From an uncultured Christensenellaceae bacterium (GTDB lineage: Bacteria > Bacillota > Clostridia > Christensenellales > UBA3700), in contig CALWHJ010000003.1 of assembly GCA_944380355.1 (NCBI GenBank), forward strand, positions 62,001-126,000: a DNA stretch of 64,000 bases. Reading direction: 5' to 3'. The notes below the pieces were generated by a model. It made no database searches. It saw only the letters and a program-made list of their open reading frames with translations, and had not been told where the DNA came from. Shown piece by piece: positions 1 to 64,000 of the stretch; the first letter of the stretch is position 1, and every line of letters starts with the position of its first letter. The translations under genes were made by a program, and so were the position numbers.

Positions 1-35
1 TTCTTTCCGTCTTTATCATAAATTGCTCCTTTTGA

Positions 36-806
36 TTATTTCTCCCAGTATTCGTATCTGGGGTCTACTATTCTCGTCTTATCCCAAGGATTGCCGTCGA
101 GATGTCTTATCATCCAGCAGCAGTACATAGGGTATCCCGGTGCGGTAACCTGTACGTGCGTCTTTCCGCCGGGGAAACAACCTACGCTGCCGTCCACAAT
201 CGTATGAGGTTCCATCTCGCCTATAAAGCACGCGCCGAAAGCCTCGGGCGTGGGCATCTTGTAATAATATACCTCGGGTTGAGGATGCGAGTGAGGAAGA
301 TAACTCCACCATCTGCCCTGCCTTGCAAGCACCTCGCCTACAACAAGATTGGAATAGGGCGCATTGGAATAATCGAATATCGTATTGACGTCTCTGACTG
401 CGGTATTCTCCCACAATCCCTCGCAGGACACGCTGCGAATAACGTCCTGTTTATCGTAGAATTTTGCAGGGAAAACTGTGTTGTTGGTCGTAGCGAGATA
501 AATTATTTCGCTGTCCTTGAAAGCTTTGACCGTCAGCGTATTTCCCTTGCATACGTGCATACATACAGGCAAGTCGTCGAATACTCCGCTTCTCTCTCCC
601 TTGCCTATAAGGTCGCCGCAACTCATTTCCACGCCGCCCTCGGTAAGAAGTACGCACATTTCCTTGTCCTTTTCGCTGTAGCTTACACTTTTGCCCGCCG
701 CAATCTTTACGACGAGTATATCCATAAGCATATCTTTGTTTTTGCCGTCCATTTTGGTCAGGGTCTTGACTCCCTGCTTATTGAATTTGGGATAATTGAA
801 TGCCAT
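36..806 (-). CDS. iolB: 5-deoxy-glucuronate isomerase IolB
   Basis: 256 residues, the usual IolB/KduI length. It isomerises 5-deoxy-D-glucuronate to 2-deoxy-5-keto-D-gluconate in cytoplasmic myo-inositol catabolism. The bicupin core is visible: the metal-binding run HSHPQPEVYYYK (about residues 171-182) carries the paired histidines and the glutamate, and a further conserved GGKTHVQVTAPGYP segment follows near residue 213. The ATG at 806 is preceded by AGGAGG. It is the last of three inositol genes in the window (iolJ, iolC, iolB, read right to left), 86 bases after iolC. The rest of the pathway (IolG, IolE, IolD, IolA) is not in the window and may lie to the left of base 1. Confidence 0.95.
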   Translation of the reverse strand: MAFNYPKFNKQGVKTLTKMDGKNKDMLMDILVVKIAAGKSVSYSEKDKEMCVLLTEGGVEMSCGDLIGKGERSGVFDDLPVCMHVCKGNTLTVKAFKDSEIIYLATTNNTVFPAKFYDKQDVIRSVSCEGLWENTAVRDVNTIFDYSNAPYSNLVVGEVLARQGRWWSYLPHSHPQPEVYYYKMPTPEAFGACFIGEMEPHTIVDGSVGCFPGGKTHVQVTAPGYPMYCCWMIRHLDGNPWDKTRIVDPRYEYWEK

Positions 807-892
807 TATATCCGCCTCCTGACTCCGCGCCGCCGCACGGATAATTCCGTATTGATTTAATGCAAAAAGTGTTTGTTTCTATGCTTACTTAC

Positions 893-1909
893 TCAGCCTC
901 TCGCAATCATATCGCCGAATTGTTTTTTCTCGTCAGCGATAAACTTTTCGAGTTCTTCTACCGTAGGCATAAACTCCGAACAGCCGTGTGCCGATACCAG
1001 CATAGACGCCGAAGCAGAGCCGAGTTCGAGACAGTCCATAATCTCCTTGCCGTCAAACAATCCGTAGAGGAATGCCGAGCCGTAACCGTCTCCGCCGCCA
1101 AAAGACTTGAACGCCGTAACTGGAAAAGGCTTGATATTGTATTTCTGTCCGTCGAAGGTGTGCGCAGTGCTGCCCTTCTTGCCGTGCTTGATAATGACGA
1201 TTTTCGCACGCTTGGAAAACCAATATTTTGCAGTCTGTTCGTCATTCATCTGAGGCGCAAAGATTGCCTGCGTAAGGTCATATTCTTCTCTCGAGCCCAT
1301 AATAATATCTGCGTGCTCCGCTACCGCCGTATAATATACCGCGATTTCGTCATTGCTCTTCCAGTTATAAGGTCTGTAGTCTATGTCAAAAATTATTCTC
1401 GTGTTATTCTTTTCCGCAAGCTGCATAGCCTTTAAGCAAGCCTCTCTCGAGGGACTTTGAGCAAGTGCCGTACCGGATATCAAAAGTGCCTTTGCGCTTG
1501 CTACGTACTCCTCGTCCACGTCGTCGGGACTGAGCATAAGGTCAGCTATACCGTCGCGGTACATCAATATGCTGCTCTCCGTAGGAGAAAGAATTTCCGT
1601 AAAAGTCAAACCGAGTTTCTCCCCGTTTTTTGCTCTCGTAACGTGAGATACGTCGATGCCCTCGTCGGCAAAGAATTTGGTAACGTAATCTCCGAACCGG
1701 TCGTCAGACACCTTGCCTATAAAGCCGACTTTTTTGCCTAGTCTTGCAAGACCTACCGCTACGTTAGCGGGCGAACCGCCGAGATACTTGCGGTATTCCT
1801 TGCTCTCGGACAAAGGTTTGAAGTAATCGAGAGGATTGAAGTCAATGGCAATTCTGCCAACTGCTATCAAATCGAGTTTTCTGTTGTTTTCAAAGGTAAC
1901 GTATTGCAT
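893..1909 (-). CDS. iolC: 5-dehydro-2-deoxygluconokinase IolC (PfkB family)
   Basis: 338-residue ribokinase/PfkB-family sugar kinase. It phosphorylates 2-deoxy-5-keto-D-gluconate at C6 with ATP, the step after IolB. The first PfkB signature is seen in the GGSPANVAVGLARLG segment near residue 45. The C-terminal signature with the catalytic aspartate reads GGGDGYGSAFLYGL near residue 270; most family members have GAGD there. The ATG at 1909 has GAGGTG five bases upstream. Context with iolB and iolJ supports IolC over other PfkB sugar kinases. Confidence 0.93.
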   Translation of the reverse strand: MQYVTFENNRKLDLIAVGRIAIDFNPLDYFKPLSESKEYRKYLGGSPANVAVGLARLGKKVGFIGKVSDDRFGDYVTKFFADEGIDVSHVTRAKNGEKLGLTFTEILSPTESSILMYRDGIADLMLSPDDVDEEYVASAKALLISGTALAQSPSREACLKAMQLAEKNNTRIIFDIDYRPYNWKSNDEIAVYYTAVAEHADIIMGSREEYDLTQAIFAPQMNDEQTAKYWFSKRAKIVIIKHGKKGSTAHTFDGQKYNIKPFPVTAFKSFGGGDGYGSAFLYGLFDGKEIMDCLELGSASASMLVSAHGCSEFMPTVEELEKFIADEKKQFGDMIARG

Positions 1910-2269
1910 TTTTCACCTCATAATATTCCCTTATCGGGCTACAGTCTTATTTATTGATTTATGTATATACGCGGTTAAGCCCGCTCGGATGATATCTCCT
2001 GCCGACAGTATACCGATATCAAAATTTCGTTGTATGCGGTATAACGTCGGCAAAAGTTTTTCCCATTAGTTTTGCATTAATTTTTGCTATTATATTATAT
2101 ATAAACTATATTAAATATTATTTATACAATTTACATAAGGCTTAAATTGTATAAATAAAGGCTTTTGCGTATGCGTACGCCTGCACGCCTGTGTGAGATT
2201 TGTACTTGTTCAGCCGTTTATTCCCGCAAGGCTGACCTTTATCAAATATCTCTGAATATCCGCTAAAAC
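1910..2269. other. 360-base intergenic region between iolJ and iolC
   Basis: No credible gene. It is AT-rich and holds copy 1 of the dispersed palindrome at 2118-2158. An inverted repeat near 2222-2250 (AGCC and GGCT arms) lies just after iolJ but lacks a T run, so I do not call a terminator. iolC may have its own promoter here, or may be read through from iolJ; no convincing -35/-10 pair was found. Confidence 0.6.
2118..2158. repeat. Dispersed 41-bp palindrome, copy 1
   Basis: Perfect 16-bp inverted repeat (TTATTTATACAATTTA and its complement) around the 9-nt loop CATAAGGCT. One of five copies in the window (others at 26460, 32525, 44430, 53661). The loop is not symmetric, so the element has an orientation; this copy is called forward. 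It has no poly-T tract beyond its own arms and sits inside an inositol operon, so it is not an ordinary terminator. Confidence 0.9.
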
Positions 2270-3100
2270 CTATGCCTCAGGCTCGCAGAGATTGATTATC
2301 CTTTCGGCAACTTCCTGTACGGCTTTGATTGCAAACGGCAAATACGTCTTGGGGTCATAAGTCGCGCCCTTGTCGGCAAGCCCCTTTTTCAGTCCTTCTG
2401 TAAAAGCCTGTCTCAAATGAGTCGCAAAATTAATCTTGTTGATACCTGCGTCGATGCACGCGCGTATAACCTCGTCGCTAAGTCCGCTCGCTCCGTGAAG
2501 TACAAGTGGAATATCCACTTTGTCGGCTATTTCCTTTATTCTGTCTACCGCAATTTGAGGCGTACCCTTGTATACGCCGTGCGCAGTGCCTACTCCTATC
2601 GCCAGAGAATCAACACCGGTAAGCTTTACAAATTCTACGGCTTCTGCCACTTCGGTATATTTTATCTGCCCCTCGGTTTCTTCCTTGCCGCCTATCGTAC
2701 CCAGTTCCGCCTCAACGCTTACTCCGCTTTTGCGCGCAAGTTCTACGACTTGTTTTGTAAGGCTTACGTTTTGGTCAAAATCGAGCATAGAACCGTCTAT
2801 CATTACCGACGTATAGCCTGCGTCTATGCAAGCTTTTACCGTTTGGATATCGCCGCCGTGGTCGAGATGTATGGACAAGTCCGCCCCGCCCTTGTAAAGC
2901 GCGCGCGTCAATGCGGCATAAGTAGGTATACCGCCGTACTTGAGAGTGCGCGGAATAGTCTGTATTATAAGCGGTTTTCCTGTGGAATTTAATGCGTTTA
3001 GCACGCCCAAAACGCTTTCGAGATTGTCGACGTTGAAAGCAGGTACGGCATATCCCTTGCGCTTTGCTGTAGAAAGCAATTGCTTATTGGTAACTATCAC
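2270..3100 (-). CDS. iolJ: Class II aldolase, probable 6-phospho-5-dehydro-2-deoxy-D-gluconate aldolase IolJ
   Basis: 276-residue class II (zinc) aldolase. In inositol breakdown IolJ splits 6-phospho-5-dehydro-2-deoxygluconate into dihydroxyacetone phosphate and malonate semialdehyde. Zinc-site landmarks are the HLDHGGD segment near residue 79, the GVGTAHGVYKG histidine near residue 169, and LHGASGLSD near residue 196; the phosphate-binding INKINFATHLR follows. The start is GTG at 3098-3100, preceded by a GGGGGAAAG ribosome site; no upstream ATG fits. The family also contains fructose-bisphosphate and tagatose-bisphosphate aldolases, so the IolJ call rests on the iolC/iolB neighbours. Confidence 0.85.
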   Translation of the reverse strand: MIVTNKQLLSTAKRKGYAVPAFNVDNLESVLGVLNALNSTGKPLIIQTIPRTLKYGGIPTYAALTRALYKGGADLSIHLDHGGDIQTVKACIDAGYTSVMIDGSMLDFDQNVSLTKQVVELARKSGVSVEAELGTIGGKEETEGQIKYTEVAEAVEFVKLTGVDSLAIGVGTAHGVYKGTPQIAVDRIKEIADKVDIPLVLHGASGLSDEVIRACIDAGINKINFATHLRQAFTEGLKKGLADKGATYDPKTYLPFAIKAVQEVAERIINLCEPEA

Positions 3101-3142
3101 TTAACTTTCCCCCGTGTACGTAATAATCCAAAATACATATTC

Positions 3143-3171
3143 ATTATACTATTTGCCTTAGTCAAAGTCAA
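3143..3171 (-). promoter_or_regulatory. Promoter of iolJ operon
   Basis: TTGACT, 17-base spacer, TATAAT on the minus strand, about 40 bases before the GTG start. Confidence 0.8.
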
Positions 3172-3408
3172 TATTAAAATCCATTTTTTTGCCCCGAAAC
3201 GGATATAAAAATAATTCAGGGCTTAATTTTAAAAATATACCTTTTTTCGCTATATTTTGCCACTTTTTGCTATAATAGTATGGAAAAATCAAAAAATCAG
3301 CTTTGTACCGCTTCCAAAAACTATGCTTTTTTGTCCATATTTTGCCGTTTTGTCTATATAATTTTACATTAAAACGCTCTGTACTTTTTAACCATAATTG
3401 CAATAAGC

Positions 3409-3442
3409 AAAAAAAATAGAGCAGCCTCTAAAGGACTGCTCT
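3409..3442 (-). terminator. Rho-independent terminator of TM2 gene
   Basis: Arms AGAGCAG (3418-3424) and CTGCTCT (3436-3442), followed on the minus strand by a T run (complement of 3409-3417). It lies 22 bases after the TM2 stop. Confidence 0.8.
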
Positions 3443-3464
3443 TGTTTTTTTGAATCAATGATAA

Positions 3465-3740
3465 TTAATCCTGATCCTTGGTCTGCTCGTCAACCTGAGG
3501 TTGTTCAGCGTTCTGCATAGGAGCTTGCTCTGCAGCTGCCTTGCAATACTTAGCGTTGAATGTTTTGTCATCGGCTACCAGATACATAATACCTTCGATA
3601 AGACCAACGATGCTGGGTATACCTGTCCAACAGAACAGAATATACAAGATACCGGAACCAATCTTGCCGAGATAGAACTTGTGTGCGCCCCAGCCGCCCA
3701 ACAAGATACCGAGTACACCTGCTACTACTTTACTTTTCAT
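3465..3740 (-). CDS. TM2 domain membrane protein
   Basis: 91 residues. The first 60 match the TM2 domain: a short hydrophobic segment with GGWGAHKFYLGK, a charged turn, then a second hydrophobic segment ending in DDKTFN. The tail is glutamine- and acid-rich. TM2 proteins are small two-span membrane proteins of unknown biochemical role. The gene has its own promoter (3792-3820), ribosome site GGAGGG, and terminator, so it is a single-gene unit between the glycan and inositol operons. Confidence 0.9.
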   Translation of the reverse strand: MKSKVVAGVLGILLGGWGAHKFYLGKIGSGILYILFCWTGIPSIVGLIEGIMYLVADDKTFNAKYCKAAAEQAPMQNAEQPQVDEQTKDQD

Positions 3741-3791
3741 AATTCCCTCCTGAATTTAACAATAGCTACACAATATATATTGCGCAATTAC

Positions 3792-3820
3792 ACTATAACA
3801 TACGGCATAACAATTGTCAA
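3792..3820 (-). promoter_or_regulatory. Promoter of TM2 gene
   Basis: TTGACA, 17-base spacer, TATAGT on the minus strand, about 50 bases upstream of the ATG. Confidence 0.8.
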
Positions 3821-3966
3821 TACCATTTTTATATTATAACTAAAGACAATACACCCGCTTGACGAATATCACAATACTGCACCTGACAAAGCGACGGTAA
3901 GTTTTAAGTTTCATTTCCTATTTACTTACTTTAAACTTACAATATCCGTTTATATTAGACTGCCGC

Positions 3967-4656
3967 TTATTTTGTCTCTATAAGAGCACAAATCTTGCCG
4001 GCATAATATATATCGTGCAAAGCTATGCCTATGTTGTAGGCAATAATGCGTTCTTCGTCGTTTTCTCTGCCACTGCACTTTCCGTTTACCACGTCAGCGA
4101 CTTCATTAAAACTTCTGAAGCGGTCAAAGTATTTAAACCCTTCAATATGTCCCTTATCATCGCCGAATATCTTGTCAAAAGTCAAATCGCAACCCTGAAA
4201 TCCCAATGTATGCACGGGTATGAGAAGACAACCCTTTTCGTAGACGCTTTCATCGGCAAAATCTTTTTCTGCATAGGTAATCGAAGAGACAATTACATCG
4301 CAACCTTTTACCATTTGTAAATAATCGTCGTATTTCTCCCATTTTATTTTATGTTTTCCCGAAAATTCGGAATACTCTTTTATTATTACTTCCGCTCTAT
4401 CTTTATAATTGAATATTCTTATTGTCATATCTCTGTCGATTGTATCGAAAAAGACTTTGAGCGTAGCTTTACCTATTTCCCCCAAACCTATAAACGCTAC
4501 TGTCTTGTAATCTGATTTAGCAAAAAGTTTAAGTGAATGAACAGCAACTGCCGCCGTGCGCCACTTTGTTATAAAATCGGCGTCCATAACGGCTTTTATC
4601 TCCCCGATATCTAAGTCATACAGCATAAGATTGCTTTTCAAACTGGGGTCGCGCAT
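3967..4656 (-). CDS. Shortened ornithine cyclodeaminase/mu-crystallin family protein
   Basis: 229 residues from the only ATG; family members are about 310-350. The NAD(P)-binding half is complete: FIGLGEIGKATLKVFF near residue 54 is the Rossmann loop, preceded by the family's DADFITKWRTAA stretch. The first 70 or so residues of the substrate domain are missing. In the same frame before the ATG the codons still read like family sequence (GVKLVNRYP) until a TGA at 4697-4699, with no start codon or ribosome site. It is therefore either a decayed gene or one started at an odd codon. The family catalyses NAD(P)-dependent reactions on amino acids or ketimines. It is the last gene of the glycan locus, just after an opine-dehydrogenase-like gene. 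Confidence 0.7.
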   Translation of the reverse strand: MRDPSLKSNLMLYDLDIGEIKAVMDADFITKWRTAAVAVHSLKLFAKSDYKTVAFIGLGEIGKATLKVFFDTIDRDMTIRIFNYKDRAEVIIKEYSEFSGKHKIKWEKYDDYLQMVKGCDVIVSSITYAEKDFADESVYEKGCLLIPVHTLGFQGCDLTFDKIFGDDKGHIEGFKYFDRFRSFNEVADVVNGKCSGRENDEERIIAYNIGIALHDIYYAGKICALIETK

Positions 4657-4703
4657 AGGATATCTGTTTACAAGTTTTACCCCTGCAATGTGTCAATAAC
4701 AGG

Positions 4704-5810
4704 TCAGCTTTTATATTTATTGTAAAAATCAACCAATTTTTGTTCATTGTCTATACCTACATTTTGAGGCAAATTATATTCTGAACTTATAACCGCATGA
4801 TTTTGTTCGTCTATCAATTTTTCATTTACAATGTTCTGATACCATCTTAATACAGCATCTATATTGGGTGTTGCCACGTTTACCACATCTGCTATGGCTT
4901 TTATTATAAACAACCCGTATGAAAAATCTTCTTGAAAATATCGAGATTGCAAATCGATAACAAATCCATCTTCCACTTCTCTCATAGGCGAACCGATTCC
5001 CTTAAACGCCTCTATGCTGCGAATTTTTTTAGTTAAAGATTGTTCGTCAAAAGACTCGTAATGAACTAACAACGGCTTTACAGACGATAAATCAATCGAA
5101 ATACTTGCCAATATTTTCTGCAACTCTTTATCACATTTAATAAGCCACTCAGATGCCTTATCTGTCCACTCCTCGTAGAATAATATATTCTTATCATAAA
5201 CATGTTTAGGACTGTGCTCAGAAAACATACTATAAAGCCTCGTAGTATGCAATATTGGATTAGATGGCGTAAGAGTAACTTCCAAAAAAGTCTTTAATTT
5301 AATCGCTTTTATCTCTAATAACTTACCAATATCTATGGTCGCCCCTTGTCCGATAACCGCATAATATATACTATCTTTTTTACTTAAGAGATAAGCACTG
5401 TGTCCATACTCTTTTATTCTTGCAATATATGGAACTCTTTGCAAGCCTACAAATACTATATTTTTCTTGTCTTTCGGCAACAAAAATTCAAGCCCGCCCG
5501 TGCCCGGCAAGAATACAAAATAAATTAGCTTATTTTGCACTAAAGCAATGTGTTTTTTTACTTCACGCGACAAAATTTGTTTTGGCAAAGTATAAAAATA
5601 CACGTCGGCATCATTCACAAAAGAATCGCTAACCTTAATACCGTGCGCAGTATATTGCAGATTGTCAAAATGATCGTAAATATCAATTTTATCTGACCAC
5701 TTATCAACATTAGACGAAACAATAACTATCTCGTCTTTGGCATGGAGTCTTCTCAATTCTCCTGCCAAAACGCTGCCGATATTGCCCCCACCAACAATTA
5801 CATATTTCAT
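4704..5810 (-). CDS. Opine dehydrogenase-like protein (NAD/NADP octopine/nopaline dehydrogenase family)
   Basis: 368 residues. The N-terminus is a Rossmann fold (VGGGNIGSVLAGEL, residues 6-19). The second half matches the octopine/nopaline dehydrogenase domain: a TPSNPILHTTRLY segment near residue 191 with the expected catalytic histidine, and FYEEWT soon after. Family enzymes reductively join an alpha-keto acid to the amino group of an amino acid or sugar-linked amine. The start overlaps the upstream fusion gene by ATGA, so the two are translationally coupled. In this locus a role in making a carboxyalkyl-amino decoration of a surface glycan is an inference. Confidence 0.75.
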   Translation of the reverse strand: MKYVIVGGGNIGSVLAGELRRLHAKDEIVIVSSNVDKWSDKIDIYDHFDNLQYTAHGIKVSDSFVNDADVYFYTLPKQILSREVKKHIALVQNKLIYFVFLPGTGGLEFLLPKDKKNIVFVGLQRVPYIARIKEYGHSAYLLSKKDSIYYAVIGQGATIDIGKLLEIKAIKLKTFLEVTLTPSNPILHTTRLYSMFSEHSPKHVYDKNILFYEEWTDKASEWLIKCDKELQKILASISIDLSSVKPLLVHYESFDEQSLTKKIRSIEAFKGIGSPMREVEDGFVIDLQSRYFQEDFSYGLFIIKAIADVVNVATPNIDAVLRWYQNIVNEKLIDEQNHAVISSEYNLPQNVGIDNEQKLVDFYNKYKS

Positions 5811-7627
5811 TTATCCCCTCTCATTTCAGTTTTTATTGCTCTCAAAAATGCATTGTTTTCTTTAGTATCCTTTACAGCTACTCTTATAAAATTCTTACCG
5901 TTGAAATAGTTTTTGGACGACAAATCCTTAAGCAGAATATTATACTTATCCAAAGCCTCAACGCAAAACTCATAAGACGATTTGTCTTTTAGGTTTACCA
6001 TAATGTAGTTTGCCTGCGAAGGATATGCCTCTATATTATCCATCTTGTTGATTTCTTTTATCATACGATTGCGTTCGCTTGCTATCTTTTCGCAAGCGTT
6101 TGCATAGTCCTTTGCAAACAGATTGTAAGTCTGCAAATAATACTCTGCAAAACTGTTGATGTTCCATATCTGCATATACTTTCTCATCTCCGACAAAAGT
6201 TTTTTGTCGGCACTCGCTACAACACCCAGTCTTAACCCTGCAACGCCGAAAGATTTCCCTATGCTCTTGACCACAATAAGATTAGGATACTTTTGCAATA
6301 TTGCATTATCCATAAGCGTATATTTTTTATCGGGCTCGGCAAAATCCGCAAAAGACTCGTCCAAAAGCAATACGGTATTTGTCTTTGCCGCATATTCCGC
6401 CAAATCGAGAGCCTGCTCTTTTGTCAGCATCGCTCCGCTGGGGTTGTCAGGAGTAACTACGCATAGCATATCTACCTCGTTGCAGATATCCTTGTATGCC
6501 TGAATATTTAAGCCGTAATTCCATTTCGAATTATCTACGTAAACTATTTCGCAATTTCTGAAACAGCGCACATATTCGTTGAAAGTAGGCACGCCCACAG
6601 CTATCTTACCCTTTGTAACCAGTCCCAAAGCGTTTATAAGTTCGGAAGCCCCGTTACCTACAAGAATGTTGTCCTGGTCAACTCCGAAAATCCTCTCCGC
6701 ATTCATATTCTGCATATTCAATCCGGAAGGATAAGCCCCCAACAAAACGGGAAATTCTCTTTGCATTTTGTCTGTAAACTCTTTCGTAGGGAAATAAGGA
6801 TTAACAAGATAGCAAAAATCCATCATACTGTCGTATCTCCAGTATCCTCCGAATTTTGATATCAACAAATCGTATTTGGCTTTGCCCTTACTGAACATAG
6901 CATTTGCTATATCTAGGTCTTGAGCGTCGTCAATCTCGTACCAAGGCATATCACCTATCTCGTACGCATTCAGCTGAGTTTTCGATAAATGCGCAACGAC
7001 TTTAAGAGTGGTTTCGTAATAACTATTAAGCCCGTAAGCTTTCATATATGCTTCAAGAAAAGGTATATATACGTTTTTGCAGAATTGTTTGCTGAGTTTA
7101 TAGACGTTGACAGTTTTGTAGTAATCGCCGATTAGTTCAAAGTTCATATCCGCTTTGTCAATAAATTGTGTAATATGTCCTTCGTCATCGCAAGTTACCA
7201 CCGTACCGTCCATCCAACTCTTATAGCGTGCTACGGCAACAAGATTTTTATGTTTTACCGTCATCATTTTTCTGATAAGACTTTTGTCGTATATAAGGTC
7301 AGATTCAAGCAAAACGGTATCGTCTTTTACGACGTAATCCTTCGCAAGATAAAACGAATATATGTTGTTGCTTGTAGCATAATCCTTATTATATATAAAC
7401 TCGAATTGCATCTGCGAACCCGCATAATTAGATTTTATATAGTCTATAAGATTCTGTCCCTCGTAACCTACGACGAGAATCATTTTGTTTATACCCGCTT
7501 CCTCAACGGCTTCTATTGCGCGGTCAATAAGTTTCTTGCCCGCTACTTCTACCATACATTTTGTATTGTTGTTGGTGTATTTCCCCAATCTTTTGCCCAT
7601 ACCGGCAGCTAACATTAACGCTTGCAT
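5807..7627 (-). CDS. Fusion: sugar-type nucleotidyltransferase + class I/II PLP aminotransferase (or decarboxylase)
   Basis: 606 residues in two parts. Residues 1-240 are a nucleotidyltransferase: LAAGMGKRLG at 6-15, the KCMVEV lysine near 23, and the metal pair EIDD near 231-234. Residues 260-606 are a HisC/CobD-type PLP enzyme with DNPSG (394-398), DESFADF (423-429), and SIGKSFGVAGLRLG (455-468), whose Lys458 should bind PLP. Similar fusions are known for CMP-2-aminoethylphosphonate synthesis, but no PEP mutase is seen here. A CobD-like domain could make an amino-alcohol phosphate that the first domain then links to CMP, giving a donor for the LicD proteins next door. That assignment is inference. 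It starts two bases after the licD-like gene. Confidence 0.8.
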   Translation of the reverse strand: MQALMLAAGMGKRLGKYTNNNTKCMVEVAGKKLIDRAIEAVEEAGINKMILVVGYEGQNLIDYIKSNYAGSQMQFEFIYNKDYATSNNIYSFYLAKDYVVKDDTVLLESDLIYDKSLIRKMMTVKHKNLVAVARYKSWMDGTVVTCDDEGHITQFIDKADMNFELIGDYYKTVNVYKLSKQFCKNVYIPFLEAYMKAYGLNSYYETTLKVVAHLSKTQLNAYEIGDMPWYEIDDAQDLDIANAMFSKGKAKYDLLISKFGGYWRYDSMMDFCYLVNPYFPTKEFTDKMQREFPVLLGAYPSGLNMQNMNAERIFGVDQDNILVGNGASELINALGLVTKGKIAVGVPTFNEYVRCFRNCEIVYVDNSKWNYGLNIQAYKDICNEVDMLCVVTPDNPSGAMLTKEQALDLAEYAAKTNTVLLLDESFADFAEPDKKYTLMDNAILQKYPNLIVVKSIGKSFGVAGLRLGVVASADKKLLSEMRKYMQIWNINSFAEYYLQTYNLFAKDYANACEKIASERNRMIKEINKMDNIEAYPSQANYIMVNLKDKSSYEFCVEALDKYNILLKDLSSKNYFNGKNFIRVAVKDTKENNAFLRAIKTEMRGDK

Positions 7628-7629
7628 AT

Positions 7630-8463
7630 TTACTCCTTTTTTAATGAATCCTTATTAAAATTGGTTTTATCAAATTTTTTATAAGGGTTATTATAATCCA
7701 CGTAACAGATTGAATGTCCTTTCCTTTCTTCCTCGGGCGGCAATTGCATATAATCACCGAACGACAACTTCAAATAGGTATCGTAATCTTCAACCCCGTA
7801 AAATTGCGTATCCTCAAAATCGTAAAGTTTGGGCTCGCCAAAACATTTTGCCGGCAAAGGTTGCGCTGCGCCATACACATTTATCCAATACAACGAAGAC
7901 TTACCCTTAAACTTTTTAATTACGTTATAAGGCATATCAAACCATTTAGGACTTTCAGGTAAAATCTGCAAACATCTTGCAACGACTGTCTTTAAGAACG
8001 TTGTCCTGCCGCCTTTTTGATAGATACTCGATATAATTCTTTTTTTCGAGTGGATTTTTTTCGACAATTTGTTTGCCTTTTGCAAGTCGTCTCCGATTTC
8101 ATCAAGAGGAAATACATCAATGAATACTCCCCCTACAAACAATGTATCCTGTCCCGATTCGACATACGTGGTATTTTCGTCATACATTTTACAAAAACCG
8201 TATTTGAAATGTTTTCCGTCAGACGGGACATTGAAAGTATATCCGTCGGGAAGCTTATCTCTTAAAGTCAGCATCCTGTCGTAATCTTTTCTGGGCACGC
8301 CGAAATCTATATCGTCATCCCAAGGAATAAAGCCCTTGTGCCTTATTGCGCCCAGCATAGTTCCGCCAAGCATATAATATTTTATGTCGTTTTCCTGACA
8401 AAATTTGTGAAATACTTTTGCCATTTCCAACAACTTTTGCTTTAACAATACTGCATCGTCCAT
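7630..8463 (-). CDS. LicD family phosphotransferase
   Basis: 277 residues. LicD signature near the N-terminus: YYMLGGTMLGAIRHKGFIPW then DDDID, with the acidic metal-binding residues and the basic HKGFIPWDD loop. Family members transfer a phosphorylated small group (for example phosphocholine from CDP-choline) onto glycans. It starts on the last base of the flippase stop codon (TAATG), so it is coupled. It is one of two LicD proteins in this locus (the other at 15196-16032); each sits beside a nucleotidyltransferase fusion, so each may have its own activated donor. Confidence 0.88.
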   Translation of the reverse strand: MDDAVLLKQKLLEMAKVFHKFCQENDIKYYMLGGTMLGAIRHKGFIPWDDDIDFGVPRKDYDRMLTLRDKLPDGYTFNVPSDGKHFKYGFCKMYDENTTYVESGQDTLFVGGVFIDVFPLDEIGDDLQKANKLSKKIHSKKRIISSIYQKGGRTTFLKTVVARCLQILPESPKWFDMPYNVIKKFKGKSSLYWINVYGAAQPLPAKCFGEPKLYDFEDTQFYGVEDYDTYLKLSFGDYMQLPPEEERKGHSICYVDYNNPYKKFDKTNFNKDSLKKE

Positions 8464-10055
8464 TATTTTGTCTCATCCTCGCTTTGATTTTTTTCTTGAT
8501 CGTTCGACATATCCTGCTTGGAAACGATTTCCTTATCTTCACTGTTTTGCGCGTCTTGCATTGACATATCGATTGTATTTTCGTTATCTGTACTGTCTTG
8601 TGCGGACTGCACGCCTTCTTGTGCAGTTGCTACCGTTTTTCTTTTAAGACTCTTCAAAATGGCTATCATTTGTTTACACAACGCAACCACGTCTTTTGCA
8701 TGGAATATCAATACCACTAAAATTATAACTGCTTGTACGCCGTAATAAACCCAGTTGGATTTTATTCTTTCGCTTTCGAGAATAAATACCGCCTGGAAAG
8801 CTATCAGCAAAAGCAAAATTATTTCTTTAACCCAGTTGGCACGCAAATGCGAATATTTTTGCGTATCGACTATTCTTATAGTTGTCATAATCAGATATCC
8901 TGCAAGGCTTGCAATAAGTGCGCCTTTAATTCCCATAAAATACACAAGTATCAGGCACATTATTGAATTTGTAAGTGCTCCCGCCAATGTCGATACAAAC
9001 ACCATTTTCGTTCTCATCGCCGCACCGTAATACGCCCCGAAAAACGAACAATAACAACTTATGATTGCGGTAAATATCGCCATTGACGAATATCTCCACG
9101 AATCCGCAAATTCTCCTTGCAAGAGAAATTTCGAGACAAATGGCAGTATCATCAGCAAGCAGGTTGCTGCAATATGAAGGAATGCTCCGTAATACTTGAA
9201 TATGCTTGAATTGAATTCCGATTTATCTTTATCGTCTATCGACTTGACGGTAGAAATCGTCCACGCCTGAAGGAAGATAGTTCCGAAAATATTGATAAGC
9301 GTAGCTATTTTTGATGACGCTACATAAAGTCCCGAATCTCCGCTTCCGCAAAAATAAATTATTATATATCTGTTGACGACTTGAATAAACCACCAGCACA
9401 GTGAATTAGGCATCAAAGGCAAAGCGTATTGAATCATCTCTTTGAATAATTGCTTGTCCAAAGTTTTGGGATTGATATTTTTGAATACACCGCCTACGAA
9501 GAAAAGTATCAACAGAGATGACATATATGCCGCTATCAACGAAAGAAGATATCCGTAAGCGCCCCATTTCAGCCAATAGACAAATATCGCATTGCTTGCA
9601 GCAAGCATAAGCGCCTGAGTAATACCGCTTATAGCAAAAGTTATGACCTTGCCTGTACCTCTGACAAACTGTCCCCAAACGTTGGATAGCGCAACGCACA
9701 TATAAAGAAAAGCAAAAAGTATGCAGAGTTTGAAGTCAACTTTTATAGCCGCAAGCAACGAGCCTGCAAACACCATAACGAAGCCCAATAATAATATACC
9801 CATAGTATTGGATATAACACTCTTTGAACTTACATCTTTTCTCATAGTAAATCTAAAGACAGCGTCCTGAAGACCCAACGTAAGCAAAGGTATGATAAGT
9901 TCCGTCAAGCTCATGAGAGACTCTGCCGTACCGTAATCTTCCGTTGTCATTGACAAAGTTATCAACGGCATCAGGAAAAACTGTATGGCTTTTACGCTGA
10001 AAGATCCTATAGCGAATACTATTGTATTTTTTGTGAGCTGTTTGTAGTCTCCCAT
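8463..10055 (-). CDS. Polysaccharide flippase (Wzx/MATE-like)
   Basis: 530 residues, with about 12-14 membrane segments between residues 10 and 450 and the polysaccharide-synthesis (PF01943-type) N-terminus (KNTIVFAIGSFSVKAIQFF). It should move the lipid-linked repeat unit across the membrane. The last 60 residues are a hydrophilic acidic tail rich in Q, D, S and E, unusual for the family and probably cytoplasmic. Its start (ribosome site AGGAG) lies 37 bases inside the polymerase gene. Confidence 0.88.
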   Translation of the reverse strand: MGDYKQLTKNTIVFAIGSFSVKAIQFFLMPLITLSMTTEDYGTAESLMSLTELIIPLLTLGLQDAVFRFTMRKDVSSKSVISNTMGILLLGFVMVFAGSLLAAIKVDFKLCILFAFLYMCVALSNVWGQFVRGTGKVITFAISGITQALMLAASNAIFVYWLKWGAYGYLLSLIAAYMSSLLILFFVGGVFKNINPKTLDKQLFKEMIQYALPLMPNSLCWWFIQVVNRYIIIYFCGSGDSGLYVASSKIATLINIFGTIFLQAWTISTVKSIDDKDKSEFNSSIFKYYGAFLHIAATCLLMILPFVSKFLLQGEFADSWRYSSMAIFTAIISCYCSFFGAYYGAAMRTKMVFVSTLAGALTNSIMCLILVYFMGIKGALIASLAGYLIMTTIRIVDTQKYSHLRANWVKEIILLLLIAFQAVFILESERIKSNWVYYGVQAVIILVVLIFHAKDVVALCKQMIAILKSLKRKTVATAQEGVQSAQDSTDNENTIDMSMQDAQNSEDKEIVSKQDMSNDQEKNQSEDETK

Positions 10056-11566
10056 ATCCTAACTCCTCTGAATCCAAGTATAAATCCTATCACTCTGAAA
10101 ATCAATACCGCGCATATAAAATACAATATGTTCGTTGCGGTATCAAACAAGCCGCTGCGAGGCAACGTAAACAGATTGTATGCCAAATATAATATAATGG
10201 CATTTTTCTCTATACTCATACCGTTTATGTTGACTGCAGACATATATGCGATAGCTTTGCCGAGAAGCAAACCGCCTATCACTACGCCGATTACGCCAAA
10301 AGCTATAAACAATTCCGCAATGAAAGACGTCCCCATTCCGTAACCGTTGACATATAATTCTTGATTTACGAGATACGATATCCAGTGTGAGAATGAATCG
10401 TTGGCCTGGACATATTCCAACCCCTGTGCCAAATCAGGTGTACTTATTCCAAACAAAACCGACTTTATTTGTTGAACTGCAACGTTGTTGAATAGCGCCT
10501 GCTTTAAAGGATAAAGTAAATATACTATGCCGCTCTTGGGGAAAACGTCTTGTTTGTCGATCGTGTTGGCAACAACCGAATCCGAACCGCCTGTGGAAAC
10601 CATAAAATCTTTAAGAGCTCCGAAAAGGCTGAACGAATCGTTGGAATCCGATCTTGCCTGTTCGATGAACCAGAATACTACCATTACCAAGACGGCAAAC
10701 AATCCAAGAAAAACAAAATATGTGTATGGCATCTTTTTCCTATCATAACGGCAACACATTATCACATACCAGACAATAAACAATAAAGCCTTAGCAATCA
10801 AAGCTCTTCTTCCTATTAAGACTTGAAGCCCGCCCTCGACAACTAAAAACATAAGTAAGACTACGAATACCTGCGAAAGTTTGGGGCGACAGCATAAATA
10901 CAAGAATACAAATCCTATAAAAAGAAAGTTACCTATCTTAATAACAGGGTTTACATCCACGTTGACAAGATATCCTTCCGTATATGTCATATCCGACTTA
11001 ACAGCAACTATTTTCGTCTGCATATACAGCGAACATAAAAAACATACAATCAACAACACCATTAAAACTTTTCTAGCAGTTACAAGATGATTTAACTGCT
11101 GAGAAGAAACAAATCTGTTTTTTATTATTTCATTATTCCTACGCTTAAAATATTTTCTAAAAGATATCCTATATCCTATAAAAACGCTTATAAGAGCACC
11201 GTACATAAGGCGCGTAAATACAAAATATTGATTTGCGTCAAGCTTTAAATAACTGAAAGTAAGAAATTCATCGTATCCTCCAGTTTCCATATATTTGAAG
11301 ATTTTCTGTCCTAGCAGAAAAATAAAAAAACAAAAGAAAAACGCAAACACCAAAAAATGTTTATTTATACCTACTATAATAAAATAACATGCTATCGCAA
11401 AGAAAAGAATATATACGTTGATAAACAGCAAAACGTTGACAGTTTCGTTAATAGAAAAACTTTGTATGATACATAATATCACCTCAAATAACAGTGATAT
11501 ACCCACAAAAATATCGGCAACGTTGATCTTGTTGTTTATTTCATATAAAAAATTTTTCCTAAGCAT
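10019..11566 (-). CDS. O-antigen/capsule polymerase-like membrane protein (Wzy type)
   Basis: 515 residues, about 11-12 hydrophobic segments and one large soluble loop (residues 290-400) with charged patches, which is the Wzy pattern. Sequence identity in Wzy proteins is low, so the call rests on topology and on the place between glycosyltransferase and flippase genes. It overlaps the upstream glycosyltransferase by 8 bases and the flippase by 37. It should polymerise flipped repeat units at the outer face of the membrane. Confidence 0.75.
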   Translation of the reverse strand: MLRKNFLYEINNKINVADIFVGISLLFEVILCIIQSFSINETVNVLLFINVYILFFAIACYFIIVGINKHFLVFAFFFCFFIFLLGQKIFKYMETGGYDEFLTFSYLKLDANQYFVFTRLMYGALISVFIGYRISFRKYFKRRNNEIIKNRFVSSQQLNHLVTARKVLMVLLIVCFLCSLYMQTKIVAVKSDMTYTEGYLVNVDVNPVIKIGNFLFIGFVFLYLCCRPKLSQVFVVLLMFLVVEGGLQVLIGRRALIAKALLFIVWYVIMCCRYDRKKMPYTYFVFLGLFAVLVMVVFWFIEQARSDSNDSFSLFGALKDFMVSTGGSDSVVANTIDKQDVFPKSGIVYLLYPLKQALFNNVAVQQIKSVLFGISTPDLAQGLEYVQANDSFSHWISYLVNQELYVNGYGMGTSFIAELFIAFGVIGVVIGGLLLGKAIAYMSAVNINGMSIEKNAIILYLAYNLFTLPRSGLFDTATNILYFICAVLIFRVIGFILGFRGVRIWETTNSSQKIQ

Positions 11567-12665
11567 TATTTATGTCTTCCAAAATTATCTCCTGCAGTTT
11601 TTCTACATAAGATATGTTGTCAAGCCCTTTTTCTTTAATTATATCAGCATAAGCCGCTCTGTTAGATTGAGAAGTGTTCAAAATACGCTCGGCCCACACT
11701 TTTGCATCTAATTTTTCTCTAAAACATATATCCGTCAGAACACACTCAGCAGTGACCTTAGACGATATTACGCAAGGCAATCCGTTTGCTTGTGCTTCTA
11801 TCGCAGAAACGGGAAAACCTTCGTGATATGACGGCAATACAAATATATCCATCGCGTTGAGCAATTGAGGCACGTCGCTTCTCATACCCAAAAATATTAC
11901 TCTGTCTTCCATACCGTATGATTGAGCTTTTTCCGCAACAACAGTCTGCATTTCACCTTTACCGACATAAATCATTTTGTATTGTTCAGGCAAAAAGCCA
12001 AGCACGTCTATCATAAACAGAGGATTTTTTACTTCAGTTATTCTTCCAACTGCCGCCAACAGTATGTCTTCGTCTTTTGCTCCGATATTCTCACGCAATT
12101 CCTTTCTCAAGTTCGAGTCATAAACGAATTTGGCAGTTTCTATAGAATTGCATAAAACGTTAACCTTATGACTTTTTCTATACTTTTTACTATAAAAATA
12201 TCTAGCTGAACTTTCTGAACAAGCTAAAGCTATATCAAGATTCTTATAAAAAGTACGAGTTGTAAAAAGCTCTATAACCCAAAATGTCAGTTTGCGGAAA
12301 AAACTTCCCTCTACGCATTCACCATGCGAATGCGCAATGGTTCTTACCCCGTTTCTTTTTGCAATTTTAAAAATTTCAACATCGACTTTGCTTGTATTGT
12401 TTATCCATACATAATCGAATCTTTCTCTCTTGAGAAGTTCATCAAGCTCAGCGGCGTATTTACGTTTATCCTTGCCGAAAGGCGTTATCTTAACTATTGA
12501 ATAGCCCAAAGCATATACATCCTCTTCGACAGCGGAATCGTAAGTCAGCAAAATTACGGCGTCGAATTTTTCGCGGTCAAGACATTTGAGTGTATTGAGT
12601 ACGACACTTGCCACTCCTCCTCTTCCTGTACCTATTCCGCTTATTAAAATCCTTATTTTTTCCAT
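11559..12665 (-). CDS. Glycosyltransferase family 4 (GT-B)
   Basis: 368 residues from the ATG at 12665, whose first codons overlap the upstream stop (13 bases). A longer upstream reading would lie inside the neighbouring gene and lacks a ribosome site. GT-B landmarks: glycine-rich GIGTGRGGVA near the N-terminus, AVGRITEVKNP in the middle, and EGFPVSAIEAQANGLP near residue 290, the EX7E donor-site motif. It should add one sugar to the lipid-linked repeat unit at the inner membrane face. Confidence 0.88.
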   Translation of the reverse strand: MEKIRILISGIGTGRGGVASVVLNTLKCLDREKFDAVILLTYDSAVEEDVYALGYSIVKITPFGKDKRKYAAELDELLKRERFDYVWINNTSKVDVEIFKIAKRNGVRTIAHSHGECVEGSFFRKLTFWVIELFTTRTFYKNLDIALACSESSARYFYSKKYRKSHKVNVLCNSIETAKFVYDSNLRKELRENIGAKDEDILLAAVGRITEVKNPLFMIDVLGFLPEQYKMIYVGKGEMQTVVAEKAQSYGMEDRVIFLGMRSDVPQLLNAMDIFVLPSYHEGFPVSAIEAQANGLPCVISSKVTAECVLTDICFREKLDAKVWAERILNTSQSNRAAYADIIKEKGLDNISYVEKLQEIILEDINNA

Positions 12666-13609
12666 AGTTTTCCCAAGTATTTTCCGATTATTTTTATTGC
12701 ATTTTTCTTGCCAAGCAAAAGTGTTGATGCTACCATTTTGTATTTGATTTCGATATACGGAGAGAAAATTATTTTCCATTTTGATTTTTTAAGCTTTTCC
12801 GCATACTCCTCAACGTAATCCTTTTGCCCTGCAACTCCGTATATAATTCCTTTGCACCAAAATGCAAGCAATCCTTTAAGATAATGCGAAAATGCAACCT
12901 TTTTATCCCTCTTTTCAGCCATATCTACAATATTCAATCTGTTTTGCAAGTCGAAAAGATGATTTTCTTTCAGCTGTCCCCCCGATAACGAAAGCACGTT
13001 GCTTCTGTAAAAATAACCATTATAGGCACTGGTTACAAGCACTTTAACGTTTTTGGCGTACCGGAATATAAAATCCTGATCTTCTCCTAGTTTTATCCTT
13101 TCGTCAAAGCGAATATTGCCCAACAATTCCCTTTTATAAAGATATCTTACCGAACAATACAATCTATTGTTGAGAAGCATATATTTTTGAAGATTTTTAG
13201 TTATGCGTTTTGTCTTGTTTCTTCTATTGACTTCAGGCAATTTATCGAAAAATTCAAGATATTCCATACCCGACATATCCGCCTGGTTGTTTTGCAAATT
13301 TTCAGCCAAAACTTTTATCATATCCACATCGATGACATCATCCGAATCGACAAAAGCTATACATTCTCCGTTAGAATGCTCTATTCCATAATTTCTGGCA
13401 CTACTCAGCCCGCCATTGGTTTTGTGACAACTAATTATACGCAAATCTTTCTCTGCTAACTTATCGCACAATTCCCCGCTATTGTCTGTACTTCCGTCAT
13501 CTACGAGTATTATCTCTATATCCGAGTAACTTTGAGCAAGTATACTGTCAACACATTCTTCTAAATATTTTGACGTATTGTACACAGGTACTACAATTGA
13601 TATTTTCAT
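12653..13609 (-). CDS. Glycosyltransferase family 2
   Basis: 318 residues. The GT-A core is at residues 1-110: SIVVPVYNTSKYLEECVDSI, VDDGSTDNS, GGLSSARNYGIEHS and FVDSDD, the metal-binding aspartates. The C-terminal part resembles EpsJ-type enzymes, with a hydrophobic amphipathic stretch near the end. It lies 45 bases after the IspD-kinase fusion gene. Confidence 0.9.
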   Translation of the reverse strand: MKISIVVPVYNTSKYLEECVDSILAQSYSDIEIILVDDGSTDNSGELCDKLAEKDLRIISCHKTNGGLSSARNYGIEHSNGECIAFVDSDDVIDVDMIKVLAENLQNNQADMSGMEYLEFFDKLPEVNRRNKTKRITKNLQKYMLLNNRLYCSVRYLYKRELLGNIRFDERIKLGEDQDFIFRYAKNVKVLVTSAYNGYFYRSNVLSLSGGQLKENHLFDLQNRLNIVDMAEKRDKKVAFSHYLKGLLAFWCKGIIYGVAGQKDYVEEYAEKLKKSKWKIIFSPYIEIKYKMVASTLLLGKKNAIKIIGKYLGKLWKK

Positions 13610-13654
13610 AAACCTTCCTTTGTCGTTATTTTTAGATGAACGTACTTAGTTACC

Positions 13655-15199
13655 TTATAGGCCTACCGACAATATTTCGTCGACAACTTTTAGCCACTTT
13701 CTTGCAAGTATATCGTCGTCGTTTTCAAATGTAGTATTATGCAGTCTGAATACTACGTCAATAAAAAGTGCTTTGAGTATTTTATCTTTCGACGAATATT
13801 TAGAAAATAACGATAATGCTTTTTCGAGATTTTCTTTTATACTGTCCAGGTCTTCCGTAAGCACGGTTCCGATGTATCTTGCAAATTCTATCTCCTTAGG
13901 CGCAATGTAGCCTATCGGGTCGATTGCAATATATTTGCCATTGTCTTCGATGAGATTGTATTTGTGTGCGTCGCCCAACAACAGATAAACCTTATCGTCT
14001 GCAAAATTATTTTTATATAAAGCGATTGCCTTATCAACGTATTCGTCTATACGCTCACCGTAATCAAGCCCTGTCGCAGGCATATCCTTTTTAGATTCGA
14101 GTATTACCCCGTAGTCGTGATACTTTTCTCCCCCATAAGGCAAAAGCAATTCATTTAAACGGTCAAAAAATCCTGTAATTCTACTAAAATTAGCTTCGTT
14201 AAAGTCAGCATAATTTGCTGGCACAACTTGTTTAAGTAATAACGCACAGAAAGACTTGTCATAATCGTATAGAGGGCACATCAAACCTGTATCGGAATAT
14301 TTCTCATAAAGGCCGAGCTCTCCTTCGAATCTGCCTATAAATGGAGGAATTAACTTTACTACAACCTTTCCCCATTGCGTAGAATCGGCTTTTATTACTA
14401 TCCCGAAATGAGCATTCGGATTAATTGTATAATCGTCAAACTTCCATTTGAATTTAAGATACTCTATTATCTGCGGCAAATCGTTTATCCACTGTTCCGT
14501 CTCAACAGGGTAATTTTTACCTAGGTATTCTCTCAATCTTTTTACGTCAAAGCGCGCTTTTGTTTCGTTGAGTCCAAGGAGCTGTTCAGCTATAAACAAA
14601 TCGTGTTTGTATGTGATTTTGATATTATCACTAAAGTCAAAATTGAGATAAGTCTTCATACTCTCAGGCAATTGTTGAGCAACTTCTGTAAGAGTACTTT
14701 TACTATCAAAATATTTATACAAATTCTTAAATCTATAAGCTTCCGGAGACTGCAAGAGATAATATCTTTCTCTTCTTACCTCGTGTATATCATAACTTCC
14801 CAAACTGTCAGTAATTTTTTGCGCCGTCAATACTATATCATAACTCTCTAGCTTGTCCATATAATTATTCACAAGCTCAGGCGTAATCATAGGGCGTACT
14901 GCGTCGAATATCATTATTTTATCGCAATTGTATTTTCCGTTAATAAAATCTAAACCGTTTTTAAGCGTAATATTTCTTTCTTCTCCGCCAAGACAAACTT
15001 CTATGTCGAATTTATTTTTAAGCATACTTGCATAAGGCTCGTGTGCAACAACTACAGTTTTGTCAATACGGTTAGACGCTTTTACGGCTTGAATAACGTA
15101 TTCTATAATCATTTTGCCTTTAATGGTTAGGTACTGCTTAGGTATACTGCCCCCCAAACGTTTACCTACTCCGCCAGACAATATCAAAGCAACGTTCAT
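13655..15199 (-). CDS. Fusion: IspD/TarI-like cytidylyltransferase + APH(6)/HUR-like small-molecule kinase
   Basis: 514 residues. Residues 1-215 match IspD/TarI cytidylyltransferases: LSGGVGKRLGGSIPKQY (7-23), the conserved FDAVRPMI (98-105) and the tail that meets the active site. Residues 250-514 look like an aminoglycoside/hydroxyurea phosphotransferase: LLLGDAHKYN (406-415) is the Brenner-type catalytic loop and AIDPIGY (425-431) the metal-binding aspartate. A kinase plus a CTP transferase in one chain would phosphorylate a polyol or amino alcohol and load it on CMP, as LicA and LicC do separately. It overlaps the neighbouring licD-like gene by ATGA, the likely user of the product. The substrate is unknown. 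Confidence 0.82.
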   Translation of the reverse strand: MNVALILSGGVGKRLGGSIPKQYLTIKGKMIIEYVIQAVKASNRIDKTVVVAHEPYASMLKNKFDIEVCLGGEERNITLKNGLDFINGKYNCDKIMIFDAVRPMITPELVNNYMDKLESYDIVLTAQKITDSLGSYDIHEVRRERYYLLQSPEAYRFKNLYKYFDSKSTLTEVAQQLPESMKTYLNFDFSDNIKITYKHDLFIAEQLLGLNETKARFDVKRLREYLGKNYPVETEQWINDLPQIIEYLKFKWKFDDYTINPNAHFGIVIKADSTQWGKVVVKLIPPFIGRFEGELGLYEKYSDTGLMCPLYDYDKSFCALLLKQVVPANYADFNEANFSRITGFFDRLNELLLPYGGEKYHDYGVILESKKDMPATGLDYGERIDEYVDKAIALYKNNFADDKVYLLLGDAHKYNLIEDNGKYIAIDPIGYIAPKEIEFARYIGTVLTEDLDSIKENLEKALSLFSKYSSKDKILKALFIDVVFRLHNTTFENDDDILARKWLKVVDEILSVGL

Positions 15200-16032
15200 T
15201 TTTCCTCCTCGTCTGTCGTCTTATCGTAAAGTTCGTATCCGTGCGTAAGCACTCTCTTTTCTTCAGGCGGCAAAGTCATATAATCACCATAAAACTGCGT
15301 AAGCCATTTATCCCAATTCTTAGGAGCTTTGAGTTTTATGTTTTCAAAATCCATAACTTCGTAATCTTCATACATATCACTCTTAAGCATTATTCGCTTG
15401 TCGCCTATCTCGTCAACGTATTCACCGACATATTTGCTGGTTTCGTAAGGAAGCGAATGAACTATTTTGCTCATTTTTTTATGAAACCTCTTTACTCCGT
15501 AAATCTTTATAGCTGCTCTCAAACACGCAATGGCAAAATTTTTGACAAAAGACACTCCTTTTCTCCAAGGCGCAACTATAAGCGAATAGTTAGCTGTGAT
15601 ATACTTATTCAGCTTTTTCATTTGCTTTTTTGCCGTTTCCTCGCTGTCGCCTAGTCCATCTACAGGAAAAATGTCTATAAACAATCCTAGTTCTTCTCCA
15701 CAATCGGCATTTTTCTCTAGTAGTAATGTCGTTGTATCAATTAATTTAGCAAAAGTGTAAGAATATTTTTTTTGCAACTCGTAAGAGCAAAGCTTATATC
15801 TGCCATTGTTGCCGTTTGACCTAAAAATCTCAATTAACTTATCATAATCCGGACGTGTTAAATACATATCTATATCATCGTCCCAAGGTATAAATCCTTT
15901 GTGTCTTACGGCTCCCAAAAGCGTGCCGCCCGACATAAACAGTGTAAGTCCGTTTTTGTCGCATAGCTTGTCCAGATATTCAACCATCTCAACCAAACGC
16001 TTTTTCATTTCAGACACTTCAATTTTCCTCAT
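15196..16032 (-). CDS. LicD family phosphotransferase
   Basis: 278 residues from the ATG at 16032 (ribosome site GAGGTG); a GTG six bases earlier is less likely. LicD signature near residue 35: LFMSGGTLLGAVRHKGFIPW then DDDID. It probably attaches a phospho-substituent from a CDP-linked donor to the surface glycan. It overlaps by ATGA the CTP transferase-kinase fusion gene, which fits a donor-maker/transferase pair. Confidence 0.88.
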   Translation of the reverse strand: MRKIEVSEMKKRLVEMVEYLDKLCDKNGLTLFMSGGTLLGAVRHKGFIPWDDDIDMYLTRPDYDKLIEIFRSNGNNGRYKLCSYELQKKYSYTFAKLIDTTTLLLEKNADCGEELGLFIDIFPVDGLGDSEETAKKQMKKLNKYITANYSLIVAPWRKGVSFVKNFAIACLRAAIKIYGVKRFHKKMSKIVHSLPYETSKYVGEYVDEIGDKRIMLKSDMYEDYEVMDFENIKLKAPKNWDKWLTQFYGDYMTLPPEEKRVLTHGYELYDKTTDEEEK

Positions 16033-16075
16033 ATACACCTCTTTTTATTATCTATGCTGTTTTTGTCGATTACCC

Positions 16076-17161
16076 TTATTCGACATTTTCCTGACAGTCT
16101 TTCTGAATCGGCATTGTCTTAACAAGCTTGTCTACTTTGACGAAAGGAGCAATTATCAAGCCCTGCAAAGTTCCTAATCCGTATGCAAAATGCAACATAG
16201 GAAACAAAAAAGGCAAACACATCAATCCTATTCCCTCTTTGTAATCTTTGCAGCTTTTAATAGTCAGCATTACGTCTATTAAGAAATATAGACCTACTCC
16301 GCATACAAAAGGAAGACATAGCCACCAAGGCACTTGCGGTATAAAAGATATTCCAAACAAAATAAGGCACGCAATTGCCACCAAAGCAAATATACACGGC
16401 ACAAAGTGATATAGCGAAAAAATCGAAGGAGTTTTTCTTACGCTGGTAATGCCAATCCACTTACCGTTGCCCCATTTCTGTTTAAGCATTCCTTTGAGAG
16501 TTGCTCTCGTCTGATACTCTGAATATATTTTGTCGGACATACAGATTTTATATCCGTTTTTTCTGATACGGTAATGCATCTCGTTATCTTCAGAACGCAA
16601 AAGACTCTCGTTGAACAATCCGACTCTCTCAAATACTTCCCTTTTATAGCAAGCGTGAGCCACTGTTTTTACGTATTGCTTTTTATCGGAATTGCGGTAT
16701 GTTGCGACTCCACTGCCAAACATAGAATTTTCAGCCATAAGCAAAACTTTTTTTGCTTTTGAATCGCCGTTTATAACATTTACTCTCCTTCCGCCGCAAA
16801 CGTCTTCTCCTGAATCTATACAGTCGACGTTCTCCTTTACGAAGTCAGCGGGTATTATAGCGTGTGCGTCAACCCTGATTATAAGTTCACCTTTAGCGTG
16901 CGTAATCGCTACATTCCAGCCACTAGCCTGTACTCTTTTGGGATTATCCAATACGCTTACTGCGGCAAATCCGTTCTCTTCTGCTGCAAATGCTGCCATC
17001 AACTCTTTGGTTTTGTCTGTCGACCCACTGTCCACCAAAACTATCTCAGTAAGAGAATGGTCGTAGTCCTGCGCTCTTATATTGTCGAACAGCCTTTGTA
17101 TATTTTCTTCCTCGTTCAAAGCTATAACGCACAGAGAAACTCTTATCTTCTTCTCTTCCAT
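16076..17161 (-). CDS. Glycosyltransferase family 2 with C-terminal membrane segments (ExoA-like)
   Basis: 361 residues. GT-A core at residues 5-230: SLCVIALNEEENIQRLF, VDSGSTDKT, and RVDAHA as the DXD-type motif, then LLRSEDNEMHYRIRKNGY. Three hydrophobic segments follow after residue 245, the layout of ExoA/ExoM-type succinoglycan glycosyltransferases. It starts one base after the sugar transferase stop. Confidence 0.88.
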   Translation of the reverse strand: MEEKKIRVSLCVIALNEEENIQRLFDNIRAQDYDHSLTEIVLVDSGSTDKTKELMAAFAAEENGFAAVSVLDNPKRVQASGWNVAITHAKGELIIRVDAHAIIPADFVKENVDCIDSGEDVCGGRRVNVINGDSKAKKVLLMAENSMFGSGVATYRNSDKKQYVKTVAHACYKREVFERVGLFNESLLRSEDNEMHYRIRKNGYKICMSDKIYSEYQTRATLKGMLKQKWGNGKWIGITSVRKTPSIFSLYHFVPCIFALVAIACLILFGISFIPQVPWWLCLPFVCGVGLYFLIDVMLTIKSCKDYKEGIGLMCLPFLFPMLHFAYGLGTLQGLIIAPFVKVDKLVKTMPIQKDCQENVE

Positions 17162-17162
17162 A

Positions 17163-17765
17163 TCACTCCTTGATTACTTTGAATACTGTCTTGAATATCA
17201 GACCGATATCGTAGAAAAATCCAGCTTTCTCGATATACTTGAGATTGAGTTCGAGCTTGGCGGGCATTATTTCTTCGATATATTTTCTGTCAGGGTCTTC
17301 TGCTTCTTTGAGCAAATCGTTTTCGTTGCGGTACTCGATTGACGCCAAATCGGTTATGCCGGGCTTTACCGTGAGTACCTTGCGCTGTTCCTCGGTGTAT
17401 AACTCTACGTATCTGGGTACCTCGGGACGGGGACCTACAAAACTCATCTTGCCCGAAAGTACGTTGAACAACTGGGGTAATTCGTCTATCTTTGTCTTGC
17501 GGATAAACTTGCCTACCTTGGTAATTCTGCTGTCGCCGTCGGTAGTTATCTGTCTGCCCTTTGCCTCTGCGTCGACTACCATCGAACGGAATTTCCATAT
17601 CTTGAAAGTCTTGCCGTTTTTGCCCACTCTCTCCTGTTTGAAAAGTACGGGACCTTTGGACGAACACTTGATTGCTATCGCCACGAACAAAAACAGCAAC
17701 AGCAAGAAAAGTATTCCCAACAACGAAAAGAATATATCGAAACATCTCTTGGAAAATCTATACAC
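17163..17765 (-). CDS. Bactoprenyl-phosphate sugar-1-phosphate transferase (PglC/WcaJ family)
   Basis: 200 residues, the short PglC-like form: one hydrophobic N-terminal segment (10-31), then KFRSM, KIDELPQL and GPRPE, the conserved catalytic and phosphate-binding motifs. It starts glycan synthesis by moving a sugar-1-phosphate from a UDP-sugar to undecaprenyl phosphate. The gene overlaps the aminotransferase gene by 8 bases; by analogy with PglE/PglC, the first sugar may be an amino-deoxy sugar made by that enzyme. Confidence 0.93.
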   Translation of the reverse strand: MYRFSKRCFDIFFSLLGILFLLLLFLFVAIAIKCSSKGPVLFKQERVGKNGKTFKIWKFRSMVVDAEAKGRQITTDGDSRITKVGKFIRKTKIDELPQLFNVLSGKMSFVGPRPEVPRYVELYTEEQRKVLTVKPGITDLASIEYRNENDLLKEAEDPDRKYIEEIMPAKLELNLKYIEKAGFFYDIGLIFKTVFKVIKE

Positions 17766-18954
17766 GGACTGCCTCCTTGTAGCTGTCTATAATATAATCT
17801 ACTTCCTCGTCTGTGAGAAGCGTATGCAAAGGAAGCGTTATCTCGTTGCGGTACATATCGTAAGCGCAGGGATAGTCCTTTATGTCAAAACCTATCGCCT
17901 TGTATCCCGTAAACATAGGAAGGGGCTTATAATGCACGTTGGACGCTATGCCTTTTTCCGCAAGGCGGGTAATTATTTCGTTGCGTTGTTTCTCATCTGC
18001 ACCGTCTACTCTGGTGATATATAGATGTCCGCTTCCTGCGAAGTCTTTTCCGAAATGCTTTACGGGCTTTATCGCCGTATCTGCAAACGCCTTGTCGTAC
18101 TTCTCGATAATCTCTTTTCTCCTTGCCAGAAGAGAGGGGTATCTCCTCAGCTGAACTATTCCTATAGCCGACATAATATCCGTCATATTGCACTTGTAAC
18201 CGAGCGTCTTTATATCGTATTCCCACGCGCCGATTTTCATTTTTGAAAGCGCGTCCTTGGACTGCCCGTGAAGCGACATAAGCATAAATTGAGTATATAT
18301 GTCTTCGTCGGATATTCCCTCAATACTTTTCCACGTTACGGCACCGCCCTCAGCCGTCGTAAGATTTTTGACGGCGTGGAAGGAAAAAGAGGTAAAATCG
18401 GCTATCTCACCCGAAACTTTACCTTCTCTTACCGCGCCGAAAGAATGTGCAGCATCAGCTATTACGGCTATTCTGCCTATACGTTTCTGCACGGGATTTT
18501 CCGCTTTGAAAATACCTTTGTTATCCTCGGCGATTTTATACAATGCGTCATAATCGGCTATTACGCCCGCTATATCAACGCCGATAATTGCTTTCGTTCT
18601 GTCGCTGACAGCCTTGGCTACGTTTGCCGCGCTGATGTAAAAATCGTCTTTGTCTACGTCGACGAGTACAATCTTCGCGCCTACGTGCTCGATTACGCTT
18701 GCCGAAGCTGTGTAAGTGTATGCGCTGGTAATTACCTCATCCCCCTCGCCTATACCCAAAAAACGAAGAATAAGCTCTAGCCCTGCGGTAGCAGAATTGA
18801 GACATACGGCTTTTGCGGTATGGCAATACCGGGCTATCTGTTTTTCGAAAAGTTTGGTTTTGGGACCTGTAGTTATCCATCCCGACCTGAGTGTATCTGT
18901 TACTTCGTCTATTTCTTCCTGAGTTATATCGGGAGGGGAAAACTTTATATTCAT
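17758..18954 (-). CDS. DegT/DnrJ/EryC1 PLP aminotransferase for nucleotide-sugar synthesis
   Basis: 398 residues. Family landmarks: AYTYTASASVIEHVGA near residue 82, DAAHSFGA with the PLP-contacting aspartate near 168, and SFHAVKNLTTAEGGA with the PLP lysine near 193. Such enzymes aminate a keto-sugar nucleotide. It is the first gene of the glycan locus, 38 bases from a strong promoter. No 4,6-dehydratase is present in the window, so the keto-sugar must come from a gene elsewhere. Confidence 0.92.
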   Translation of the reverse strand: MNIKFSPPDITQEEIDEVTDTLRSGWITTGPKTKLFEKQIARYCHTAKAVCLNSATAGLELILRFLGIGEGDEVITSAYTYTASASVIEHVGAKIVLVDVDKDDFYISAANVAKAVSDRTKAIIGVDIAGVIADYDALYKIAEDNKGIFKAENPVQKRIGRIAVIADAAHSFGAVREGKVSGEIADFTSFSFHAVKNLTTAEGGAVTWKSIEGISDEDIYTQFMLMSLHGQSKDALSKMKIGAWEYDIKTLGYKCNMTDIMSAIGIVQLRRYPSLLARRKEIIEKYDKAFADTAIKPVKHFGKDFAGSGHLYITRVDGADEKQRNEIITRLAEKGIASNVHYKPLPMFTGYKAIGFDIKDYPCAYDMYRNEITLPLHTLLTDEEVDYIIDSYKEAVRV

Positions 18955-18992
18955 AACCTTGGTCTTTCTCCATAAAAAATTTTATTTATAAT

Positions 18993-19021
18993 ATTATAGC
19001 ATTATGATTTGCAAATATCAA
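18993..19021 (-). promoter_or_regulatory. Promoter of the surface-glycan locus
   Basis: TTGATA, 17-base spacer, TATAAT on the minus strand. It could drive the whole overlapping run 18954 to 3967; I saw no strong internal terminator. Confidence 0.8.
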
Positions 19022-19120
19022 CATTAAATACATAAATATTACCAACTTATAAAACACGTGCGCTTCTAACGGTTTTCGACGTTAGTATTTTTTGTTAAAA
19101 TCCATGCTTTTAAAACAATA

Positions 19121-19147
19121 CAGCCGCTTCTTTGTCAGAAGCGGCTG
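19121..19147 (-). terminator. Terminator hairpin after GH20 gene
   Basis: Perfect 11-bp stem (CAGCCGCTTCT and its complement) with loop TTGTC, followed on the minus strand by a broken T run. It separates the GH20 gene from the glycan promoter. Confidence 0.7.
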
Positions 19148-19188
19148 CAAAAGCCTTGAATTATTTGAGATTTTATGCTAAAAATCCT

Positions 19189-20778
19189 TTATTTCTCCGA
19201 TTCTTTGCGAGCAAGCATCTTTTTCATCTCGTCAAATTCATAGTCGGGATATACTCGCCACAAATTCCATTTCGACGCGCAGGTAAACTTTAGACGGGGG
19301 TGCGTCTTGCCGCTGTAAATTGCCTGAGGACAAATACGGCACTTTATGCCGTCGAGATACTCTCTCGAAGCTTCTAGTCTTTGCTCGAAGTCATTGTAGT
19401 TACGCTTTTCGGCAGGCGTCCAGCATACCTCGGAAAAAGCCGTAAGACGTGCCATTGTAAGCATATCCAGTTTGTCAACGTCTCTGATATACTCCGTCCA
19501 CTGCGGTATTTCCATACCCACTACGTTATTCTCGTTCATTACCCCCAGCTTCTCTGCCGCAAGAGAATAGGTCTTGGACAAGGGGCGTACGTTGTAAGGA
19601 TGGTCCATATATACGTAATTGACCATAGATATGACGATTTTTCCGCCTTTTTCCATCCACGCAAACTCGTTTTTGTCGCCCTTGCGGCGCGTCCACCACT
19701 GCGCTATGATATCCTTGTCCATAATGTCGTGAGCGTCAAGAATCTCGTTCCAGCCTATCATTGCCTTGCCTTTTGACTTGAGATATTCGGCTATGACGTT
19801 GTTAAAATATCCCTGCAAAGCATTGACGTCCTTGAGATTCTGTTCTTTTATTTTTGCCTGACAAAGCGGGCATTTCTGCCAACGCGCTTTAGGTACTTCG
19901 TCTCCGCCTATATGGAAGTACTTGCCGGGGAAAATTTCGCACAATTCGTCGATTATGTCTTTAGCAAAAGAATAAACTTCCTCTTTTCCGCAGCACAAGA
20001 TATTGTCCATAACTCCCCAACGTACGGAAACTTCTGTCTCCTCTCCTCTGCACGAAAGATGAGGATAGCACGCGATTGCGGCTACCATATGACCGGGCAT
20101 ATCTATCTCGGGAATTATCTCGATATGTCTTTCTTTTGCAAACGCTACGATATCGCGCATTTGCTCCTGCGTATAAAAACAGCCTTCTCCGTAAGGAGTA
20201 TTGTCTCTGGGCTCTTTACCTCTCAAGTAGCCCTTCAAAGACAAAGGCGTGCTTTTTCTCACCGAACCTTTTTGCGTAAGCAAAGGATATTTTTTTATCT
20301 CTGCTCTCCAGCCCTGGTCATCGGTAAGATGCCAGTGAAAAACGTTCATTTTAAGACGCGACATTATCTCGAGAATTTCTTTGATTTTTTCCACCGTCCA
20401 GAAGTGTCTTGCGCAATCGAGCATAAAACCTCTGTGCTTATAACGGGGTTTATCCTGAATATCGGTACAATGAAGTTGTCCGTCTTTGTACGCCGATTGT
20501 TCAATCGTCATTAGCGCGTAATAAGCTCCCGCCTCTGTGCTTGCGCTGACGGTAACGCTTTCTTCCGCTTTGTCTGTCGAGATTACATAGCCCTCTTCTG
20601 CCACGTATTCGTCTTTGACGAATTTCAAAGAAGTACCTTGTCCGCCCTCGAAAGAAGCGAAAAATTCTTTGGCAAACTTGACAGCGCCTGCAAAGTCGCC
20701 CGTAATTTTTGTAGATTTACCCAGCTTGATTGCGTGTTCTTTTATCACGTAATGAAGCGGTCTGGGAATAATGTTCAT
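19189..20778 (-). CDS. Beta-N-acetylhexosaminidase (GH20)
   Basis: 529 residues without signal peptide, so probably cytoplasmic. GH20 landmarks: MLDCARHFW near residue 120, FHWHLTDDQGWR (147-158), PEIDMPGHM near 223, and the catalytic pair Asp293-Glu294 in HIGGDEVPK. The enzyme removes terminal GlcNAc or GalNAc by substrate-assisted catalysis, so imported mucin or peptidoglycan fragments are likely substrates. It has its own promoter (20829-20857) inside the end of the upstream gene, and ribosome site GGAGG. Confidence 0.95.
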   Translation of the reverse strand: MNIIPRPLHYVIKEHAIKLGKSTKITGDFAGAVKFAKEFFASFEGGQGTSLKFVKDEYVAEEGYVISTDKAEESVTVSASTEAGAYYALMTIEQSAYKDGQLHCTDIQDKPRYKHRGFMLDCARHFWTVEKIKEILEIMSRLKMNVFHWHLTDDQGWRAEIKKYPLLTQKGSVRKSTPLSLKGYLRGKEPRDNTPYGEGCFYTQEQMRDIVAFAKERHIEIIPEIDMPGHMVAAIACYPHLSCRGEETEVSVRWGVMDNILCCGKEEVYSFAKDIIDELCEIFPGKYFHIGGDEVPKARWQKCPLCQAKIKEQNLKDVNALQGYFNNVIAEYLKSKGKAMIGWNEILDAHDIMDKDIIAQWWTRRKGDKNEFAWMEKGGKIVISMVNYVYMDHPYNVRPLSKTYSLAAEKLGVMNENNVVGMEIPQWTEYIRDVDKLDMLTMARLTAFSEVCWTPAEKRNYNDFEQRLEASREYLDGIKCRICPQAIYSGKTHPRLKFTCASKWNLWRVYPDYEFDEMKKMLARKESEK

Positions 20779-20828
20779 AATTGCCTCCGTTGAGTTTTTG
20801 CGTAAACTCGTTTTGTCTTAGCTTTTTT

Positions 20829-20857
20829 ATTATATTATCTGCGGAGAGTTTTTTCAA
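20829..20857 (-). promoter_or_regulatory. Promoter of GH20 gene
   Basis: TTGAAA, 17-base spacer, TATAAT on the minus strand; the -35 box overlaps the upstream stop codon. Confidence 0.75.
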
Positions 20858-22248
20858 CCCCCGTAAATCACATTTATTCCGTCCTCGAAAGGCACGTCGT
20901 TGAAAAGTCTTATGCAACCGCCGTCGTACTTATTGAAAATCTTTATGCCGATTTCTCCGCCGTCGTATTCAAAAGAATACGACTTTTGACAAAACTGCAT
21001 TAAATCTCCCGCCTTGAAAGGCTCGTCAAGACTAACCTCTTTGCCGTCAACGTAAATTTTCATATCGAAATAATAAGGACTGGCAAATCCGTAATTGGTG
21101 AGCATAAAACTCGCTTTTCCGTCCGCGATTTTCAAGTTTGACGCCACAAGCTGATACCCCAGATGATATTTGAGATAATCGAACGCGCTGATTTTGCCGC
21201 CCTCTGGTAAAGCGGGATTGTAAGGAAGATTGTTTTGCCGCATATAGTCCTCGTCGAGGAAAACTTCTTTGGCTTGCTCGAGAGCGTATTTTTGTCCTTC
21301 GTCCTCGTTATAATTATGCTCGATAGAAAGCGTGGTGAGTCCGTAACCGACGCACTGCTTCACTACCCCTAATATATCAATTTCGTCCCCCGCTCTTCCC
21401 CACGGCAATTCGCCGTCGGTAACGGTATGTTTACACTTGTTGAGAAGGAGAATATATTGCTCGTCTTCCCAGTCCATCATACCCCACTCGTGGTCGTAGC
21501 CTACGAGAAAATCGTCGTGTACGGAAAATCTGTACTCAAGCTCGTCGGGTACTTGCGTAAGCATTTGGGGCGTACGCACCATAATAGGCACGCCCTCGGG
21601 CACCATATCCGCTACCGCGGCTGCGACGCGTTTTACGCTGTGTCTATGCACGCTTCCGTGTCCCTCTCCCCAAAGTCCTATCATGCCCATTTGCATCGCG
21701 TATACTACGTCGTAAAAAAGCACTTGGTTTTGCTCAAAAAAGACTTTCAGCTGTTTGCAATGACTTTCGATTCTGCTTGTAGTAGGTCCGTTTTTCTGTC
21801 CTTGATTCGTTTCGTACGCAAAGCGCAAAAGTATCTTTACGTCCTTGCTTTTTATGTACTCCAAATAATCCTTAAGCTGTATAAATGCCGACTGAGGAAT
21901 TTCCTTGTCGTAGTATTCGATAAGATAGACGTAAACCTGAAGTACCGTAATATCCTGCTCGCCGTGACGGGTCAATTGTTCCTGCAGTTTTTGCATATAA
22001 GGCTCGCCGCTGCCGGGGTACGCCTCGTCCCTGCCGAGAGTGATATAAGTCTCTCCTCGAAAGCCCCTGTCGGGATTGTCGGCAGGCGCGTTTTGAAGAG
22101 TACAAAAAGCTATACTGTCGTCCGGCTCGAACTCAAACGCAACAGGCGCGGGAGAATAATGCTTTAAATCTATTTTGTCGCAGGCACACGAAAATACAAA
22201 AACCGCCGTCAACAAAATTATCAAAACCGCTATTATAACAATTCTCAT
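20854..22248 (-). CDS. DUF4874/DUF4832 family exported (lipo)protein
   Basis: 464 residues. The N-terminus is a signal peptide with a lipobox-like VFSC at about 17-20, so it is probably lipid-anchored outside. NPDRGFRGETYITLG near residue 59 is typical of DUF4874, and the later VRTPQML and DDFLVGYDHEWG regions of DUF4832. Its barrel-like pattern resembles glycoside hydrolases of the TIM-barrel type, but the activity is unknown to me. The following GH20 gene suggests a glycan-related job. Confidence 0.72.
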   Translation of the reverse strand: MRIVIIAVLIILLTAVFVFSCACDKIDLKHYSPAPVAFEFEPDDSIAFCTLQNAPADNPDRGFRGETYITLGRDEAYPGSGEPYMQKLQEQLTRHGEQDITVLQVYVYLIEYYDKEIPQSAFIQLKDYLEYIKSKDVKILLRFAYETNQGQKNGPTTSRIESHCKQLKVFFEQNQVLFYDVVYAMQMGMIGLWGEGHGSVHRHSVKRVAAAVADMVPEGVPIMVRTPQMLTQVPDELEYRFSVHDDFLVGYDHEWGMMDWEDEQYILLLNKCKHTVTDGELPWGRAGDEIDILGVVKQCVGYGLTTLSIEHNYNEDEGQKYALEQAKEVFLDEDYMRQNNLPYNPALPEGGKISAFDYLKYHLGYQLVASNLKIADGKASFMLTNYGFASPYYFDMKIYVDGKEVSLDEPFKAGDLMQFCQKSYSFEYDGGEIGIKIFNKYDGGCIRLFNDVPFEDGINVIYGG

Positions 22249-22277
22249 CTTATTTCCCCGTATCGGTTACTGATTAT

Positions 22278-22306
22278 ATTTTATCACAGCGCACGCCCAG
22301 TATCAA
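22278..22306 (-). promoter_or_regulatory. Promoter of DUF4832 gene
   Basis: TTGATA, 17-base spacer, TAAAAT on the minus strand, about 30 bases before the ATG. Confidence 0.7.
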
Positions 22307-22370
22307 TAAGCGATATATATCCGTTTGTTTAATAAATCAAACCCGCTCAACCGTCTTCTCCGATAAAACA

Positions 22371-22402
22371 AAAATACTCCTCCCGTCGGGGAAGAGTATT
22401 TT
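22371..22402. terminator. Terminator after zinc-ribbon/DUF4190 gene
   Basis: AAAATACT (22371-22378) pairs with AGTATTTT (22395-22402) around a GC-rich inner stem. T and A runs on both sides make it usable on both strands; on the minus strand it lies 16 bases after the stop. Confidence 0.8.
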
Positions 22403-22417
22403 ATTTGATGACTGCGG

Positions 22418-22978
22418 TTATTCGGCAAACATAACTGCTAACGTTATAAACACGTAAAACACGAACCAAAGAACTTGCAAGATGCCGAATACAAGACCTA
22501 TCGTAGAACAAATCTTACCTGCTTTTGCATAGCTTTCTCCGTCATATTCACCCGTCGATATAAGCTGCATTGCCTTCTTGGAAGAGGTGAGACCTATGAT
22601 AGCCGTAATAAGCGTAAATACACCCAACAAGGACAATATACCGCATACCAGCGATACGGTCGCGCTCGAGTTGCTGAGCTTGGGTTTGTATACGGGAGGG
22701 GGCGTAGTAGCGCGTCCCGCACCGTTGTATGTGCCGTTTTGGTTATATCCGCCGCTCTGATTATTAGTATTGCCGGCAAAAGTGCTGCCTGTAGCGTTAG
22801 CGCTTGTATTTGCCGACGTAAATACGTCTTCATTGCTCCTGTCGGGAGTAACGTCTATAAACTCGTCGGCATCGTGCGTATGGTCGATTACCTCGGTTTG
22901 TTTTTCTATTCTGTGTCCGCAGTTGCCGCAGTAAACGTCTTTCTCGTCTACTTCGCTGCCACAATTGTCACAATGCAT
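22418..22978 (-). CDS. Zinc-ribbon + DUF4190-like membrane protein
   Basis: 186 residues: a zinc ribbon CDNCGSEV...CGNCG (residues 3-20), a linker rich in N, T and G (50-95), and two hydrophobic segments (107-128 and 155-180) of the DUF4190 type with a GLTSSKKAMQL loop. Function unknown; such proteins are common in gut Clostridia. It has its own promoter, ribosome site GGAGG and terminator, and a small GCCGA/TCGGC hairpin just before the ribosome site. Confidence 0.82.
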   Translation of the reverse strand: MHCDNCGSEVDEKDVYCGNCGHRIEKQTEVIDHTHDADEFIDVTPDRSNEDVFTSANTSANATGSTFAGNTNNQSGGYNQNGTYNGAGRATTPPPVYKPKLSNSSATVSLVCGILSLLGVFTLITAIIGLTSSKKAMQLISTGEYDGESYAKAGKICSTIGLVFGILQVLWFVFYVFITLAVMFAE

Positions 22979-23026
22979 AATTTTTACCTCCTTGCCGAAA
23001 ATCGGCTTATGTTTGTGTACAGTTTT

Positions 23027-23055
23027 ATTCTAACAGAAACTTATAGAATTTTCAA
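23027..23055 (-). promoter_or_regulatory. Promoter of zinc-ribbon/DUF4190 gene
   Basis: TTGAAA, 17-base spacer, TAGAAT on the minus strand. Confidence 0.7.
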
Positions 23056-23105
23056 GAGTTTATTTATGTTAATCGTTCACAAATTATGCAAATCGTACAT
23101 AATTT

Positions 23106-23543
23106 CTATTTGTCGATAACGTATTGCGTATATCCCAAAGGTCGGAAACCCTCGCGGCAATACAGTCTTACCGCGCCGTCGTTGCTTTCTTCGACCTCCA
23201 GTCGGATACGGGCAAAATCACCGTATTGTTTTTTTACGAAACGCAAAAATTCTCCGCCCAGCCCCTTGCCTCTGAAACGCGCCGACACGTAAATTTCCTC
23301 TATCCACACTACTTTTCCGCCCGCCTCGTTGCTGAAGGTGTAAGCCGTGAGAGCGTAACCCGCACACTCCTTTCCGCATTCCAGAATATACAAATCCAGA
23401 TAGGGGCTTCCCTTCTGCGCCTCGTCGAGCGTGGCTATCATATTTTTCTCGGGTATAGGATGCTCTACCGCTTCCGACGAATAAAACTCTTTCATCATAC
23501 AAAGCGTTTGTTCTCTGTCTTTTACAGTGTATTTGCGAATCAT
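23106..23543 (-). CDS. GNAT family N-acetyltransferase
   Basis: 145 residues from the ATG at 23543, which follows GGAGG. GNAT landmarks: VDRGNLR-region equivalent EEIYVSARFRGKGLGGEFLRF, with the acetyl-CoA pyrophosphate loop RGKGLG near residue 93, and the later VEESNDGAVRLYCREGF segment. The acceptor cannot be told. It stands alone between two other units. Confidence 0.88.
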   Translation of the reverse strand: MIRKYTVKDREQTLCMMKEFYSSEAVEHPIPEKNMIATLDEAQKGSPYLDLYILECGKECAGYALTAYTFSNEAGGKVVWIEEIYVSARFRGKGLGGEFLRFVKKQYGDFARIRLEVEESNDGAVRLYCREGFRPLGYTQYVIDK

Positions 23544-23739
23544 TTTGACCTCCTTCAAATACAATATACCAAATTTTGCAGGTTTTTGCAATACCGCGCT
23601 TATATCGCATACCCTGTTTATCCCTCTATCTCTTGCGCGCTACAGTATATAAGGTGTATTATGTAAATGTGATTAAGTTACGGAAAAATTTGGAAATAAT
23701 GTATATAATGACAGTGAAAACAATAAAGGAGTAACTGAT

Positions 23740-24051
23740 ATGGCAATAATTAAACTTACTAAAGAAAACTTTGACGAGGAAGTGCTCAACAGCGACAAAC
23801 CCGTCCTCATTGATTTTTGGGCAAACTGGTGCGGCCCCTGCAGAATGTTGTCCCCTACCGTGGACGAGATAGCAGAAGAGCGCGAAGATATAAAAGTATG
23901 TAAGGTCAACGTGGACAACGAGATGGAACTCGCAAGCGCATTCGGCGTATCGAGCATACCTATGCTGACCGTAATCAAGGACAAGAAGATTGTCGCTCAA
24001 TCCGTGGGCGTACAACCTAAAGCAAAAATTCTCGCTATGCTCGAGGAGTAA
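23740..24051 (+). CDS. trxA: Thioredoxin
   Basis: 103 residues with the active site WCGPC (31-35), the cis-proline SIPML near residue 75, and the usual FWANWCGPCRM context. Cytoplasmic disulfide reductase. Ribosome site AAAGGAG. A TATAAT box at 23704-23709 marks the promoter, but I see no clear -35. Its place beside the CoA-disulfide reductase fits a thiol-redox group. No thioredoxin reductase is in the window. Confidence 0.96.
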   Translation: MAIIKLTKENFDEEVLNSDKPVLIDFWANWCGPCRMLSPTVDEIAEEREDIKVCKVNVDNEMELASAFGVSSIPMLTVIKDKKIVAQSVGVQPKAKILAMLEE

Positions 24052-24061
24052 TCAGCCCCCC

Positions 24062-24089
24062 CAAAAAACACGGCGGGACAACCGCCGTG
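24062..24089. terminator. Convergent terminator between trxA and the 24111 gene
   Basis: CACGGCGG (24069-24076) pairs with CCGCCGTG (24082-24089). The T run is on the minus-strand side (complement of 24063-24068), so it mainly ends the minus-strand gene. Confidence 0.8.
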
Positions 24090-24110
24090 CATTTATGTAT
24101 GGCAAGATAA

Positions 24111-24644
24111 TTATTTGTGTTTGAGCGCGTCGCGGAAAACCTTGTCCGACTCGGAGTAGACCTTTCCGCAGTACTGACACTGCGCGGTAGGCGCCTGTGC
24201 CTCGGCATACACGTCCGCACCGCAATTGGCGCACTTGAACGAAAAGTGATGCATCTCCTGCTTTCTTGCGGTAATCAATTCAAGACGCTGATTGTCGACA
24301 AAGAGATACTTATTGAGATATCCCTCTCTTATCGCGGACTGAATAAGCGCGACGGTGGTTTTTTCGTTGGTCGACATATATGTGGACAATTCCGCCACAG
24401 TATAGAGATTCTGCTCCTCTATCGCTCTCAGAAGAGTTATCGTCTTGCTGTACCCGCCTATTCTTGTCCAACAAATAGGCGCGACGTAAAATCCGGCTAC
24501 GATAAGCACTATTCCCAAAGCCATTAGTACCCAGATTTTGTTGATAGCACAAAGTATCGTCATAACTATGCCTACCGGAAATCCTATCGTCAGTATGATA
24601 GAAACGGCAAGCATTATTTTCTTTTTTTTGATAGCAGCGTCCAT
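24111..24644 (-). CDS. Two-span membrane protein with winged-helix-like segment and zinc ribbon
   Basis: 177 residues from the ATG at 24644 (ribosome site GAGGTG). Two hydrophobic segments (about 10-55), then a helical region (LRAIEEQNLYTVAELSTYMS) that looks like a small winged helix, and a C-terminal zinc ribbon CANCG...CQYCG. No function recognised. A promoter faces it at 24664-24692, divergent from the CoA-disulfide reductase gene. Confidence 0.75.
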   Translation of the reverse strand: MDAAIKKKKIMLAVSIILTIGFPVGIVMTILCAINKIWVLMALGIVLIVAGFYVAPICWTRIGGYSKTITLLRAIEEQNLYTVAELSTYMSTNEKTTVALIQSAIREGYLNKYLFVDNQRLELITARKQEMHHFSFKCANCGADVYAEAQAPTAQCQYCGKVYSESDKVFRDALKHK

Positions 24645-24663
24645 ATTCACCTCTCTGCTTAAT

Positions 24664-24692
24664 ATTATATAGGTATTCGGACACAAAATCAA
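24664..24692 (-). promoter_or_regulatory. Promoter of the 24111 gene
   Basis: TTGATT, 17-base spacer, TATAAT on the minus strand. Confidence 0.7.
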
Positions 24693-24753
24693 TATGCTAA
24701 GCAAAATTAAGAAAAAAATATCCGAAAATTTTTATATACTCAAAGGAGTCAGT

Positions 24754-26430
24754 ATGAAAAACAAGAAAATCGTTATCATAGGCGGCGTCGCGGGAGGCGC
24801 GACCGCGGCGGCAAGACTGAGAAGACTTGACGAATTTGCGCAAATAACGGTATTGGAAAAGGGGGAATACGTCTCTTTTGCAAACTGCGGTTTGCCTTAT
24901 TATATCGGCGGAGAAATAAAGAGAAAATCTTCCCTCACGCTTCAGACGCCCGAAAGCTTCAGGGCGCGTTTTAACGTCGACGTGCGCGTATTTAACGAGG
25001 TTACGGCAATCAACCGCGAACGCAAAACCGTAACGGTATCTGATCTTATAAAAGAAACGACTTACGAGGAAAGTTACGACAAGCTGATTATATCCACCGG
25101 AGCCTCTCCCGCCCTGCCCGCCGTCGAGGGAATAGACGACGAACGCATCTTCACTCTCAGAAACATACCCGACACTTACAAAATTAAAGAGTTTACCGAA
25201 CAGGCAAAGCCCCGTACCGCTCTCGTGGTCGGAGGAGGTTTTATCGGTATGGAAATGACTGAAAATCTCGTCAAAGCAGGTGTGGAAGTTACCGTCGCAA
25301 CAAGGTCGGACAGAGTTATGTCGCATATGGACTACGACGCGTCTTGTTTTATACACAACGAACTGAGAGCCAACGGCGTAAAACTTCTCTTCAACAACGT
25401 GCCTGAGAAAATAATAAAGAAAAAAGATTATCTCGAGGTAATCCTCTCAAGCGGAAAAAGCGTACTGTCGGATATGATTATACTTGCTCTTGGAGTTGTG
25501 CCTGACAGTAAAATCGCAGTCGACGCGGGACTCGAAGTCAACGAAAAAGGCGCAATAAAAACCGATAAAAATATGCGCACCAGCGACCCCGACATCTTTG
25601 CTGTGGGAGACGCTGTAGAGAGTTACGATTTTATCACTTCATCCCCCTCTCACGTGCCGCTTGCCGGACCTGCTAACAAACAAGGCAGAATCGCCGCCGA
25701 TAATATCGCAGGCATACCGTCTGAGTACAAGGGCACTCAAGGCTCTGCGATAGTAAAAATATTCGGGCTGACTGCCGCATATACGGGACTGAGCGAAAAT
25801 CAGGCAAAAAGACGCGGGCTGAATTACGGCGTAAGTCATACCTTTTCGCCCAGCCACGCGACGTATTATCCTAATCCCGAATATATGTCCGTAAAGACCG
25901 TCTTCGATAAGTCCGACGGCAAAATACTCGGCGTACAAATCGTAGGAGGAGAAGGAGTAGACAAACGCTGCGACGTAATGGCAACCGCAATAAGAGCGGG
26001 TATGACGGCGTACGATTTGACAAATCTCGAATTGTGTTACGCTCCGCCCTACGGCTCGGCAAAAGACCCCGTAAATATGGTGGGATACACGATTGAAAAC
26101 CTGCTTACGGGCAAGATCAAAAACTTCTACTGCGACGATATAGACAGTCTTCTCGACAGAAAGGACGTAACACTCCTCGACACCCGCACGAAGTACGAAT
26201 ACGACAGAGGACATATCCGCGGTTTCGTAAACATTCCCGTTGACGAATTAAGGGCTAATCTGAATTTGCTTGACAAGTCAAAGCCCGTATATCTCACTTG
26301 TCACGTAGGACAACGCGGCTACGTTGCGGCGCGTATTCTCGCGCAGTACGGCTACGACGTATACAACCTGAGCGGAGGATACAACCTTTACGCAACGATT
26401 ATGACTTCAAAGTACCCCGAACAGGTTTAA
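24754..26430 (+). CDS. CoA-disulfide reductase with C-terminal rhodanese domain
   Basis: 558 residues from the ATG at 24754 (ribosome site AAAGGAG); a longer frame upstream has no ribosome site. Residues 1-440 are a flavin disulfide reductase: GGVAGGATAAARLRR (10-24) binds FAD, Cys45 in SFANCGLPYY is the single redox cysteine of the CoADR class, and VVGGGFIGMEM binds NAD(P)H. Residues 465-558 are a rhodanese domain with Cys516 in TCHVGQRGY. Such enzymes reduce CoA disulfide, persulfide or polysulfide. A Crp-type regulator gene lies opposite, after the terminator. Confidence 0.93.
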   Translation: MKNKKIVIIGGVAGGATAAARLRRLDEFAQITVLEKGEYVSFANCGLPYYIGGEIKRKSSLTLQTPESFRARFNVDVRVFNEVTAINRERKTVTVSDLIKETTYEESYDKLIISTGASPALPAVEGIDDERIFTLRNIPDTYKIKEFTEQAKPRTALVVGGGFIGMEMTENLVKAGVEVTVATRSDRVMSHMDYDASCFIHNELRANGVKLLFNNVPEKIIKKKDYLEVILSSGKSVLSDMIILALGVVPDSKIAVDAGLEVNEKGAIKTDKNMRTSDPDIFAVGDAVESYDFITSSPSHVPLAGPANKQGRIAADNIAGIPSEYKGTQGSAIVKIFGLTAAYTGLSENQAKRRGLNYGVSHTFSPSHATYYPNPEYMSVKTVFDKSDGKILGVQIVGGEGVDKRCDVMATAIRAGMTAYDLTNLELCYAPPYGSAKDPVNMVGYTIENLLTGKIKNFYCDDIDSLLDRKDVTLLDTRTKYEYDRGHIRGFVNIPVDELRANLNLLDKSKPVYLTCHVGQRGYVAARILAQYGYDVYNLSGGYNLYATIMTSKYPEQV

Positions 26431-26459
26431 ATATAATACTAAATATATAGTTATATAAG

Positions 26460-26500
26460 TTATTTATACAATTTACCCAAGTCTTAAATTGTATAAATAA
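26460..26500. repeat. Dispersed 41-bp palindrome, copy 2
   Basis: Same perfect 16-bp arms as copy 1, but the 9-nt loop reads CCCAAGTCT instead of CATAAGGCT. It lies 29 bases after the CoA-disulfide reductase stop and just before a normal terminator. Confidence 0.9.
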
Positions 26501-26530
26501 TGGACGAAAAAGCATTCTAAAGCATTTTTA

Positions 26531-26565
26531 AAGCCGACTGCCTTCAAGGCAATCGGCTTGTTTTG
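26531..26565 (+). terminator. Terminator after CoA-disulfide reductase gene
   Basis: AAGCCGA (26531-26537) pairs with TCGGCTT (26553-26559), with an inner GCC/GGC stem, followed by GTTTTGT. Confidence 0.75.
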
Positions 26566-26614
26566 TAGTTGACTTAATTGCGTATAGCAGAATTAAAACT
26601 TAACCCCGCGCGCT

Positions 26615-27286
26615 TTATTTACCCGCTATTATCTTTTTGAGTTTCGATTTGTCGGTTACTCTCAGCTCTCCGCGCTTAAGCTCGACTATGCCTTCCGTCT
26701 GAAAATACTTGAGCATTCGCGTGACTACTTCTCTAGCCGTACCCATATACTTGGCTATCTGTTCGTGAGTGAGTTTTACGGTGTCGCTGCCCGTCTTGGC
26801 AAGCTCGTCATTGAGAAAAATAGCAAGACGTTTGTCTGCGCCCATAAACAGTATCTGCTGCATTGCCCACATTACGTCGGAAAATCTTACGGTAGCGAGT
26901 TTGTAAGCGAAGTTTTCGAGACATACGTTTTGAGATTTTATTTTCTTGAAAGTCTGCGCGCTGATTACCACGCCCTCGGTATCCTCTTCCGCGTCAATAT
27001 AGACGTCGAAAGATATCGCGTCAAGCACACACGAAGCCGAAAGTATGCATACGTCTCCCCCGTAAAGCCTGTAAAGCGTAACCTCCCTGCCGTCTTCCGA
27101 AACTATATAAGTCCTCAACTGTCCCTTAGTGATATATATTACTCCGAGACACTTTTCTTCAGAGCGGTGTACGTTTTCTCCTTTCTTAAAGGTCACTTGC
27201 CGCGACGTGGAAATCATAAGCTGTCTTTCCTCTTCGGTAAGACAAGAGAAAAATTCGCTGTTTTGCAATACTTCTTTTACGCTCAT
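26615..27286 (-). CDS. Crp/Fnr family transcriptional regulator
   Basis: 223 residues: an N-terminal cyclic-nucleotide-binding-like barrel (1-120), the long dimer helix, and a C-terminal winged helix with LTHEQIAKYMGTAREVVTRML (about 174-194). The signal is unknown; the barrel has cysteines (Cys14, Cys47, and others) but no Fnr-type N-terminal cysteine cluster. It converges on the CoA-disulfide reductase gene, so a redox or sulfur role is inferred from position only. Confidence 0.9.
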   Translation of the reverse strand: MSVKEVLQNSEFFSCLTEEERQLMISTSRQVTFKKGENVHRSEEKCLGVIYITKGQLRTYIVSEDGREVTLYRLYGGDVCILSASCVLDAISFDVYIDAEEDTEGVVISAQTFKKIKSQNVCLENFAYKLATVRFSDVMWAMQQILFMGADKRLAIFLNDELAKTGSDTVKLTHEQIAKYMGTAREVVTRMLKYFQTEGIVELKRGELRVTDKSKLKKIIAGK

Positions 27287-27560
27287 AAATACCTCTTTTA
27301 ATATTTTAGCACAATCTTAAGAGTATTTACAACGTATTGACGGATTTTTTCTTAAGTCGACCGAATATCTTATACGCCTACTCGGAATCGGCAATCCTCA
27401 GCATAGTCAAAGCCGCTTGCGCAGTGGTACCCCTTTATGAGTCTGTATTAATTATGTTTTATCGGCTTTTGCCTTAATATATAGTATGCGATTTGCTTTC
27501 GAGGTTGAGTTGTCTTTGTCAATGCGCGCCTTTTGCGAATAAGATAATGAAGAGGTAATT

Positions 27561-28649
27561 ATGAAACTGAGTCTGTGTATGATAGTAAAAAACGAAGAGG
27601 AAGTGCTTGAGCGCGCGCTCTCCTGCGCAAGAATATTTTGCGACGAAATAATAGTAGTCGATACGGGAAGCTCGGACGATACAATAGCTATCGCAAAAGC
27701 TTTTACCGACAAAGTGTATTCCGCGCCTTTCAGGGATTTTTCCAGCGCGCGAAATTTCTCTTTGTCCAAAGCTACGGGAGATTATATTATATGGCTTGAC
27801 GCAGACGACGTCGTTACTCCCCAAAACGCGCAAAAATTCAATTCGCTTAAACAAAGACTGTGTGACGAGGATTTCGTGATGTGTCCTTACGTCACGGATT
27901 TTGACGAAGCAGACCGTCCCGTATTCAGCTATTACAGAGAGAGAATTTTCAAAAACCGAAAAGGTTACTTCTTCGAAGGCAAAGTGCACGAAGCAATTTG
28001 TCCTCAAGGAAAAATCATATTCGAGAATATTGCCGTCGAGCACCGCAAGACAAAACCGTCTTCTCCTATGCGTAATCTCCTTATATATCAGCAGTCGCTC
28101 TGTGAGGGAAGTATTCTTTCCACGCGCGACTTATACTATTACGCCAACGAATTGTACCAAAACAATATGCCCGCGCAGGCTCTAGCCGTGTATTCAGAAT
28201 ACCGTAAACGAAAGGATACTTTCCTCCCCGACCTCATTCAGAGTTTCGTCAACTCGTCCAATATTCTTCTCGACAAAAACCGATGCGACGAAGCTTTGTC
28301 TGAAATTCTCCTCGCCCTTGCCTATACAAGACCTACTCCGACCCTCCTGTGTCAGATAGGATACGTACTACAAAAACAAAAAAAGTACGGCTTGAGCAAT
28401 TACTACTACCTTGCCGCATTGACCGCAGAAGAAAGCAGTCTTTTTTCTTTCGTCAACAGCGATATGTCGGGGTACATACCCTACGTGCAACTAGGGTACA
28501 ACAACTATATGCTGGGCGACATAGACAAAGCGTTGTTTTATAATTCAAAAGCTCTCGCACTCAAACCTTACGGCAAAACAGCCCTCGACAACAACGTATT
28601 TTACCTGAACGAAAAAATTTATTGCAAAACTTTTTCCCCCGATGAATAA
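27561..28649 (+). CDS. Glycosyltransferase family 2 with TPR-like C-terminal region (SunS-like)
   Basis: 362 residues. N-terminal GT-A core: SLCMIVKNEEEVLERAL, VDTGSSDDT, and WLDADD as the metal site. The C-terminal half (about 200-350) is helical with TPR-like repeats (ANELYQNNMPAQALAVYSEY; ALFYNSKALALKPYGK). This is the layout of SunS/ThnS-related enzymes, some of which glycosylate peptides or proteins. Acceptor unknown; no precursor peptide gene was found next to it. Confidence 0.85.
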   Translation: MKLSLCMIVKNEEEVLERALSCARIFCDEIIVVDTGSSDDTIAIAKAFTDKVYSAPFRDFSSARNFSLSKATGDYIIWLDADDVVTPQNAQKFNSLKQRLCDEDFVMCPYVTDFDEADRPVFSYYRERIFKNRKGYFFEGKVHEAICPQGKIIFENIAVEHRKTKPSSPMRNLLIYQQSLCEGSILSTRDLYYYANELYQNNMPAQALAVYSEYRKRKDTFLPDLIQSFVNSSNILLDKNRCDEALSEILLALAYTRPTPTLLCQIGYVLQKQKKYGLSNYYYLAALTAEESSLFSFVNSDMSGYIPYVQLGYNNYMLGDIDKALFYNSKALALKPYGKTALDNNVFYLNEKIYCKTFSPDE

Positions 28650-28691
28650 AATCCTCTCTCCTGGGACAATATTCTAAGCGGAGGTAACGAT

Positions 28692-29285
28692 ATGAAACTT
28701 AAAGACAGCAAAACTTATCTAAATCTCGCAGCAGCTTTCGCGGGAGAATGTCAGGCACGTACACGATACGAATTTGTGGAGTACGGCGCAAGAAAAGAGG
28801 GCTACAAGGCACTTGCCGATATTATCGACAAGGTCGCTTATCAGGAATTTACGCACGCAAGACTATTGTACAGCTTCATTCAGTCGGCTGACGAAAATTG
28901 CATTGCGGATATTAAAATCTGTTCGGGTTATCCCTTCAAGGAAAAATGGGATTTGATGGAAAATCTGCGTCTTGCGGCAGAAGACGAAGGTTTCGAAGCT
29001 ACAAAAATATATCCCGAATTTGCCAAGACGGCTATGGACGAAGGTTTCAAGGACATTGCGGGACTTTTCGACAATCTTGCAAAAATAGAGAATTGCCACA
29101 AGATGCTCTTTGCCGATTTGTATAACCAGATGAAGAGCGGTACTCTCTACAAAAAACAGGAAGTCGTAAAATGGAAGTGCCCCGAATGCGGTTACGAAGC
29201 TTGTTCTAAGGAAGCTTTTCAGATATGTCCCGTCTGTCAGGCGGCGCAAGGCGGCGTAATGCTCAAACTCAACGACAATACCTAA
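28692..29285 (+). CDS. rbr: Rubrerythrin
   Basis: 197 residues. The diiron four-helix domain carries the expected glutamate/histidine sets (GECQARTRYEF near 18; YQEFTHARL near 50; the paired IENCHKML near 133), and a C-terminal rubredoxin-like site CPECG...CPVC (about 163-181). It reduces hydrogen peroxide in anaerobes. It lies 42 bases after the glycosyltransferase gene with ribosome site GGAGG and ends at a strong terminator. Confidence 0.95.
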   Translation: MKLKDSKTYLNLAAAFAGECQARTRYEFVEYGARKEGYKALADIIDKVAYQEFTHARLLYSFIQSADENCIADIKICSGYPFKEKWDLMENLRLAAEDEGFEATKIYPEFAKTAMDEGFKDIAGLFDNLAKIENCHKMLFADLYNQMKSGTLYKKQEVVKWKCPECGYEACSKEAFQICPVCQAAQGGVMLKLNDNT

Positions 29286-29310
29286 TACTTTTTCTTTTCC
29301 CCTTATACCG

Positions 29311-29345
29311 AAAACGGACTGCAAGCGATTGCAGTCCGTTTTTGT
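29311..29345. terminator. Bidirectional terminator between rbr and the flavoprotein gene
   Basis: Perfect 14-bp stem (AAAACGGACTGCAA, 29311-29324, with 29329-29342), loop GCGA, T run after it on the plus strand. Confidence 0.92.
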
Positions 29346-29426
29346 ATCGATATTGTTATTTATTGCTTTTCGCGGCATACCTGATTCTCTATGCATACGG
29401 ATAATCAGCTCTTTTACGGCTATATG

Positions 29427-30824
29427 TTATCTTTCCGCGCCTACGATTTCTCTTGCCATCAATACGCCCATTACCGACGCCATCATAAGACCTCTCGTCC
29501 AACCTGTCGAGTCGCCCAGACAATGCAGATTTTTCACGCTCGTATTGAAGTGCTCGTCCATCTTAATCTTGTTGCTGTAAAATTTGAGTTCGGGAGAATA
29601 AAGCAGAGTTTCGGGACTTGCAAATCCGGGTACTACCATATCCACCTGCTGAATGAAGTTGAGAATACAAGTCATTGCTCTGTAAGGCATTGCCGAGGTT
29701 ATATCTCCTGCAATTGCGTCCGTAAGAGTGGGTTTTACGTTGGACTGCTGAAGTTCCTTTTGCCACGTGCGCTTGCCGTCGAGTATATCGCCGTAACGCT
29801 GTACCATAATGTGTCCGGCACCGAGCATATTGGTCAGCTCGCCTACCTTCTTTGCGTATTCGATAGGCTGATTGAAAGGCTCGCGGAAGTTGTGCGATAC
29901 CAAAATCGCAAGGTTGGTATTGGACGACTTCTTGTCCTTGTAAGAATGTCCGTTGACTACTGCGAGATTGTTGTCGTAATTCTCCTGTGCTACAAATCCG
30001 CCGGGATTCTGACAGAAAGTACGCACTTTGTTTTTGAAAGGGTTGGGATAGCCTATGAGCTTGGACTCGTAAAGCACCTTGTTGACCTCTTCCATAACTT
30101 CGTTTCTTACCTCGACTCTCACGCCGATATCTACGGTGCCGGGCTGATGGTCGATATTGTGATTTCTACAAGTAGTTTCCAGCCAGTCCGCGCCTCTTCT
30201 GCCCGTAGCCACGATTACCTTGTCCGCATATACCGTTTCGACGTTATTTTTTACTTTTATGGTCGCGCCCTTGCATACGTTGTCTTCTATCACGAGGTCG
30301 GTACACTCTGTGTTGAACATAATTTCCACACCGTGCTCCAAAAGATATTTTTCAATCGAGAAGTATATCTGTTGTGCCTTTTCCGTACCCAGATGACGTA
30401 TAGGACAATCCACGAGTTTAAGACCCGCCTTGATTGCTTTTTTGCGAATTTCCTTTATCTTGTCAGGCTCGGCTATACCCTCTATTTTAGTATCCGCGCC
30501 GAATTCGAGATATATGCTGTCGGCATACTCTATAGTCTTTTGCGCAAGGTCGTGTCCGATAAGGTCAGGCAAATCGCCGCCTACGTCGCTGCTCAAAGAC
30601 AGTTTTCCGTCCGAGAAAGCTCCCGCTCCGGAAAAGCCCGTCGTAATCGCGCAATTCTTGCAGCTCATGCAATGTCCCGTCCTGTGTTTGGGACAAGCGC
30701 GCTTTTCTATCGCCGCGCCTTTTTCGACTATGGTGATTTTCTTTCCGCTGTTTTTCTTGATAAGCTCCAGCGCGGTAAATATACCCGCGGGTCCTGCGCC
30801 TATAATCAATACGTCTGTGTTCAT
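29427..30824 (-). CDS. FAD-dependent dehydrogenase of COG2509 type
   Basis: 465 residues. FAD-binding GAGPAGIFTALEL (8-20); a cysteine motif CPKHRTGHCMSCKNC near residue 45, typical of COG2509 proteins; GFSGAGAFSDGKLSL next to it; GRRGADWL in the middle; LGDSTGWTRGLMMASVMG near the end. The reaction is not known. The long open frame on the opposite strand (29391-30884) is a shadow. The gene sits behind an 85-nt leader with a terminator (see 30825-30911), so its expression may be controlled by attenuation. Confidence 0.88.
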   Translation of the reverse strand: MNTDVLIIGAGPAGIFTALELIKKNSGKKITIVEKGAAIEKRACPKHRTGHCMSCKNCAITTGFSGAGAFSDGKLSLSSDVGGDLPDLIGHDLAQKTIEYADSIYLEFGADTKIEGIAEPDKIKEIRKKAIKAGLKLVDCPIRHLGTEKAQQIYFSIEKYLLEHGVEIMFNTECTDLVIEDNVCKGATIKVKNNVETVYADKVIVATGRRGADWLETTCRNHNIDHQPGTVDIGVRVEVRNEVMEEVNKVLYESKLIGYPNPFKNKVRTFCQNPGGFVAQENYDNNLAVVNGHSYKDKKSSNTNLAILVSHNFREPFNQPIEYAKKVGELTNMLGAGHIMVQRYGDILDGKRTWQKELQQSNVKPTLTDAIAGDITSAMPYRAMTCILNFIQQVDMVVPGFASPETLLYSPELKFYSNKIKMDEHFNTSVKNLHCLGDSTGWTRGLMMASVMGVLMAREIVGAER

Positions 30825-30911
30825 TTTTCTCTCCTTGACGGCATTAAAAAAGCCGCTCTAAGTATTGCAACGGGGCATACCTAAGCAGCACTCAAGATAC
30901 TTTTGTATCCT
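30825..30911 (-). promoter_or_regulatory. Leader RNA with hairpin and internal terminator before the COG2509 gene
   Basis: From the likely start near 30911 the leader first forms a GATAC-AAAA-GTATC hairpin (30896-30909). A second stem pairs GCTGC (complement of 30885-30889) with GCGGC (complement of 30852-30856), has an inner AGGTAT/ATACTT stem, and is followed at once by TTTTTT (complement of 30846-30851), which is an intrinsic terminator 20 bases before the coding region. This is the layout of an attenuator or small riboswitch; no known class was recognised. Confidence 0.65.
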
Positions 30912-30917
30912 CAATCG

Positions 30918-30946
30918 ATTATAGCACCAAAACATACCTTTGTCAA
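30918..30946 (-). promoter_or_regulatory. Consensus promoter of the COG2509 gene
   Basis: TTGACA, 17-base spacer, TATAAT on the minus strand, a full match to the sigma-A consensus. Confidence 0.92.
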
Positions 30947-31037
30947 GCCCTATTTCTCTAAGCCTAATTCTGAGCGAATAGTTATATATATCCCCCGTAA
31001 ATTATAAGGAACTTTTCTTCAATTTTGCCCTCCGCGA

Positions 31038-31066
31038 TTGACTTAACGCTCAATTATTGTTAGAAT
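31038..31066 (+). promoter_or_regulatory. Promoter of sugar acetyltransferase gene
   Basis: TTGACT, 17-base spacer, TAGAAT, about 32 bases before the ATG. Confidence 0.8.
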
Positions 31067-31097
31067 TGTCTTAGCCGACAAAGGCAAAAGGAGTTTT

Positions 31098-31712
31098 ATG
31101 ACGGAAAGAGAAAAAATGATTGCGGGTATGCTCTACAACCCTACCGACTCCGAGCTGACCGCATTGAGAGAAAAAGTGAGACAAGCGTGTCGCGACTTCG
31201 ACCGTACCGACGAAAACGAAGAGGAAAAAAGATGTGCAATCCTTGACGGCGTTCTGAAAAGTCACAAAAAGTTTTTCCACTTCGAAAGAGGCGTAAGATT
31301 CGATTACGGCTGCAACACTTCGCTCGGCGAAAACTTTTTCGCCAACTACAACTGCATTATTCTCGACGTATGTCCCGTCAATATCGGCGACAACGTGATG
31401 TTCGGTCCCAACGTAACCATCGCTACTCCCGTACACCCCCTTCTTGCCGAAGAAAGAGCGGTACAGCAATTCCCCGACGGCTATTATGACCTCGAATACG
31501 CAAAACCTATCACTATTTGCGATGACGTATGGCTCGCAAGCAACGTCGTAGTCAACGGCGGAGTTACCATAGGCAAAGGCTCCGTTATAGGAAGCGGCAG
31601 CGTAGTAACGAGAGATATACCGGCGGGCGTTATAGCCGTAGGCAACCCTTGCAGAGTGTTGAGAAAAATCACTCCCGAAGATTCGCTGTTCAAAACAAAA
31701 CGCGAATTTTAA
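31098..31712 (+). CDS. Sugar O-acetyltransferase (maltose/galactoside acetyltransferase type)
   Basis: 204 residues. N-terminal Mac domain (EREKMIAGMLYNPTDSEL), then left-handed beta-helix hexapeptide repeats, with the catalytic-histidine region ATPVHPL near residue 112 and the closing WLASNVVVNGGVTIGKGSVIGSGS series. It transfers acetyl from acetyl-CoA to a sugar hydroxyl; the natural substrate is unclear. Ribosome site AAAGGAG, own promoter and terminator. Confidence 0.93.
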   Translation: MTEREKMIAGMLYNPTDSELTALREKVRQACRDFDRTDENEEEKRCAILDGVLKSHKKFFHFERGVRFDYGCNTSLGENFFANYNCIILDVCPVNIGDNVMFGPNVTIATPVHPLLAEERAVQQFPDGYYDLEYAKPITICDDVWLASNVVVNGGVTIGKGSVIGSGSVVTRDIPAGVIAVGNPCRVLRKITPEDSLFKTKREF

Positions 31713-31723
31713 AATCAAAGGCA

Positions 31724-31747
31724 AGCGGTTGTTTTAACCGCTTTTTT
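31724..31747 (+). terminator. Terminator after acetyltransferase gene
   Basis: AGCGGTT (31724-31730) pairs with AACCGCT (31736-31742), then TTTTTT. Confidence 0.9.
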
Positions 31748-31799
31748 ATTGCACAAACCGTGTAAATAAAGTCGGCAATAACCTATAAGGAGAGTTATT

Positions 31800-32399
31800 A
31801 TGCACGACAAAATTTATTATGACGAAATACTCAACCTCAAATTACCGCACACTCCTTTGGATAAAGTAAAGTATGACAAAAAAGACGGCTTTTGCAAATA
31901 CTTCAGTTGCGATTTGATAAACAAAATGCTTGACGAATATACTGCCAAACGCATTGACAAATGCTACCTTGCCGATTGGGCAAACAGATACAATTATCTT
32001 CTCAACTGCGGTTTCCGTAACACAAAGAAGCGCCCTTTCGACGCAGCCGCTCTTATCGAATACGAAATGAGCTACACACTTGACTCTTTGTCGTTTTTCG
32101 ATACCCTGGGCAATGAAAAAAATATAAGCTATTACCGCAGAATCTTTTCGCTGTACTCTTATCTTTGGAAAAACCGCACAAATTTGACTTGCTTATGCAC
32201 TCAATTGCCCTGCAATAACGATTACTGCAAATATCTGCTGATTGTCAAAGATACTAAAGTCTATTACGCGTCGCAAACGGATTACGACATCAACTACGAA
32301 CTCGAACTGGGAACAATGCGCCTACCGCTGTTGCCCTATAACAAATTCATAAGACGGCTTAACGGCGTCAAAAAGAAATACGTACGCTTAAAAGCCTGA
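31800..32399 (+). CDS. Hypothetical protein, 199 residues
   Basis: Not recognised. Ribosome site AAGGAGAG seven bases before the ATG and a strong terminator after it (32460-32490) support a real gene. The protein is soluble, lysine- and tyrosine-rich, with seven scattered cysteines (CLCTQLPCNNDYC near residue 138 holds four of them, which could bind a metal). The middle (residues 50-120) looks helical. It lies right beside a repeat island, so it could be accessory. Confidence 0.7.
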   Translation: MHDKIYYDEILNLKLPHTPLDKVKYDKKDGFCKYFSCDLINKMLDEYTAKRIDKCYLADWANRYNYLLNCGFRNTKKRPFDAAALIEYEMSYTLDSLSFFDTLGNEKNISYYRRIFSLYSYLWKNRTNLTCLCTQLPCNNDYCKYLLIVKDTKVYYASQTDYDINYELELGTMRLPLLPYNKFIRRLNGVKKKYVRLKA

Positions 32400-32459
32400 T
32401 TATTTAACTTATATATTTGTGAAACCAAATATAAAGATTTTGTTCACTCAAAAAAATAG

Positions 32460-32490
32460 CACGGTTTGCGCTTTGCAAGCCGTGTTTTTC
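32460..32490 (+). terminator. Terminator after the 31800 gene
   Basis: CACGGTTTGC (32460-32469) pairs with GCAAGCCGTG (32475-32484 region), followed by TTTTT. Confidence 0.88.
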
Positions 32491-32524
32491 TATATATAAA
32501 TCTAAATATATACTAATATAAGAG

Positions 32525-32565
32525 TAATTTATACAATTTACATAAGGCTTAAATTGTATAAATTA
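32525..32565. repeat. Dispersed 41-bp palindrome, copy 3
   Basis: 16-bp perfect stem with loop CATAAGGCT. Compared with copy 1, two adjacent outer bases are swapped on the left arm (TAATTTATA for TTATTTATA) and the right arm is changed to match, so base pairing is kept. It directly precedes a 132-bp element. Confidence 0.9.
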
Positions 32566-32578
32566 ATAAGCGACCTTA

Positions 32579-32710
32579 TAGGCGACCGCATATATCGGCA
32601 CATATTTGCGATTTTGCGCAAGCAGTTACGCTCGGTCACGTACGTCTAGTACGCTCCACTCGCGAACTCTCTTCAAAATCGCAACTCTGCACCAATCTCT
32701 GCGGTCGCAC
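32579..32710 (+). repeat. 132-bp structured element A (forward)
   Basis: Starts TAGGCG and ends CGCAC like the three other copies. Outer stem GCGACCGCA (32582-32590) with TGCGGTCGC (32700-32708), 9 bp perfect. Inner stem TTGCGATTTTG with CAAAATCGCAA, 11 bp perfect. Core hairpin CGTAC-GTCTA-GTACG near the middle. Closest to element B in the rest of its sequence. Confidence 0.88.
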
Positions 32711-32757
32711 AGAGTTAGTGATTTAGCGAGCGCGGAAACTTTTATATTACCCACTCC

Positions 32758-32889
32758 GTGCGACCTTGGAGAAGGGGGTGATTTTTTCTTTTTCTAGGTC
32801 GCCCGCAAAGGCGCGTACTAGATGTACGTAACTGCCGCGGGTGTACCGCAGACAAAAGGAAAAGGCGCGCCCTTATACAAGGTCGCCTA
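32758..32889 (-). repeat. 132-bp structured element A2 (reverse)
   Basis: Read on the minus strand it starts TAGGCG and ends CGCAC and is 132 bp. Outer stem GCGACCTTG with CAAGGTCGC, 9 bp perfect; core hairpin CGTAC-ATCTA-GTACG. It shares long stretches with element C at 53703. Its first TAG is the stop codon of the AEC carrier gene. Confidence 0.88.
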
Positions 32890-33831
32890 TATGCTGAGAG
32901 CCATCAAGGGCAACGTTATTATCGACGACATAGTTCCCAAAAGCACGGTATTCGCGGCTACGTCCTGCCCTTCTCCCAAAATCTCGGCATAGTTTTGAAC
33001 GACGGACGCGACGGGACAAGCACACATTACGTACATACACCATTTGAGTTCCTCGTCGACGCGCAAAAGCGTAAGTATGCCCAGTACTACCAAGGGAAAA
33101 ACAAATTGATTGATTGCTACTGAAAAATAAGTCCAGGGACCGGAAAATATGCTTTTGAATTTCACGGTCGCAAGACGCATACCCATAACCAACATACACA
33201 AAGGCGTGGTCATCTTGCTGAGTATGTAAATCATATTTTCGATTTGCCCCAAAAAATAGCCGTTGTCCGCGCTTATCTTGAAGCCCGTGAAGAAAAACGG
33301 CAAGGAAAAAGCTATGGATATAGTGGCGGGATTGAGCAATATTTTTTTGATGCTGATATGTTTTTTGTCGCGCGTAATTATTGCCGAAACCAATGTCCAG
33401 CCCAAAAGGCTCATTGACAGAAAATACATCATAGAATATACTGCTACGTTTGGAGAATCGGGAAAGAGTGCTTCCAAAAGCGGCACTCCCAAAAACGAAC
33501 AGTTGGAAAGCGTAGTCGCTATCGTAACTATACGGTATTTGACCTCTTCCATTTTCTTGCGGAAGATAAGATAAAAAATACCTATAAATACAAGCTGTAC
33601 TATTGTTATGATAACAAAGAATATCAAAAGATTTATGCAAAGCTCTTTTGAATAATCGGCTTTGTTAAAGGAGTATAGCGTGAGTACGGGTTGACATACA
33701 AACATCAACAGCTTGGAAAACGCAGAAATACTGTCAGGCTTGACAGCTTTGACTTTTATCAGCACAAACCCCGGTACGGCGTATGCCAACATTATTCCCA
33801 CCATTATCAGCGTAACTTTAAATTCTTGCAT
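32887..33831 (-). CDS. AEC (auxin efflux carrier) family transporter
   Basis: 314 residues, about ten hydrophobic spans in two five-helix halves, with the family's broken-helix motifs NCSFLGVPLLEALF near residue 108 and CPVASVVQNYAEILG near residue 270. Bacterial AEC members carry malate, malonate and similar anions. Promoter TTGACA - 16 - GATAAT at 33861-33888. The stop codon TAG lies in the end of repeat element A2, so the last residues may have been changed by the insertion. Confidence 0.88.
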   Translation of the reverse strand: MQEFKVTLIMVGIMLAYAVPGFVLIKVKAVKPDSISAFSKLLMFVCQPVLTLYSFNKADYSKELCINLLIFFVIITIVQLVFIGIFYLIFRKKMEEVKYRIVTIATTLSNCSFLGVPLLEALFPDSPNVAVYSMMYFLSMSLLGWTLVSAIITRDKKHISIKKILLNPATISIAFSLPFFFTGFKISADNGYFLGQIENMIYILSKMTTPLCMLVMGMRLATVKFKSIFSGPWTYFSVAINQFVFPLVVLGILTLLRVDEELKWCMYVMCACPVASVVQNYAEILGEGQDVAANTVLLGTMSSIITLPLMALSI

Positions 33832-33860
33832 ATAATCCTCTCAAAAACTTTCGAGAGAAT

Positions 33861-33888
33861 ATTATCCCAAAGCAGTATGCTTTGTCAA
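33861..33888 (-). promoter_or_regulatory. Promoter of AEC carrier gene
   Basis: TTGACA, 16-base spacer, GATAAT on the minus strand. Confidence 0.7.
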
Positions 33889-33905
33889 TCGTTATGCCGC
33901 ACAAA

Positions 33906-34241
33906 TCAAAGTAATCCGTGAAGATTGCGCATCAGTCTGACGATAAGCTCCTGTTGATTGTCGGGAAGTCCGCTGAAAAGTCCCAAACAAGCCTCCTCCA
34001 TTTTGCTCATTCCCATATCTTCGTCGTCTATGCCGAGAATAAAATCCGCGCTTACGTTGTAATACCCGCTCAAAGCTATTATCGCGTCGCACGTAGGCTT
34101 AGAGGTACCCTTCTCCCACTGACATACGGTCGCCTGTCCTATCCCCAACGCGTCCGCCAATTGCTTTTGCGATACTTTGGCGTCAAGCCTTAAACTTTTA
34201 AGAATATCTTTTATCTGCATTTTTTCTTGCTTTTCCATCAT
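33906..34241 (-). CDS. XRE family helix-turn-helix regulator
   Basis: 111 residues. Residues 10-65 are a classic XRE domain: VSQKQLADALGIGQATVCQWEKGTSKPTC-type layout with the recognition helix near 35-47. The C-terminal 40 residues are helical and could dimerise. It is divergent from spo0A across 191 bases, so it may affect spo0A, but there is no direct evidence. Confidence 0.88.
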   Translation of the reverse strand: MMEKQEKMQIKDILKSLRLDAKVSQKQLADALGIGQATVCQWEKGTSKPTCDAIIALSGYYNVSADFILGIDDEDMGMSKMEEACLGLFSGLPDNQQELIVRLMRNLHGLL

Positions 34242-34346
34242 TTTATCCTCATTGACAATATATTACCACATCTTTCACGATTAGAAAAGTAATTTTATAA
34301 ATAAATAATATTAGTTTTACGATTGATTTTACAAAATATTTACTAA

Positions 34347-34353
34347 TTCGACA
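34347..34353. promoter_or_regulatory. Possible 0A box upstream of spo0A
   Basis: TTCGACA, the complement of the Spo0A-box core TGTCGAA, 80 bases before spo0A and in the region shared with the XRE gene. A TTGACA at 34358-34363 may be a -35 but its -10 (AATATT) is poor. Autoregulation is inferred. Confidence 0.45.
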
Positions 34354-34432
34354 CTATTTGACAACACTCGCCATTGAAAGAATATTTGCGACATAATAAA
34401 ATGATTATGTTAAGAATTTTTCGGAGGAATCT

Positions 34433-35221
34433 ATGAAAAAAATCAAACTATTGGTTGTTGATGACAACGAAGATTTTATCAACAACGTCAAACAAACTTA
34501 CCTTACCGACGAAGAAGTGGAAGTTATCGGTTCGGCTCACGACGGACTCGAAGCTATACATAAGATTGAAAGTTACAATCCCGACGTAGTTATTCTCGAT
34601 TTGGTTATGCCCGAAGTAGACGGCTTCGGCGTACTTGCCAACCTCGACTATAAGAAAATGCCCAAACGCCCCAACTTTATCGTTGTATCTCAGCTTACAG
34701 GCGAAAACTTTATCAACAAGGCAGTATCCCTCGGCGCAAGCTATTATCTCGTCAAACCCGTTAATATGCTTATGCTAAAAGACAGAGTAAAAGAATTCGG
34801 CTCGGAAAATCCCAAAAAGTCCGACGAAGCTCCCGATGACAGATTCGTAAGACAAGCCATAAAACGCTCCCAGCGTAATCTCGACGAAAAACTCGCCAAT
34901 ATCTTTATATCGGTAGGTATTCCCGCACATATAAAGGGTTATCAGTTTTTGAGAGAAGCTATAAAGATGGCTATAGATACTCCCGAAATCATCAACAGCA
35001 TCACCAAAAAACTCTACCCCTCTATCGCGGAAAAGTTTAATACTTCTCCCTCAAAAGTCGAGCGTGCAATAAGACACGCCATCGAGGTAGCGTGGAACAG
35101 AGGCAGAATAGAAAATATCAACAATATCTTCGGTCTTAAGATTTATACCGCCAACGACAAACCTACCAACGGCGAATTCATCGCACTTCTTGCCGACAAA
35201 ATGATTATGGAGGGCGCGTAA
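34433..35221 (+). CDS. spo0A: Sporulation response regulator Spo0A
   Basis: 262 residues. Receiver domain: acidic pair Asp10/Asp11, phospho-acceptor Asp56 in VVILDLVMP, lysine in LVKPVN. C-terminal Spo0A DNA-binding domain: IPAHIKGYQFLREAI, SKVERAIRHAIEVAWNRG, and the closing KPTNGEFIALLADKM, all diagnostic. Master regulator of entry into sporulation. The receiver has SQLTGENFINKAVSLGASYY where many Spo0A proteins have a TAFGQE-type loop, as in other gut Clostridia. Ribosome site GGAGG; terminator follows. Confidence 0.97.
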   Translation: MKKIKLLVVDDNEDFINNVKQTYLTDEEVEVIGSAHDGLEAIHKIESYNPDVVILDLVMPEVDGFGVLANLDYKKMPKRPNFIVVSQLTGENFINKAVSLGASYYLVKPVNMLMLKDRVKEFGSENPKKSDEAPDDRFVRQAIKRSQRNLDEKLANIFISVGIPAHIKGYQFLREAIKMAIDTPEIINSITKKLYPSIAEKFNTSPSKVERAIRHAIEVAWNRGRIENINNIFGLKIYTANDKPTNGEFIALLADKMIMEGA

Positions 35222-35255
35222 TTCCGTCCGACTACATATATCAAATTATTGCAAG

Positions 35256-35287
35256 AGGGTAATGCTTGAGGCATTGCCCTTTTGCTT
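35256..35287 (+). terminator. Terminator after spo0A
   Basis: AGGGTAATGC (35256-35265) pairs with GCATTGCCCT (35271-35280) with one G-T pair, then TTTGCTTTT. Confidence 0.8.
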
Positions 35288-35418
35288 TTGTTAAATAAAT
35301 CGTTTTTTGTTATCCGCTATTTGTTTTAAAAAATCTTTCGTATTCGTGCGTATTCGCGCGCGTTTTTATATAGAACGTAAAATCATTAAAAAATTTTTAA
35401 CTTTTTTCTCAAAAACTA

Positions 35419-35447
35419 TTTACAAATTGTACTTTTATGCATATAAT
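35419..35447 (+). promoter_or_regulatory. Promoter of acidic zinc-ribbon gene
   Basis: TTTACA, 17-base spacer, TATAAT. Confidence 0.75.
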
Positions 35448-35489
35448 ACTAGACATTGAATATACTTTCTTCAAGATAAGGAGATGTTT

Positions 35490-36035
35490 ATGGGAAAATA
35501 TATCAAGTGCCCCAGATGTGAACTCAACTGGATAAAAGAAGAAGATGAGTATTGCGACGTCTGCAAAGCGGAAATGGGAGTAGAAGGTTTTACTCTTCTC
35601 GAGGACGACGAAGAGGACGAAATGATTTGCCCTTATTGCCACGTCAACTATCTCGAAAACGGCGAAAAGATGTGTTCCGAATGCCGCGCTAAAAAGGCTC
35701 AGGACGACGATATTACGGATATGTTTGAAGGAGAAGAATCACCTTCCAACGCAGAAGATGCGGGCGAGGAAAGCAAAGAAATCTCCTTTGACGAAATCGA
35801 CGAAGGCGAAAAACTCGATATGTATGACGACGCTTTCGACGACCAGGACGACTTCTCTGCAAGCGACTTCAGCGACGAAGAAGAGGAAGAAGACGAAGAA
35901 ATCGAAGAATCCGACGACGATTTGGACGACGACTTCAATTACGATATCGACGACGTAGACACTTCTGACCTCGACGACGAAGAAGAGGAAGACGCGGATG
36001 ACGAAGACGAGGATGACGAAGACGAGGAACTCTGA
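35490..36035 (+). CDS. Acidic protein with two zinc ribbons
   Basis: 181 residues from the ATG at 35490, six bases after AAGGAG (an ATG two codons earlier touches the ribosome site). Two four-cysteine sites: CPRC...CDVC (residues 7-27) and CPYC...CSEC (near 46-65). The remaining 110 residues are about two-thirds D and E in long runs, with no clear fold, like the acidic tails of some nucleic-acid-mimic or chaperone-like proteins. Function unknown. It is followed by tRNA-Ser, which has its own promoter. Confidence 0.82.
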   Translation: MGKYIKCPRCELNWIKEEDEYCDVCKAEMGVEGFTLLEDDEEDEMICPYCHVNYLENGEKMCSECRAKKAQDDDITDMFEGEESPSNAEDAGEESKEISFDEIDEGEKLDMYDDAFDDQDDFSASDFSDEEEEEDEEIEESDDDLDDDFNYDIDDVDTSDLDDEEEEDADDEDEDDEDEEL

Positions 36036-36045
36036 TAATCTCAGT

Positions 36046-36074
36046 TTGACTTTTGAAACAAATTTATATATAAT
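36046..36074 (+). promoter_or_regulatory. Promoter of tRNA-Ser
   Basis: TTGACT, 17-base spacer, TATAAT. A GGGCAG/CTGCCC hairpin (36086-36103) lies between it and the tRNA. Confidence 0.85.
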
Positions 36075-36110
36075 CTAATTACAAAGGGCAGAAAATTCTG
36101 CCCATAATAC

Positions 36111-36199
36111 GGAAGCGTATCGAAGTGGTCATAACGAGGCGGTCTTGAAAACCGTTTGGGTGCAAGCCCACGGGGGTTCGAATCCCTCCGCTTCCGCCA
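36111..36199 (+). tRNA. tRNA-Ser(UGA)
   Basis: 89 nt including an encoded CCA. Acceptor stem GGAAGCG pairs with CGCTTCC; anticodon loop CTTGAAA reads UGA; a long variable arm (TTTGGGTGCAAGCCCACG region) and the TTCGAAT loop are typical of serine tRNA. Confidence 0.96.
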
Positions 36200-36275
36200 T
36201 TCGGCAGTTTGCCTGTATACAAACAAAATAGACGGGAATTTATCCCGTCTGTTTTTGTTTAAATTTTTGGCAACT

Positions 36276-36305
36276 GCCTTGACCGCTACATCCTCAGGAC
36301 ACCGA
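36276..36305 (+). repeat. 30-bp direct repeat, left copy
   Basis: 29 of 30 bases match 36660-36689. It begins GCCTTGACCGCTACATCCTC. The two copies are 384 bases apart and bound most of the odd sequence after tRNA-Ser. Confidence 0.9.
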
Positions 36306-36529
36306 AATTGTGACGCTCGCCTTTTCCGCTCCGCTAGCTCGCTATTCCGTCGCTCCGCTCCTTACGAATCCCTCCGGTCGTAATTTTTATTACTCCCCGC
36401 TTTGGCTAAAAACTTGCCACCGGCAACTTTTCTTTACGCGTCGCGCCGCTTCCGCCAGTCTCGCTACCCGACAAAGGTAGAGAGTATTTTTTTACTCAAA
36501 TACTCGGCTTTAGTTGTCGGTCGCTCGCC

Positions 36530-36586
36530 TACCGACCAAACGAATAGGTATATATCATAGATATAACCCATTGTCGGTACTCTCTT
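36530..36586 (-). repeat. Hairpin element, copy 1 (57 bp, reverse)
   Basis: On the minus strand it reads AAGAGAGTACCGAC, a hairpin, then GGTCGGTA; the outer TACCGAC and GTCGGTA pair. The same framework occurs at 53891-53954 on the plus strand. Confidence 0.75.
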
Positions 36587-36612
36587 ATATCGACAAGAAT
36601 TCTATATGAAAT

Positions 36613-36645
36613 AAAAAGGCAAGAGCATTACTCCTGCCTTTTTTT
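36613..36645. terminator. Bidirectional terminator
   Basis: AAAAAGGCA (36613-36621) pairs with TGCCTTTTT (36635-36643), followed by more T. No gene ends directly before it on the plus strand after tRNA-Ser, so a tRNA transcript could extend to here. Confidence 0.75.
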
Positions 36646-36659
36646 CAACTGTGCAGGTT

Positions 36660-36689
36660 GCCTTGACCGCTACATCCTCAGGACAGCGA
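36660..36689 (+). repeat. 30-bp direct repeat, right copy
   Basis: Second copy of the repeat at 36276-36305, one mismatch. Confidence 0.9.
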
Positions 36690-36716
36690 ATATAAAAATT
36701 TTATACTTAACATTGA

Positions 36717-36747
36717 GAGGGCGTACTTTTTTTGAAAGTACGCCCTC
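36717..36747. other. Strong 13-bp hairpin
   Basis: GAGGGCGTACTTT (36717-36729) pairs perfectly with 36735-36747, loop TTTTG. No T run follows on either strand. It lies about 120 bases beyond the end of the ECF operon and may help end or protect its transcript. Confidence 0.6.
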
Positions 36748-36866
36748 AAGGCAAAATATTATAGAGGTTACGCATACGGCAAGATGCCGATGCATTGAGT
36801 AAGCTGATTTATGAATTATTATTTTTTACTGTTTGCACGTTTATACGCGCCGTTATGTAAACCGTT

Positions 36867-38282
36867 TTAGGATATATTTCTGTCCATAAAAACACGTGCT
36901 TTTTCTTTTCCGCCGATATCGGATATTACTCCATCGCTCACGATTGCCGCCGTATCGCACAAAGCGTCCGCGCATCTTTTGTCGTGAGTAACAGTAATCA
37001 GGGTATTGCCTGTCTGAACGTGGATACCGTTGATAATTCCTACCATTCTCTCAAGCCCGCCATAGTCCTGTCCTACAGTAGGCTCGTCAAGCAATAATAC
37101 CTTGGGACGGGTAGCAAGTACTGCGCACACTCCCACAAGTCTTTTTTGTCCTTCACTCAAAGAATGAGGATGCCTGTCGAACAAGTGTGTTACGCAAAAT
37201 CTTTCGGCAAGTTCCAACGCGTAATTCTTGTCCCTAGCCCCGAAAAGTACTTCGCTCTTTACCGTAGGCATAAAAAGCTGGTAGTCGGGATTTTGGTATA
37301 CCACGCCTACATCGGCAAACCATCTGGCATTCGCGCGTTTTGACTTGGGTGAGATATATTGTCGCATCTCTCCCGACGTGGGTTTTACAAGCCTTGCTAT
37401 AATACGCGTAAGCGTTGTTTTTCCGCAACCGTTTTCGCCCGTAATAAGCGTACGCCCGCCCATAGGAATATCTAAGTCTATACCGCGCAATATCTCTTTT
37501 TTCCTGACTGCATACTTTACGTTTTCAAGAGAGAATGCATTGCCCTGCCCTAAAATTTTTCCTACGCTGTCTTTAAGATTTAAGGCGCGGGACGAAAGAT
37601 ATGCGTACTTGTCCTTGACAGTATAAAGTTGAGCGTTTTCGAGATGCCATACCCTGTCTGCATAATGCATTACGGCATCCAGTCTGTGTTCGATTACCAT
37701 AACGGCATATCCGCATTCGGCAAGTCGCGAAAGACTTTCCATAAGCATTCGCGCTCCCTTTGCATCGAGATTTGCCAAAGGCTCGTCGAGTATGAGTATT
37801 TTTTGCCTCATTGCCAAAACCGCCGCCGCAATAAGTCTTTGTTTCTGTCCGCCCGACAGCGTACGCGTAAATGCGTTTTTGTCCAGCTGCATACGCTCGC
37901 AGGCATTGTCTACGCTCTCTTTTATGCGCTCGGGCGGCATTCCGAGATTTTCAGCTCCGAAAGCTATCTCAGCCTCTACTCTGTCCTGTATTATCTGCGC
38001 GTCGGAATTCTGCAAAACTACGCCGACTTTGCGGCATATACTGTTCATTGTTTCGCCCTTGACTGACTTTCCGTCCACATAGACTTCTCCGTCAAGACGT
38101 CCTTTGACTACTTGAGGTATGATACCGCATATAATATTCATCAACGTGCTTTTGCCCGAGCCTGATACCCCTGACAAAAGCGCAAGCTCGCCGTACTCCA
38201 AGGTAAAATCAACGCCGTCTAATGCCGCCGATTTTTGTCCCTCGTAAGTAAAGCGTACGTTTTTAAGTTTTACTGCACTCAT
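36867..38282 (-). CDS. ECF transporter fused double ATPase (EcfA-EcfA)
   Basis: 471 residues with two ABC ATPase domains. First: Walker A GVSGSGKST (38-46), Q-loop LQNSDAQ, signature LSGGQKQRL, Walker B LILDEPLANLD. Second: GENGCGKTT near 283, QNPDYQLF (the ECF-type Q-loop), signature LSEGQKRL, LLLDEPTVGQD. It powers an energy-coupling-factor importer with the T and S proteins encoded just upstream, overlapping EcfT by ATGA. Last gene of a seven-gene operon starting at 44042. Confidence 0.93.
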   Translation of the reverse strand: MSAVKLKNVRFTYEGQKSAALDGVDFTLEYGELALLSGVSGSGKSTLMNIICGIIPQVVKGRLDGEVYVDGKSVKGETMNSICRKVGVVLQNSDAQIIQDRVEAEIAFGAENLGMPPERIKESVDNACERMQLDKNAFTRTLSGGQKQRLIAAAVLAMRQKILILDEPLANLDAKGARMLMESLSRLAECGYAVMVIEHRLDAVMHYADRVWHLENAQLYTVKDKYAYLSSRALNLKDSVGKILGQGNAFSLENVKYAVRKKEILRGIDLDIPMGGRTLITGENGCGKTTLTRIIARLVKPTSGEMRQYISPKSKRANARWFADVGVVYQNPDYQLFMPTVKSEVLFGARDKNYALELAERFCVTHLFDRHPHSLSEGQKRLVGVCAVLATRPKVLLLDEPTVGQDYGGLERMVGIINGIHVQTGNTLITVTHDKRCADALCDTAAIVSDGVISDIGGKEKARVFMDRNIS

Positions 38283-38956
38283 AAAAATATCACCGCCAAA
38301 ACCGTGCCTAAAGTAAATATTACGGCAAACACTCCGTCTTTAATGCCGAACACAGTTTTTTTATAAACCGTATAATTTTTATCTCCTATCAAAAATCCCC
38401 TCGTCTCCACACTCAGCGAAAGCGTATCTGAGATGTTTACGAGACGAATGACAAGCGGCAGCAAAAACGCCCTGTAAAACACCGTAGGACGAAGCATACT
38501 TCCTGCTCCGCGCGTTCGCATAGCTTCGCGTATCTGTTTTGTTTCGCGCATAAGCAGAGGGAAAAATCCTACGGCTATCATCATCCCTAGCGTAATGCTT
38601 CTCGGAGCGCGCAACGTCGACAGATTGCTGATTAGCGCGGAAGGACGTATTCCCATACCCGCGATAACCGCTACGCATACGGCAAGTATACGTGCCGCGG
38701 CAGACAAGGTAGATTGAACGTCACGCGACAGCGCGTAAGTAACCGCGCAGAATATGCCCGCCGTAACCGCCGCAAAAGGTATCACCGCCAAACACGCTTT
38801 GTAATACCCGAAAAGCAACAGCAACAGCCATACTCCTCCCAGATAAATCATTCCGTATTCTCTTTTTGCCAGTATCAAGCCCACTACTAGCACCACAATG
38901 CCCGTGAATACGCTCATAAGCGGATACAAAGCCCTTTTTGCGCTCAGTCTTTCCAT
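38279..38956 (-). CDS. ECF transporter T component (EcfT/CbiQ family)
   Basis: 225 residues from the ATG that overlaps the upstream stop (TAATG at 38954-38958); a longer frame upstream is inside the S-component gene. Several hydrophobic segments, then the cytoplasmic coupling helices with the Ala-Arg-Gly type motif MRTRGAGS near residue 146. It links substrate-binding S component to the ATPases. Confidence 0.88.
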   Translation of the reverse strand: MERLSAKRALYPLMSVFTGIVVLVVGLILAKREYGMIYLGGVWLLLLLFGYYKACLAVIPFAAVTAGIFCAVTYALSRDVQSTLSAAARILAVCVAVIAGMGIRPSALISNLSTLRAPRSITLGMMIAVGFFPLLMRETKQIREAMRTRGAGSMLRPTVFYRAFLLPLVIRLVNISDTLSLSVETRGFLIGDKNYTVYKKTVFGIKDGVFAVIFTLGTVLAVIFL

Positions 38957-39705
38957 TATTTTTTGAATACCCCCGCTTTTTCGAGTTCTTTGGAAACGCG
39001 TATGCCTATAAGCGTACCGATAACGCTTACTGCGAGTACGGCTATACTCATACCCACTGCCGCCCACGGCGCATTGTCCGCGACTGCCGTCATTATCTCG
39101 TTGCCTATAATCAGATTGTAGACGTAATTAAAGGGCAAGGACAGAGGATTGTATAGCGCGACGACAAAAAATACCGAGGCGGTCTTCTTGTATCCCCTGA
39201 AAATAACGATTACCGCTAGCTCGAGAATAAGTCCTATCACGATATTGTTTATAAACATAGCGGGGGACATCAAAAGCTGAATTATTCCCGTAAAAACGGA
39301 TATGAAAAACATACTGCCGGTTTTTCTGACTTTCATCAGCGCGATTGCGGGAAAAACAGAAAGCTGTAAACCCGTAACCAGCTGTGCAATTCCGAATATT
39401 GTCGATTGCAAAGGCACAACCAGCGGCATAACCGCGCTTGTAACCAACACTATCGCCGACATTATCGCAAGAAATACTATGTCCTTTACCCGAAAGCGTG
39501 AAAAGATTTTGTTTTTTCCGCAATCGCAAGAAGAGGTGCTTTCTTGAGTTTCTTCTTCATTAGCCTGTTGATTATCTGCGTTTTCCCTATCCTCTTCCCT
39601 TTCGTCTGTCTTCTGCTCGGATATAGTGTACTTTTCAAAAATACCGTCCTTGCAAACGTCGTCAGATTGAAGATTTTCTCTTGCTTCGTCATCTTGTCTT
39701 TGCAT
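38956..39705 (-). CDS. ECF transporter S component (Trep_Strep/MptD family)
   Basis: 249 residues. An acidic, hydrophilic N-terminal tail of about 70 residues with CDCGKNK at its end precedes about six membrane segments of the Trep_Strep type (FLAIMSAIVLVTSAVMPLVV; SPAMFINNIVIGLILELAVI). Substrate of this subfamily is not settled. The start has GAGGTG upstream and overlaps the ABC gene by 17 bases. The cysteine-bearing tail is unusual. Confidence 0.82.
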   Translation of the reverse strand: MQRQDDEARENLQSDDVCKDGIFEKYTISEQKTDEREEDRENADNQQANEEETQESTSSCDCGKNKIFSRFRVKDIVFLAIMSAIVLVTSAVMPLVVPLQSTIFGIAQLVTGLQLSVFPAIALMKVRKTGSMFFISVFTGIIQLLMSPAMFINNIVIGLILELAVIVIFRGYKKTASVFFVVALYNPLSLPFNYVYNLIIGNEIMTAVADNAPWAAVGMSIAVLAVSVIGTLIGIRVSKELEKAGVFKK

Positions 39706-41392
39706 TTATATTCACCTCGCTTATTTTACCGTTTTGGATTTTGTATACTCTGTCGGCTATAGCCATAGTCGACTCTCTGTGAGAAACAAGTATTATGCAC
39801 GCATCTTTTCTGTTGTCCTTGAGAGATTTGAGAATCATACCTTCGTTGATGCTGTCGACGTTGCTGGTAGGCTCGTCGAGTAGTATCAGCTTGCTTCCTC
39901 TCAGAAAAGCTCTCGCAAGCCCTATACGCTGTCTTTCTCCCGCGCTCAGATTGTCTCCCAGCGTGCCTGCTTTCGTTTCGTACCCCTCAGGCAACGACTG
40001 AATAAACGAGTATACCGAAGCGCGTCTGCAAGCGTCGTCTATTTGCTCCTGCGTCGCGTCCTGTTTTGCTATCGTGAGATTTTCGCGTATGGTTTCGTCA
40101 AAAAGATAGGTGCTTTGACTGACCATTGTTACATTGTCCAAAAGCGAAGACGTGTTTATTAAGTCTATGTCCTCATTATCGTATTCAATAGTGCCGCATT
40201 GCTTTTGCCAGAATCTGAGCATGAGCTTGAGCAAAGTGGATTTTCCGCTTCCGCTTTCGCCGACTATGCCTACGATTTCACCTTTTTGCGCGTGCATACA
40301 CACCTCGTCGAGTACCTTGTAATTCTCTTGGTACGAAAATGACACGCCCGATACGTCAACGCTCCCAAAGTCCATATCTTTTCCGTTTTCTACAGCATGC
40401 ACTGCCGGCTCTTCGTCTATAAGCGCGAGCACTCTGTCTCCGCTCGCAAACGTCTGCGAAAGATTGCCCGGCAACGCCGACAAGGCTATTACCGGTCCGA
40501 AACTGCCGGCTATTATGACTACTCCTATAATGCCCTTGCCTATATCGGTTTTGCCGTTTATCACCAAAGCCGCGGCGGCCGCTACTGCCGACAACGTAAC
40601 CAAAGATACGAAAGCTTCCGTAATCACCTGCGCAAAAGTGATTTTCTTTTTCAGCCTTAAGGCGGAAGCCGAAAGCGAACGCGACTTATCTGCTACTTCG
40701 TCGAGTCTTTTTTCTCCCGCATTGTGCAAAACTATGTCCTTTATACCCTTGACGCTGTCCATATAAAAGGCGTTGAACGAGGAAAATCTGCGTCTGTAAT
40801 CCACTCCGTCATTTTTCATAAACCTAGAGGAAATCAAAGGCAGAACTATGCCTATCGCAACATATCCCGCCAACGCAATCAGCGCAAGATAAGGACTTAT
40901 GCAAAACGCCAATACCGTCACTATCGTAATGCAAACCGTCAGCGCAATGCATACGGGCGAAACGGTGTGCGCATAGAATACTTCGAGAGTTTCTACGTCT
41001 GCAGTTATCATAGCTATTATGCTGCCCTTCTTTTTGCTTTCGAGTTTTGCAGGGCAAAGTCTTCTGAGTGCCTCGAATATCTTGTTTCTCAATACCGCAA
41101 GAAGTCTGAATGCTATGAAATGATTGAGATACTGCTCAAAAAATCTGAGCAATCCGCGCATAATTCCGCACCCTACGGTAAGACCTATAATCCACCCGTA
41201 AGACAATGCAATACTCCCCCCTAAAGCCTTTGCGATACCCAACGCCCCGAACGCAGTTACGCCCATCGCACTCAAAAAACCCAGACTGCCGTTGATGACC
41301 GCAAACAGCATTGCGTATGACAGACTGCCCAGCAATACGATAAGTCCTGACATTACGGCAATTCCGCTTCTTCTAATCCTTTGCTTACTCAT
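39689..41392 (-). CDS. ABC half transporter, exporter fold, second of a pair
   Basis: 567 residues: six membrane spans (1-310) and a C-terminal ATPase with GESGSGKST near 368, signature LSAGERQRI and LILLDEPTSN. The signature is LSAGE instead of LSGGQ, so one of the two ATP sites of the pair may be degenerate. It overlaps the first half transporter gene by ATGA. Pairs of this type next to ECF genes recall YbtP/YbtQ, exporter-fold proteins that import iron siderophores, but export is equally possible. Confidence 0.85.
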   Translation of the reverse strand: MSKQRIRRSGIAVMSGLIVLLGSLSYAMLFAVINGSLGFLSAMGVTAFGALGIAKALGGSIALSYGWIIGLTVGCGIMRGLLRFFEQYLNHFIAFRLLAVLRNKIFEALRRLCPAKLESKKKGSIIAMITADVETLEVFYAHTVSPVCIALTVCITIVTVLAFCISPYLALIALAGYVAIGIVLPLISSRFMKNDGVDYRRRFSSFNAFYMDSVKGIKDIVLHNAGEKRLDEVADKSRSLSASALRLKKKITFAQVITEAFVSLVTLSAVAAAAALVINGKTDIGKGIIGVVIIAGSFGPVIALSALPGNLSQTFASGDRVLALIDEEPAVHAVENGKDMDFGSVDVSGVSFSYQENYKVLDEVCMHAQKGEIVGIVGESGSGKSTLLKLMLRFWQKQCGTIEYDNEDIDLINTSSLLDNVTMVSQSTYLFDETIRENLTIAKQDATQEQIDDACRRASVYSFIQSLPEGYETKAGTLGDNLSAGERQRIGLARAFLRGSKLILLDEPTSNVDSINEGMILKSLKDNRKDACIILVSHRESTMAIADRVYKIQNGKISEVNINAKTR

Positions 41393-43110
41393 ACGACCTC
41401 CTCCGAATAACCCCTCTCCAGTCTTTGCTGCGTCTTGTAAAGTTGAGCGTATTTACCATCCATTGACATAAGTATGTCGTGAGTACCCTGCTCGGCAACT
41501 CTTCCTTTTTCGATATAGTATATTTTATCGGCTTTAACGACGTTGGCAAGTCTGTGAGAAATCATTATAACGATTTTATCGCGAGCCAGCGTGACTACGT
41601 TGTCGGATATAATCTTCTCGCTGTCGGCATCTATGTTGGAAGTTGCCTCGTCGAATATATATACGTATTTGTCGCACACAAGGTTGACGGCAAGCGCAAG
41701 ACGTTGTTTTTGCCCGCCGGATATGTTACCCCCGTCTTCGTTGATTATCTTTTCTAAGCCTCCGTTTTGTTTTATAAATCCGTCGAGATTTACTTTCTTT
41801 AGAGCCTGCCATATCTCTTCTTGAGTTACGTCGGGTTTTGCCAGGCGGAAATTATCCTCAACCGAAGCGTTGAAAATATACGTATTGCAACTAATCAAGG
41901 CAAGCTGAGAATAATATTTTGACCTGTCAAGACTGCTTAGTTTTTTCTCTCCCGCCTTAACCTCTCCTTTGTCTGCGCGCAACGCACCCGTAACCAGTCC
42001 CGCTATCGTGGATTTTCCGCTTCCGCTTTCGCCTACGATTGCGGTCATTCCTCTGGAGAAAACCATATTCGCGCCGTCTATTATCTTGCGCTCGGGAGTA
42101 TAGGAAAAATCGACCCCTTCGATTGTTATATCTTGCTTTTCATACTTCTCCTTTCCCCACTCGGGCAAAGGCTTTTTGAGAAGAGCAGATATCTTTTTAC
42201 CCGCGCTCGCTCCGTTCATCGCTACGTGGAAAGCACTTCCCAGACTTCTGAGAGGTAAGAAAAATTCCGCCGCCGTCAACACAATAAACATAGCAACGAA
42301 AGCGTTGAACCTGCCCGCCGCAACACCCCATACCGCGACGGCTATGCCTGCTCCCGCCCCGCCGAAAGCCACTAAATCCATTATCGTGGTGCTTGCAAGC
42401 TGCATAACGAGTACCTTCATTGTTATCTTTCTGAATTCTTCGGCTTTGACGTTCATCTTTTCTCCGTACTCTTTGTCGGCTTTGAATATCTTAAGTTCGC
42501 GCATTCCCTGTATGCCGTCCAAAAAACCGTCTCCCATCGAGATATATCTTCCCCAGTATTTTGCAAATACTTTTTTGGCATATTTGCTTACGGCAACTAT
42601 GGAAAGAGGAATAAGAGGTACGCACGCCAACAGTATTACCGCCGTGCGCCAGTCTATGAATACGAATACGCAAAACAATAAAACAGGCGCAATCATCGCA
42701 TAGAAAAACTGAGGCAGATAGCTCGAATAGTACAAATCCAGCTGTTCTATCCCCTCAAGACTTACCTGAGTAAGCCCCGCTACGTTCATATCGTCGGCAG
42801 AGTTTACTCCCAAATCCACTATCTTCCTGTAAGTCTTGTTTCTCAAATCCGTCTTAACGCCGTTGCTTATTCCGTTGCGCAGGTTTCCCGAAATCATACC
42901 CGTGATAAACCTTGTTGCGACAAGTGCGGCTGCCGCTACTGCAAGGTATGCGTATTTTGTCGCCTTTACTCCCTCGTACGCCCACGCCAACGCTATGCAC
43001 ACGCAAGCCGTTATGCCCAGATTGAGAAAGAGCGACGCGACCGATAAAACCACCGTCCACGCTACGTATCCTTTTTTGTCGAGAAGTCTTAAAAGTTCTT
43101 TATCCAACAT
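41389..43110 (-). CDS. ABC half transporter, exporter fold, first of a pair (CydC/CydD-like)
   Basis: 573 residues: six membrane spans, then an ATPase with GESGSGKST near 364, signature NISGGQKQRL and YIFDEATSNID. This half has the standard signature. It begins five bases before the NEAT-like lipoprotein gene ends in the operon order, so all are co-transcribed. It should form a heterodimer with the next protein. Confidence 0.87.
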   Translation of the reverse strand: MLDKELLRLLDKKGYVAWTVVLSVASLFLNLGITACVCIALAWAYEGVKATKYAYLAVAAAALVATRFITGMISGNLRNGISNGVKTDLRNKTYRKIVDLGVNSADDMNVAGLTQVSLEGIEQLDLYYSSYLPQFFYAMIAPVLLFCVFVFIDWRTAVILLACVPLIPLSIVAVSKYAKKVFAKYWGRYISMGDGFLDGIQGMRELKIFKADKEYGEKMNVKAEEFRKITMKVLVMQLASTTIMDLVAFGGAGAGIAVAVWGVAAGRFNAFVAMFIVLTAAEFFLPLRSLGSAFHVAMNGASAGKKISALLKKPLPEWGKEKYEKQDITIEGVDFSYTPERKIIDGANMVFSRGMTAIVGESGSGKSTIAGLVTGALRADKGEVKAGEKKLSSLDRSKYYSQLALISCNTYIFNASVEDNFRLAKPDVTQEEIWQALKKVNLDGFIKQNGGLEKIINEDGGNISGGQKQRLALAVNLVCDKYVYIFDEATSNIDADSEKIISDNVVTLARDKIVIMISHRLANVVKADKIYYIEKGRVAEQGTHDILMSMDGKYAQLYKTQQRLERGYSEEVV

Positions 43111-43114
43111 AATG

Positions 43115-43636
43115 TCAACCTACCAGAATTGCAGAATTCAAATCGACTGTCAGGGAGAATTGCACCGTTTTGTTCATAAGCTTTACGGTACACTCCATAC
43201 CGATTTTTTCGTCCAGCGCGCCTCTGTCGAGAGAAAATGCGTATCCGTATAAATCTCCCTCCTCAACGCTTTTGCCGTCAATCACCTGTCCGTCCAAGTA
43301 CGCTTTCACGTCTTTCAGCGCGTCGCTCTTACAGTAAAAAGTCAACTGATAAACTCCGTCCTCGACCTTTAGCTTGACATAGTCCGCACAGTATTGCGAT
43401 ATCATAATCTTGCCGATATCGCTCGTATCTTCTATTGAATATCTGACACGGTATACCCCGCTTTCGCAACCGTCTATCGAATATACCTCCCCGTAAGTTC
43501 TGCCGTATTCGTCTGTGCCCGTTTTGATATCTTCCCCGGCATTACCGTCTATGCAAGCAGTAAGCAGACATATCAAAAACATTGTTACGACCGCAACCGC
43601 CAAATTTATTTTCAGTTTTTTCATACTTCTTTCCAT
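43115..43636 (-). CDS. Lipoprotein with a NEAT-like domain
   Basis: 173 residues from the ATG at 43636 (GGAG seven bases upstream). Signal peptide with lipobox LLTAC near residue 25. Residues 45-165 resemble a NEAT domain, the beta-sandwich that binds heme in many Gram-positives: a YRVRYSI strand, SQYCADYVKLKVEDGVYQLT-like second strand pair, and a TVKLMNKTVQFSLTV strand near the end. The heme-binding YxxxY motif is not evident, so ligand binding is uncertain. Encoded between a YgbA-like protein and the ABC pair. Confidence 0.6.
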   Translation of the reverse strand: MERSMKKLKINLAVAVVTMFLICLLTACIDGNAGEDIKTGTDEYGRTYGEVYSIDGCESGVYRVRYSIEDTSDIGKIMISQYCADYVKLKVEDGVYQLTFYCKSDALKDVKAYLDGQVIDGKSVEEGDLYGYAFSLDRGALDEKIGMECTVKLMNKTVQFSLTVDLNSAILVG

Positions 43637-43637
43637 A

Positions 43638-44042
43638 TCACTTCTCCGCCTTTTTCCTTTTAGATTTTTTGCTCGCACGCTTCAGTTTAACAGTTTCTCT
43701 GACGTGCGCCAGCACGAGTTTGGGATTGTAAAACAAAAGTCTTGGTCCGCTGTACTTCATTACTGCCCGTATTTTTTCCTTCATCGAGGGCTTGTAGCAT
43801 TGTATCTTGCAATTAGAACAAAACGTCTTATTATCTCCGAACGGACAATGCTTTCTTCTCTGTCCCACATATTCGTAAAGCTCTTGGCACTCTTCACACA
43901 AACCGTCCTTGCTATGGTGCTTCTTCCTGCAATAAAGCCTGATCATAAATTCTACCGTCGATAAATCGCGTATCGCCTTTTCGCTGTATGCCGCTTGCGT
44001 CGGTAAGAGGTTGTCAGATTGAGCCTGGTTTTTCCTTTTCAT
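43638..44042 (-). CDS. YgbA-like (nitrous oxide-stimulated promoter) family protein
   Basis: 134 residues. The family's cysteine framework is clear: YCRKKHHSKDGLCEECQELYEY, CPFGDNKTFCSNCKIQCYKP, then IRAVMKYSGPRLLFYNP. In enterobacteria YgbA is linked to nitrosative stress under NsrR control. Several cysteines and histidines could bind iron or zinc. It is the first gene of the ECF/ABC operon and follows directly the operator at 44091-44106. The basic lysine-rich tail is not part of the domain. Confidence 0.85.
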   Translation of the reverse strand: MKRKNQAQSDNLLPTQAAYSEKAIRDLSTVEFMIRLYCRKKHHSKDGLCEECQELYEYVGQRRKHCPFGDNKTFCSNCKIQCYKPSMKEKIRAVMKYSGPRLLFYNPKLVLAHVRETVKLKRASKKSKRKKAEK

Positions 44043-44090
44043 ATCACACCTTTGATTAGTTTGCTTTTTTTATATTCTATATTTATTTAT

Positions 44091-44106
44091 GTTAGCTATA
44101 GCTAAC
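44091..44106. promoter_or_regulatory. Operator-like 16-bp perfect palindrome
   Basis: GTTAGCTATAGCTAAC, fully self-complementary. It covers the -35 region of a possible promoter for the YgbA/ECF operon (-10 TAGAAT at 44074-44079, minus strand). The TTAG...CTAA half-sites resemble DtxR/IdeR/MntR-type iron or manganese boxes. The regulator is not in the window. Confidence 0.7.
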
Positions 44107-44328
44107 TTTATATGCTAAAAAAAATAAATCTTATCCAGATTTCGTTTTTATCCGCTCGCATAAAGCTTGCAACGGCTAATTGTCTTGCACCTGCAAATGG
44201 ACTTGATGACATTATTCTCGATAGCGGTATTGATTGGCTTTGCCCTTACGCTATACCGTTTTAATATACGCTCTTTTTGTCTTCAGTATCTATTCTAAAA
44301 GATATTATTCGCTTTGTCAACAAAAAAT

Positions 44329-44344
44329 GTTAGCTTTAGCAAAC
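44329..44344. promoter_or_regulatory. Second operator-like site
   Basis: GTTAGCTTTAGCAAAC, 14 of 16 bases as at 44091-44106. It may be a second binding site for the same regulator. Confidence 0.55.
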
Positions 44345-44429
44345 TTTTTTTTGTTGAAATATTCGATTATATCCGTATCGGGATTTACGCTGCTTTCTTT
44401 ACGCATGTGCGCACGCGAGTATGATACAT

Positions 44430-44470
44430 TTATATATACAATTTAAGCCTTATGTAAATTGTATATATAA
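44430..44470. repeat. Dispersed 41-bp palindrome, copy 4 (reverse)
   Basis: Perfect 16-bp stem TTATATATACAATTTA with the loop AGCCTTATG, the exact complement of the loop in copies 1, 3 and 5. The fifth stem base differs from copy 1 and its partner differs to match. It lies 90 bases upstream of the GH2 promoter. Confidence 0.9.
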
Positions 44471-44559
44471 TATTATATTATAATATATATTATTAAGCTG
44501 TATGTTTTCTTTCAGTTTTTCGGCTCTACGGATTGGCTTTTCAGCCGCGTATTTGCCTA

Positions 44560-44588
44560 TTGCAATCAATCTAAAAATGTTTTATAAT
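44560..44588 (+). promoter_or_regulatory. Promoter of GH2 gene, leaderless start
   Basis: TTGCAA, 17-base spacer, TATAAT (44583-44588). The ATG at 44595 is seven bases after the -10 box, where transcription should begin, and no ribosome site is present. Confidence 0.7.
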
Positions 44589-44594
44589 AAAACT

Positions 44595-46304
44595 ATGAAC
44601 AGACTTTATACACCTTGGGCTGACAAAATCGACACTACTCAATATCCCCGTCCTCAAATGGTAAGGGACAGTTTTCAACCGCTTGACGGCAAGTGGAAGT
44701 ATCTCATTCAGAAAGGCGATTTGACTTTCATTCCCGACGAAAACACTCTTTTCGAAGGAGATATCCTCGTACCCTTTTCTCCCGAAAGTATTCTTTCGGG
44801 TGTAGAACGTACGCTCCTTGCAGACGAAGTATTGGTATACCGCACGACTTTTTCCCGCAAACAAAACGCACCCCGCGCGCTGTTGCATTTCGGAGCGGTA
44901 GACTACGAGTGCCGCGTATATCTCAACGGCTATCTCATATGCACGCATACGGGCGGCTATACGCCTTTCGAAGCCGAAGTGTCGCAGTTTATAGAGGACG
45001 AAAACACTCTCGACGTATGCGTAGTCGACCCGTCGGACTCAAAACCTATAAGCAGAGGAAAACAGACAACGAAGCACGGCGGAATATGGTATGCCCCCAC
45101 TTCGGGAATATGGCAAAGCGTATGGCTGGAATATCTGCCCAAATTATACGTAAAGTCCATCAAAATCACTCCCGATTTGGACAATAAACTCGTAAAAATT
45201 CTCGCTTTGACCAACGCGGGAGAAAAACCCTTTACCGTTAGGCTAGGCAAAAAAGATTACCTCTCCGACGGAGGAGAGTTGAGCATACCGATAGAAGATT
45301 TAATCGAATGGTCTCCCGAAAATCCCTATCTCTACGACTTTACCCTTAAGGCGGGAGAGGATACGGTAAAGAGCTACTTTGCTATGCGTAAATTTTCGCT
45401 TGGTACCCGCGATGACGGCAAACCTTGCTTTATGCTCAACAATAAACCTTATTTTATGACAGGACTTCTCGACCAGGGCTACTGGTCTGACGGACTGTAT
45501 ACCGCACCCAGCGACGAAGCCTTGGAGTACGATATTTTGCTTGCCAAATCGTGCGGTTTCAACACCTTGAGAAAACACATAAAAATCGAACCTTTGAGAT
45601 GGTACTATCACTGCGACAGACTGGGTATGATTGTATGGCAGGATTTTGTCAACGGCGGCGGAAAATACAATCCTTTCGCAATACTTCTCCTGCCTAATAT
45701 AGGCATCAACGTAAAGGACTCTCATTACGGCTTTTATGCGCGAAAAGATAAAAAAGGCAAAGAACTTTATTACAAAGAAATGGACGAGGTCGTAGCGACT
45801 TTGTACAATTCTCCCTCTATAGCCCTTTGGACGACCTTCAACGAGGGCTGGGGACAGTTCGACTCCGATAAAGTAACCGAATATCTCCTAACACTTGACA
45901 ATACCCGCCTTATCGACAGCACAAGCGGTTGGTCCGACCAGGGCGGCAAGATAAGAAGCATACACAAATACTTCGTGCCCTTCAAAATGCCAAAACGCGA
46001 AAAACGCCCCGTATCGCTGAGCGAATACGGAGGTTACAGCCTGAGAGAAGAGGGACACAGCTATAGCGACAAAATTTTCGGCTACGCAAAAATGAAAAAC
46101 TCCGATGAGCTCAACGCCGCACTCGAAAAGCTGTGGACAAACGAGATTATACCTGCGCGCGAAAAAGGACTTTGCGCCGCGATATACACGCAGCTCAGCG
46201 ACGTCGAAGAAGAAGTCAACGGCATAGTTACCTATGACAGACAAATCGTTAAAGTAGATAAAGATTTAATGAAATCTCTCAACGAAAAACTTTGCGGGAA
46301 ATAA
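44595..46304 (+). CDS. Glycoside hydrolase family 2
   Basis: 569 residues from the ATG at 44595, which falls at the predicted transcription start. GH2 layout: sugar-binding jelly roll (20-180) with FGAVDYECRVYLNG, an Ig-like domain, then a TIM barrel. Asn416-Glu417 in TTFNEGWG is the acid/base, Glu477 in SLSEYGGY the nucleophile. No signal peptide. Beta-galactosidase, glucuronidase or mannosidase activity cannot be told apart here. It is shorter than LacZ-type enzymes. Confidence 0.9.
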   Translation: MNRLYTPWADKIDTTQYPRPQMVRDSFQPLDGKWKYLIQKGDLTFIPDENTLFEGDILVPFSPESILSGVERTLLADEVLVYRTTFSRKQNAPRALLHFGAVDYECRVYLNGYLICTHTGGYTPFEAEVSQFIEDENTLDVCVVDPSDSKPISRGKQTTKHGGIWYAPTSGIWQSVWLEYLPKLYVKSIKITPDLDNKLVKILALTNAGEKPFTVRLGKKDYLSDGGELSIPIEDLIEWSPENPYLYDFTLKAGEDTVKSYFAMRKFSLGTRDDGKPCFMLNNKPYFMTGLLDQGYWSDGLYTAPSDEALEYDILLAKSCGFNTLRKHIKIEPLRWYYHCDRLGMIVWQDFVNGGGKYNPFAILLLPNIGINVKDSHYGFYARKDKKGKELYYKEMDEVVATLYNSPSIALWTTFNEGWGQFDSDKVTEYLLTLDNTRLIDSTSGWSDQGGKIRSIHKYFVPFKMPKREKRPVSLSEYGGYSLREEGHSYSDKIFGYAKMKNSDELNAALEKLWTNEIIPAREKGLCAAIYTQLSDVEEEVNGIVTYDRQIVKVDKDLMKSLNEKLCGK

Positions 46305-46345
46305 TAAATTTAAAGGCTCTATATGGAGCCTTTAGTACATTTATA

Positions 46346-47104
46346 TTATTTTGTTGCCGTAATGAATAATCGTTTAAAAGCAAACAATACCTTGCCGTTT
46401 TTTTGCATCGGATAAGTTTCTGACAGCTTGTTTTGCACTACCTTTAAAAAATCTGCGACTTGATTTTCTTTAAGTTTTTGCATATACGGTCTTAATGCAG
46501 TACCCGCCAAAAACTCAAGTATTTTACTGTGACTGTCCATAACATGATAATAATCAGTAACCCAAATATCTATATTATGCGAGAACTGCGAAAGTAAATC
46601 GTAATATTGCCGCTCGTCGTAAATAGTAAAAATGTCGTTACTGTCAAAACTATTTCCTTTAATCTCATTATAGGCATTTATTATACAATCATTTGCCGTC
46701 ATCTTGTTAAATAAAGGTATCTGCGCGGCAAATATTCCACCTTTGTTTAAAACATCAAAAGAGTTGGCGATAAATTGATTTTGATTTGATATCCACTGCA
46801 TAAAAGCATTGGAAAACACTATATCGAATTTTCCTAAATCTTTAAACGGTAACGAACAGTCTCTGACAATAAAACTGATTTCCGGCAATGTTTCTTTCGC
46901 CTTAGCAAGCATCTCTCGAGACAAATCTGCTCCGATAATTTCGCTGTTTTGCCAACGCGCTTTTAATGCGCGCGTGCTCATTCCGCTACCGCACCCTACG
47001 TCCAAAATTCTATTTGCTTTATCCGCCGATATGCGGTATGTAAGGTCGAGCGAAGGTTGTATCCGCTCTTTTTCAAAACTGTTATATAATCTCGCGTCCC
47101 ACAT
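46346..47104 (-). CDS. Class I SAM methyltransferase (trans-aconitate methyltransferase-like)
   Basis: 252 residues. MWDARLYNSFEKERIQPSLDL at the start and ILDVGCGSGMSTRAL (motif I) near residue 33 match the Tam group; IGADLSREMLAKAK and FDIVFSNAFMQWI follow. Tam methylates trans-aconitate, but many relatives have other substrates. It lies 22 bases after the bile-salt hydrolase gene and is probably co-transcribed with it. Confidence 0.8.
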   Translation of the reverse strand: MWDARLYNSFEKERIQPSLDLTYRISADKANRILDVGCGSGMSTRALKARWQNSEIIGADLSREMLAKAKETLPEISFIVRDCSLPFKDLGKFDIVFSNAFMQWISNQNQFIANSFDVLNKGGIFAAQIPLFNKMTANDCIINAYNEIKGNSFDSNDIFTIYDERQYYDLLSQFSHNIDIWVTDYYHVMDSHSKILEFLAGTALRPYMQKLKENQVADFLKVVQNKLSETYPMQKNGKVLFAFKRLFITATK

Positions 47105-47126
47105 ATTTTTTTCCTTTCTTTTCTAT

Positions 47127-48113
47127 TTATTCTATTTTCATAATATCCTGCTTTTCATTAAGGGGGAATACGCAAAGCGTTTTGCCCGATTTGTTTTCAT
47201 CATTCATCGCAACTTTGTTAAGCCGCGAATTTGAATAAGTCTTGTAATAGTACGCGCCCTGCGCCGCGTCTATGCAACACGAATAGGTAGTTTTATCCAC
47301 CTTGCCGTCTTTTGTCAATACGCTGCCCGCGGGCATAGCTACGCTGTCAAGAATATGAAAAACTTCCGACACGCAATCTATACTCTCTTTCGCGCCTGAA
47401 TACGCAAGACTGTTTTCCTTGCAGAATACCGCCCTCACGAATCTCGACGGACTCGACCAGTCACCTGCCAGTCCTACCGCTCCTCCGCCCACTCCAAAAG
47501 AAGTCAGCTTTGCAGATTTGCAAAATCCCTCCTCTGGATATTCTGCTTTTAAATTCATATACTGTCGCACGTTTTCGGTGTGGTAGGGAAAAGGAGGATT
47601 GTTGGTAATCACTCCGTATGGATTATCATATATTTTCATACCGTCTTCGCCATACTCGACTACTATACTGCCGCCTTGGTCGGCAATAATCCAGTGCAAA
47701 GGCGCGCACGGCATTGTCGATTTAAAATCTATACCCACAATATCGGTATTTTCCAAAGCTTTTTTGGCTTCGCTCAAATCCGTACAAATTCCCAACACAA
47801 AAGGTATAATTTCGTATGGCGCAAGCGCAAATCCGTAAGCGTTTTTTTCTTTTGCATACTTCGCGTTAAAAGGAAAATTCAACCCCGCCATGCAAAGCCC
47901 CTTTTCATTGCAAGCCTCCGCATATAGAGGATAATCGTCAGTAACGTTTGCCATACCTATTAAAGCATAGCAGTTTTTGAAATCCCCCTCTCTCTTAAAC
48001 TTGAAAATATACTCTCTCGGCGTAATTACTACTCTCTCCCCGAAACGGTATTCTATATCCATATTCCTGCCGAAAAAAAGCGAGCCTTTTACGTAAGTTA
48101 ATGCAGTGCACAT
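47127..48113 (-). CDS. Choloylglycine hydrolase family protein (probable bile-salt hydrolase)
   Basis: 328 residues from the ATG at 48113, which puts cysteine at position 2; removal of Met frees the N-terminal nucleophile Cys. A GTG two codons earlier would destroy this. Other active-site residues of the family are in place: Arg16 and Asp19 in GRNMD, Asn79 in AGLNFP, Asn171/172 in ITNNPPF, and Arg224 in SSPSRFVRA. The enzyme cleaves the amide of glyco- or tauro-conjugated bile acids; penicillin V acylase activity is the alternative. Ribosome site GAGGTGG. It points to a gut habitat. Confidence 0.9.
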   Translation of the reverse strand: MCTALTYVKGSLFFGRNMDIEYRFGERVVITPREYIFKFKREGDFKNCYALIGMANVTDDYPLYAEACNEKGLCMAGLNFPFNAKYAKEKNAYGFALAPYEIIPFVLGICTDLSEAKKALENTDIVGIDFKSTMPCAPLHWIIADQGGSIVVEYGEDGMKIYDNPYGVITNNPPFPYHTENVRQYMNLKAEYPEEGFCKSAKLTSFGVGGGAVGLAGDWSSPSRFVRAVFCKENSLAYSGAKESIDCVSEVFHILDSVAMPAGSVLTKDGKVDKTTYSCCIDAAQGAYYYKTYSNSRLNKVAMNDENKSGKTLCVFPLNEKQDIMKIE

Positions 48114-48461
48114 ATCCACCTCTCTTTTGATTTATTGACTAAAAATTGCCAATGTATCCGTCCTAGCGTTTATTTTATATTAAATCATTGGCAATCAATA
48201 GTCAATAGCATAATACAATCGGGGGTAGTTTGTTATTTAAAAAACGGTATAGGACATATTGATTTTGAATATTCACGTACAAAGAGATTTTTGCATAATA
48301 TATCCAAGCAACACAATACAAGAGCCATAATACCATTTTTCTTAAACTACTCATTCAATTCTCCTTATATATCTTAGTTATTTTGTCATAATTAATATAA
48401 CACTATATTATATATAGTGTATGTCAATAATTTAACACTAAATTAAATGTATAATTAATTT
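48114..48461. other. 348-base intergenic region
   Basis: No gene seen. It holds a 21-bp inverted repeat (48400-48420) and the -10 box of the small XRE gene (48450-48455). Confidence 0.7.
48400..48420. promoter_or_regulatory. Operator-like inverted repeat before XRE gene
   Basis: ACACTATA (48400-48407) and TATAGTGT (48413-48420) form perfect 8-bp arms around TTATA. A further ACACTA half-site lies at 48435-48440. Likely autoregulatory site of the XRE protein (inference). Confidence 0.55.
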
Positions 48462-48668
48462 ATGAGCAGTCTAGGTGAAAACTTAAAATCTTTGCGAAAA
48501 ATCAACAATATCAGTCAAAAAGACTTTGCCGCAAAAATGCAGACCACTCAACAGCGCGTAAGTGAGTGGGAGTGCAATAAGGTTGAGCCTTCGCTGTATA
48601 ATATCATTAAAATTTTGAAAATTTACAATATTACCTTTGAAGAACTTATCGACGGCATAGAGTTTTGA
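48462..48668 (+). CDS. Small XRE family regulator
   Basis: 68 residues, one XRE domain: LKSLRKINNISQKDFAAKM, then QQRVSEWECNKVEPSLYN with the recognition helix. No other domain. There is no ribosome site before the ATG, and TATAAT ends seven bases upstream, so the mRNA may be leaderless. Confidence 0.85.
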   Translation: MSSLGENLKSLRKINNISQKDFAAKMQTTQQRVSEWECNKVEPSLYNIIKILKIYNITFEELIDGIEF

Positions 48669-48715
48669 CGCGCCGAAAAACCTTATAATTACTTGATTGC
48701 AAATGAAAAGCATAA

Positions 48716-48745
48716 AAAAAGAAGAGTATTGCAACTCTTCTTTTT
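48716..48745. terminator. Bidirectional terminator beside tRNA-Pro
   Basis: AAAAAGAAGAGT (48716-48727) pairs with ACTCTTCTTTTT (48734-48745), loop ATTGCA. It directly touches the tRNA 3' end on the minus strand. Confidence 0.88.
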
Positions 48746-48822
48746 TGGTCGAGGTGACAAGACTTGAACTTGCGACCTCACGGTCCCTAACCGTGCGCGC
48801 TACCAACCTGCGCTACACCTCG
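48746..48822 (-). tRNA. tRNA-Pro(AGG)
   Basis: 77 nt with encoded CCA. Acceptor CGAGGTG pairs with CACCTCG; D arm AGCGCAGGTTGGTAGCGC; anticodon stem CACGG/CCGTG with loop TTAGGGA, anticodon AGG; TTCAAGT T-loop. Confidence 0.95.
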
Positions 48823-48874
48823 ATTGGCTTATCTTTGCGCTTGATGAATACCTGTTGTCTCTCAAGGCTTTTTT

Positions 48875-48903
48875 ATTATATCCTCTTAATTTAAAAATAT
48901 CAA
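48875..48903 (-). promoter_or_regulatory. Promoter of tRNA-Pro
   Basis: TTGATA, 17-base spacer, TATAAT on the minus strand, about 50 bases before the tRNA. Confidence 0.82.
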
Positions 48904-49016
48904 GGCTTTTGAGGTACTTTTTTTAATTAATTTTACGCTTTTTCAGACAATATCCGCCTCAATGCCTGATTTTTGCTTAGCACAAAGGCGGTTTGTCGAT
49001 TTGTTTTGTCCTGTAT

Positions 49017-49625
49017 TTATTCTACTATCGGCTTGGATTTGTAGATGTCCGCGATTATTTCCACGCACTTTTCTATGCCCAAAGTTCCGCTGTCGAGCGC
49101 AACGTCGTAATTATTTGCGTTGCCCCATTCCATTTCCGTATAGAATTGATAGTACGCGGCACGGCGTTTGTCCTTGTCCTTAAGACGCTTCATAGGGCTG
49201 TCCTCTCTCTCGCCGTAGAGATTTACTATACGCTCTGCTCTCTTGTCCATATCGGCGTGCACGTAAACCTTTATGCAATCGGCAATATCACGCAAGATAT
49301 AGTCAGCGCAACGTCCTACGATTACGCAAGGTCCTTTCTGCGCAAGCTCCATAATGATTTTGCGCTGAGTTATCCACAAATAGTCCTGATTGGATATGCC
49401 ATTGTACGTTCTGCCGGCAGCGAGCACGTTGGCAAGCCAACTGCCGTGCGTAGTGTATTCTCCGTGTTCTTCAACGTATTCTTTTGCAAGTCCGCTCTCT
49501 TCCGCTACTTTTTCGATAAGCTCGTTGTCATAGCAAGGTATGCCGAGTTTTGCGGCTACCTCCTTACCTACCGTTCTGCCGCCGCTGCCGAATTGTCTTG
49601 AAATGGTGATAATTCTGTTTTTCAT
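49017..49625 (-). CDS. Cytidylate kinase-like family protein
   Basis: 202 residues. P-loop ISRQFGSGGRTVGK (8-21), IPCYDNELIEKVAEESG (as in the cytidylate kinase-like family PF13189), VIVGRCADYILRD near 100, and a lid-like region rich in K and R. It probably phosphorylates a nucleotide or small molecule, but the substrate is unknown; it is not the housekeeping Cmk. Ribosome site GGAGG. Confidence 0.87.
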   Translation of the reverse strand: MKNRIITISRQFGSGGRTVGKEVAAKLGIPCYDNELIEKVAEESGLAKEYVEEHGEYTTHGSWLANVLAAGRTYNGISNQDYLWITQRKIIMELAQKGPCVIVGRCADYILRDIADCIKVYVHADMDKRAERIVNLYGEREDSPMKRLKDKDKRRAAYYQFYTEMEWGNANNYDVALDSGTLGIEKCVEIIADIYKSKPIVE

Positions 49626-49775
49626 AATTTACCTCCGCTTGTTACGTTTATATTATATCACAATAAAAATCGAAATTGAATACCCTTTTGAAAAAAATCG
49701 ACTCAAATTCAGCCCGATGACGACTTTTTTAAACTGTATACGTTTTAAGAGAGTAAAGCGCCGTTTGAGTCGCTA

Positions 49776-49804
49776 TTTACATTTAGTCCCTTTTATGTTA
49801 CAAT
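49776..49804 (+). promoter_or_regulatory. Promoter of the small 49829 frame
   Basis: TTTACA, 17-base spacer, TACAAT. Almost the same promoter and leader occurs at 50006-50034. Confidence 0.7.
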
Positions 49805-49828
49805 TCTAATATCAGCAAGGAGATAGCA

Positions 49829-49974
49829 ATGTCAAATTTTTCATTTCCCGTACGCGACGGTAAAAACCGTGAAAGAAAAAAGAAAAAACCCAACTTCAAT
49901 TTACTTCCGACCCGACTTCGGAAGAATCCGACCTAGACGATACTGCCGAAGGCAACTCGCTAAGTAATTCTTAA
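49829..49974 (+). pseudogene. Small frame split by a frameshift at an A run
   Basis: ATG at 49829 with AAGGAG six bases upstream and a good promoter. The first frame gives a 35-residue basic peptide ending at TAG 49936. If the frame slips by -1 at the six-A run (about 49884-49889), reading continues for 28 more codons in an acidic, serine-rich tail (TSEESDLDDTAEG) to TAA 49974. The product would be 48 residues, basic then acidic. Either a small gene with frameshifting or a decayed one. Confidence 0.5.
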
Positions 49975-50005
49975 TTATTAGTCTGTTTTATTTCGTAATT
50001 GGTTA

Positions 50006-50034
50006 TTTACATTTATCTAGGTATATGGTACAAT
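50006..50034 (+). promoter_or_regulatory. Promoter of the PH-domain membrane gene
   Basis: TTTACA, 17-base spacer, TACAAT, followed by a leader similar to that at 49805-49828. Confidence 0.75.
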
Positions 50035-50060
50035 CGTAATAAGAAATCAAGGAGATTATT

Positions 50061-50741
50061 ATGGCAAAGTACGATGAAAATTTTTTCAAAATCGACGGTG
50101 AAGAAAAAACAGAATTCAAAGTAGACGCTCTTTTATCCCCCGACGAAACTCTTTTGTGGCAAGGTAAACCGAATAAGAAGGCTTTTATCTTGTCTAATAT
50201 CATAAAGATGCTGCCGATAGCTATAATTTGGCTTGCAATCGATACGACTATGATTGTGCTGTTTGCAAAATTCGTGCCCGATATTCCTATTGGAGCAAAA
50301 ATAGGCATTGCTGCATTTTTCGTAATACATTTGGCTCCCGTATGGATATGGCTGTATAACATAGCTACCGCATCCAAAAGACACGCAAACACCGAATACG
50401 CTTTTACGGATAAGAGAATAATTATTAAAACGGGACTGATAGGTATTGACGTCCAGAATATATATTACAGCGAAATAGAAAGCATCAACGTAAAAGTAGG
50501 TGTCGCAGACAAAATGCTTAAGGTCGGTGACATATACATAAAATGCAATGCGCACGCGCAAGTGCTTTGGGACTTGCCTACCCCTTACGCTCTTGCAAAC
50601 AGACTACAGAAAATAGCGCTTGACATAAAGTCCGACATACACTTCCCCAACGCTATGCGTCCCGAAGAAAACAAAGGCTACAAAACAAAATACAAATCGG
50701 ACGTCGATACAAACGTCAATGACGACGACCTGAAATTGTAA
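50061..50741 (+). CDS. Membrane protein with bacterial PH domain (YdbS/DUF304 type)
   Basis: 226 residues. SPDETLLWQGKPNKKAF near residue 26 starts the domain, two hydrophobic spans follow (45-72 and 80-103), and then the PH-like fold: YAFTDKRIIIKTGLIGIDVQNIYYSEI, typical of bPH2/YdbS proteins. The tail is acidic. These proteins are membrane-bound and of unknown biochemical role. Ribosome site AAGGAG. Confidence 0.85.
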   Translation: MAKYDENFFKIDGEEKTEFKVDALLSPDETLLWQGKPNKKAFILSNIIKMLPIAIIWLAIDTTMIVLFAKFVPDIPIGAKIGIAAFFVIHLAPVWIWLYNIATASKRHANTEYAFTDKRIIIKTGLIGIDVQNIYYSEIESINVKVGVADKMLKVGDIYIKCNAHAQVLWDLPTPYALANRLQKIALDIKSDIHFPNAMRPEENKGYKTKYKSDVDTNVNDDDLKL

Positions 50742-50747
50742 AAATTC

Positions 50748-50772
50748 AACGGCGGTTTTGACTGCCGTTTTT
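50748..50772 (+). terminator. Terminator after PH-domain gene
   Basis: AACGGCGGT (50748-50756) pairs with ACTGCCGTT (50761-50769) with one G-T pair, then TTTT. Confidence 0.8.
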
Positions 50773-50806
50773 CATTAAAACTAAGTCAATGCTCAAAGGT
50801 GAGAAT

Positions 50807-51790
50807 ATGATTACTCTTATGCCGTCCGACAAACCCAATCTTTGTCAACGCAAACTTATCGAGAGAAAATACGGAATGTTTATTCATTTCGGAATAAACA
50901 CTTTCAACGACACCGAATGGTCAGACGGAAAACTGCCCGTTTCGTCGTACAACCCGCAATCCGTAGACGCAGACTCGTGGGTAAAAAACGCATATAACGC
51001 GGGAATGAATTACGTAATAATCATCACCAAACACCACGACGGATTCTGTCTTTGGGATACCGATACGACAGACTACTGCGTCAACCGCTCCCCCAACAAA
51101 ACCGACGTAATCGCCGAGGTCGCAAAAGCCTGCAAAAAATACGATATCAAACTAGGGCTTTACTATTCGCTGTGGGACCGTCACGAAAAATGCTATAAAA
51201 ACGATGAGCAATACGTAGAATATATGTGCCAACACTTAAAAGAGTTATTAGGCGGAAAATACGGAGAGATTTGCGAGCTGTGGCTTGACGGGGGCTGGGA
51301 TAAACGTCCTAAAAAATGGAACATACCTAAAATCTACGATTTAGCACATTCCCTTCAACCCGATTGTGCTACCGCGGTAAACCTTACTATCGGATATCCC
51401 CGATCAAAAAGACCTATGAAAAAATTTCATCCTCAAAACTACAGAGAAGGTATGCCTATAAGATACTTCCCTTCGGATTTCAGACTCTGGGACCCTAACT
51501 TCACGAGAGCTAACGACCCTAAGCTTTACAAATACAACGGCAATACTTATTATCTGCCCTTCGAAGCTACGATATGTATACGCAATATGTCAAATTGGTT
51601 TTGGGACCCTAAGTACAAAGACGACAGACTTGTGGACGCCGACTTTATAATAGACAAATACAAATTACTAACCTCTGCGTCAAACTCTCTTGTCGTCAAC
51701 GCAGCTCCCGATATCTTCGGCAAGCAAGACCCCGACGATATTCAAAGGCTTATGCTGGTAGCAGAAAAACTCGGAATAGCACGCAAATAA
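50807..51790 (+). CDS. Alpha-L-fucosidase (GH29)
   Basis: 327 residues from the ATG at 50807 (ribosome site AAAGGTGAG). GH29 landmarks: KYGMFIHFGINTF (21-33), TKHHDGFCLWDTDTTDY (74-90), and LWLDGGWD with nucleophile Asp161. It is short and lacks the C-terminal beta-sandwich of many GH29 enzymes. No signal peptide, so it should act on imported fucosylated oligosaccharides. It converges on a GPH sugar transporter gene. Confidence 0.93.
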   Translation: MITLMPSDKPNLCQRKLIERKYGMFIHFGINTFNDTEWSDGKLPVSSYNPQSVDADSWVKNAYNAGMNYVIIITKHHDGFCLWDTDTTDYCVNRSPNKTDVIAEVAKACKKYDIKLGLYYSLWDRHEKCYKNDEQYVEYMCQHLKELLGGKYGEICELWLDGGWDKRPKKWNIPKIYDLAHSLQPDCATAVNLTIGYPRSKRPMKKFHPQNYREGMPIRYFPSDFRLWDPNFTRANDPKLYKYNGNTYYLPFEATICIRNMSNWFWDPKYKDDRLVDADFIIDKYKLLTSASNSLVVNAAPDIFGKQDPDDIQRLMLVAEKLGIARK

Positions 51791-51802
51791 TCATCTTACC
51801 AT

Positions 51803-51839
51803 AAATAAAAAACGACCCTGAAAAGGCCGTTTTTTATTT
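51803..51839. terminator. Bidirectional terminator between GH29 and GPH genes
   Basis: AAATAAAAAACG and CGTTTTTTATTT arms around CCCTGAAAAGG. Confidence 0.85.
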
Positions 51840-51886
51840 TCTTTTATTGTTTGTTTTATTCATCTTTTCTGCGTAGATTTATTGTT

Positions 51887-53395
51887 TTATTCAGTCTTTT
51901 CAGAGTTGGCTTGTTCTACGTTTGTTTGCTCGCCTTTTGCAAGTGCTTCACCGACTGCGGCCTGCTCAGCTATTAAGCCGTCGGATTGAGACGCGTCATC
52001 CGACTTTTCTTGCTGTGCTTTTGCACGTCTTTCTTCGAGCTCTTTTTTGATTTGGTCAAATCTCTCTCTGCTGAGATTTGCCCTGTGAGAGAAAATTATG
52101 GATACGATAAAGATTAGTCCGGGAAGTACGCCAAGCACTATTCTTACGGCAAGCAACGCGCTTTCAGGCTGTTGAATGACGCTGCCATCCATACTCTCTA
52201 CATATCCGAATGCGCCCAACACCGCCGATACGAGAGCTATCGAAACACCGTTGGCAACTTTATACATAAACTGAGTTATACCGTAGTACGCCCCCTCTCT
52301 TCTAGTACCGTTGACGTATTCGTCTACCTCTACGACGTCAGGTACGCTGGCATAGGGCAATATCTGTATCGCCGACATTCCGAAGCCTGCAAAAACGCAC
52401 AGAAGCACGGTGGACCATACAGTCTTGGCAGGAACGAAAATAGCTGCCAACAACACTATTGCCATATATATGCAAGCTATGGTGTATACCTTGTGTTTGT
52501 TGAATTTTTCGCTGAGCTTTACCCACACAAAGGAAGACGCTATCGCACACAACAGCGGTATCGCTACAAATACCATTGCCATCGCGCCGCCGGCAAATCC
52601 CAAAGAATCGTTGATAAAGAACATAAATACTGCCATTATGATGTCGAAACCTACCATACTCAGAAGATAACACATCATTACGTTGCGAAATTCGCGTAAC
52701 TTAAAAAACTCTTTCAGCGTAGCAAAAAAGCCTTTATTATTCTGCTCGACTACGTCTATTCTCTCGTGAATATTAGACGCGCACAAAAGCATTATCACTA
52801 TGGATATCACTGCAAATATCGCGGCGGACAACATATACGCTTTTCTGGGGTCGCCGAAGAGTTGATAGAACAGACTCTCCTGTCCGTCTGCAAACAACGC
52901 AAACAGAGCCGCGCCCAGTATAATGCCCACGTTGGCAAGAGCTATACGTATGCCGTTGAGCGAGGTACGCTCGTCATAGTTGTCCGTCATATTGGCTGTA
53001 ATTGCATTGTAAGGGATATATACTACCGTCCACGTCGTGTTGAACAGCATATAGGCGAGCGTGTAATAAATCATCTTGCCTACTTGCCGGTCGGCACCGA
53101 AAGGCGCAACCCACAAGAGCAAAAACGCAAGACCGTAAGGCACCGCGCCGAAGAGCATATATACTCTGCGCTTGCCCCACTTGCTCTTTGTTTTGTCACT
53201 GATTCTGCCCATCATATAGTCGGTAACGGCATCCCAGAATTTCGCTATCAGAAATACTGCCGAAGCAAGTTCGGGTTTAAGTCCGCCGACGTTGACGAAA
53301 AAGTAGAGCAGATAGAAAGAGATTGCCGCGAACATTATGTTGGCAGACAAATCTCCGAGACCGTAAAAGATTTTTTCTTTGAGCTTGAGTTTCAT
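51887..53395 (-). CDS. GPH family sugar:cation symporter
   Basis: 502 residues from the ATG at 53395 (GAGGG upstream); a longer frame would run into repeat element B and is rejected. Twelve spans with the glycoside-pentoside-hexuronide signatures: FWDAVTDYMMGRISDKTKSKWGKRR near residue 48 and PYNAITANMTDNYDERTSLN near 117. It should import a glycoside with sodium or protons. The last 65 residues are a charged, glutamine- and glutamate-rich cytoplasmic tail. Confidence 0.92.
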   Translation of the reverse strand: MKLKLKEKIFYGLGDLSANIMFAAISFYLLYFFVNVGGLKPELASAVFLIAKFWDAVTDYMMGRISDKTKSKWGKRRVYMLFGAVPYGLAFLLLWVAPFGADRQVGKMIYYTLAYMLFNTTWTVVYIPYNAITANMTDNYDERTSLNGIRIALANVGIILGAALFALFADGQESLFYQLFGDPRKAYMLSAAIFAVISIVIMLLCASNIHERIDVVEQNNKGFFATLKEFFKLREFRNVMMCYLLSMVGFDIIMAVFMFFINDSLGFAGGAMAMVFVAIPLLCAIASSFVWVKLSEKFNKHKVYTIACIYMAIVLLAAIFVPAKTVWSTVLLCVFAGFGMSAIQILPYASVPDVVEVDEYVNGTRREGAYYGITQFMYKVANGVSIALVSAVLGAFGYVESMDGSVIQQPESALLAVRIVLGVLPGLIFIVSIIFSHRANLSRERFDQIKKELEERRAKAQQEKSDDASQSDGLIAEQAAVGEALAKGEQTNVEQANSEKTE

Positions 53396-53405
53396 AATCC
53401 CTCTA

Positions 53406-53428
53406 TAGGCGAGCGCGTATAGCGGCGC
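53406..53428 (+). repeat. 23-bp inverted repeat, left end of island 2
   Basis: The first 23 bases of element B. They are repeated perfectly in inverse orientation at 54029-54051. Confidence 0.9.
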
Positions 53429-53537
53429 ATATTTTGCCTTTGTCTGCGACACTCACGCTCAGTTACATACGCACAGTATGCGCCTGTCGCGCTCGGTCTG
53501 GAAAAGACAAACTCTGCACCACTCTACGCGCTCGCAC
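53406..53537 (+). repeat. 132-bp structured element B (forward)
   Basis: Starts TAGGCG, ends CGCAC. Outer stem GCGAGCGCGTA (53409-53419) with TACGCGCTCGC (53525-53535), 11 bp perfect. Inner stem TTTGTCT with AGACAAA. Core hairpin CATAC-GCACA-GTATG. Begins 11 bases upstream of the GPH transporter start. Confidence 0.88.
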
Positions 53538-53660
53538 GAAATTTAGTAATAAATTATTTTTCCACGCTGGCAAGAAGTTTTATATCTTTCTTCTTTGCTT
53601 ACCGCAATACATAATTGCGTGCGATAGGCAAGTCCTGAATATATTAGTATTATAATATAA

Positions 53661-53701
53661 TAATTTATACAATTTACATAAGGCTTAAATTATATAAATC
53701 A
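53661..53701. repeat. Dispersed 41-bp palindrome, copy 5 (worn)
   Basis: Left arm TAATTTATACAATTTA as in copy 3, loop CATAAGGCT, but the right arm has two changes that break pairing. It directly precedes element C. Confidence 0.85.
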
Positions 53702-53702
53702 A

Positions 53703-53834
53703 TAGGCGCCCTTGTATAAGGGCGCGCCTTTCCCTTTTATCTGCGACGCTCCTTCTCAGTCACGTACGGTAAGTACGCTCCTATCGTAGTCGGTCTTGAA
53801 AAAGAAAAAATCACACCCTTCTCCAAGGCCGCAC
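53703..53834 (+). repeat. 132-bp structured element C (forward)
   Basis: Starts TAGGCG, ends CGCAC. Outer stem GCGCCCTTG with CAAGGCCGC (8 of 9 pairs). Its 5' arm also pairs perfectly with the next bases (GCGCCCTT-GTAT-AAGGGCGC). Core hairpin CGTAC-GGTAA-GTACG. Closest to element A2. Confidence 0.88.
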
Positions 53835-53890
53835 GATGCTGTGTGTTTGTTTTTCTTTTTAATATCTTTCACTATTTCTTAATCCGCTTG

Positions 53891-53954
53891 AAGAGAGTAC
53901 CGACAAAGGGTTATATTTGCTTCAGCTAATATATACCCTTTCGTCTGGTCGGTA
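53891..53954 (+). repeat. Hairpin element, copy 2 (64 bp, forward)
   Basis: AAGAGAGTACCGAC, then AAGGGTTATATT and its near complement AATATATACCCTT around a 10-nt loop, then GGTCGGTA. Same framework as 36530-36586 on the other strand. Confidence 0.75.
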
Positions 53955-54028
53955 TAGAGCGAACCCGACGTTTTACCTTACGCTTTCGATACTTCGGAAG
54001 CGTGGGTATTTTGTCGAGGTGAGCGAAC

Positions 54029-54051
54029 GCGCCGCTATACGCGCTCGCCTA
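54029..54051 (-). repeat. 23-bp inverted repeat, right end of island 2
   Basis: Perfect inverse copy of 53406-53428. Its TAG is the stop codon of the AAA+ ATPase gene. Confidence 0.9.
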
Positions 54052-55188
54052 CTCCCTTCGAGAAAAGGCTTCGTATATATCCAGCACCTCTGCCGATATG
54101 CTGGGTGGTATCTTATCGAAAGCTTTATCGAACATAGTCTTTGTCAAAGGTATAGGCTGATTGCTGTTGTTGGCTTGAATCTCTTCGAGGGCCAGACGGC
54201 AAGCCTCCTCTATTATACCGCAAATATCAGCGGCGGAATAATAGGACGTGACTACTTCTGCACCTTTGATTTTCTCGCGCGTACGTTTTTCCGTTTCCTC
54301 TGCGATATCGTCTACCGTAATGCCTACAAGCGCGATACCTTTGAGCTTGCTTTCGATTATTGCGCGCTTAGCCGATTTGTCGGGAGGAGTAACGTGTACA
54401 AGATGAGAAAATCTCTTGTATCTGAGATAAGCGGGGTCGATTACGTCGGGACGGTTGGTAGCTGCAATCATAATACGCTTTGAGCCGTCTACGCCGAAAC
54501 CGTTGATACGCTGCAAAAGCTCTGTCGTGACAGCGGCTTTGTAGTCCTTGGTATCCTGACCTCTTTTGCTGAATATAGATTCGCATTCGTCCACAAACAA
54601 AATCGCGCCGTCGGGACAAGCGTCGATTTCCTGGAATATCTGTTTTACTGCCTGCTCGGACTCACCCACGTAGGATTTGAATATGTCCGCAGGCGTAACG
54701 ATGAACAAAGGCAGTTTCATAGCGTTGGCTATGGCTTCGGCAAACATGGTTTTACCTGTACCGGGTGCGCCGTACATCAACATTCCGAGACCGCCCTCGA
54801 TATGATAGTACTTGAGTATTTCGGGATTCTGAGCCATAAATATAAAGCTCCTGACCAAAGCTTTTACGTTGTCGAGACCTTTGACGTCGTCGAGCGTAGT
54901 GTCGGGAATCTTGCTTTTAATGACCGAGCCGTAACTTGCCGCCGCGTCGCTGAGTTGCTTATAAAAAGTCTTGTACTTATCGCTCTGCTCTCTGTCGGCG
55001 CAACGCATAGAAAGCGTGCGGGATATCTGCGCAGCCTGTGAATACTTGCCTCTCAGCTGCATTTTCTCGTCGTCCGACAAATCCTTTTTGTCCTTGCGAC
55101 CGCCTAAAATAGCGCGTATTTCGTCGGTAACCTTTTTAAGTTGTTTTTCGAGCTCTTCTATGCCCTCTTTTTTTGTTTTATCTGTCAT
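54049..55188 (-). CDS. Vps4/katanin-clade AAA+ ATPase with N-terminal helical domain
   Basis: 379 residues from the ATG at 55188 (GAGGAT upstream). Residues 1-92 are helical and charged, perhaps three helices, in the place of a MIT adaptor domain. Residues 95-379 are one AAA+ module: Walker A GAPGTGKT (140-147), pore loop SYVGESE (172-178), Walker B ILFVDE (196-201), sensor Asn245, arginine fingers in LRYKRF (255-260). The end, PPSISAEVLDIYEAF (361-375), matches the C-terminal helix typical of the meiotic clade (Vps4, katanin, spastin). These proteins form hexamers that thread and disassemble protein polymers. Last gene of the operon, 30 bases after a helical partner gene. Its stop lies in a repeat. 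Confidence 0.88.
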   Translation of the reverse strand: MTDKTKKEGIEELEKQLKKVTDEIRAILGGRKDKKDLSDDEKMQLRGKYSQAAQISRTLSMRCADREQSDKYKTFYKQLSDAAASYGSVIKSKIPDTTLDDVKGLDNVKALVRSFIFMAQNPEILKYYHIEGGLGMLMYGAPGTGKTMFAEAIANAMKLPLFIVTPADIFKSYVGESEQAVKQIFQEIDACPDGAILFVDECESIFSKRGQDTKDYKAAVTTELLQRINGFGVDGSKRIMIAATNRPDVIDPAYLRYKRFSHLVHVTPPDKSAKRAIIESKLKGIALVGITVDDIAEETEKRTREKIKGAEVVTSYYSAADICGIIEEACRLALEEIQANNSNQPIPLTKTMFDKAFDKIPPSISAEVLDIYEAFSRRE

Positions 55189-55218
55189 AAATATCCTCAA
55201 TAAATAATTTAGGTATTA

Positions 55219-55959
55219 TCAGACTATATCGTCGATATTTATTTCGCCGTTTTCGCCGTTGCTTGCGCCCGAAGATGCTCCCGCACCCGCCGAAGGCGCG
55301 CTGGAATCATCACCGCTATCGGCGTTTTCTGCCTTATATTCCTCGCGGTATTTCTGAAGCTGTTTTGCAGCTTCGTTCTGATAGCCCGCCATAACGTCGT
55401 TTTGTTTTCCGCCTTTTTTCTGCATTGATTTTTTGAGCTTTTTGTCAAAACTGCTCATAGCAACAAGCATAGCGTCGGCAATCTTTCCGTAGCCCTTTAT
55501 CATATCCATAATGGCTTTCATACGGTTGCTGTTCATTCTTACGAACTTTCTTATTTTGCTTCTTTGCTTGTACCTTCCCCACGCGGTATATCTCTTGTAG
55601 TTTTCGAGGCTCATCATCTCGTCGATAAACTTGAAGGTATCGTCCATTATATTAATAGTCTGCGAAAGCACCTGCATAGCCTCTTTCATCGAGAACATCA
55701 TTCCGACTACGTTCTGCAAACTGAACGTAACGGTATAAAACATCGACAACACTCTCGTGTTGAAGTGGTCGGGGCCGTACTTGTGTTCGCTCTCTACTAC
55801 CTTGCGCGCAAGGTCTTCGACGGACTTTTCGAGCTCCGTCTTCTTGCCCTCGAGTATCTTGTTGTCGAGTTTTCGCATATTCTGCTTTTGCATTTCGCTG
55901 TAAGGATTGTTGAGTCTTTCTCCTCTTTCTCTCTGTCTTTCTCTTGCCATAATCGTCAT
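55219..55959 (-). CDS. Helical protein with C-terminal NGEINIDDIV tail, candidate ATPase substrate 1
   Basis: 246 residues, no known family recognised with certainty. A very basic start (RERQRERGERL), long helices from 20 to 205 with a methionine-rich middle (SMKEAMQVLSQTINIMDDTF; FIDEMM) that by eye recalls the helix-2 region of Vps2/Vps24-type ESCRT-III proteins, then an acidic, serine/alanine-rich disordered linker (205-232), and the tail NGENGEINIDDIV. Basic head, helical core, acidic linker and terminal motif is the ESCRT-III layout. Ribosome site AAGGAG is close to the first ATG; a second ATG four codons on is possible. ESCRT-III homology is a hypothesis. Confidence 0.72.
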   Translation of the reverse strand: MTIMARERQRERGERLNNPYSEMQKQNMRKLDNKILEGKKTELEKSVEDLARKVVESEHKYGPDHFNTRVLSMFYTVTFSLQNVVGMMFSMKEAMQVLSQTINIMDDTFKFIDEMMSLENYKRYTAWGRYKQRSKIRKFVRMNSNRMKAIMDMIKGYGKIADAMLVAMSSFDKKLKKSMQKKGGKQNDVMAGYQNEAAKQLQKYREEYKAENADSGDDSSAPSAGAGASSGASNGENGEINIDDIV

Positions 55960-55983
55960 ATTCTCCTTTTCGACCTTATCTTA

Positions 55984-57462
55984 TCACACTATATCCGTGA
56001 TTTGTACTTCGCCGTTGTCCTGTCTCTCCTCTTTTTCCTGTTTGCTCTCAGGCTCGGGCGCGGGCTGCGCCGTCTTGCCGGCATAGCGTTTTCTTCTCGC
56101 TTCCATACGTGCTTTGAGTTCCTGTTTTTCCTTTTCTCTGTCCACCTTGTTCTCTTGTCTGTGAACTACGGACTGCTCCTTTTCCATAACCTTGTTCACG
56201 TTGGCAAATCTCTCGTCAGTCTCAGCCATATGTCTGGTCTGCGTAGCTACGTTTTCCATAATGTTGTCGTAGTAGCTTATTGCCATCGTTATGTCCTCTT
56301 CGCTCGCGCCGTAACTCAATATATCGAGAAACTGTCTGAAGTCGATATACTCAAACATTGTGTAGAAAAGGTTGGGCTCTATCTGCTGATACATTCTGTA
56401 TATAAGCTCGAGTCTCTTGAACTTCGAAAGCAATCTGCGCATAGCAAGCAGATTGTTGTTCATCATACGTATGCTCGAACGGTACTGCTCTCGCTCCATC
56501 TCGCGGATTTCGATATCCTGCTCGAGCATCGTTATCTGCGAATCTGCCTCTTCTTCGAGCATTTCGCCGTTGTCCATCTTGTCTATTATCTCCGATATTT
56601 CCTTTTGCATCTGGGCAATATCGTCGTTGATTTGCTTTACCTTGTCGTAAGACTCGTTTTGCACGTCGAATTGTTCCTCGAAGTCCTTGAGTCTGGAGAA
56701 GAATGCGTCTCCCTTTTCCTTGACCGCCGCTACGCGCGAATAACTGGAAAATACGTCTTCGGTATACTTGACTATATCCTTGTCCTTTGCGTAGTTACGC
56801 TTATTGACCGCCTTGGTAAGCTCCGCCCACTTATCCGCCTCTGAGATTGCTTCCTCGAGGTGCGTATTGACGGTATCGAATACCATATTTCTCCCCACGT
56901 AATCTCTCCACGCAAACAAGCCGTACTTGCTGTCTCCCAAAAGATTAGCCGCGCAGTCCGCAGCGTCTACGGACACGTTGTCGAATACGTTGTTAACCTT
57001 GTCCTTGAGCTGTGAGAGCAAGTCTTTGGAAGCGTTGAGAATACTCTTTTTGTACTCGCTCTTTTCTTCTATTATCATCGAGTTGACGCCCGCAAGCGAA
57101 TCGTCGATGTACGCAATAACTTCTTTTTTGATATCGGGCATATTTTTATCTCCTTTGTAATTTCTGTATTTGTGCAATATTTCCTTTTTCTTTTCGATAT
57201 AATCGTCTAGTTTTAAAGCGGCTTTGTATCCCGAAAGCTTAACGGCTATTTCCGTAAGCTCGTATACGGAGTTTTTGAGCGCAACGTCCATACCGCCTGC
57301 AAAACCTATTTTGAGAAGTCTTTCGATGTCCTCGCGTATCTCGAAAGATAGCCGCTGACACTGATTGCTGTCATAGCCGTTGACTTCTATATCCTTGAAT
57401 TTTCTCGCATAATTGACCTTATTATCGTCGAGTATGCGTATCAGCGCGTCTAATTCTATCAA
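55984..57462 (-). CDS. Long coiled-coil protein with C-terminal NGEVQITDIV tail, candidate ATPase substrate 2
   Basis: 492 residues, no family recognised. Mostly helix: coiled-coil stretches at about 255-330 (QINDDIAQMQKEISEIIDKM; ITMLEQDIEIREMEREQYR) and basic helices near 435-470, then a P/E/Q-rich linker and the tail RQDNGEVQITDIV, almost the same as in the preceding candidate partner. The start is TTG at 57460-57462, which overlaps the upstream TGA stop (TTGA) and has GGAGG ten bases upstream. No signal peptide or membrane span, so it should be cytoplasmic or peripheral. Confidence 0.72.
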   Translation of the reverse strand: MIELDALIRILDDNKVNYARKFKDIEVNGYDSNQCQRLSFEIREDIERLLKIGFAGGMDVALKNSVYELTEIAVKLSGYKAALKLDDYIEKKKEILHKYRNYKGDKNMPDIKKEVIAYIDDSLAGVNSMIIEEKSEYKKSILNASKDLLSQLKDKVNNVFDNVSVDAADCAANLLGDSKYGLFAWRDYVGRNMVFDTVNTHLEEAISEADKWAELTKAVNKRNYAKDKDIVKYTEDVFSSYSRVAAVKEKGDAFFSRLKDFEEQFDVQNESYDKVKQINDDIAQMQKEISEIIDKMDNGEMLEEEADSQITMLEQDIEIREMEREQYRSSIRMMNNNLLAMRRLLSKFKRLELIYRMYQQIEPNLFYTMFEYIDFRQFLDILSYGASEEDITMAISYYDNIMENVATQTRHMAETDERFANVNKVMEKEQSVVHRQENKVDREKEKQELKARMEARRKRYAGKTAQPAPEPESKQEKEERQDNGEVQITDIV

Positions 57463-58604
57463 TTATTTTTATCCTCCTCACATATATCGCTTATGAATTT
57501 CTCTACGGCTTTTTCCATAGACGTACGCTTTTCCATATATCTGAAAACGTCGTCGTCGTAAAATACACTCGCATTGTACTTTTTTGCCGATATAAGTCTT
57601 TTGATATGCGCGTTGTTTTGCGCACTCATACATTTTGCAAAAGCGTTTATCTGACGCTTTTTGAGATATTTGTGTCCTCCCGCGCCGTTGATAAAGCATA
57701 CGTAAATACCGTTGTCGGGACAACCCTCCGCGTACTTTACCAAAGCGTCGGAATTTCTGAATTCGTAAAATCTTCCTTCGACTTCTTTTTCGTCAAAGGT
57801 TTCTGCGATTTTAAGGCGCGTATCTCTGCTTATTCTCTCGGGTACGGAATAACCGTTGCCCAAAGGTCTGAAAAACTTTTGCGCTTCTTGTTTGGTAAGT
57901 CTGAATATTCCCAGAAGGGGTGCTCGTTCCTCGTCGAAACACGACCTCCACGCCACGTATGCCACATCGGCATTATCGTAATCGTGCTTGCCTGTAAGCA
58001 CGTATTCTCCCTCGTCGTATTCTCCGCCGAGCTGCTTTATCTTGTCGAGGACGGATTTTCTCAGCGCGTCCAAATCGACATAGCCGTCAAAGCTGCCTTT
58101 TTTACCGACAGCGCGCGGGGGCTTTTTGAGCATATTTGCAAGACGCCTTGCGCACTCGACTTTGATTTCTCTTATCTCGTCCGCATACGCCTCTCCGTCA
58201 GCGGTTTCGACGCTTTTATGCACGTTGAAACACACCGCTTTGTAATAAAAGTAAGCAACCGTCCAGCGTTCTTCCTCGCTCTTTGTAAAATCTATATAGC
58301 CGTTGTCGTAATAATATCCCATACGCATAAGTGCGGCGGGGTGCGAACGGAAAGCCGCTTCGCTGCAAAGATTTACTGCTCTGTCGAGGTACTTGAATCT
58401 CGTCTGCTTGTCGTCGTCGCGGCGCGTAAGCCACTTGTAAAAATATTCTTCCGACCTGACGTAAAGTTCCTTGTTGAGCGCGTCAATCACAAATTCGCTG
58501 TCAACGCCCGAGAATACGTCCTTTTTACAGTTGGGACAACACCATCTGCCGTCATACAGTTCGAGAGGTCTGATTATTTCAGTATTGCAATATCCGCATT
58601 TCAT
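57459..58604 (-). CDS. Zinc-ribbon protein of unknown function, 381 residues
   Basis: CGYC (3-6) and CPNC (23-26) near the N-terminus form a zinc ribbon. Residues 30-150 are helical with Sel1-like spacing (AALMRMGYYYDNGYIDF), perhaps a few TPR/Sel1 units. The rest is mixed alpha/beta with basic patches. Not recognised further. ATG preceded by GGAGG that lies inside the end of the membrane-protein gene; the stop overlaps the next start. Coupled position suggests it works with the ATPase partners. Confidence 0.7.
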   Translation of the reverse strand: MKCGYCNTEIIRPLELYDGRWCCPNCKKDVFSGVDSEFVIDALNKELYVRSEEYFYKWLTRRDDDKQTRFKYLDRAVNLCSEAAFRSHPAALMRMGYYYDNGYIDFTKSEEERWTVAYFYYKAVCFNVHKSVETADGEAYADEIREIKVECARRLANMLKKPPRAVGKKGSFDGYVDLDALRKSVLDKIKQLGGEYDEGEYVLTGKHDYDNADVAYVAWRSCFDEERAPLLGIFRLTKQEAQKFFRPLGNGYSVPERISRDTRLKIAETFDEKEVEGRFYEFRNSDALVKYAEGCPDNGIYVCFINGAGGHKYLKKRQINAFAKCMSAQNNAHIKRLISAKKYNASVFYDDDVFRYMEKRTSMEKAVEKFISDICEEDKNN

Positions 58605-58606
58605 AA

Positions 58607-61600
58607 TTAAGCCTCCTCCTGCGCCGTAATTCTGAAGTCTGCGCTCGTCTCCGTAAACACAAAATTCTTACTTTGTATTTTTGCCTGTACGTAATATTCT
58701 CCCTCCTCAATCGGAGCGTCGACTTTCTGTCCGTCCGAAGTATAGTACTCGTAGCTAATCACTGCCTGATTTTCGTATTCCGTACCTTGCGTAACGATAT
58801 ACGGAGAGTGTCCGTTGCCGTCAAATACAAATTCTCTCTGCGATGACCATACCGCGCTTACCGTCTTGGGAGAAATGACGAAAGTACCGTTATCGTAGCT
58901 GATAGAATAGTTTTTGTTGACTGAGTTTTGCGCGTAGCTTACAGAAAGCGTATAACTTCCCGCGTCAACGGCGTTGACCGCGTCGCCCGAAAATACGGGA
59001 GTACCGAGCGATGCAACCGTATCGTTGCCTACAAGCCCCGTAACCGTTACGGAAAAGCTTCCGCCTGCCTTGCCGTCATACGTCTTATTCTGCGCGACTG
59101 CGTTGATTGTCAAAGCTTTTTTATCAATCGAATAAGTCTTTTGCATCTCGCCCGTGAGCAAGTAATTTGACGAGCCTGCCCCGAGTTTTGCCTTGACCGT
59201 ATATTCTCCCGCACCTATGCCGTAATCGGAATATACGATATTAGCGAATACCGCCGTTTTATCATTGTCAAGCGTACCTGTAATATCGGTAGCGACGGGA
59301 TACTGCGCATAGCCGTTGTAAACGTATGTGCCTACGCTCTGCCATACGAGCGAAACTTCCTTCTTATTGATAGAGTAACTCTTGCTCGCGCCCTGTGTTA
59401 CGGAATAATTGCTGTCGGCGGGAAGAGAAGCTCTTACGTTGTAGCTGCCTGCGTTTTTGCCGTAATTGGAGTAGGTTATGCCCGACAAAATTTCTTCGTC
59501 CTCACCCGCTACCGCGTTGGTCAGCGAAGCAACTGAGGGATACTGCGAATTTCCGTTGTAAGTAAACTCTTTATTCTCCCATACGAGAGTAAGAGGACGT
59601 TTTGCTACGCTGTATGAGAATTTACAGCTTGCGTCCATCTCGTAATAGGACGAATTGTCTCCGCTCAAAAGCGTAACTTTACTCGAATAATTGCCCGCGT
59701 CTTTTACAGCTGTTGCATCGGTAGCAATATTGAGCACGTCGTCTGCGACTACGTCTGCTGCTACTATTTCGCATACCGCTTGACGCGAAGTACCGTCATA
59801 TACCGCGTCTTGAGGGAAAGTCCATTCAAAACGCAATATCTTTTTAGCAACGTCCACGTCGGTATAAGCCGTTGCCTCGGACGTGAGCGAAGTCTGAGAA
59901 GAAGAAGCCGTTACGGTTACCGTATATCGTCCCGTATGGTCGGGGGTAACGCAATTCAAAAGTATATCCTTAGAAGTGCCGAGGTCGGACGTCACGCCCT
60001 TCCATTCGTAACTCAGATTGAAGCCTTGTGCGGGAGCGGCAGCGTCTACGCTCAAAGTCATATCGTCGCCGTATACAAACGAATTATTTGCCTTGTCGGT
60101 CGTAACCCCGTTGATTACGGGAGATTTGAGCTGCCACTCGGGCGTAAGCTGCACTTTTCCGTTTGTGAGCGAAACTTTGCCCTCGGCAAGTGCCTTAGAT
60201 AAATCGTCGGCATAGTAGGTAGCGCCGTTGTAATCGTACTTCCACGTGAGATTGAATCCCTCTCTCGATATTTCCTGCAATAAGGAATTGGCAAGACTCT
60301 CCGCCACATAACGGTATTCGTAAGTATTGCCGTACAAATTCATAGTTTTGAAGTCCTCGTCAGGCTCGTAAAGCGTATCGTTGTCGTCGAGTATCTCTAC
60401 CTTGTAAATCCTGTCAAAGCTGACTTTTGCTCTGTAGATACTTTCGTCGACAGTTATGTCTTCCACGCTCTCGCCGTCAAATGTAACGCTCTTGAAGATA
60501 TAGCCGAGATTGTTGGATACATTCCAATCCAACTCTAAGTCATCCGTCATATTTCTGTTGTTTACGTATGCTATACTGTTTGCCTGAGCATAGCTTTCGA
60601 GGTTGAATACTTCGCCCTTCTTGCCTATCCACGTAGGAATAAGTTGACCCCTGACAAGATTGCTTTCCATCCAGTCGTAGGCAAAAGTAATATACGTTTG
60701 GTCTTCTTCAAGGTCGGCGGGATAAAATGCATTGACCAAAGTCAGCGAATAATCAGAAGTATCTGCTGCGTGCTTTGCTCTGTATGCGTCTATAATGTGT
60801 TGGGAAACCCCTATCCTCAGCGATTGAGATATTTCCGTATCGTCCATTACTCCTTTTATCTCCAGCATTTCGCTGCCTTCGATTACTATATTATTGATAG
60901 ACTTGTCTTTGAGAATATTGGCGGATATGGATACTACTTTTTTGCCGTTGAAGGTAGAGGGTATAACAATTTTATCTCCTCTTCCTTCCACTACGCTGCT
61001 GGCTTTGTAGCCGTCAAGCTCAAAATCCTCGGTATATGCCACTACTCTTACGTTGTCGTCCTCGTTTTGTCCGTAATAGCCCTTGTCCGCCACATATATC
61101 GAATATGCAAATGTAAGCAGTACTGCTAAGCCTGTAACTACGCAAATCACAATCTTAACGTATGACTTGCGGGGGAAGAAATTGTCGGCAAGTGCGCATA
61201 CGCCTATCACTATCCACAAAATAAGGTGCGACAAAATTACCAGTGCGGTTGCCGCCGTAGTCATAGTATAAACGCCTGCCCCGCCCGAACAGCCTACGAG
61301 CATTATCAACGAAAGCACGAACGATACGGCTACGTAACCTATCCATACTGCCAGCGAGTATTTGAAGCGGAAGTTGGTAAAACATATTCCCGCTATGAAC
61401 AGGCCGTCGGCTATAAGCATAAATACGGTCAGCACTACCTGCCCCGCGCCGTAGCCCGCCACCAGCGAGACTATAAACGTAATCAAATCGCAGAAAGCGG
61501 CTATGCCCGCGCATACCAAAAGCAGTATCTTGTCGCTGGACAGTCTTCTGAGCGTGCTTTGAGAATAGTCGGTGTCGTCGCGTGAAGAAAAAATACCGTT

Positions 61601-61609
61601 TTTATTCAT
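58607..61609 (-). CDS. Membrane-anchored surface protein with MBG repeats, 1000 residues
   Basis: Residues 1-25 cytoplasmic, then about five membrane spans (27-175), then a long outer part. Residues 190-270 look like a BspA-type leucine-rich segment (IVIPSTFNGKKVVSISANIL). One Ig-like region near 490-580 and then four or five MBG repeats, each with a Y-N/D-G core (YDGTSRQ, YNGNSQYP, YNGYAQYP, YDGKAGG, FDGNGHSP) and a GxYxV strand. MBG domains are adhesive, low-complexity surface modules. Multi-span N-terminus instead of an LPXTG anchor is unusual. RBS AGGAGG. Confidence 0.8.
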   Translation of the reverse strand: MNKNGIFSSRDDTDYSQSTLRRLSSDKILLLVCAGIAAFCDLITFIVSLVAGYGAGQVVLTVFMLIADGLFIAGICFTNFRFKYSLAVWIGYVAVSFVLSLIMLVGCSGGAGVYTMTTAATALVILSHLILWIVIGVCALADNFFPRKSYVKIVICVVTGLAVLLTFAYSIYVADKGYYGQNEDDNVRVVAYTEDFELDGYKASSVVEGRGDKIVIPSTFNGKKVVSISANILKDKSINNIVIEGSEMLEIKGVMDDTEISQSLRIGVSQHIIDAYRAKHAADTSDYSLTLVNAFYPADLEEDQTYITFAYDWMESNLVRGQLIPTWIGKKGEVFNLESYAQANSIAYVNNRNMTDDLELDWNVSNNLGYIFKSVTFDGESVEDITVDESIYRAKVSFDRIYKVEILDDNDTLYEPDEDFKTMNLYGNTYEYRYVAESLANSLLQEISREGFNLTWKYDYNGATYYADDLSKALAEGKVSLTNGKVQLTPEWQLKSPVINGVTTDKANNSFVYGDDMTLSVDAAAPAQGFNLSYEWKGVTSDLGTSKDILLNCVTPDHTGRYTVTVTASSSQTSLTSEATAYTDVDVAKKILRFEWTFPQDAVYDGTSRQAVCEIVAADVVADDVLNIATDATAVKDAGNYSSKVTLLSGDNSSYYEMDASCKFSYSVAKRPLTLVWENKEFTYNGNSQYPSVASLTNAVAGEDEEILSGITYSNYGKNAGSYNVRASLPADSNYSVTQGASKSYSINKKEVSLVWQSVGTYVYNGYAQYPVATDITGTLDNDKTAVFANIVYSDYGIGAGEYTVKAKLGAGSSNYLLTGEMQKTYSIDKKALTINAVAQNKTYDGKAGGSFSVTVTGLVGNDTVASLGTPVFSGDAVNAVDAGSYTLSVSYAQNSVNKNYSISYDNGTFVISPKTVSAVWSSQREFVFDGNGHSPYIVTQGTEYENQAVISYEYYTSDGQKVDAPIEEGEYYVQAKIQSKNFVFTETSADFRITAQEEA

Positions 61610-61619
61610 ATCCGCCTCC

Positions 61620-63260
61620 TTACAATTCTATTTTTTCGGGTGAAGGCAAAAAGCCTTTTTCGCCCAGCTTTTCTTTGTAGAAAATGAGCGTGGTTTTGTT
61701 GAGAATAAAGAGTATACAATCCTCATCCTCTTTGCAGTATTTGTGTTTTCTGATATTTTGCACTCTCAGAGAAAGCGGCAACATTCCCGCATACTTGCGG
61801 TAGAGTCTGTTGCCCTCTTTGTAGTCAGAGTAATCCATACCGGCTATGCCTATCTTAGCCGTGCGGCAGAAGTCGCAGACGAAACCGTCCTTTTTCTCCT
61901 CGCTGTAGAAGTTGCGCTTGCAACACTCGCACTCCACGACTTTATCTTTGGGTACGAGCGTCATTCTGTCTCGGGCAAAAGCCAGATTTGCCGTATAGCG
62001 CACAACTCCGTCCTCGCACGCAAACGTTACTTCGGGATAAGGACAGTTTTTGCACTTGATTTGACCGTCGTCGAGAGTAATGCTGTCTCCGTCGCAGACG
62101 TAACGCACGCAAGCCCCCGCAAGACGTATATTTTCGTTGCAACAAATCTTAACGATATGCTTGGAGAATACCCCGCTGGCTTTTATCTCCGCAAGTATGT
62201 CGGCAGGTATGCCGAAGTCCTCGCGCGCCAAATCAATGACTAAAAGCTTTTTCTTTCCGCCGTATGAAAACTTTATTTTGTCCGACTCCACGAGAGGGGT
62301 CTTTTTACGGCAGTTGTTGCACCACAGATTGAACTTACCGCCTATGCCTACGTTGGCTTTGAGGACGGTCTTGTCTCCCAGACGGATATTGTAGCTGTCG
62401 TTTTGCCATCTCACGTGCGATATATTCATCACAGACATACTCACGCACAGAATATCCACTCTTTCGTTAGGTCCTTTTTCGACCATAATCTCCACGGCTT
62501 TTTTATCGTTGTCGCTCGCAAAGATTATGCAATCGTCAAGAATATACTCCGAACTTTCTGCGGGGTGCACGAGCCTGTCGAGAGCGTCTATCACCGTGTC
62601 GGTAAGTTCCAGGCTGTTCTGACTGGAAGCGTAGTTGTCCTGCGGTTTGTCAAACGCCTGAAGATATTTGTTTATATCCTCCGCATCGTCCTTGCCGTAA
62701 GCGAGTATGCCCTTGGGAGTTTTTCTGAAAAACACTTTGCCGAGCACGGGTACAGCCTCTCCGGTGCCGTCGGTAAGCTCCATTCTCAGCGATGCGCCGT
62801 AGATATCTTCAATACCTTCCTGCTCGTCTCCTCTGTATATCTCGAAAGCGTAACCCGGATAAAACAATCTCAAAAATCTCGATATGTTTTCCTTTTGCAA
62901 AGCCGCTTCGTCAGCACTCAGCCTGTAATCCCTGGGACAGTATTCCACAAGCGAATAATTGCGGTGAAAATACTCCTTGACGGTCTCCACGAACATAAGC
63001 CATTCGGCGTTGCGGCTTAAGGGTTTCGCGCCTCTGAATACGGCAAACCAAGACGCGCCGTCTTCTCCTATCGTTGCGTCCGCGCCCGCATCTTTGGTCT
63101 TTGCTCTGCCTTTGGTCAATACGAATTCCTGCGCGGCGGTTACTATTCTGTTGGCGTCCGCGCTTTTGATGAGCCCCTCGGGGACGCATCCTTGCGAATA
63201 CATCTTCGCTATGCTTTCGAAAGTACCCGCGTATTCGTTGCCTACGTATATCTTTGCCAT
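61620..63260 (-). CDS. Cysteine-rich protein of unknown function, 546 residues
   Basis: Not recognised. Soluble. Zinc-binding candidates: CNNC near 318, CKNC near 423, and CECC...CDFC near 465-486. The first 200 residues are mixed alpha/beta with FAVFRGAKPLSRNAEWL, the centre is beta-rich. Ribosome site GGAGG, 10 bases before the next gene in the operon. Confidence 0.68.
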   Translation of the reverse strand: MAKIYVGNEYAGTFESIAKMYSQGCVPEGLIKSADANRIVTAAQEFVLTKGRAKTKDAGADATIGEDGASWFAVFRGAKPLSRNAEWLMFVETVKEYFHRNYSLVEYCPRDYRLSADEAALQKENISRFLRLFYPGYAFEIYRGDEQEGIEDIYGASLRMELTDGTGEAVPVLGKVFFRKTPKGILAYGKDDAEDINKYLQAFDKPQDNYASSQNSLELTDTVIDALDRLVHPAESSEYILDDCIIFASDNDKKAVEIMVEKGPNERVDILCVSMSVMNISHVRWQNDSYNIRLGDKTVLKANVGIGGKFNLWCNNCRKKTPLVESDKIKFSYGGKKKLLVIDLAREDFGIPADILAEIKASGVFSKHIVKICCNENIRLAGACVRYVCDGDSITLDDGQIKCKNCPYPEVTFACEDGVVRYTANLAFARDRMTLVPKDKVVECECCKRNFYSEEKKDGFVCDFCRTAKIGIAGMDYSDYKEGNRLYRKYAGMLPLSLRVQNIRKHKYCKEDEDCILFILNKTTLIFYKEKLGEKGFLPSPEKIEL

Positions 63261-63270
63261 ACGTCCTCCG

Positions 63271-64000
63271 TTATCTGTCCATAGAGAGCATCTCTCTTAT
63301 GTCGGCTACCTTGTCCGCTTCCTTCTCGAGGTTTGCGCAGAAAGACTCGCCGTTGTCGTGTTTGAATTCCCACGCCGCTCTTATGTATGCCGCAAAAGTA
63401 CGCGCTACAACGGGACGCAAATATCCCTTGTTGCCCTCGTCTTCGCACTTGGGACAACGCGCCGCCCATTTTTCGTCAAAAGATATGACGTGCGGTTTGG
63501 GCGAGCATTCGCTGTAATCGCATACCGAACACTGCGCAATGCTTTCCTTGTCGGTACCGAAACGGCACTTTGCGGGACAACCCGCTTTGTATTTGCAATT
63601 GGCGCATAGCGTAGCGAGTTCCACTGCCGTCGTGTGAGGATTGTGGCGGTAGGCATTGATAACCGCGCACTTACCGTCCATCTCACTCTTGAATCTCGAA
63701 CAGTGCAACATTGCGCACAGCTTGCTGCAATAATAATCTCTGTCCCCCTTGTCTCCCGAGTTGCACATCGTGCCCCTCTCTCCTTCGGTCTTGGATATAC
63801 ACTTATAGCCCCCGTCTCCTATGCTCCTTGCGAATACTGTATCGCAAGTCGAACACTTGAATTCGTAGACGTTGATTTCCTCCATAAGCGTACCCTTGGG
63901 GTCGTCCTGTATACATTGTTTTTTTGCAAAACAGTACAGCAGTCCTTTTCTCTTTCTGTACTCGTACTCTTGCTTGGAATAGAGCGCGACTTTGCCGCAG
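63271..64000 (-). CDS. Cysteine-rich zinc-binding protein, 5' end beyond the window
   Basis: The frame is open from the stop at 63271 to the window edge, at least 243 codons; the ATG at 63885 is inside it and lacks a clear ribosome site, and the codons before it keep the cysteine pattern (CGKVALYS, YCFAKKQC). About 20 cysteines in CxxC or similar pairs (CSTC, CSKLC, CANC, CSVC, CPKC) indicate several zinc sites. Function unknown. First visible gene of the ATPase operon, so the operon promoter lies to the right of the window. Confidence 0.7.
   Translation of the reverse strand, partial: CGKVALYSKQEYEYRKRKGLLYCFAKKQCIQDDPKGTLMEEINVYEFKCSTCDTVFARSIGDGGYKCISKTEGERGTMCNSGDKGDRDYYCSKLCAMLHCSRFKSEMDGKCAVINAYRHNPHTTAVELATLCANCKYKAGCPAKCRFGTDKESIAQCSVCDYSECSPKPHVISFDEKWAARCPKCEDEGNKGYLRPVVARTFAAYIRAAWEFKHDNGESFCANLEKEADKVADIREMLSMDR

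Follow-up and report, generated by a model that had tools for sequence, protein, structure and literature searches.

A bacterial AAA+ ATPase of Vps4-like anatomy, encoded beside a tailed partner protein in a conserved accessory operon of the Christensenellales

Introduction

Does a bacterial ATPase that resembles Vps4 work as a disassembly machine of the Vps4 kind, and which proteins would be its substrates? In eukaryotes and archaea, the filaments that cut membranes are disassembled by Vps4 motors, which are ring-shaped, ATP-driven proteins. The question is raised by a gene in an uncultured member of the Christensenellaceae (order Christensenellales; assembly GCA_944380355.1), located in a stretch of 64,000 nucleotides (contig CALWHJ010000003.1, positions 62,001 to 126,000) referred to here as the window. 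A preliminary description of the window had proposed that the gene encodes a bacterial Vps4-like disassembly machine. A survey of the ESCRT system states that homologs of its components can be identified in archaea, whereas in bacteria this holds only for PspA/Vipp1, a branch of ESCRT-III (PMC11188069). Whether bacterial ESCRT-III proteins have an ATPase in the role of Vps4 is a question that two papers leave unanswered (PMC8281802, PMC11746142).

Results

The gene encodes a classical single-module AAA+ ATPase

The gene is located on the minus strand at 54049 to 55188, starts with an ATG at 55188, terminates with a stop codon ending at 54049, and encodes 379 amino acids; an alternative in-frame TTG is present at 55200. 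The preliminary description had assigned an AAA+ protein to this reading frame, and a match to Pfam AAA (E = 1.9e-32) confirms it. The protein consists of an N-terminal domain (residues 10 to 85), one classical AAA module (residues ca. 93 to 340), and a C-terminal helix (residues ca. 361 to 376). Because related proteins with 45 to 99% identity occur in 28 of the 396 sampled genomes of the order, representing 11 of 142 genera, the reading frame is real, far above chance. Among 29 family members, the Walker A sequence GAPGTGKT, the Walker B residues VDE, and the sensor-1 residue N245 are invariant or nearly so, as are R256 and R259 in the arginine-finger region and the pore loop SYVG, already pointed out earlier as SYVGESE. 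With catalytic and pore-loop residues conserved to this extent, the ATPase is expected to be active.

The C-terminal helix had been taken as a mark of the meiotic clade. A PPSIS helix (PPSISAEVLDIYEAF) is indeed present, with a Vps4_C match of 19.6 bits, below the Pfam cutoff of 21.3. Since similar PSxS..L..Y..F helices are found in p97 D2 (ARRSVSDNDIRKYEMFA) and CdvC (RKPSVNQELLKAYE), the helix appears to mark the classical AAA D2-like group generally and is not specific to the meiotic clade. Neither the alignment nor the AlphaFold2 model contains an insertion in the small AAA subdomain at the place of the Vps4 beta-domain; the sole predicted hairpin of the small domain comprises residues 304 to 313, ahead of the SAADI helix. 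The best NCBIfam match is CDC48 (7e-45), followed by CdvC (2e-36), and in a Foldseek search with the whole model, p97 and archaeal Vps4 structures rank close together. A Pfam search detected no extra domains of the FtsH, ClpX, or proteasomal types (protease, zinc-binding, or OB). The ATPase is thus distinct from the FtsH and ClpX types, as previously suggested, and is also not of the phage type, both on this result and on its position in trees away from FtsH.

Trees favor a position on the Vps4 side

In a tree with FtsH as the outgroup, the ATPase family (family A) forms one clade (100/99). It is joined (97/87) by a second ATPase family from the same order, designated system B, whose members are about 31 to 35% identical to P0001 in the AAA region. 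The two families together then group with Vps4 and spastin (99/96), separately from p97 and the VCP-like domains. In a second tree, to which partial CdvC was added and from which four long rows were removed, families A and B, CdvC, Vps4, and spastin are split from Cdc48 and FtsH (100/94). In this tree, the members of system B do not come out as a single group, and an approximately unbiased (AU) test does not reject a grouping of family A with Cdc48 (p = 0.204). Reference letters were taken from PDB alignments. With a long stem, and with Vps4, spastin, partial CdvC, Cdc48/p97 and VCP-like domains, and FtsH as the references, the trees favor placement of the ATPase with Vps4, CdvC, and spastin and not with Cdc48 or FtsH. 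Of the Vps4/katanin clade originally proposed, both trees retain the Vps4 side, but the AU test leaves room for Cdc48.

The N-terminal domain resembles MIT in size and helix number

AlphaFold2 predicts a discrete domain of three helices (residues 10 to 28, 39 to 62, and 66 to 85) ahead of the AAA module, in agreement with the separate helical N terminus noted before. The pLDDT values of this block are mostly 76 to 90; the model was built from an 11-sequence alignment and has a pTM of 0.45, so that its long-range geometry is unreliable. With three predicted helices and about 76 residues, the domain has the size of an MIT domain. The proposal that it might be one stands in these respects, but no Pfam MIT match was obtained in 18 members, and a search of the PDB with the N-domain profile found no MIT domain. 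The best link is an in-register alignment of helices 2 and 3 with the MIT-like domain of system B (hhalign E = 0.004 to 0.009, with low probability). The VPS4B, spastin, and CdvC MIT queries were identical or nearly identical to the PDB chains that they matched.

Archaeal Vps4 proteins are defined by an MIT domain or by nearby ESCRT genes (Makarova et al. 2024, PMC11188069); at the window locus, no MIT match was obtained and no ESCRT genes were recognized in the neighborhood. The ATPase can thus be described as Vps4-like in its anatomy, with trees that favor the Vps4 side, and membership in Vps4 is not established. We infer that it is Vps4-like in its working. Because MIT and ESCRT-III were searched for and neither was found, we do not classify it as a member of an ESCRT system.

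The ATPase gene is the last gene of a conserved operon

Iterated profile searches and contig extension define families that make up an operon of eight to ten genes, with the ATPase gene at the end. The conserved order is Hsp70-like, SNF2, P546, P1000, Z381, C492, (P650, helicase-nuclease), PART, and ATPase. All operon genes within the window are on the minus strand. PART (55219 to 55959) encodes a helical partner of 243 to 246 residues with a low-complexity tail ending in GEINIDDIV, and C492 (55984 to 57462) encodes a coiled-coil protein of 492 residues with a tail ending in GEVQITDIV. Z381 (57459 to 58604) is a conserved protein with an N-terminal zinc ribbon (CxxC...CxxC), P1000 (58607 to 61609) has several hydrophobic segments in residues 25 to 175 followed by a large region with MBG/Ig-like domains, and P546 (61620 to 63260) is a conserved protein with a cysteine motif resembling a zinc ribbon. 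The C-terminal part of an SNF2-family ATPase is encoded at 63271 to 64000 (whole gene, G000:C3:125271-128105), and the Hsp70-like gene follows outside the window (C3:128102-130036). The label Hsp70-like is based on an N-terminal IDLGSD motif and an HSP70 match of a single member (2.1e-4).

P650 and the helicase-nuclease gene are found between C492 and PART in most relatives outside the genus of the window. The latter encodes a protein of approximately 1,500 residues with DUF4011, SF1 helicase, and MTES_1575 nuclease regions (L014, 3625-8184, and orthologs). Both genes are absent from this position in subtype I, which includes the window, and in subtype II the PART gene is directly downstream of the helicase-nuclease gene. 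A distant member, G340, retains Hsp70-like, SNF2, P546, P1000, and Z381. A gene for a bPH_2 (bacterial PH) membrane protein (window 50061 to 50741) is also found near the operon in several genomes of the same genus.

Comparison with PADLOC-DB 2.0 gave matches to models of different systems. The SNF2 protein is nearest to DISARM DrmD and BREX BrxHI (about 2e-30; 1.9e-30), the helicase-nuclease is nearest to the candidate defense model PDC-S37 (1.9e-116 and 7.3e-122), and the ATPase weakly matches IetA. C492 gave a marginal match, and no matches were obtained for the Hsp70-like protein, P546, P1000, Z381, P650, or PART. As a set, the operon matched no described system in PADLOC-DB 2.0, no description of it was found in open-license papers, and we regard it as undescribed.

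The operon is accessory and patchily distributed

At the E value of 1e-45, the ATPase family was not detected in 397 other genomes sampled across the phylum. A symporter gene borders the operon in the window, and the operon adjoins the same gene in several genomes of the genus. G016, a genome of this genus, harbors the symporter gene without the operon beside it and has no ATPase match anywhere in its genome; the operon is therefore accessory. No mobile-element hallmark was seen at the operon. A phage or plasmid origin was considered and rejected: phage and plasmid collections contain no protein match to the ATPase family, and a single locus on a viral contig reaches only 24%. One contig labeled Acholeplasmatales (L020) carries a PART-ATPase pair with 62% identity, reflecting either horizontal transfer or a mis-binned contig.

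PART and C492 share a C-terminal motif

PART is encoded immediately upstream of the ATPase at every locus with upstream sequence, and one locus (L026, in G015) has two PART-type genes at this position. Outside the nearest relative, PART proteins are 19 to 35% identical to that of the window, compared with 63 to 85% for the ATPase, and by this measure PART diverges fast relative to the ATPase. The C terminus of PART is conserved after a Ser/Gly/Ala-rich linker, ending in INIDDIV, ISDIL, NIDDIT, FDDIL, or WGDDIL. The preliminary description had noticed similar tails in the two neighbor proteins, and this similarity recurs across loci: with the window locus included, the motif [DNS][DNST]I[VILTA] is present within the last nine residues of 21 of 26 PART proteins and 5 of 21 C492 proteins. 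It occurs in none of 132 other open reading frames at these loci, and the remaining operon genes lack it as well; as the pattern was chosen after the tails had been seen, the PART count is descriptive, and it is the zero background and the recurrence in C492 that carry weight. In family f16, the N-domain of the ATPase is diverged (it aligns poorly), and the PART tail is changed too (WGDDIL). By analogy with the docking of MIM tails on MIT, we suggest that the tail motif of PART and C492 may dock on the N-domain of the ATPase. C492 proteins of subtype II loci (L014 to L018, L055, L058, L061, and L062) have a different recurring tail, LS[DE]xDK/L, which is possibly a second docking peptide.

PART and C492 are not recognizable as ESCRT-III

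Pfam searches with PART and C492 revealed no match to Snf7 or PspA. PART has no predicted membrane span, and its structural model is poor (pLDDT of 62), beginning with helices at residues 16 to 58 and 63 to 120. No known fold was recognized for it, as the Pfam search, a profile search against the PDB, and Foldseek all lacked significant matches; the best Foldseek matches were BAR/eisosome proteins (E = 0.45 to 1.1), with IST1/CHMP1B at E = 5 to 7.

Direct comparison of PART with the ESCRT-III proteins of system B gave hhalign E values of 0.006 to 0.0074 with a probability of 6%. In a matrix of 28 pairs of operon profiles, the three best values were those for PART and C492 (0.0071), PART and system B ESCRT-III (0.0074), and the N-domain and MIT (0.009); each value comes from a single pair and has a probability of about 5%, and the links stand out only slightly. 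Column-shuffled controls were also passed, but shuffling destroys helix periodicity, and we relied instead on the cross-matrix.

No PspA was found in the genome of the window, and a six-frame search found no Snf7, although this search is insensitive, having missed Snf7-like members of system B. PspA was thereby rejected as a substrate of the ATPase, and because neither PspA nor Snf7 was found, a role in PspA/Vipp1 disassembly is unlikely here.

System B has MIT-like and Snf7-like components

The N-domain of system B matches 2mpk (chitin synthase 1), which we take to be an MIT domain, with an E value of 0.0019 in a profile search. In many system B loci, a protein of 190 to 200 residues is encoded directly upstream of the ATPase. 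A match to Pfam Snf7 was obtained for 6 of 13 members, with 2.8e-8 as the best value; the corresponding profile had no match in the PDB. We read the ends of these Snf7-like proteins, such as IDKELAEIRKKI, as MIM1-like. A second Snf7-like reading frame and an SPFH/zinc-ribbon gene are found alongside, and BrxL is present in several loci (4e-201 for L032). The loci include L030 (6077-7864), L031 (7187-8929), L032 (5194-9342), L028 (4739-7582), L088, and L090 to L095. SPFH genes with zinc ribbons also occur in archaeal Meth_adaptin ESCRT loci (PMC11188069). System B is thus a candidate bacterial ESCRT-III/Vps4 system, with a stronger case than the operon of the window.

Some system B ATPases have two AAA domains, the first with AAA_lid_6 (CbbX/SpoVK type) and the second classical and Vps4-like, as identified with Pfam for L029 (3720-5762) and by length for L097 to L099, L102, and L104. 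Visual inspection also suggests that many system B loci encode a small protein in which a zinc ribbon is combined with a trypsin-like domain (SGSGF...EGMNxAIP), as in L124 (7967-8728), L099 (744-1469), and L101 (650-1462).

Families A and B are nearest relatives in the tree and agree in gene order, in that the gene immediately before that of the ATPase encodes a small helical protein. System B differs by its Snf7-like partners, its MIT-like N-domain, the SPFH and BrxL genes, and MIM1-like tails in place of the IDDI tails of family A. Both kinds of systems are present in G008 and G015. The occurrence of MIT-like and Snf7-like parts with a related ATPase makes the earlier proposal for the window more credible.

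Discussion

Our results favor, with a probability of roughly 55%, the view that the ATPase is a single-ring unfoldase of the Vps4 type that remodels an assembly of PART and C492 through their tails, within a conserved accessory operon that is probably an anti-invader system. In this mechanism, the N-domains of a hexamer would dock PART and C492 by their C-terminal tails, the docked tails would be fed to the SYVG pore loops, and subunits would be pulled out through the pore, so that the assembly would be dismantled or recycled in the fashion of Vps4. More tentatively, the assembly might lie near the membrane through P1000 and might serve an ATP-hungry anti-invader machine with the SNF2 and Hsp70-like partners. 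The DNA-facing parts of that machine would be the SNF2 ATPase together with, in most relatives from other genera, the SF1 helicase-nuclease. We infer the docking, the polymer, the membrane link, and the defense role, and no sign of filament formation was seen. The defense reading is based on helicase similarity and patchy occurrence; an anti-invader role is plausible because the SNF2 protein is near DrmD/BrxHI and the helicase-nuclease is near PDC-S37. The recurrent symporter neighbor within the genus of the window and the lack of a mobile-element hallmark count against this role. The wider operon suggests a machine that acts against invaders or is linked to the membrane, and not a housekeeping ESCRT. 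Of the disassembly machine first proposed, the Vps4-side trees and the shared neighbor tails speak in its favor, and the lack of a recognizable MIT domain and ESCRT-III speaks against it.

A true bacterial ESCRT-III/Vps4 pair, in which the N-domain is a diverged MIT, PART and C492 are diverged ESCRT-III proteins with MIM-like tails, and the whole is a membrane-remodeling ESCRT beyond sequence recognition, is possible, but we consider it rather doubtful. The closest bacterial relatives, those of system B, have an MIT-like N-domain and Snf7-like genes upstream, and the PART model opens with two helices. Moreover, the hhalign values linking the N-domain to MIT and PART to ESCRT-III are among the best of the 28 cross-comparisons, lie in the range seen when the two system B ESCRT-III paralogs are compared with each other, and exceed all shuffles. 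However, the single-pair probabilities are 2.5 to 8%, PART lacks a Snf7 match and the N-domain an MIT match, the fold search with PART ranks BAR/eisosome proteins ahead of IST1/CHMP1B, and the basic block of PART is in its middle, unlike the basic first helix of ESCRT-III.

A broader idea, equally doubtful in our view, is that the order harbors two related Vps4-driven machines. System B would combine an MIT-like Vps4 with Snf7-type ESCRT-III and BrxL. The operon of the window (system A) would be a diverged form: a Vps4-like ring would dismantle the ESCRT-III-like tailed proteins PART and C492, and this activity would be tied to SNF2 and SF1 helicases in defense against invaders. If true, ESCRT-type remodeling would be part of bacterial immunity.

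It is unlikely that the ATPase is instead a conformational switch for a conflict system, which would unfold PART so that the helicase-nuclease is reset or licensed without a filament, as TRIP13 acts on HORMA proteins. The weak matches to the PADLOC IetA model and the TRIP13 model, the position of PART directly behind the helicase-nuclease gene in subtype II, and the patchy occurrence are consistent with such a switch, but the IetA and TRIP13 scores are also consistent with general similarity among classical AAA proteins, and subtype I, including the window, has no helicase-nuclease gene next to PART. A segregase or disaggregase like Cdc48/p97, acting with the Hsp70-like protein on many substrates, would accord with the NCBIfam ranking, the AU test, and the Hsp70-like gene, but is very unlikely given the single AAA module without a Cdc48 N-domain, the preference of the trees for the Vps4 side, and a dedicated neighbor with a conserved tail, which argues for a specific client.

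Remodeling of PART and C492 by a Vps4-type unfoldase remains the reading that we favor. With a bacterial ATPase family near Vps4 that has a tailed partner of its own, and a sister family that retains MIT-like and Snf7-like parts, the question of a bacterial Vps4 can now be tested on specific groups of genes. In itself, the conserved operon, eight to ten genes long, is a candidate defense or envelope system with no whole match in PADLOC-DB.

Among known systems, IetA of IetAS and TRIP13, both anti-phage AAA+ proteins, resemble the ATPase in having a classical AAA-like single module and a putative defense setting; they differ in that the profile matches are weak and that neither an IetS-like protease nor a HORMA protein was recognized in the operon of the window. 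One survey describes VPS4-like ATPases that bacteria acquired by transfer, in loci where a TPR/6TM protein has taken the place of snf7 (for example, ACB74714.1; PMC11237479). Like the ATPase of the window, these are bacterial proteins without a Snf7 neighbor, but by description their partner combines TPR and 6TM regions, whereas PART is helical and tailed, has no predicted membrane span, and belongs to a long operon. In comparison with Vps4 and CdvC (PDB 4lcb, 4d82, 2zam, and 6bmf), the N-domain is unrecognizable as MIT, no Vps4 beta-domain was seen, the neighbor is unrecognizable as ESCRT-III, and the operon includes SNF2, Hsp70-like, and zinc-ribbon genes. The proteins nevertheless have in common a single classical AAA module, a pore loop of the K/S-aromatic-hydrophobic-G type, the PSxS..L..Y..F helix, a three-helix N-domain, an adjacent gene whose product ends in an acidic C-terminal motif, and, as favored by the trees, a position on the Vps4 side.
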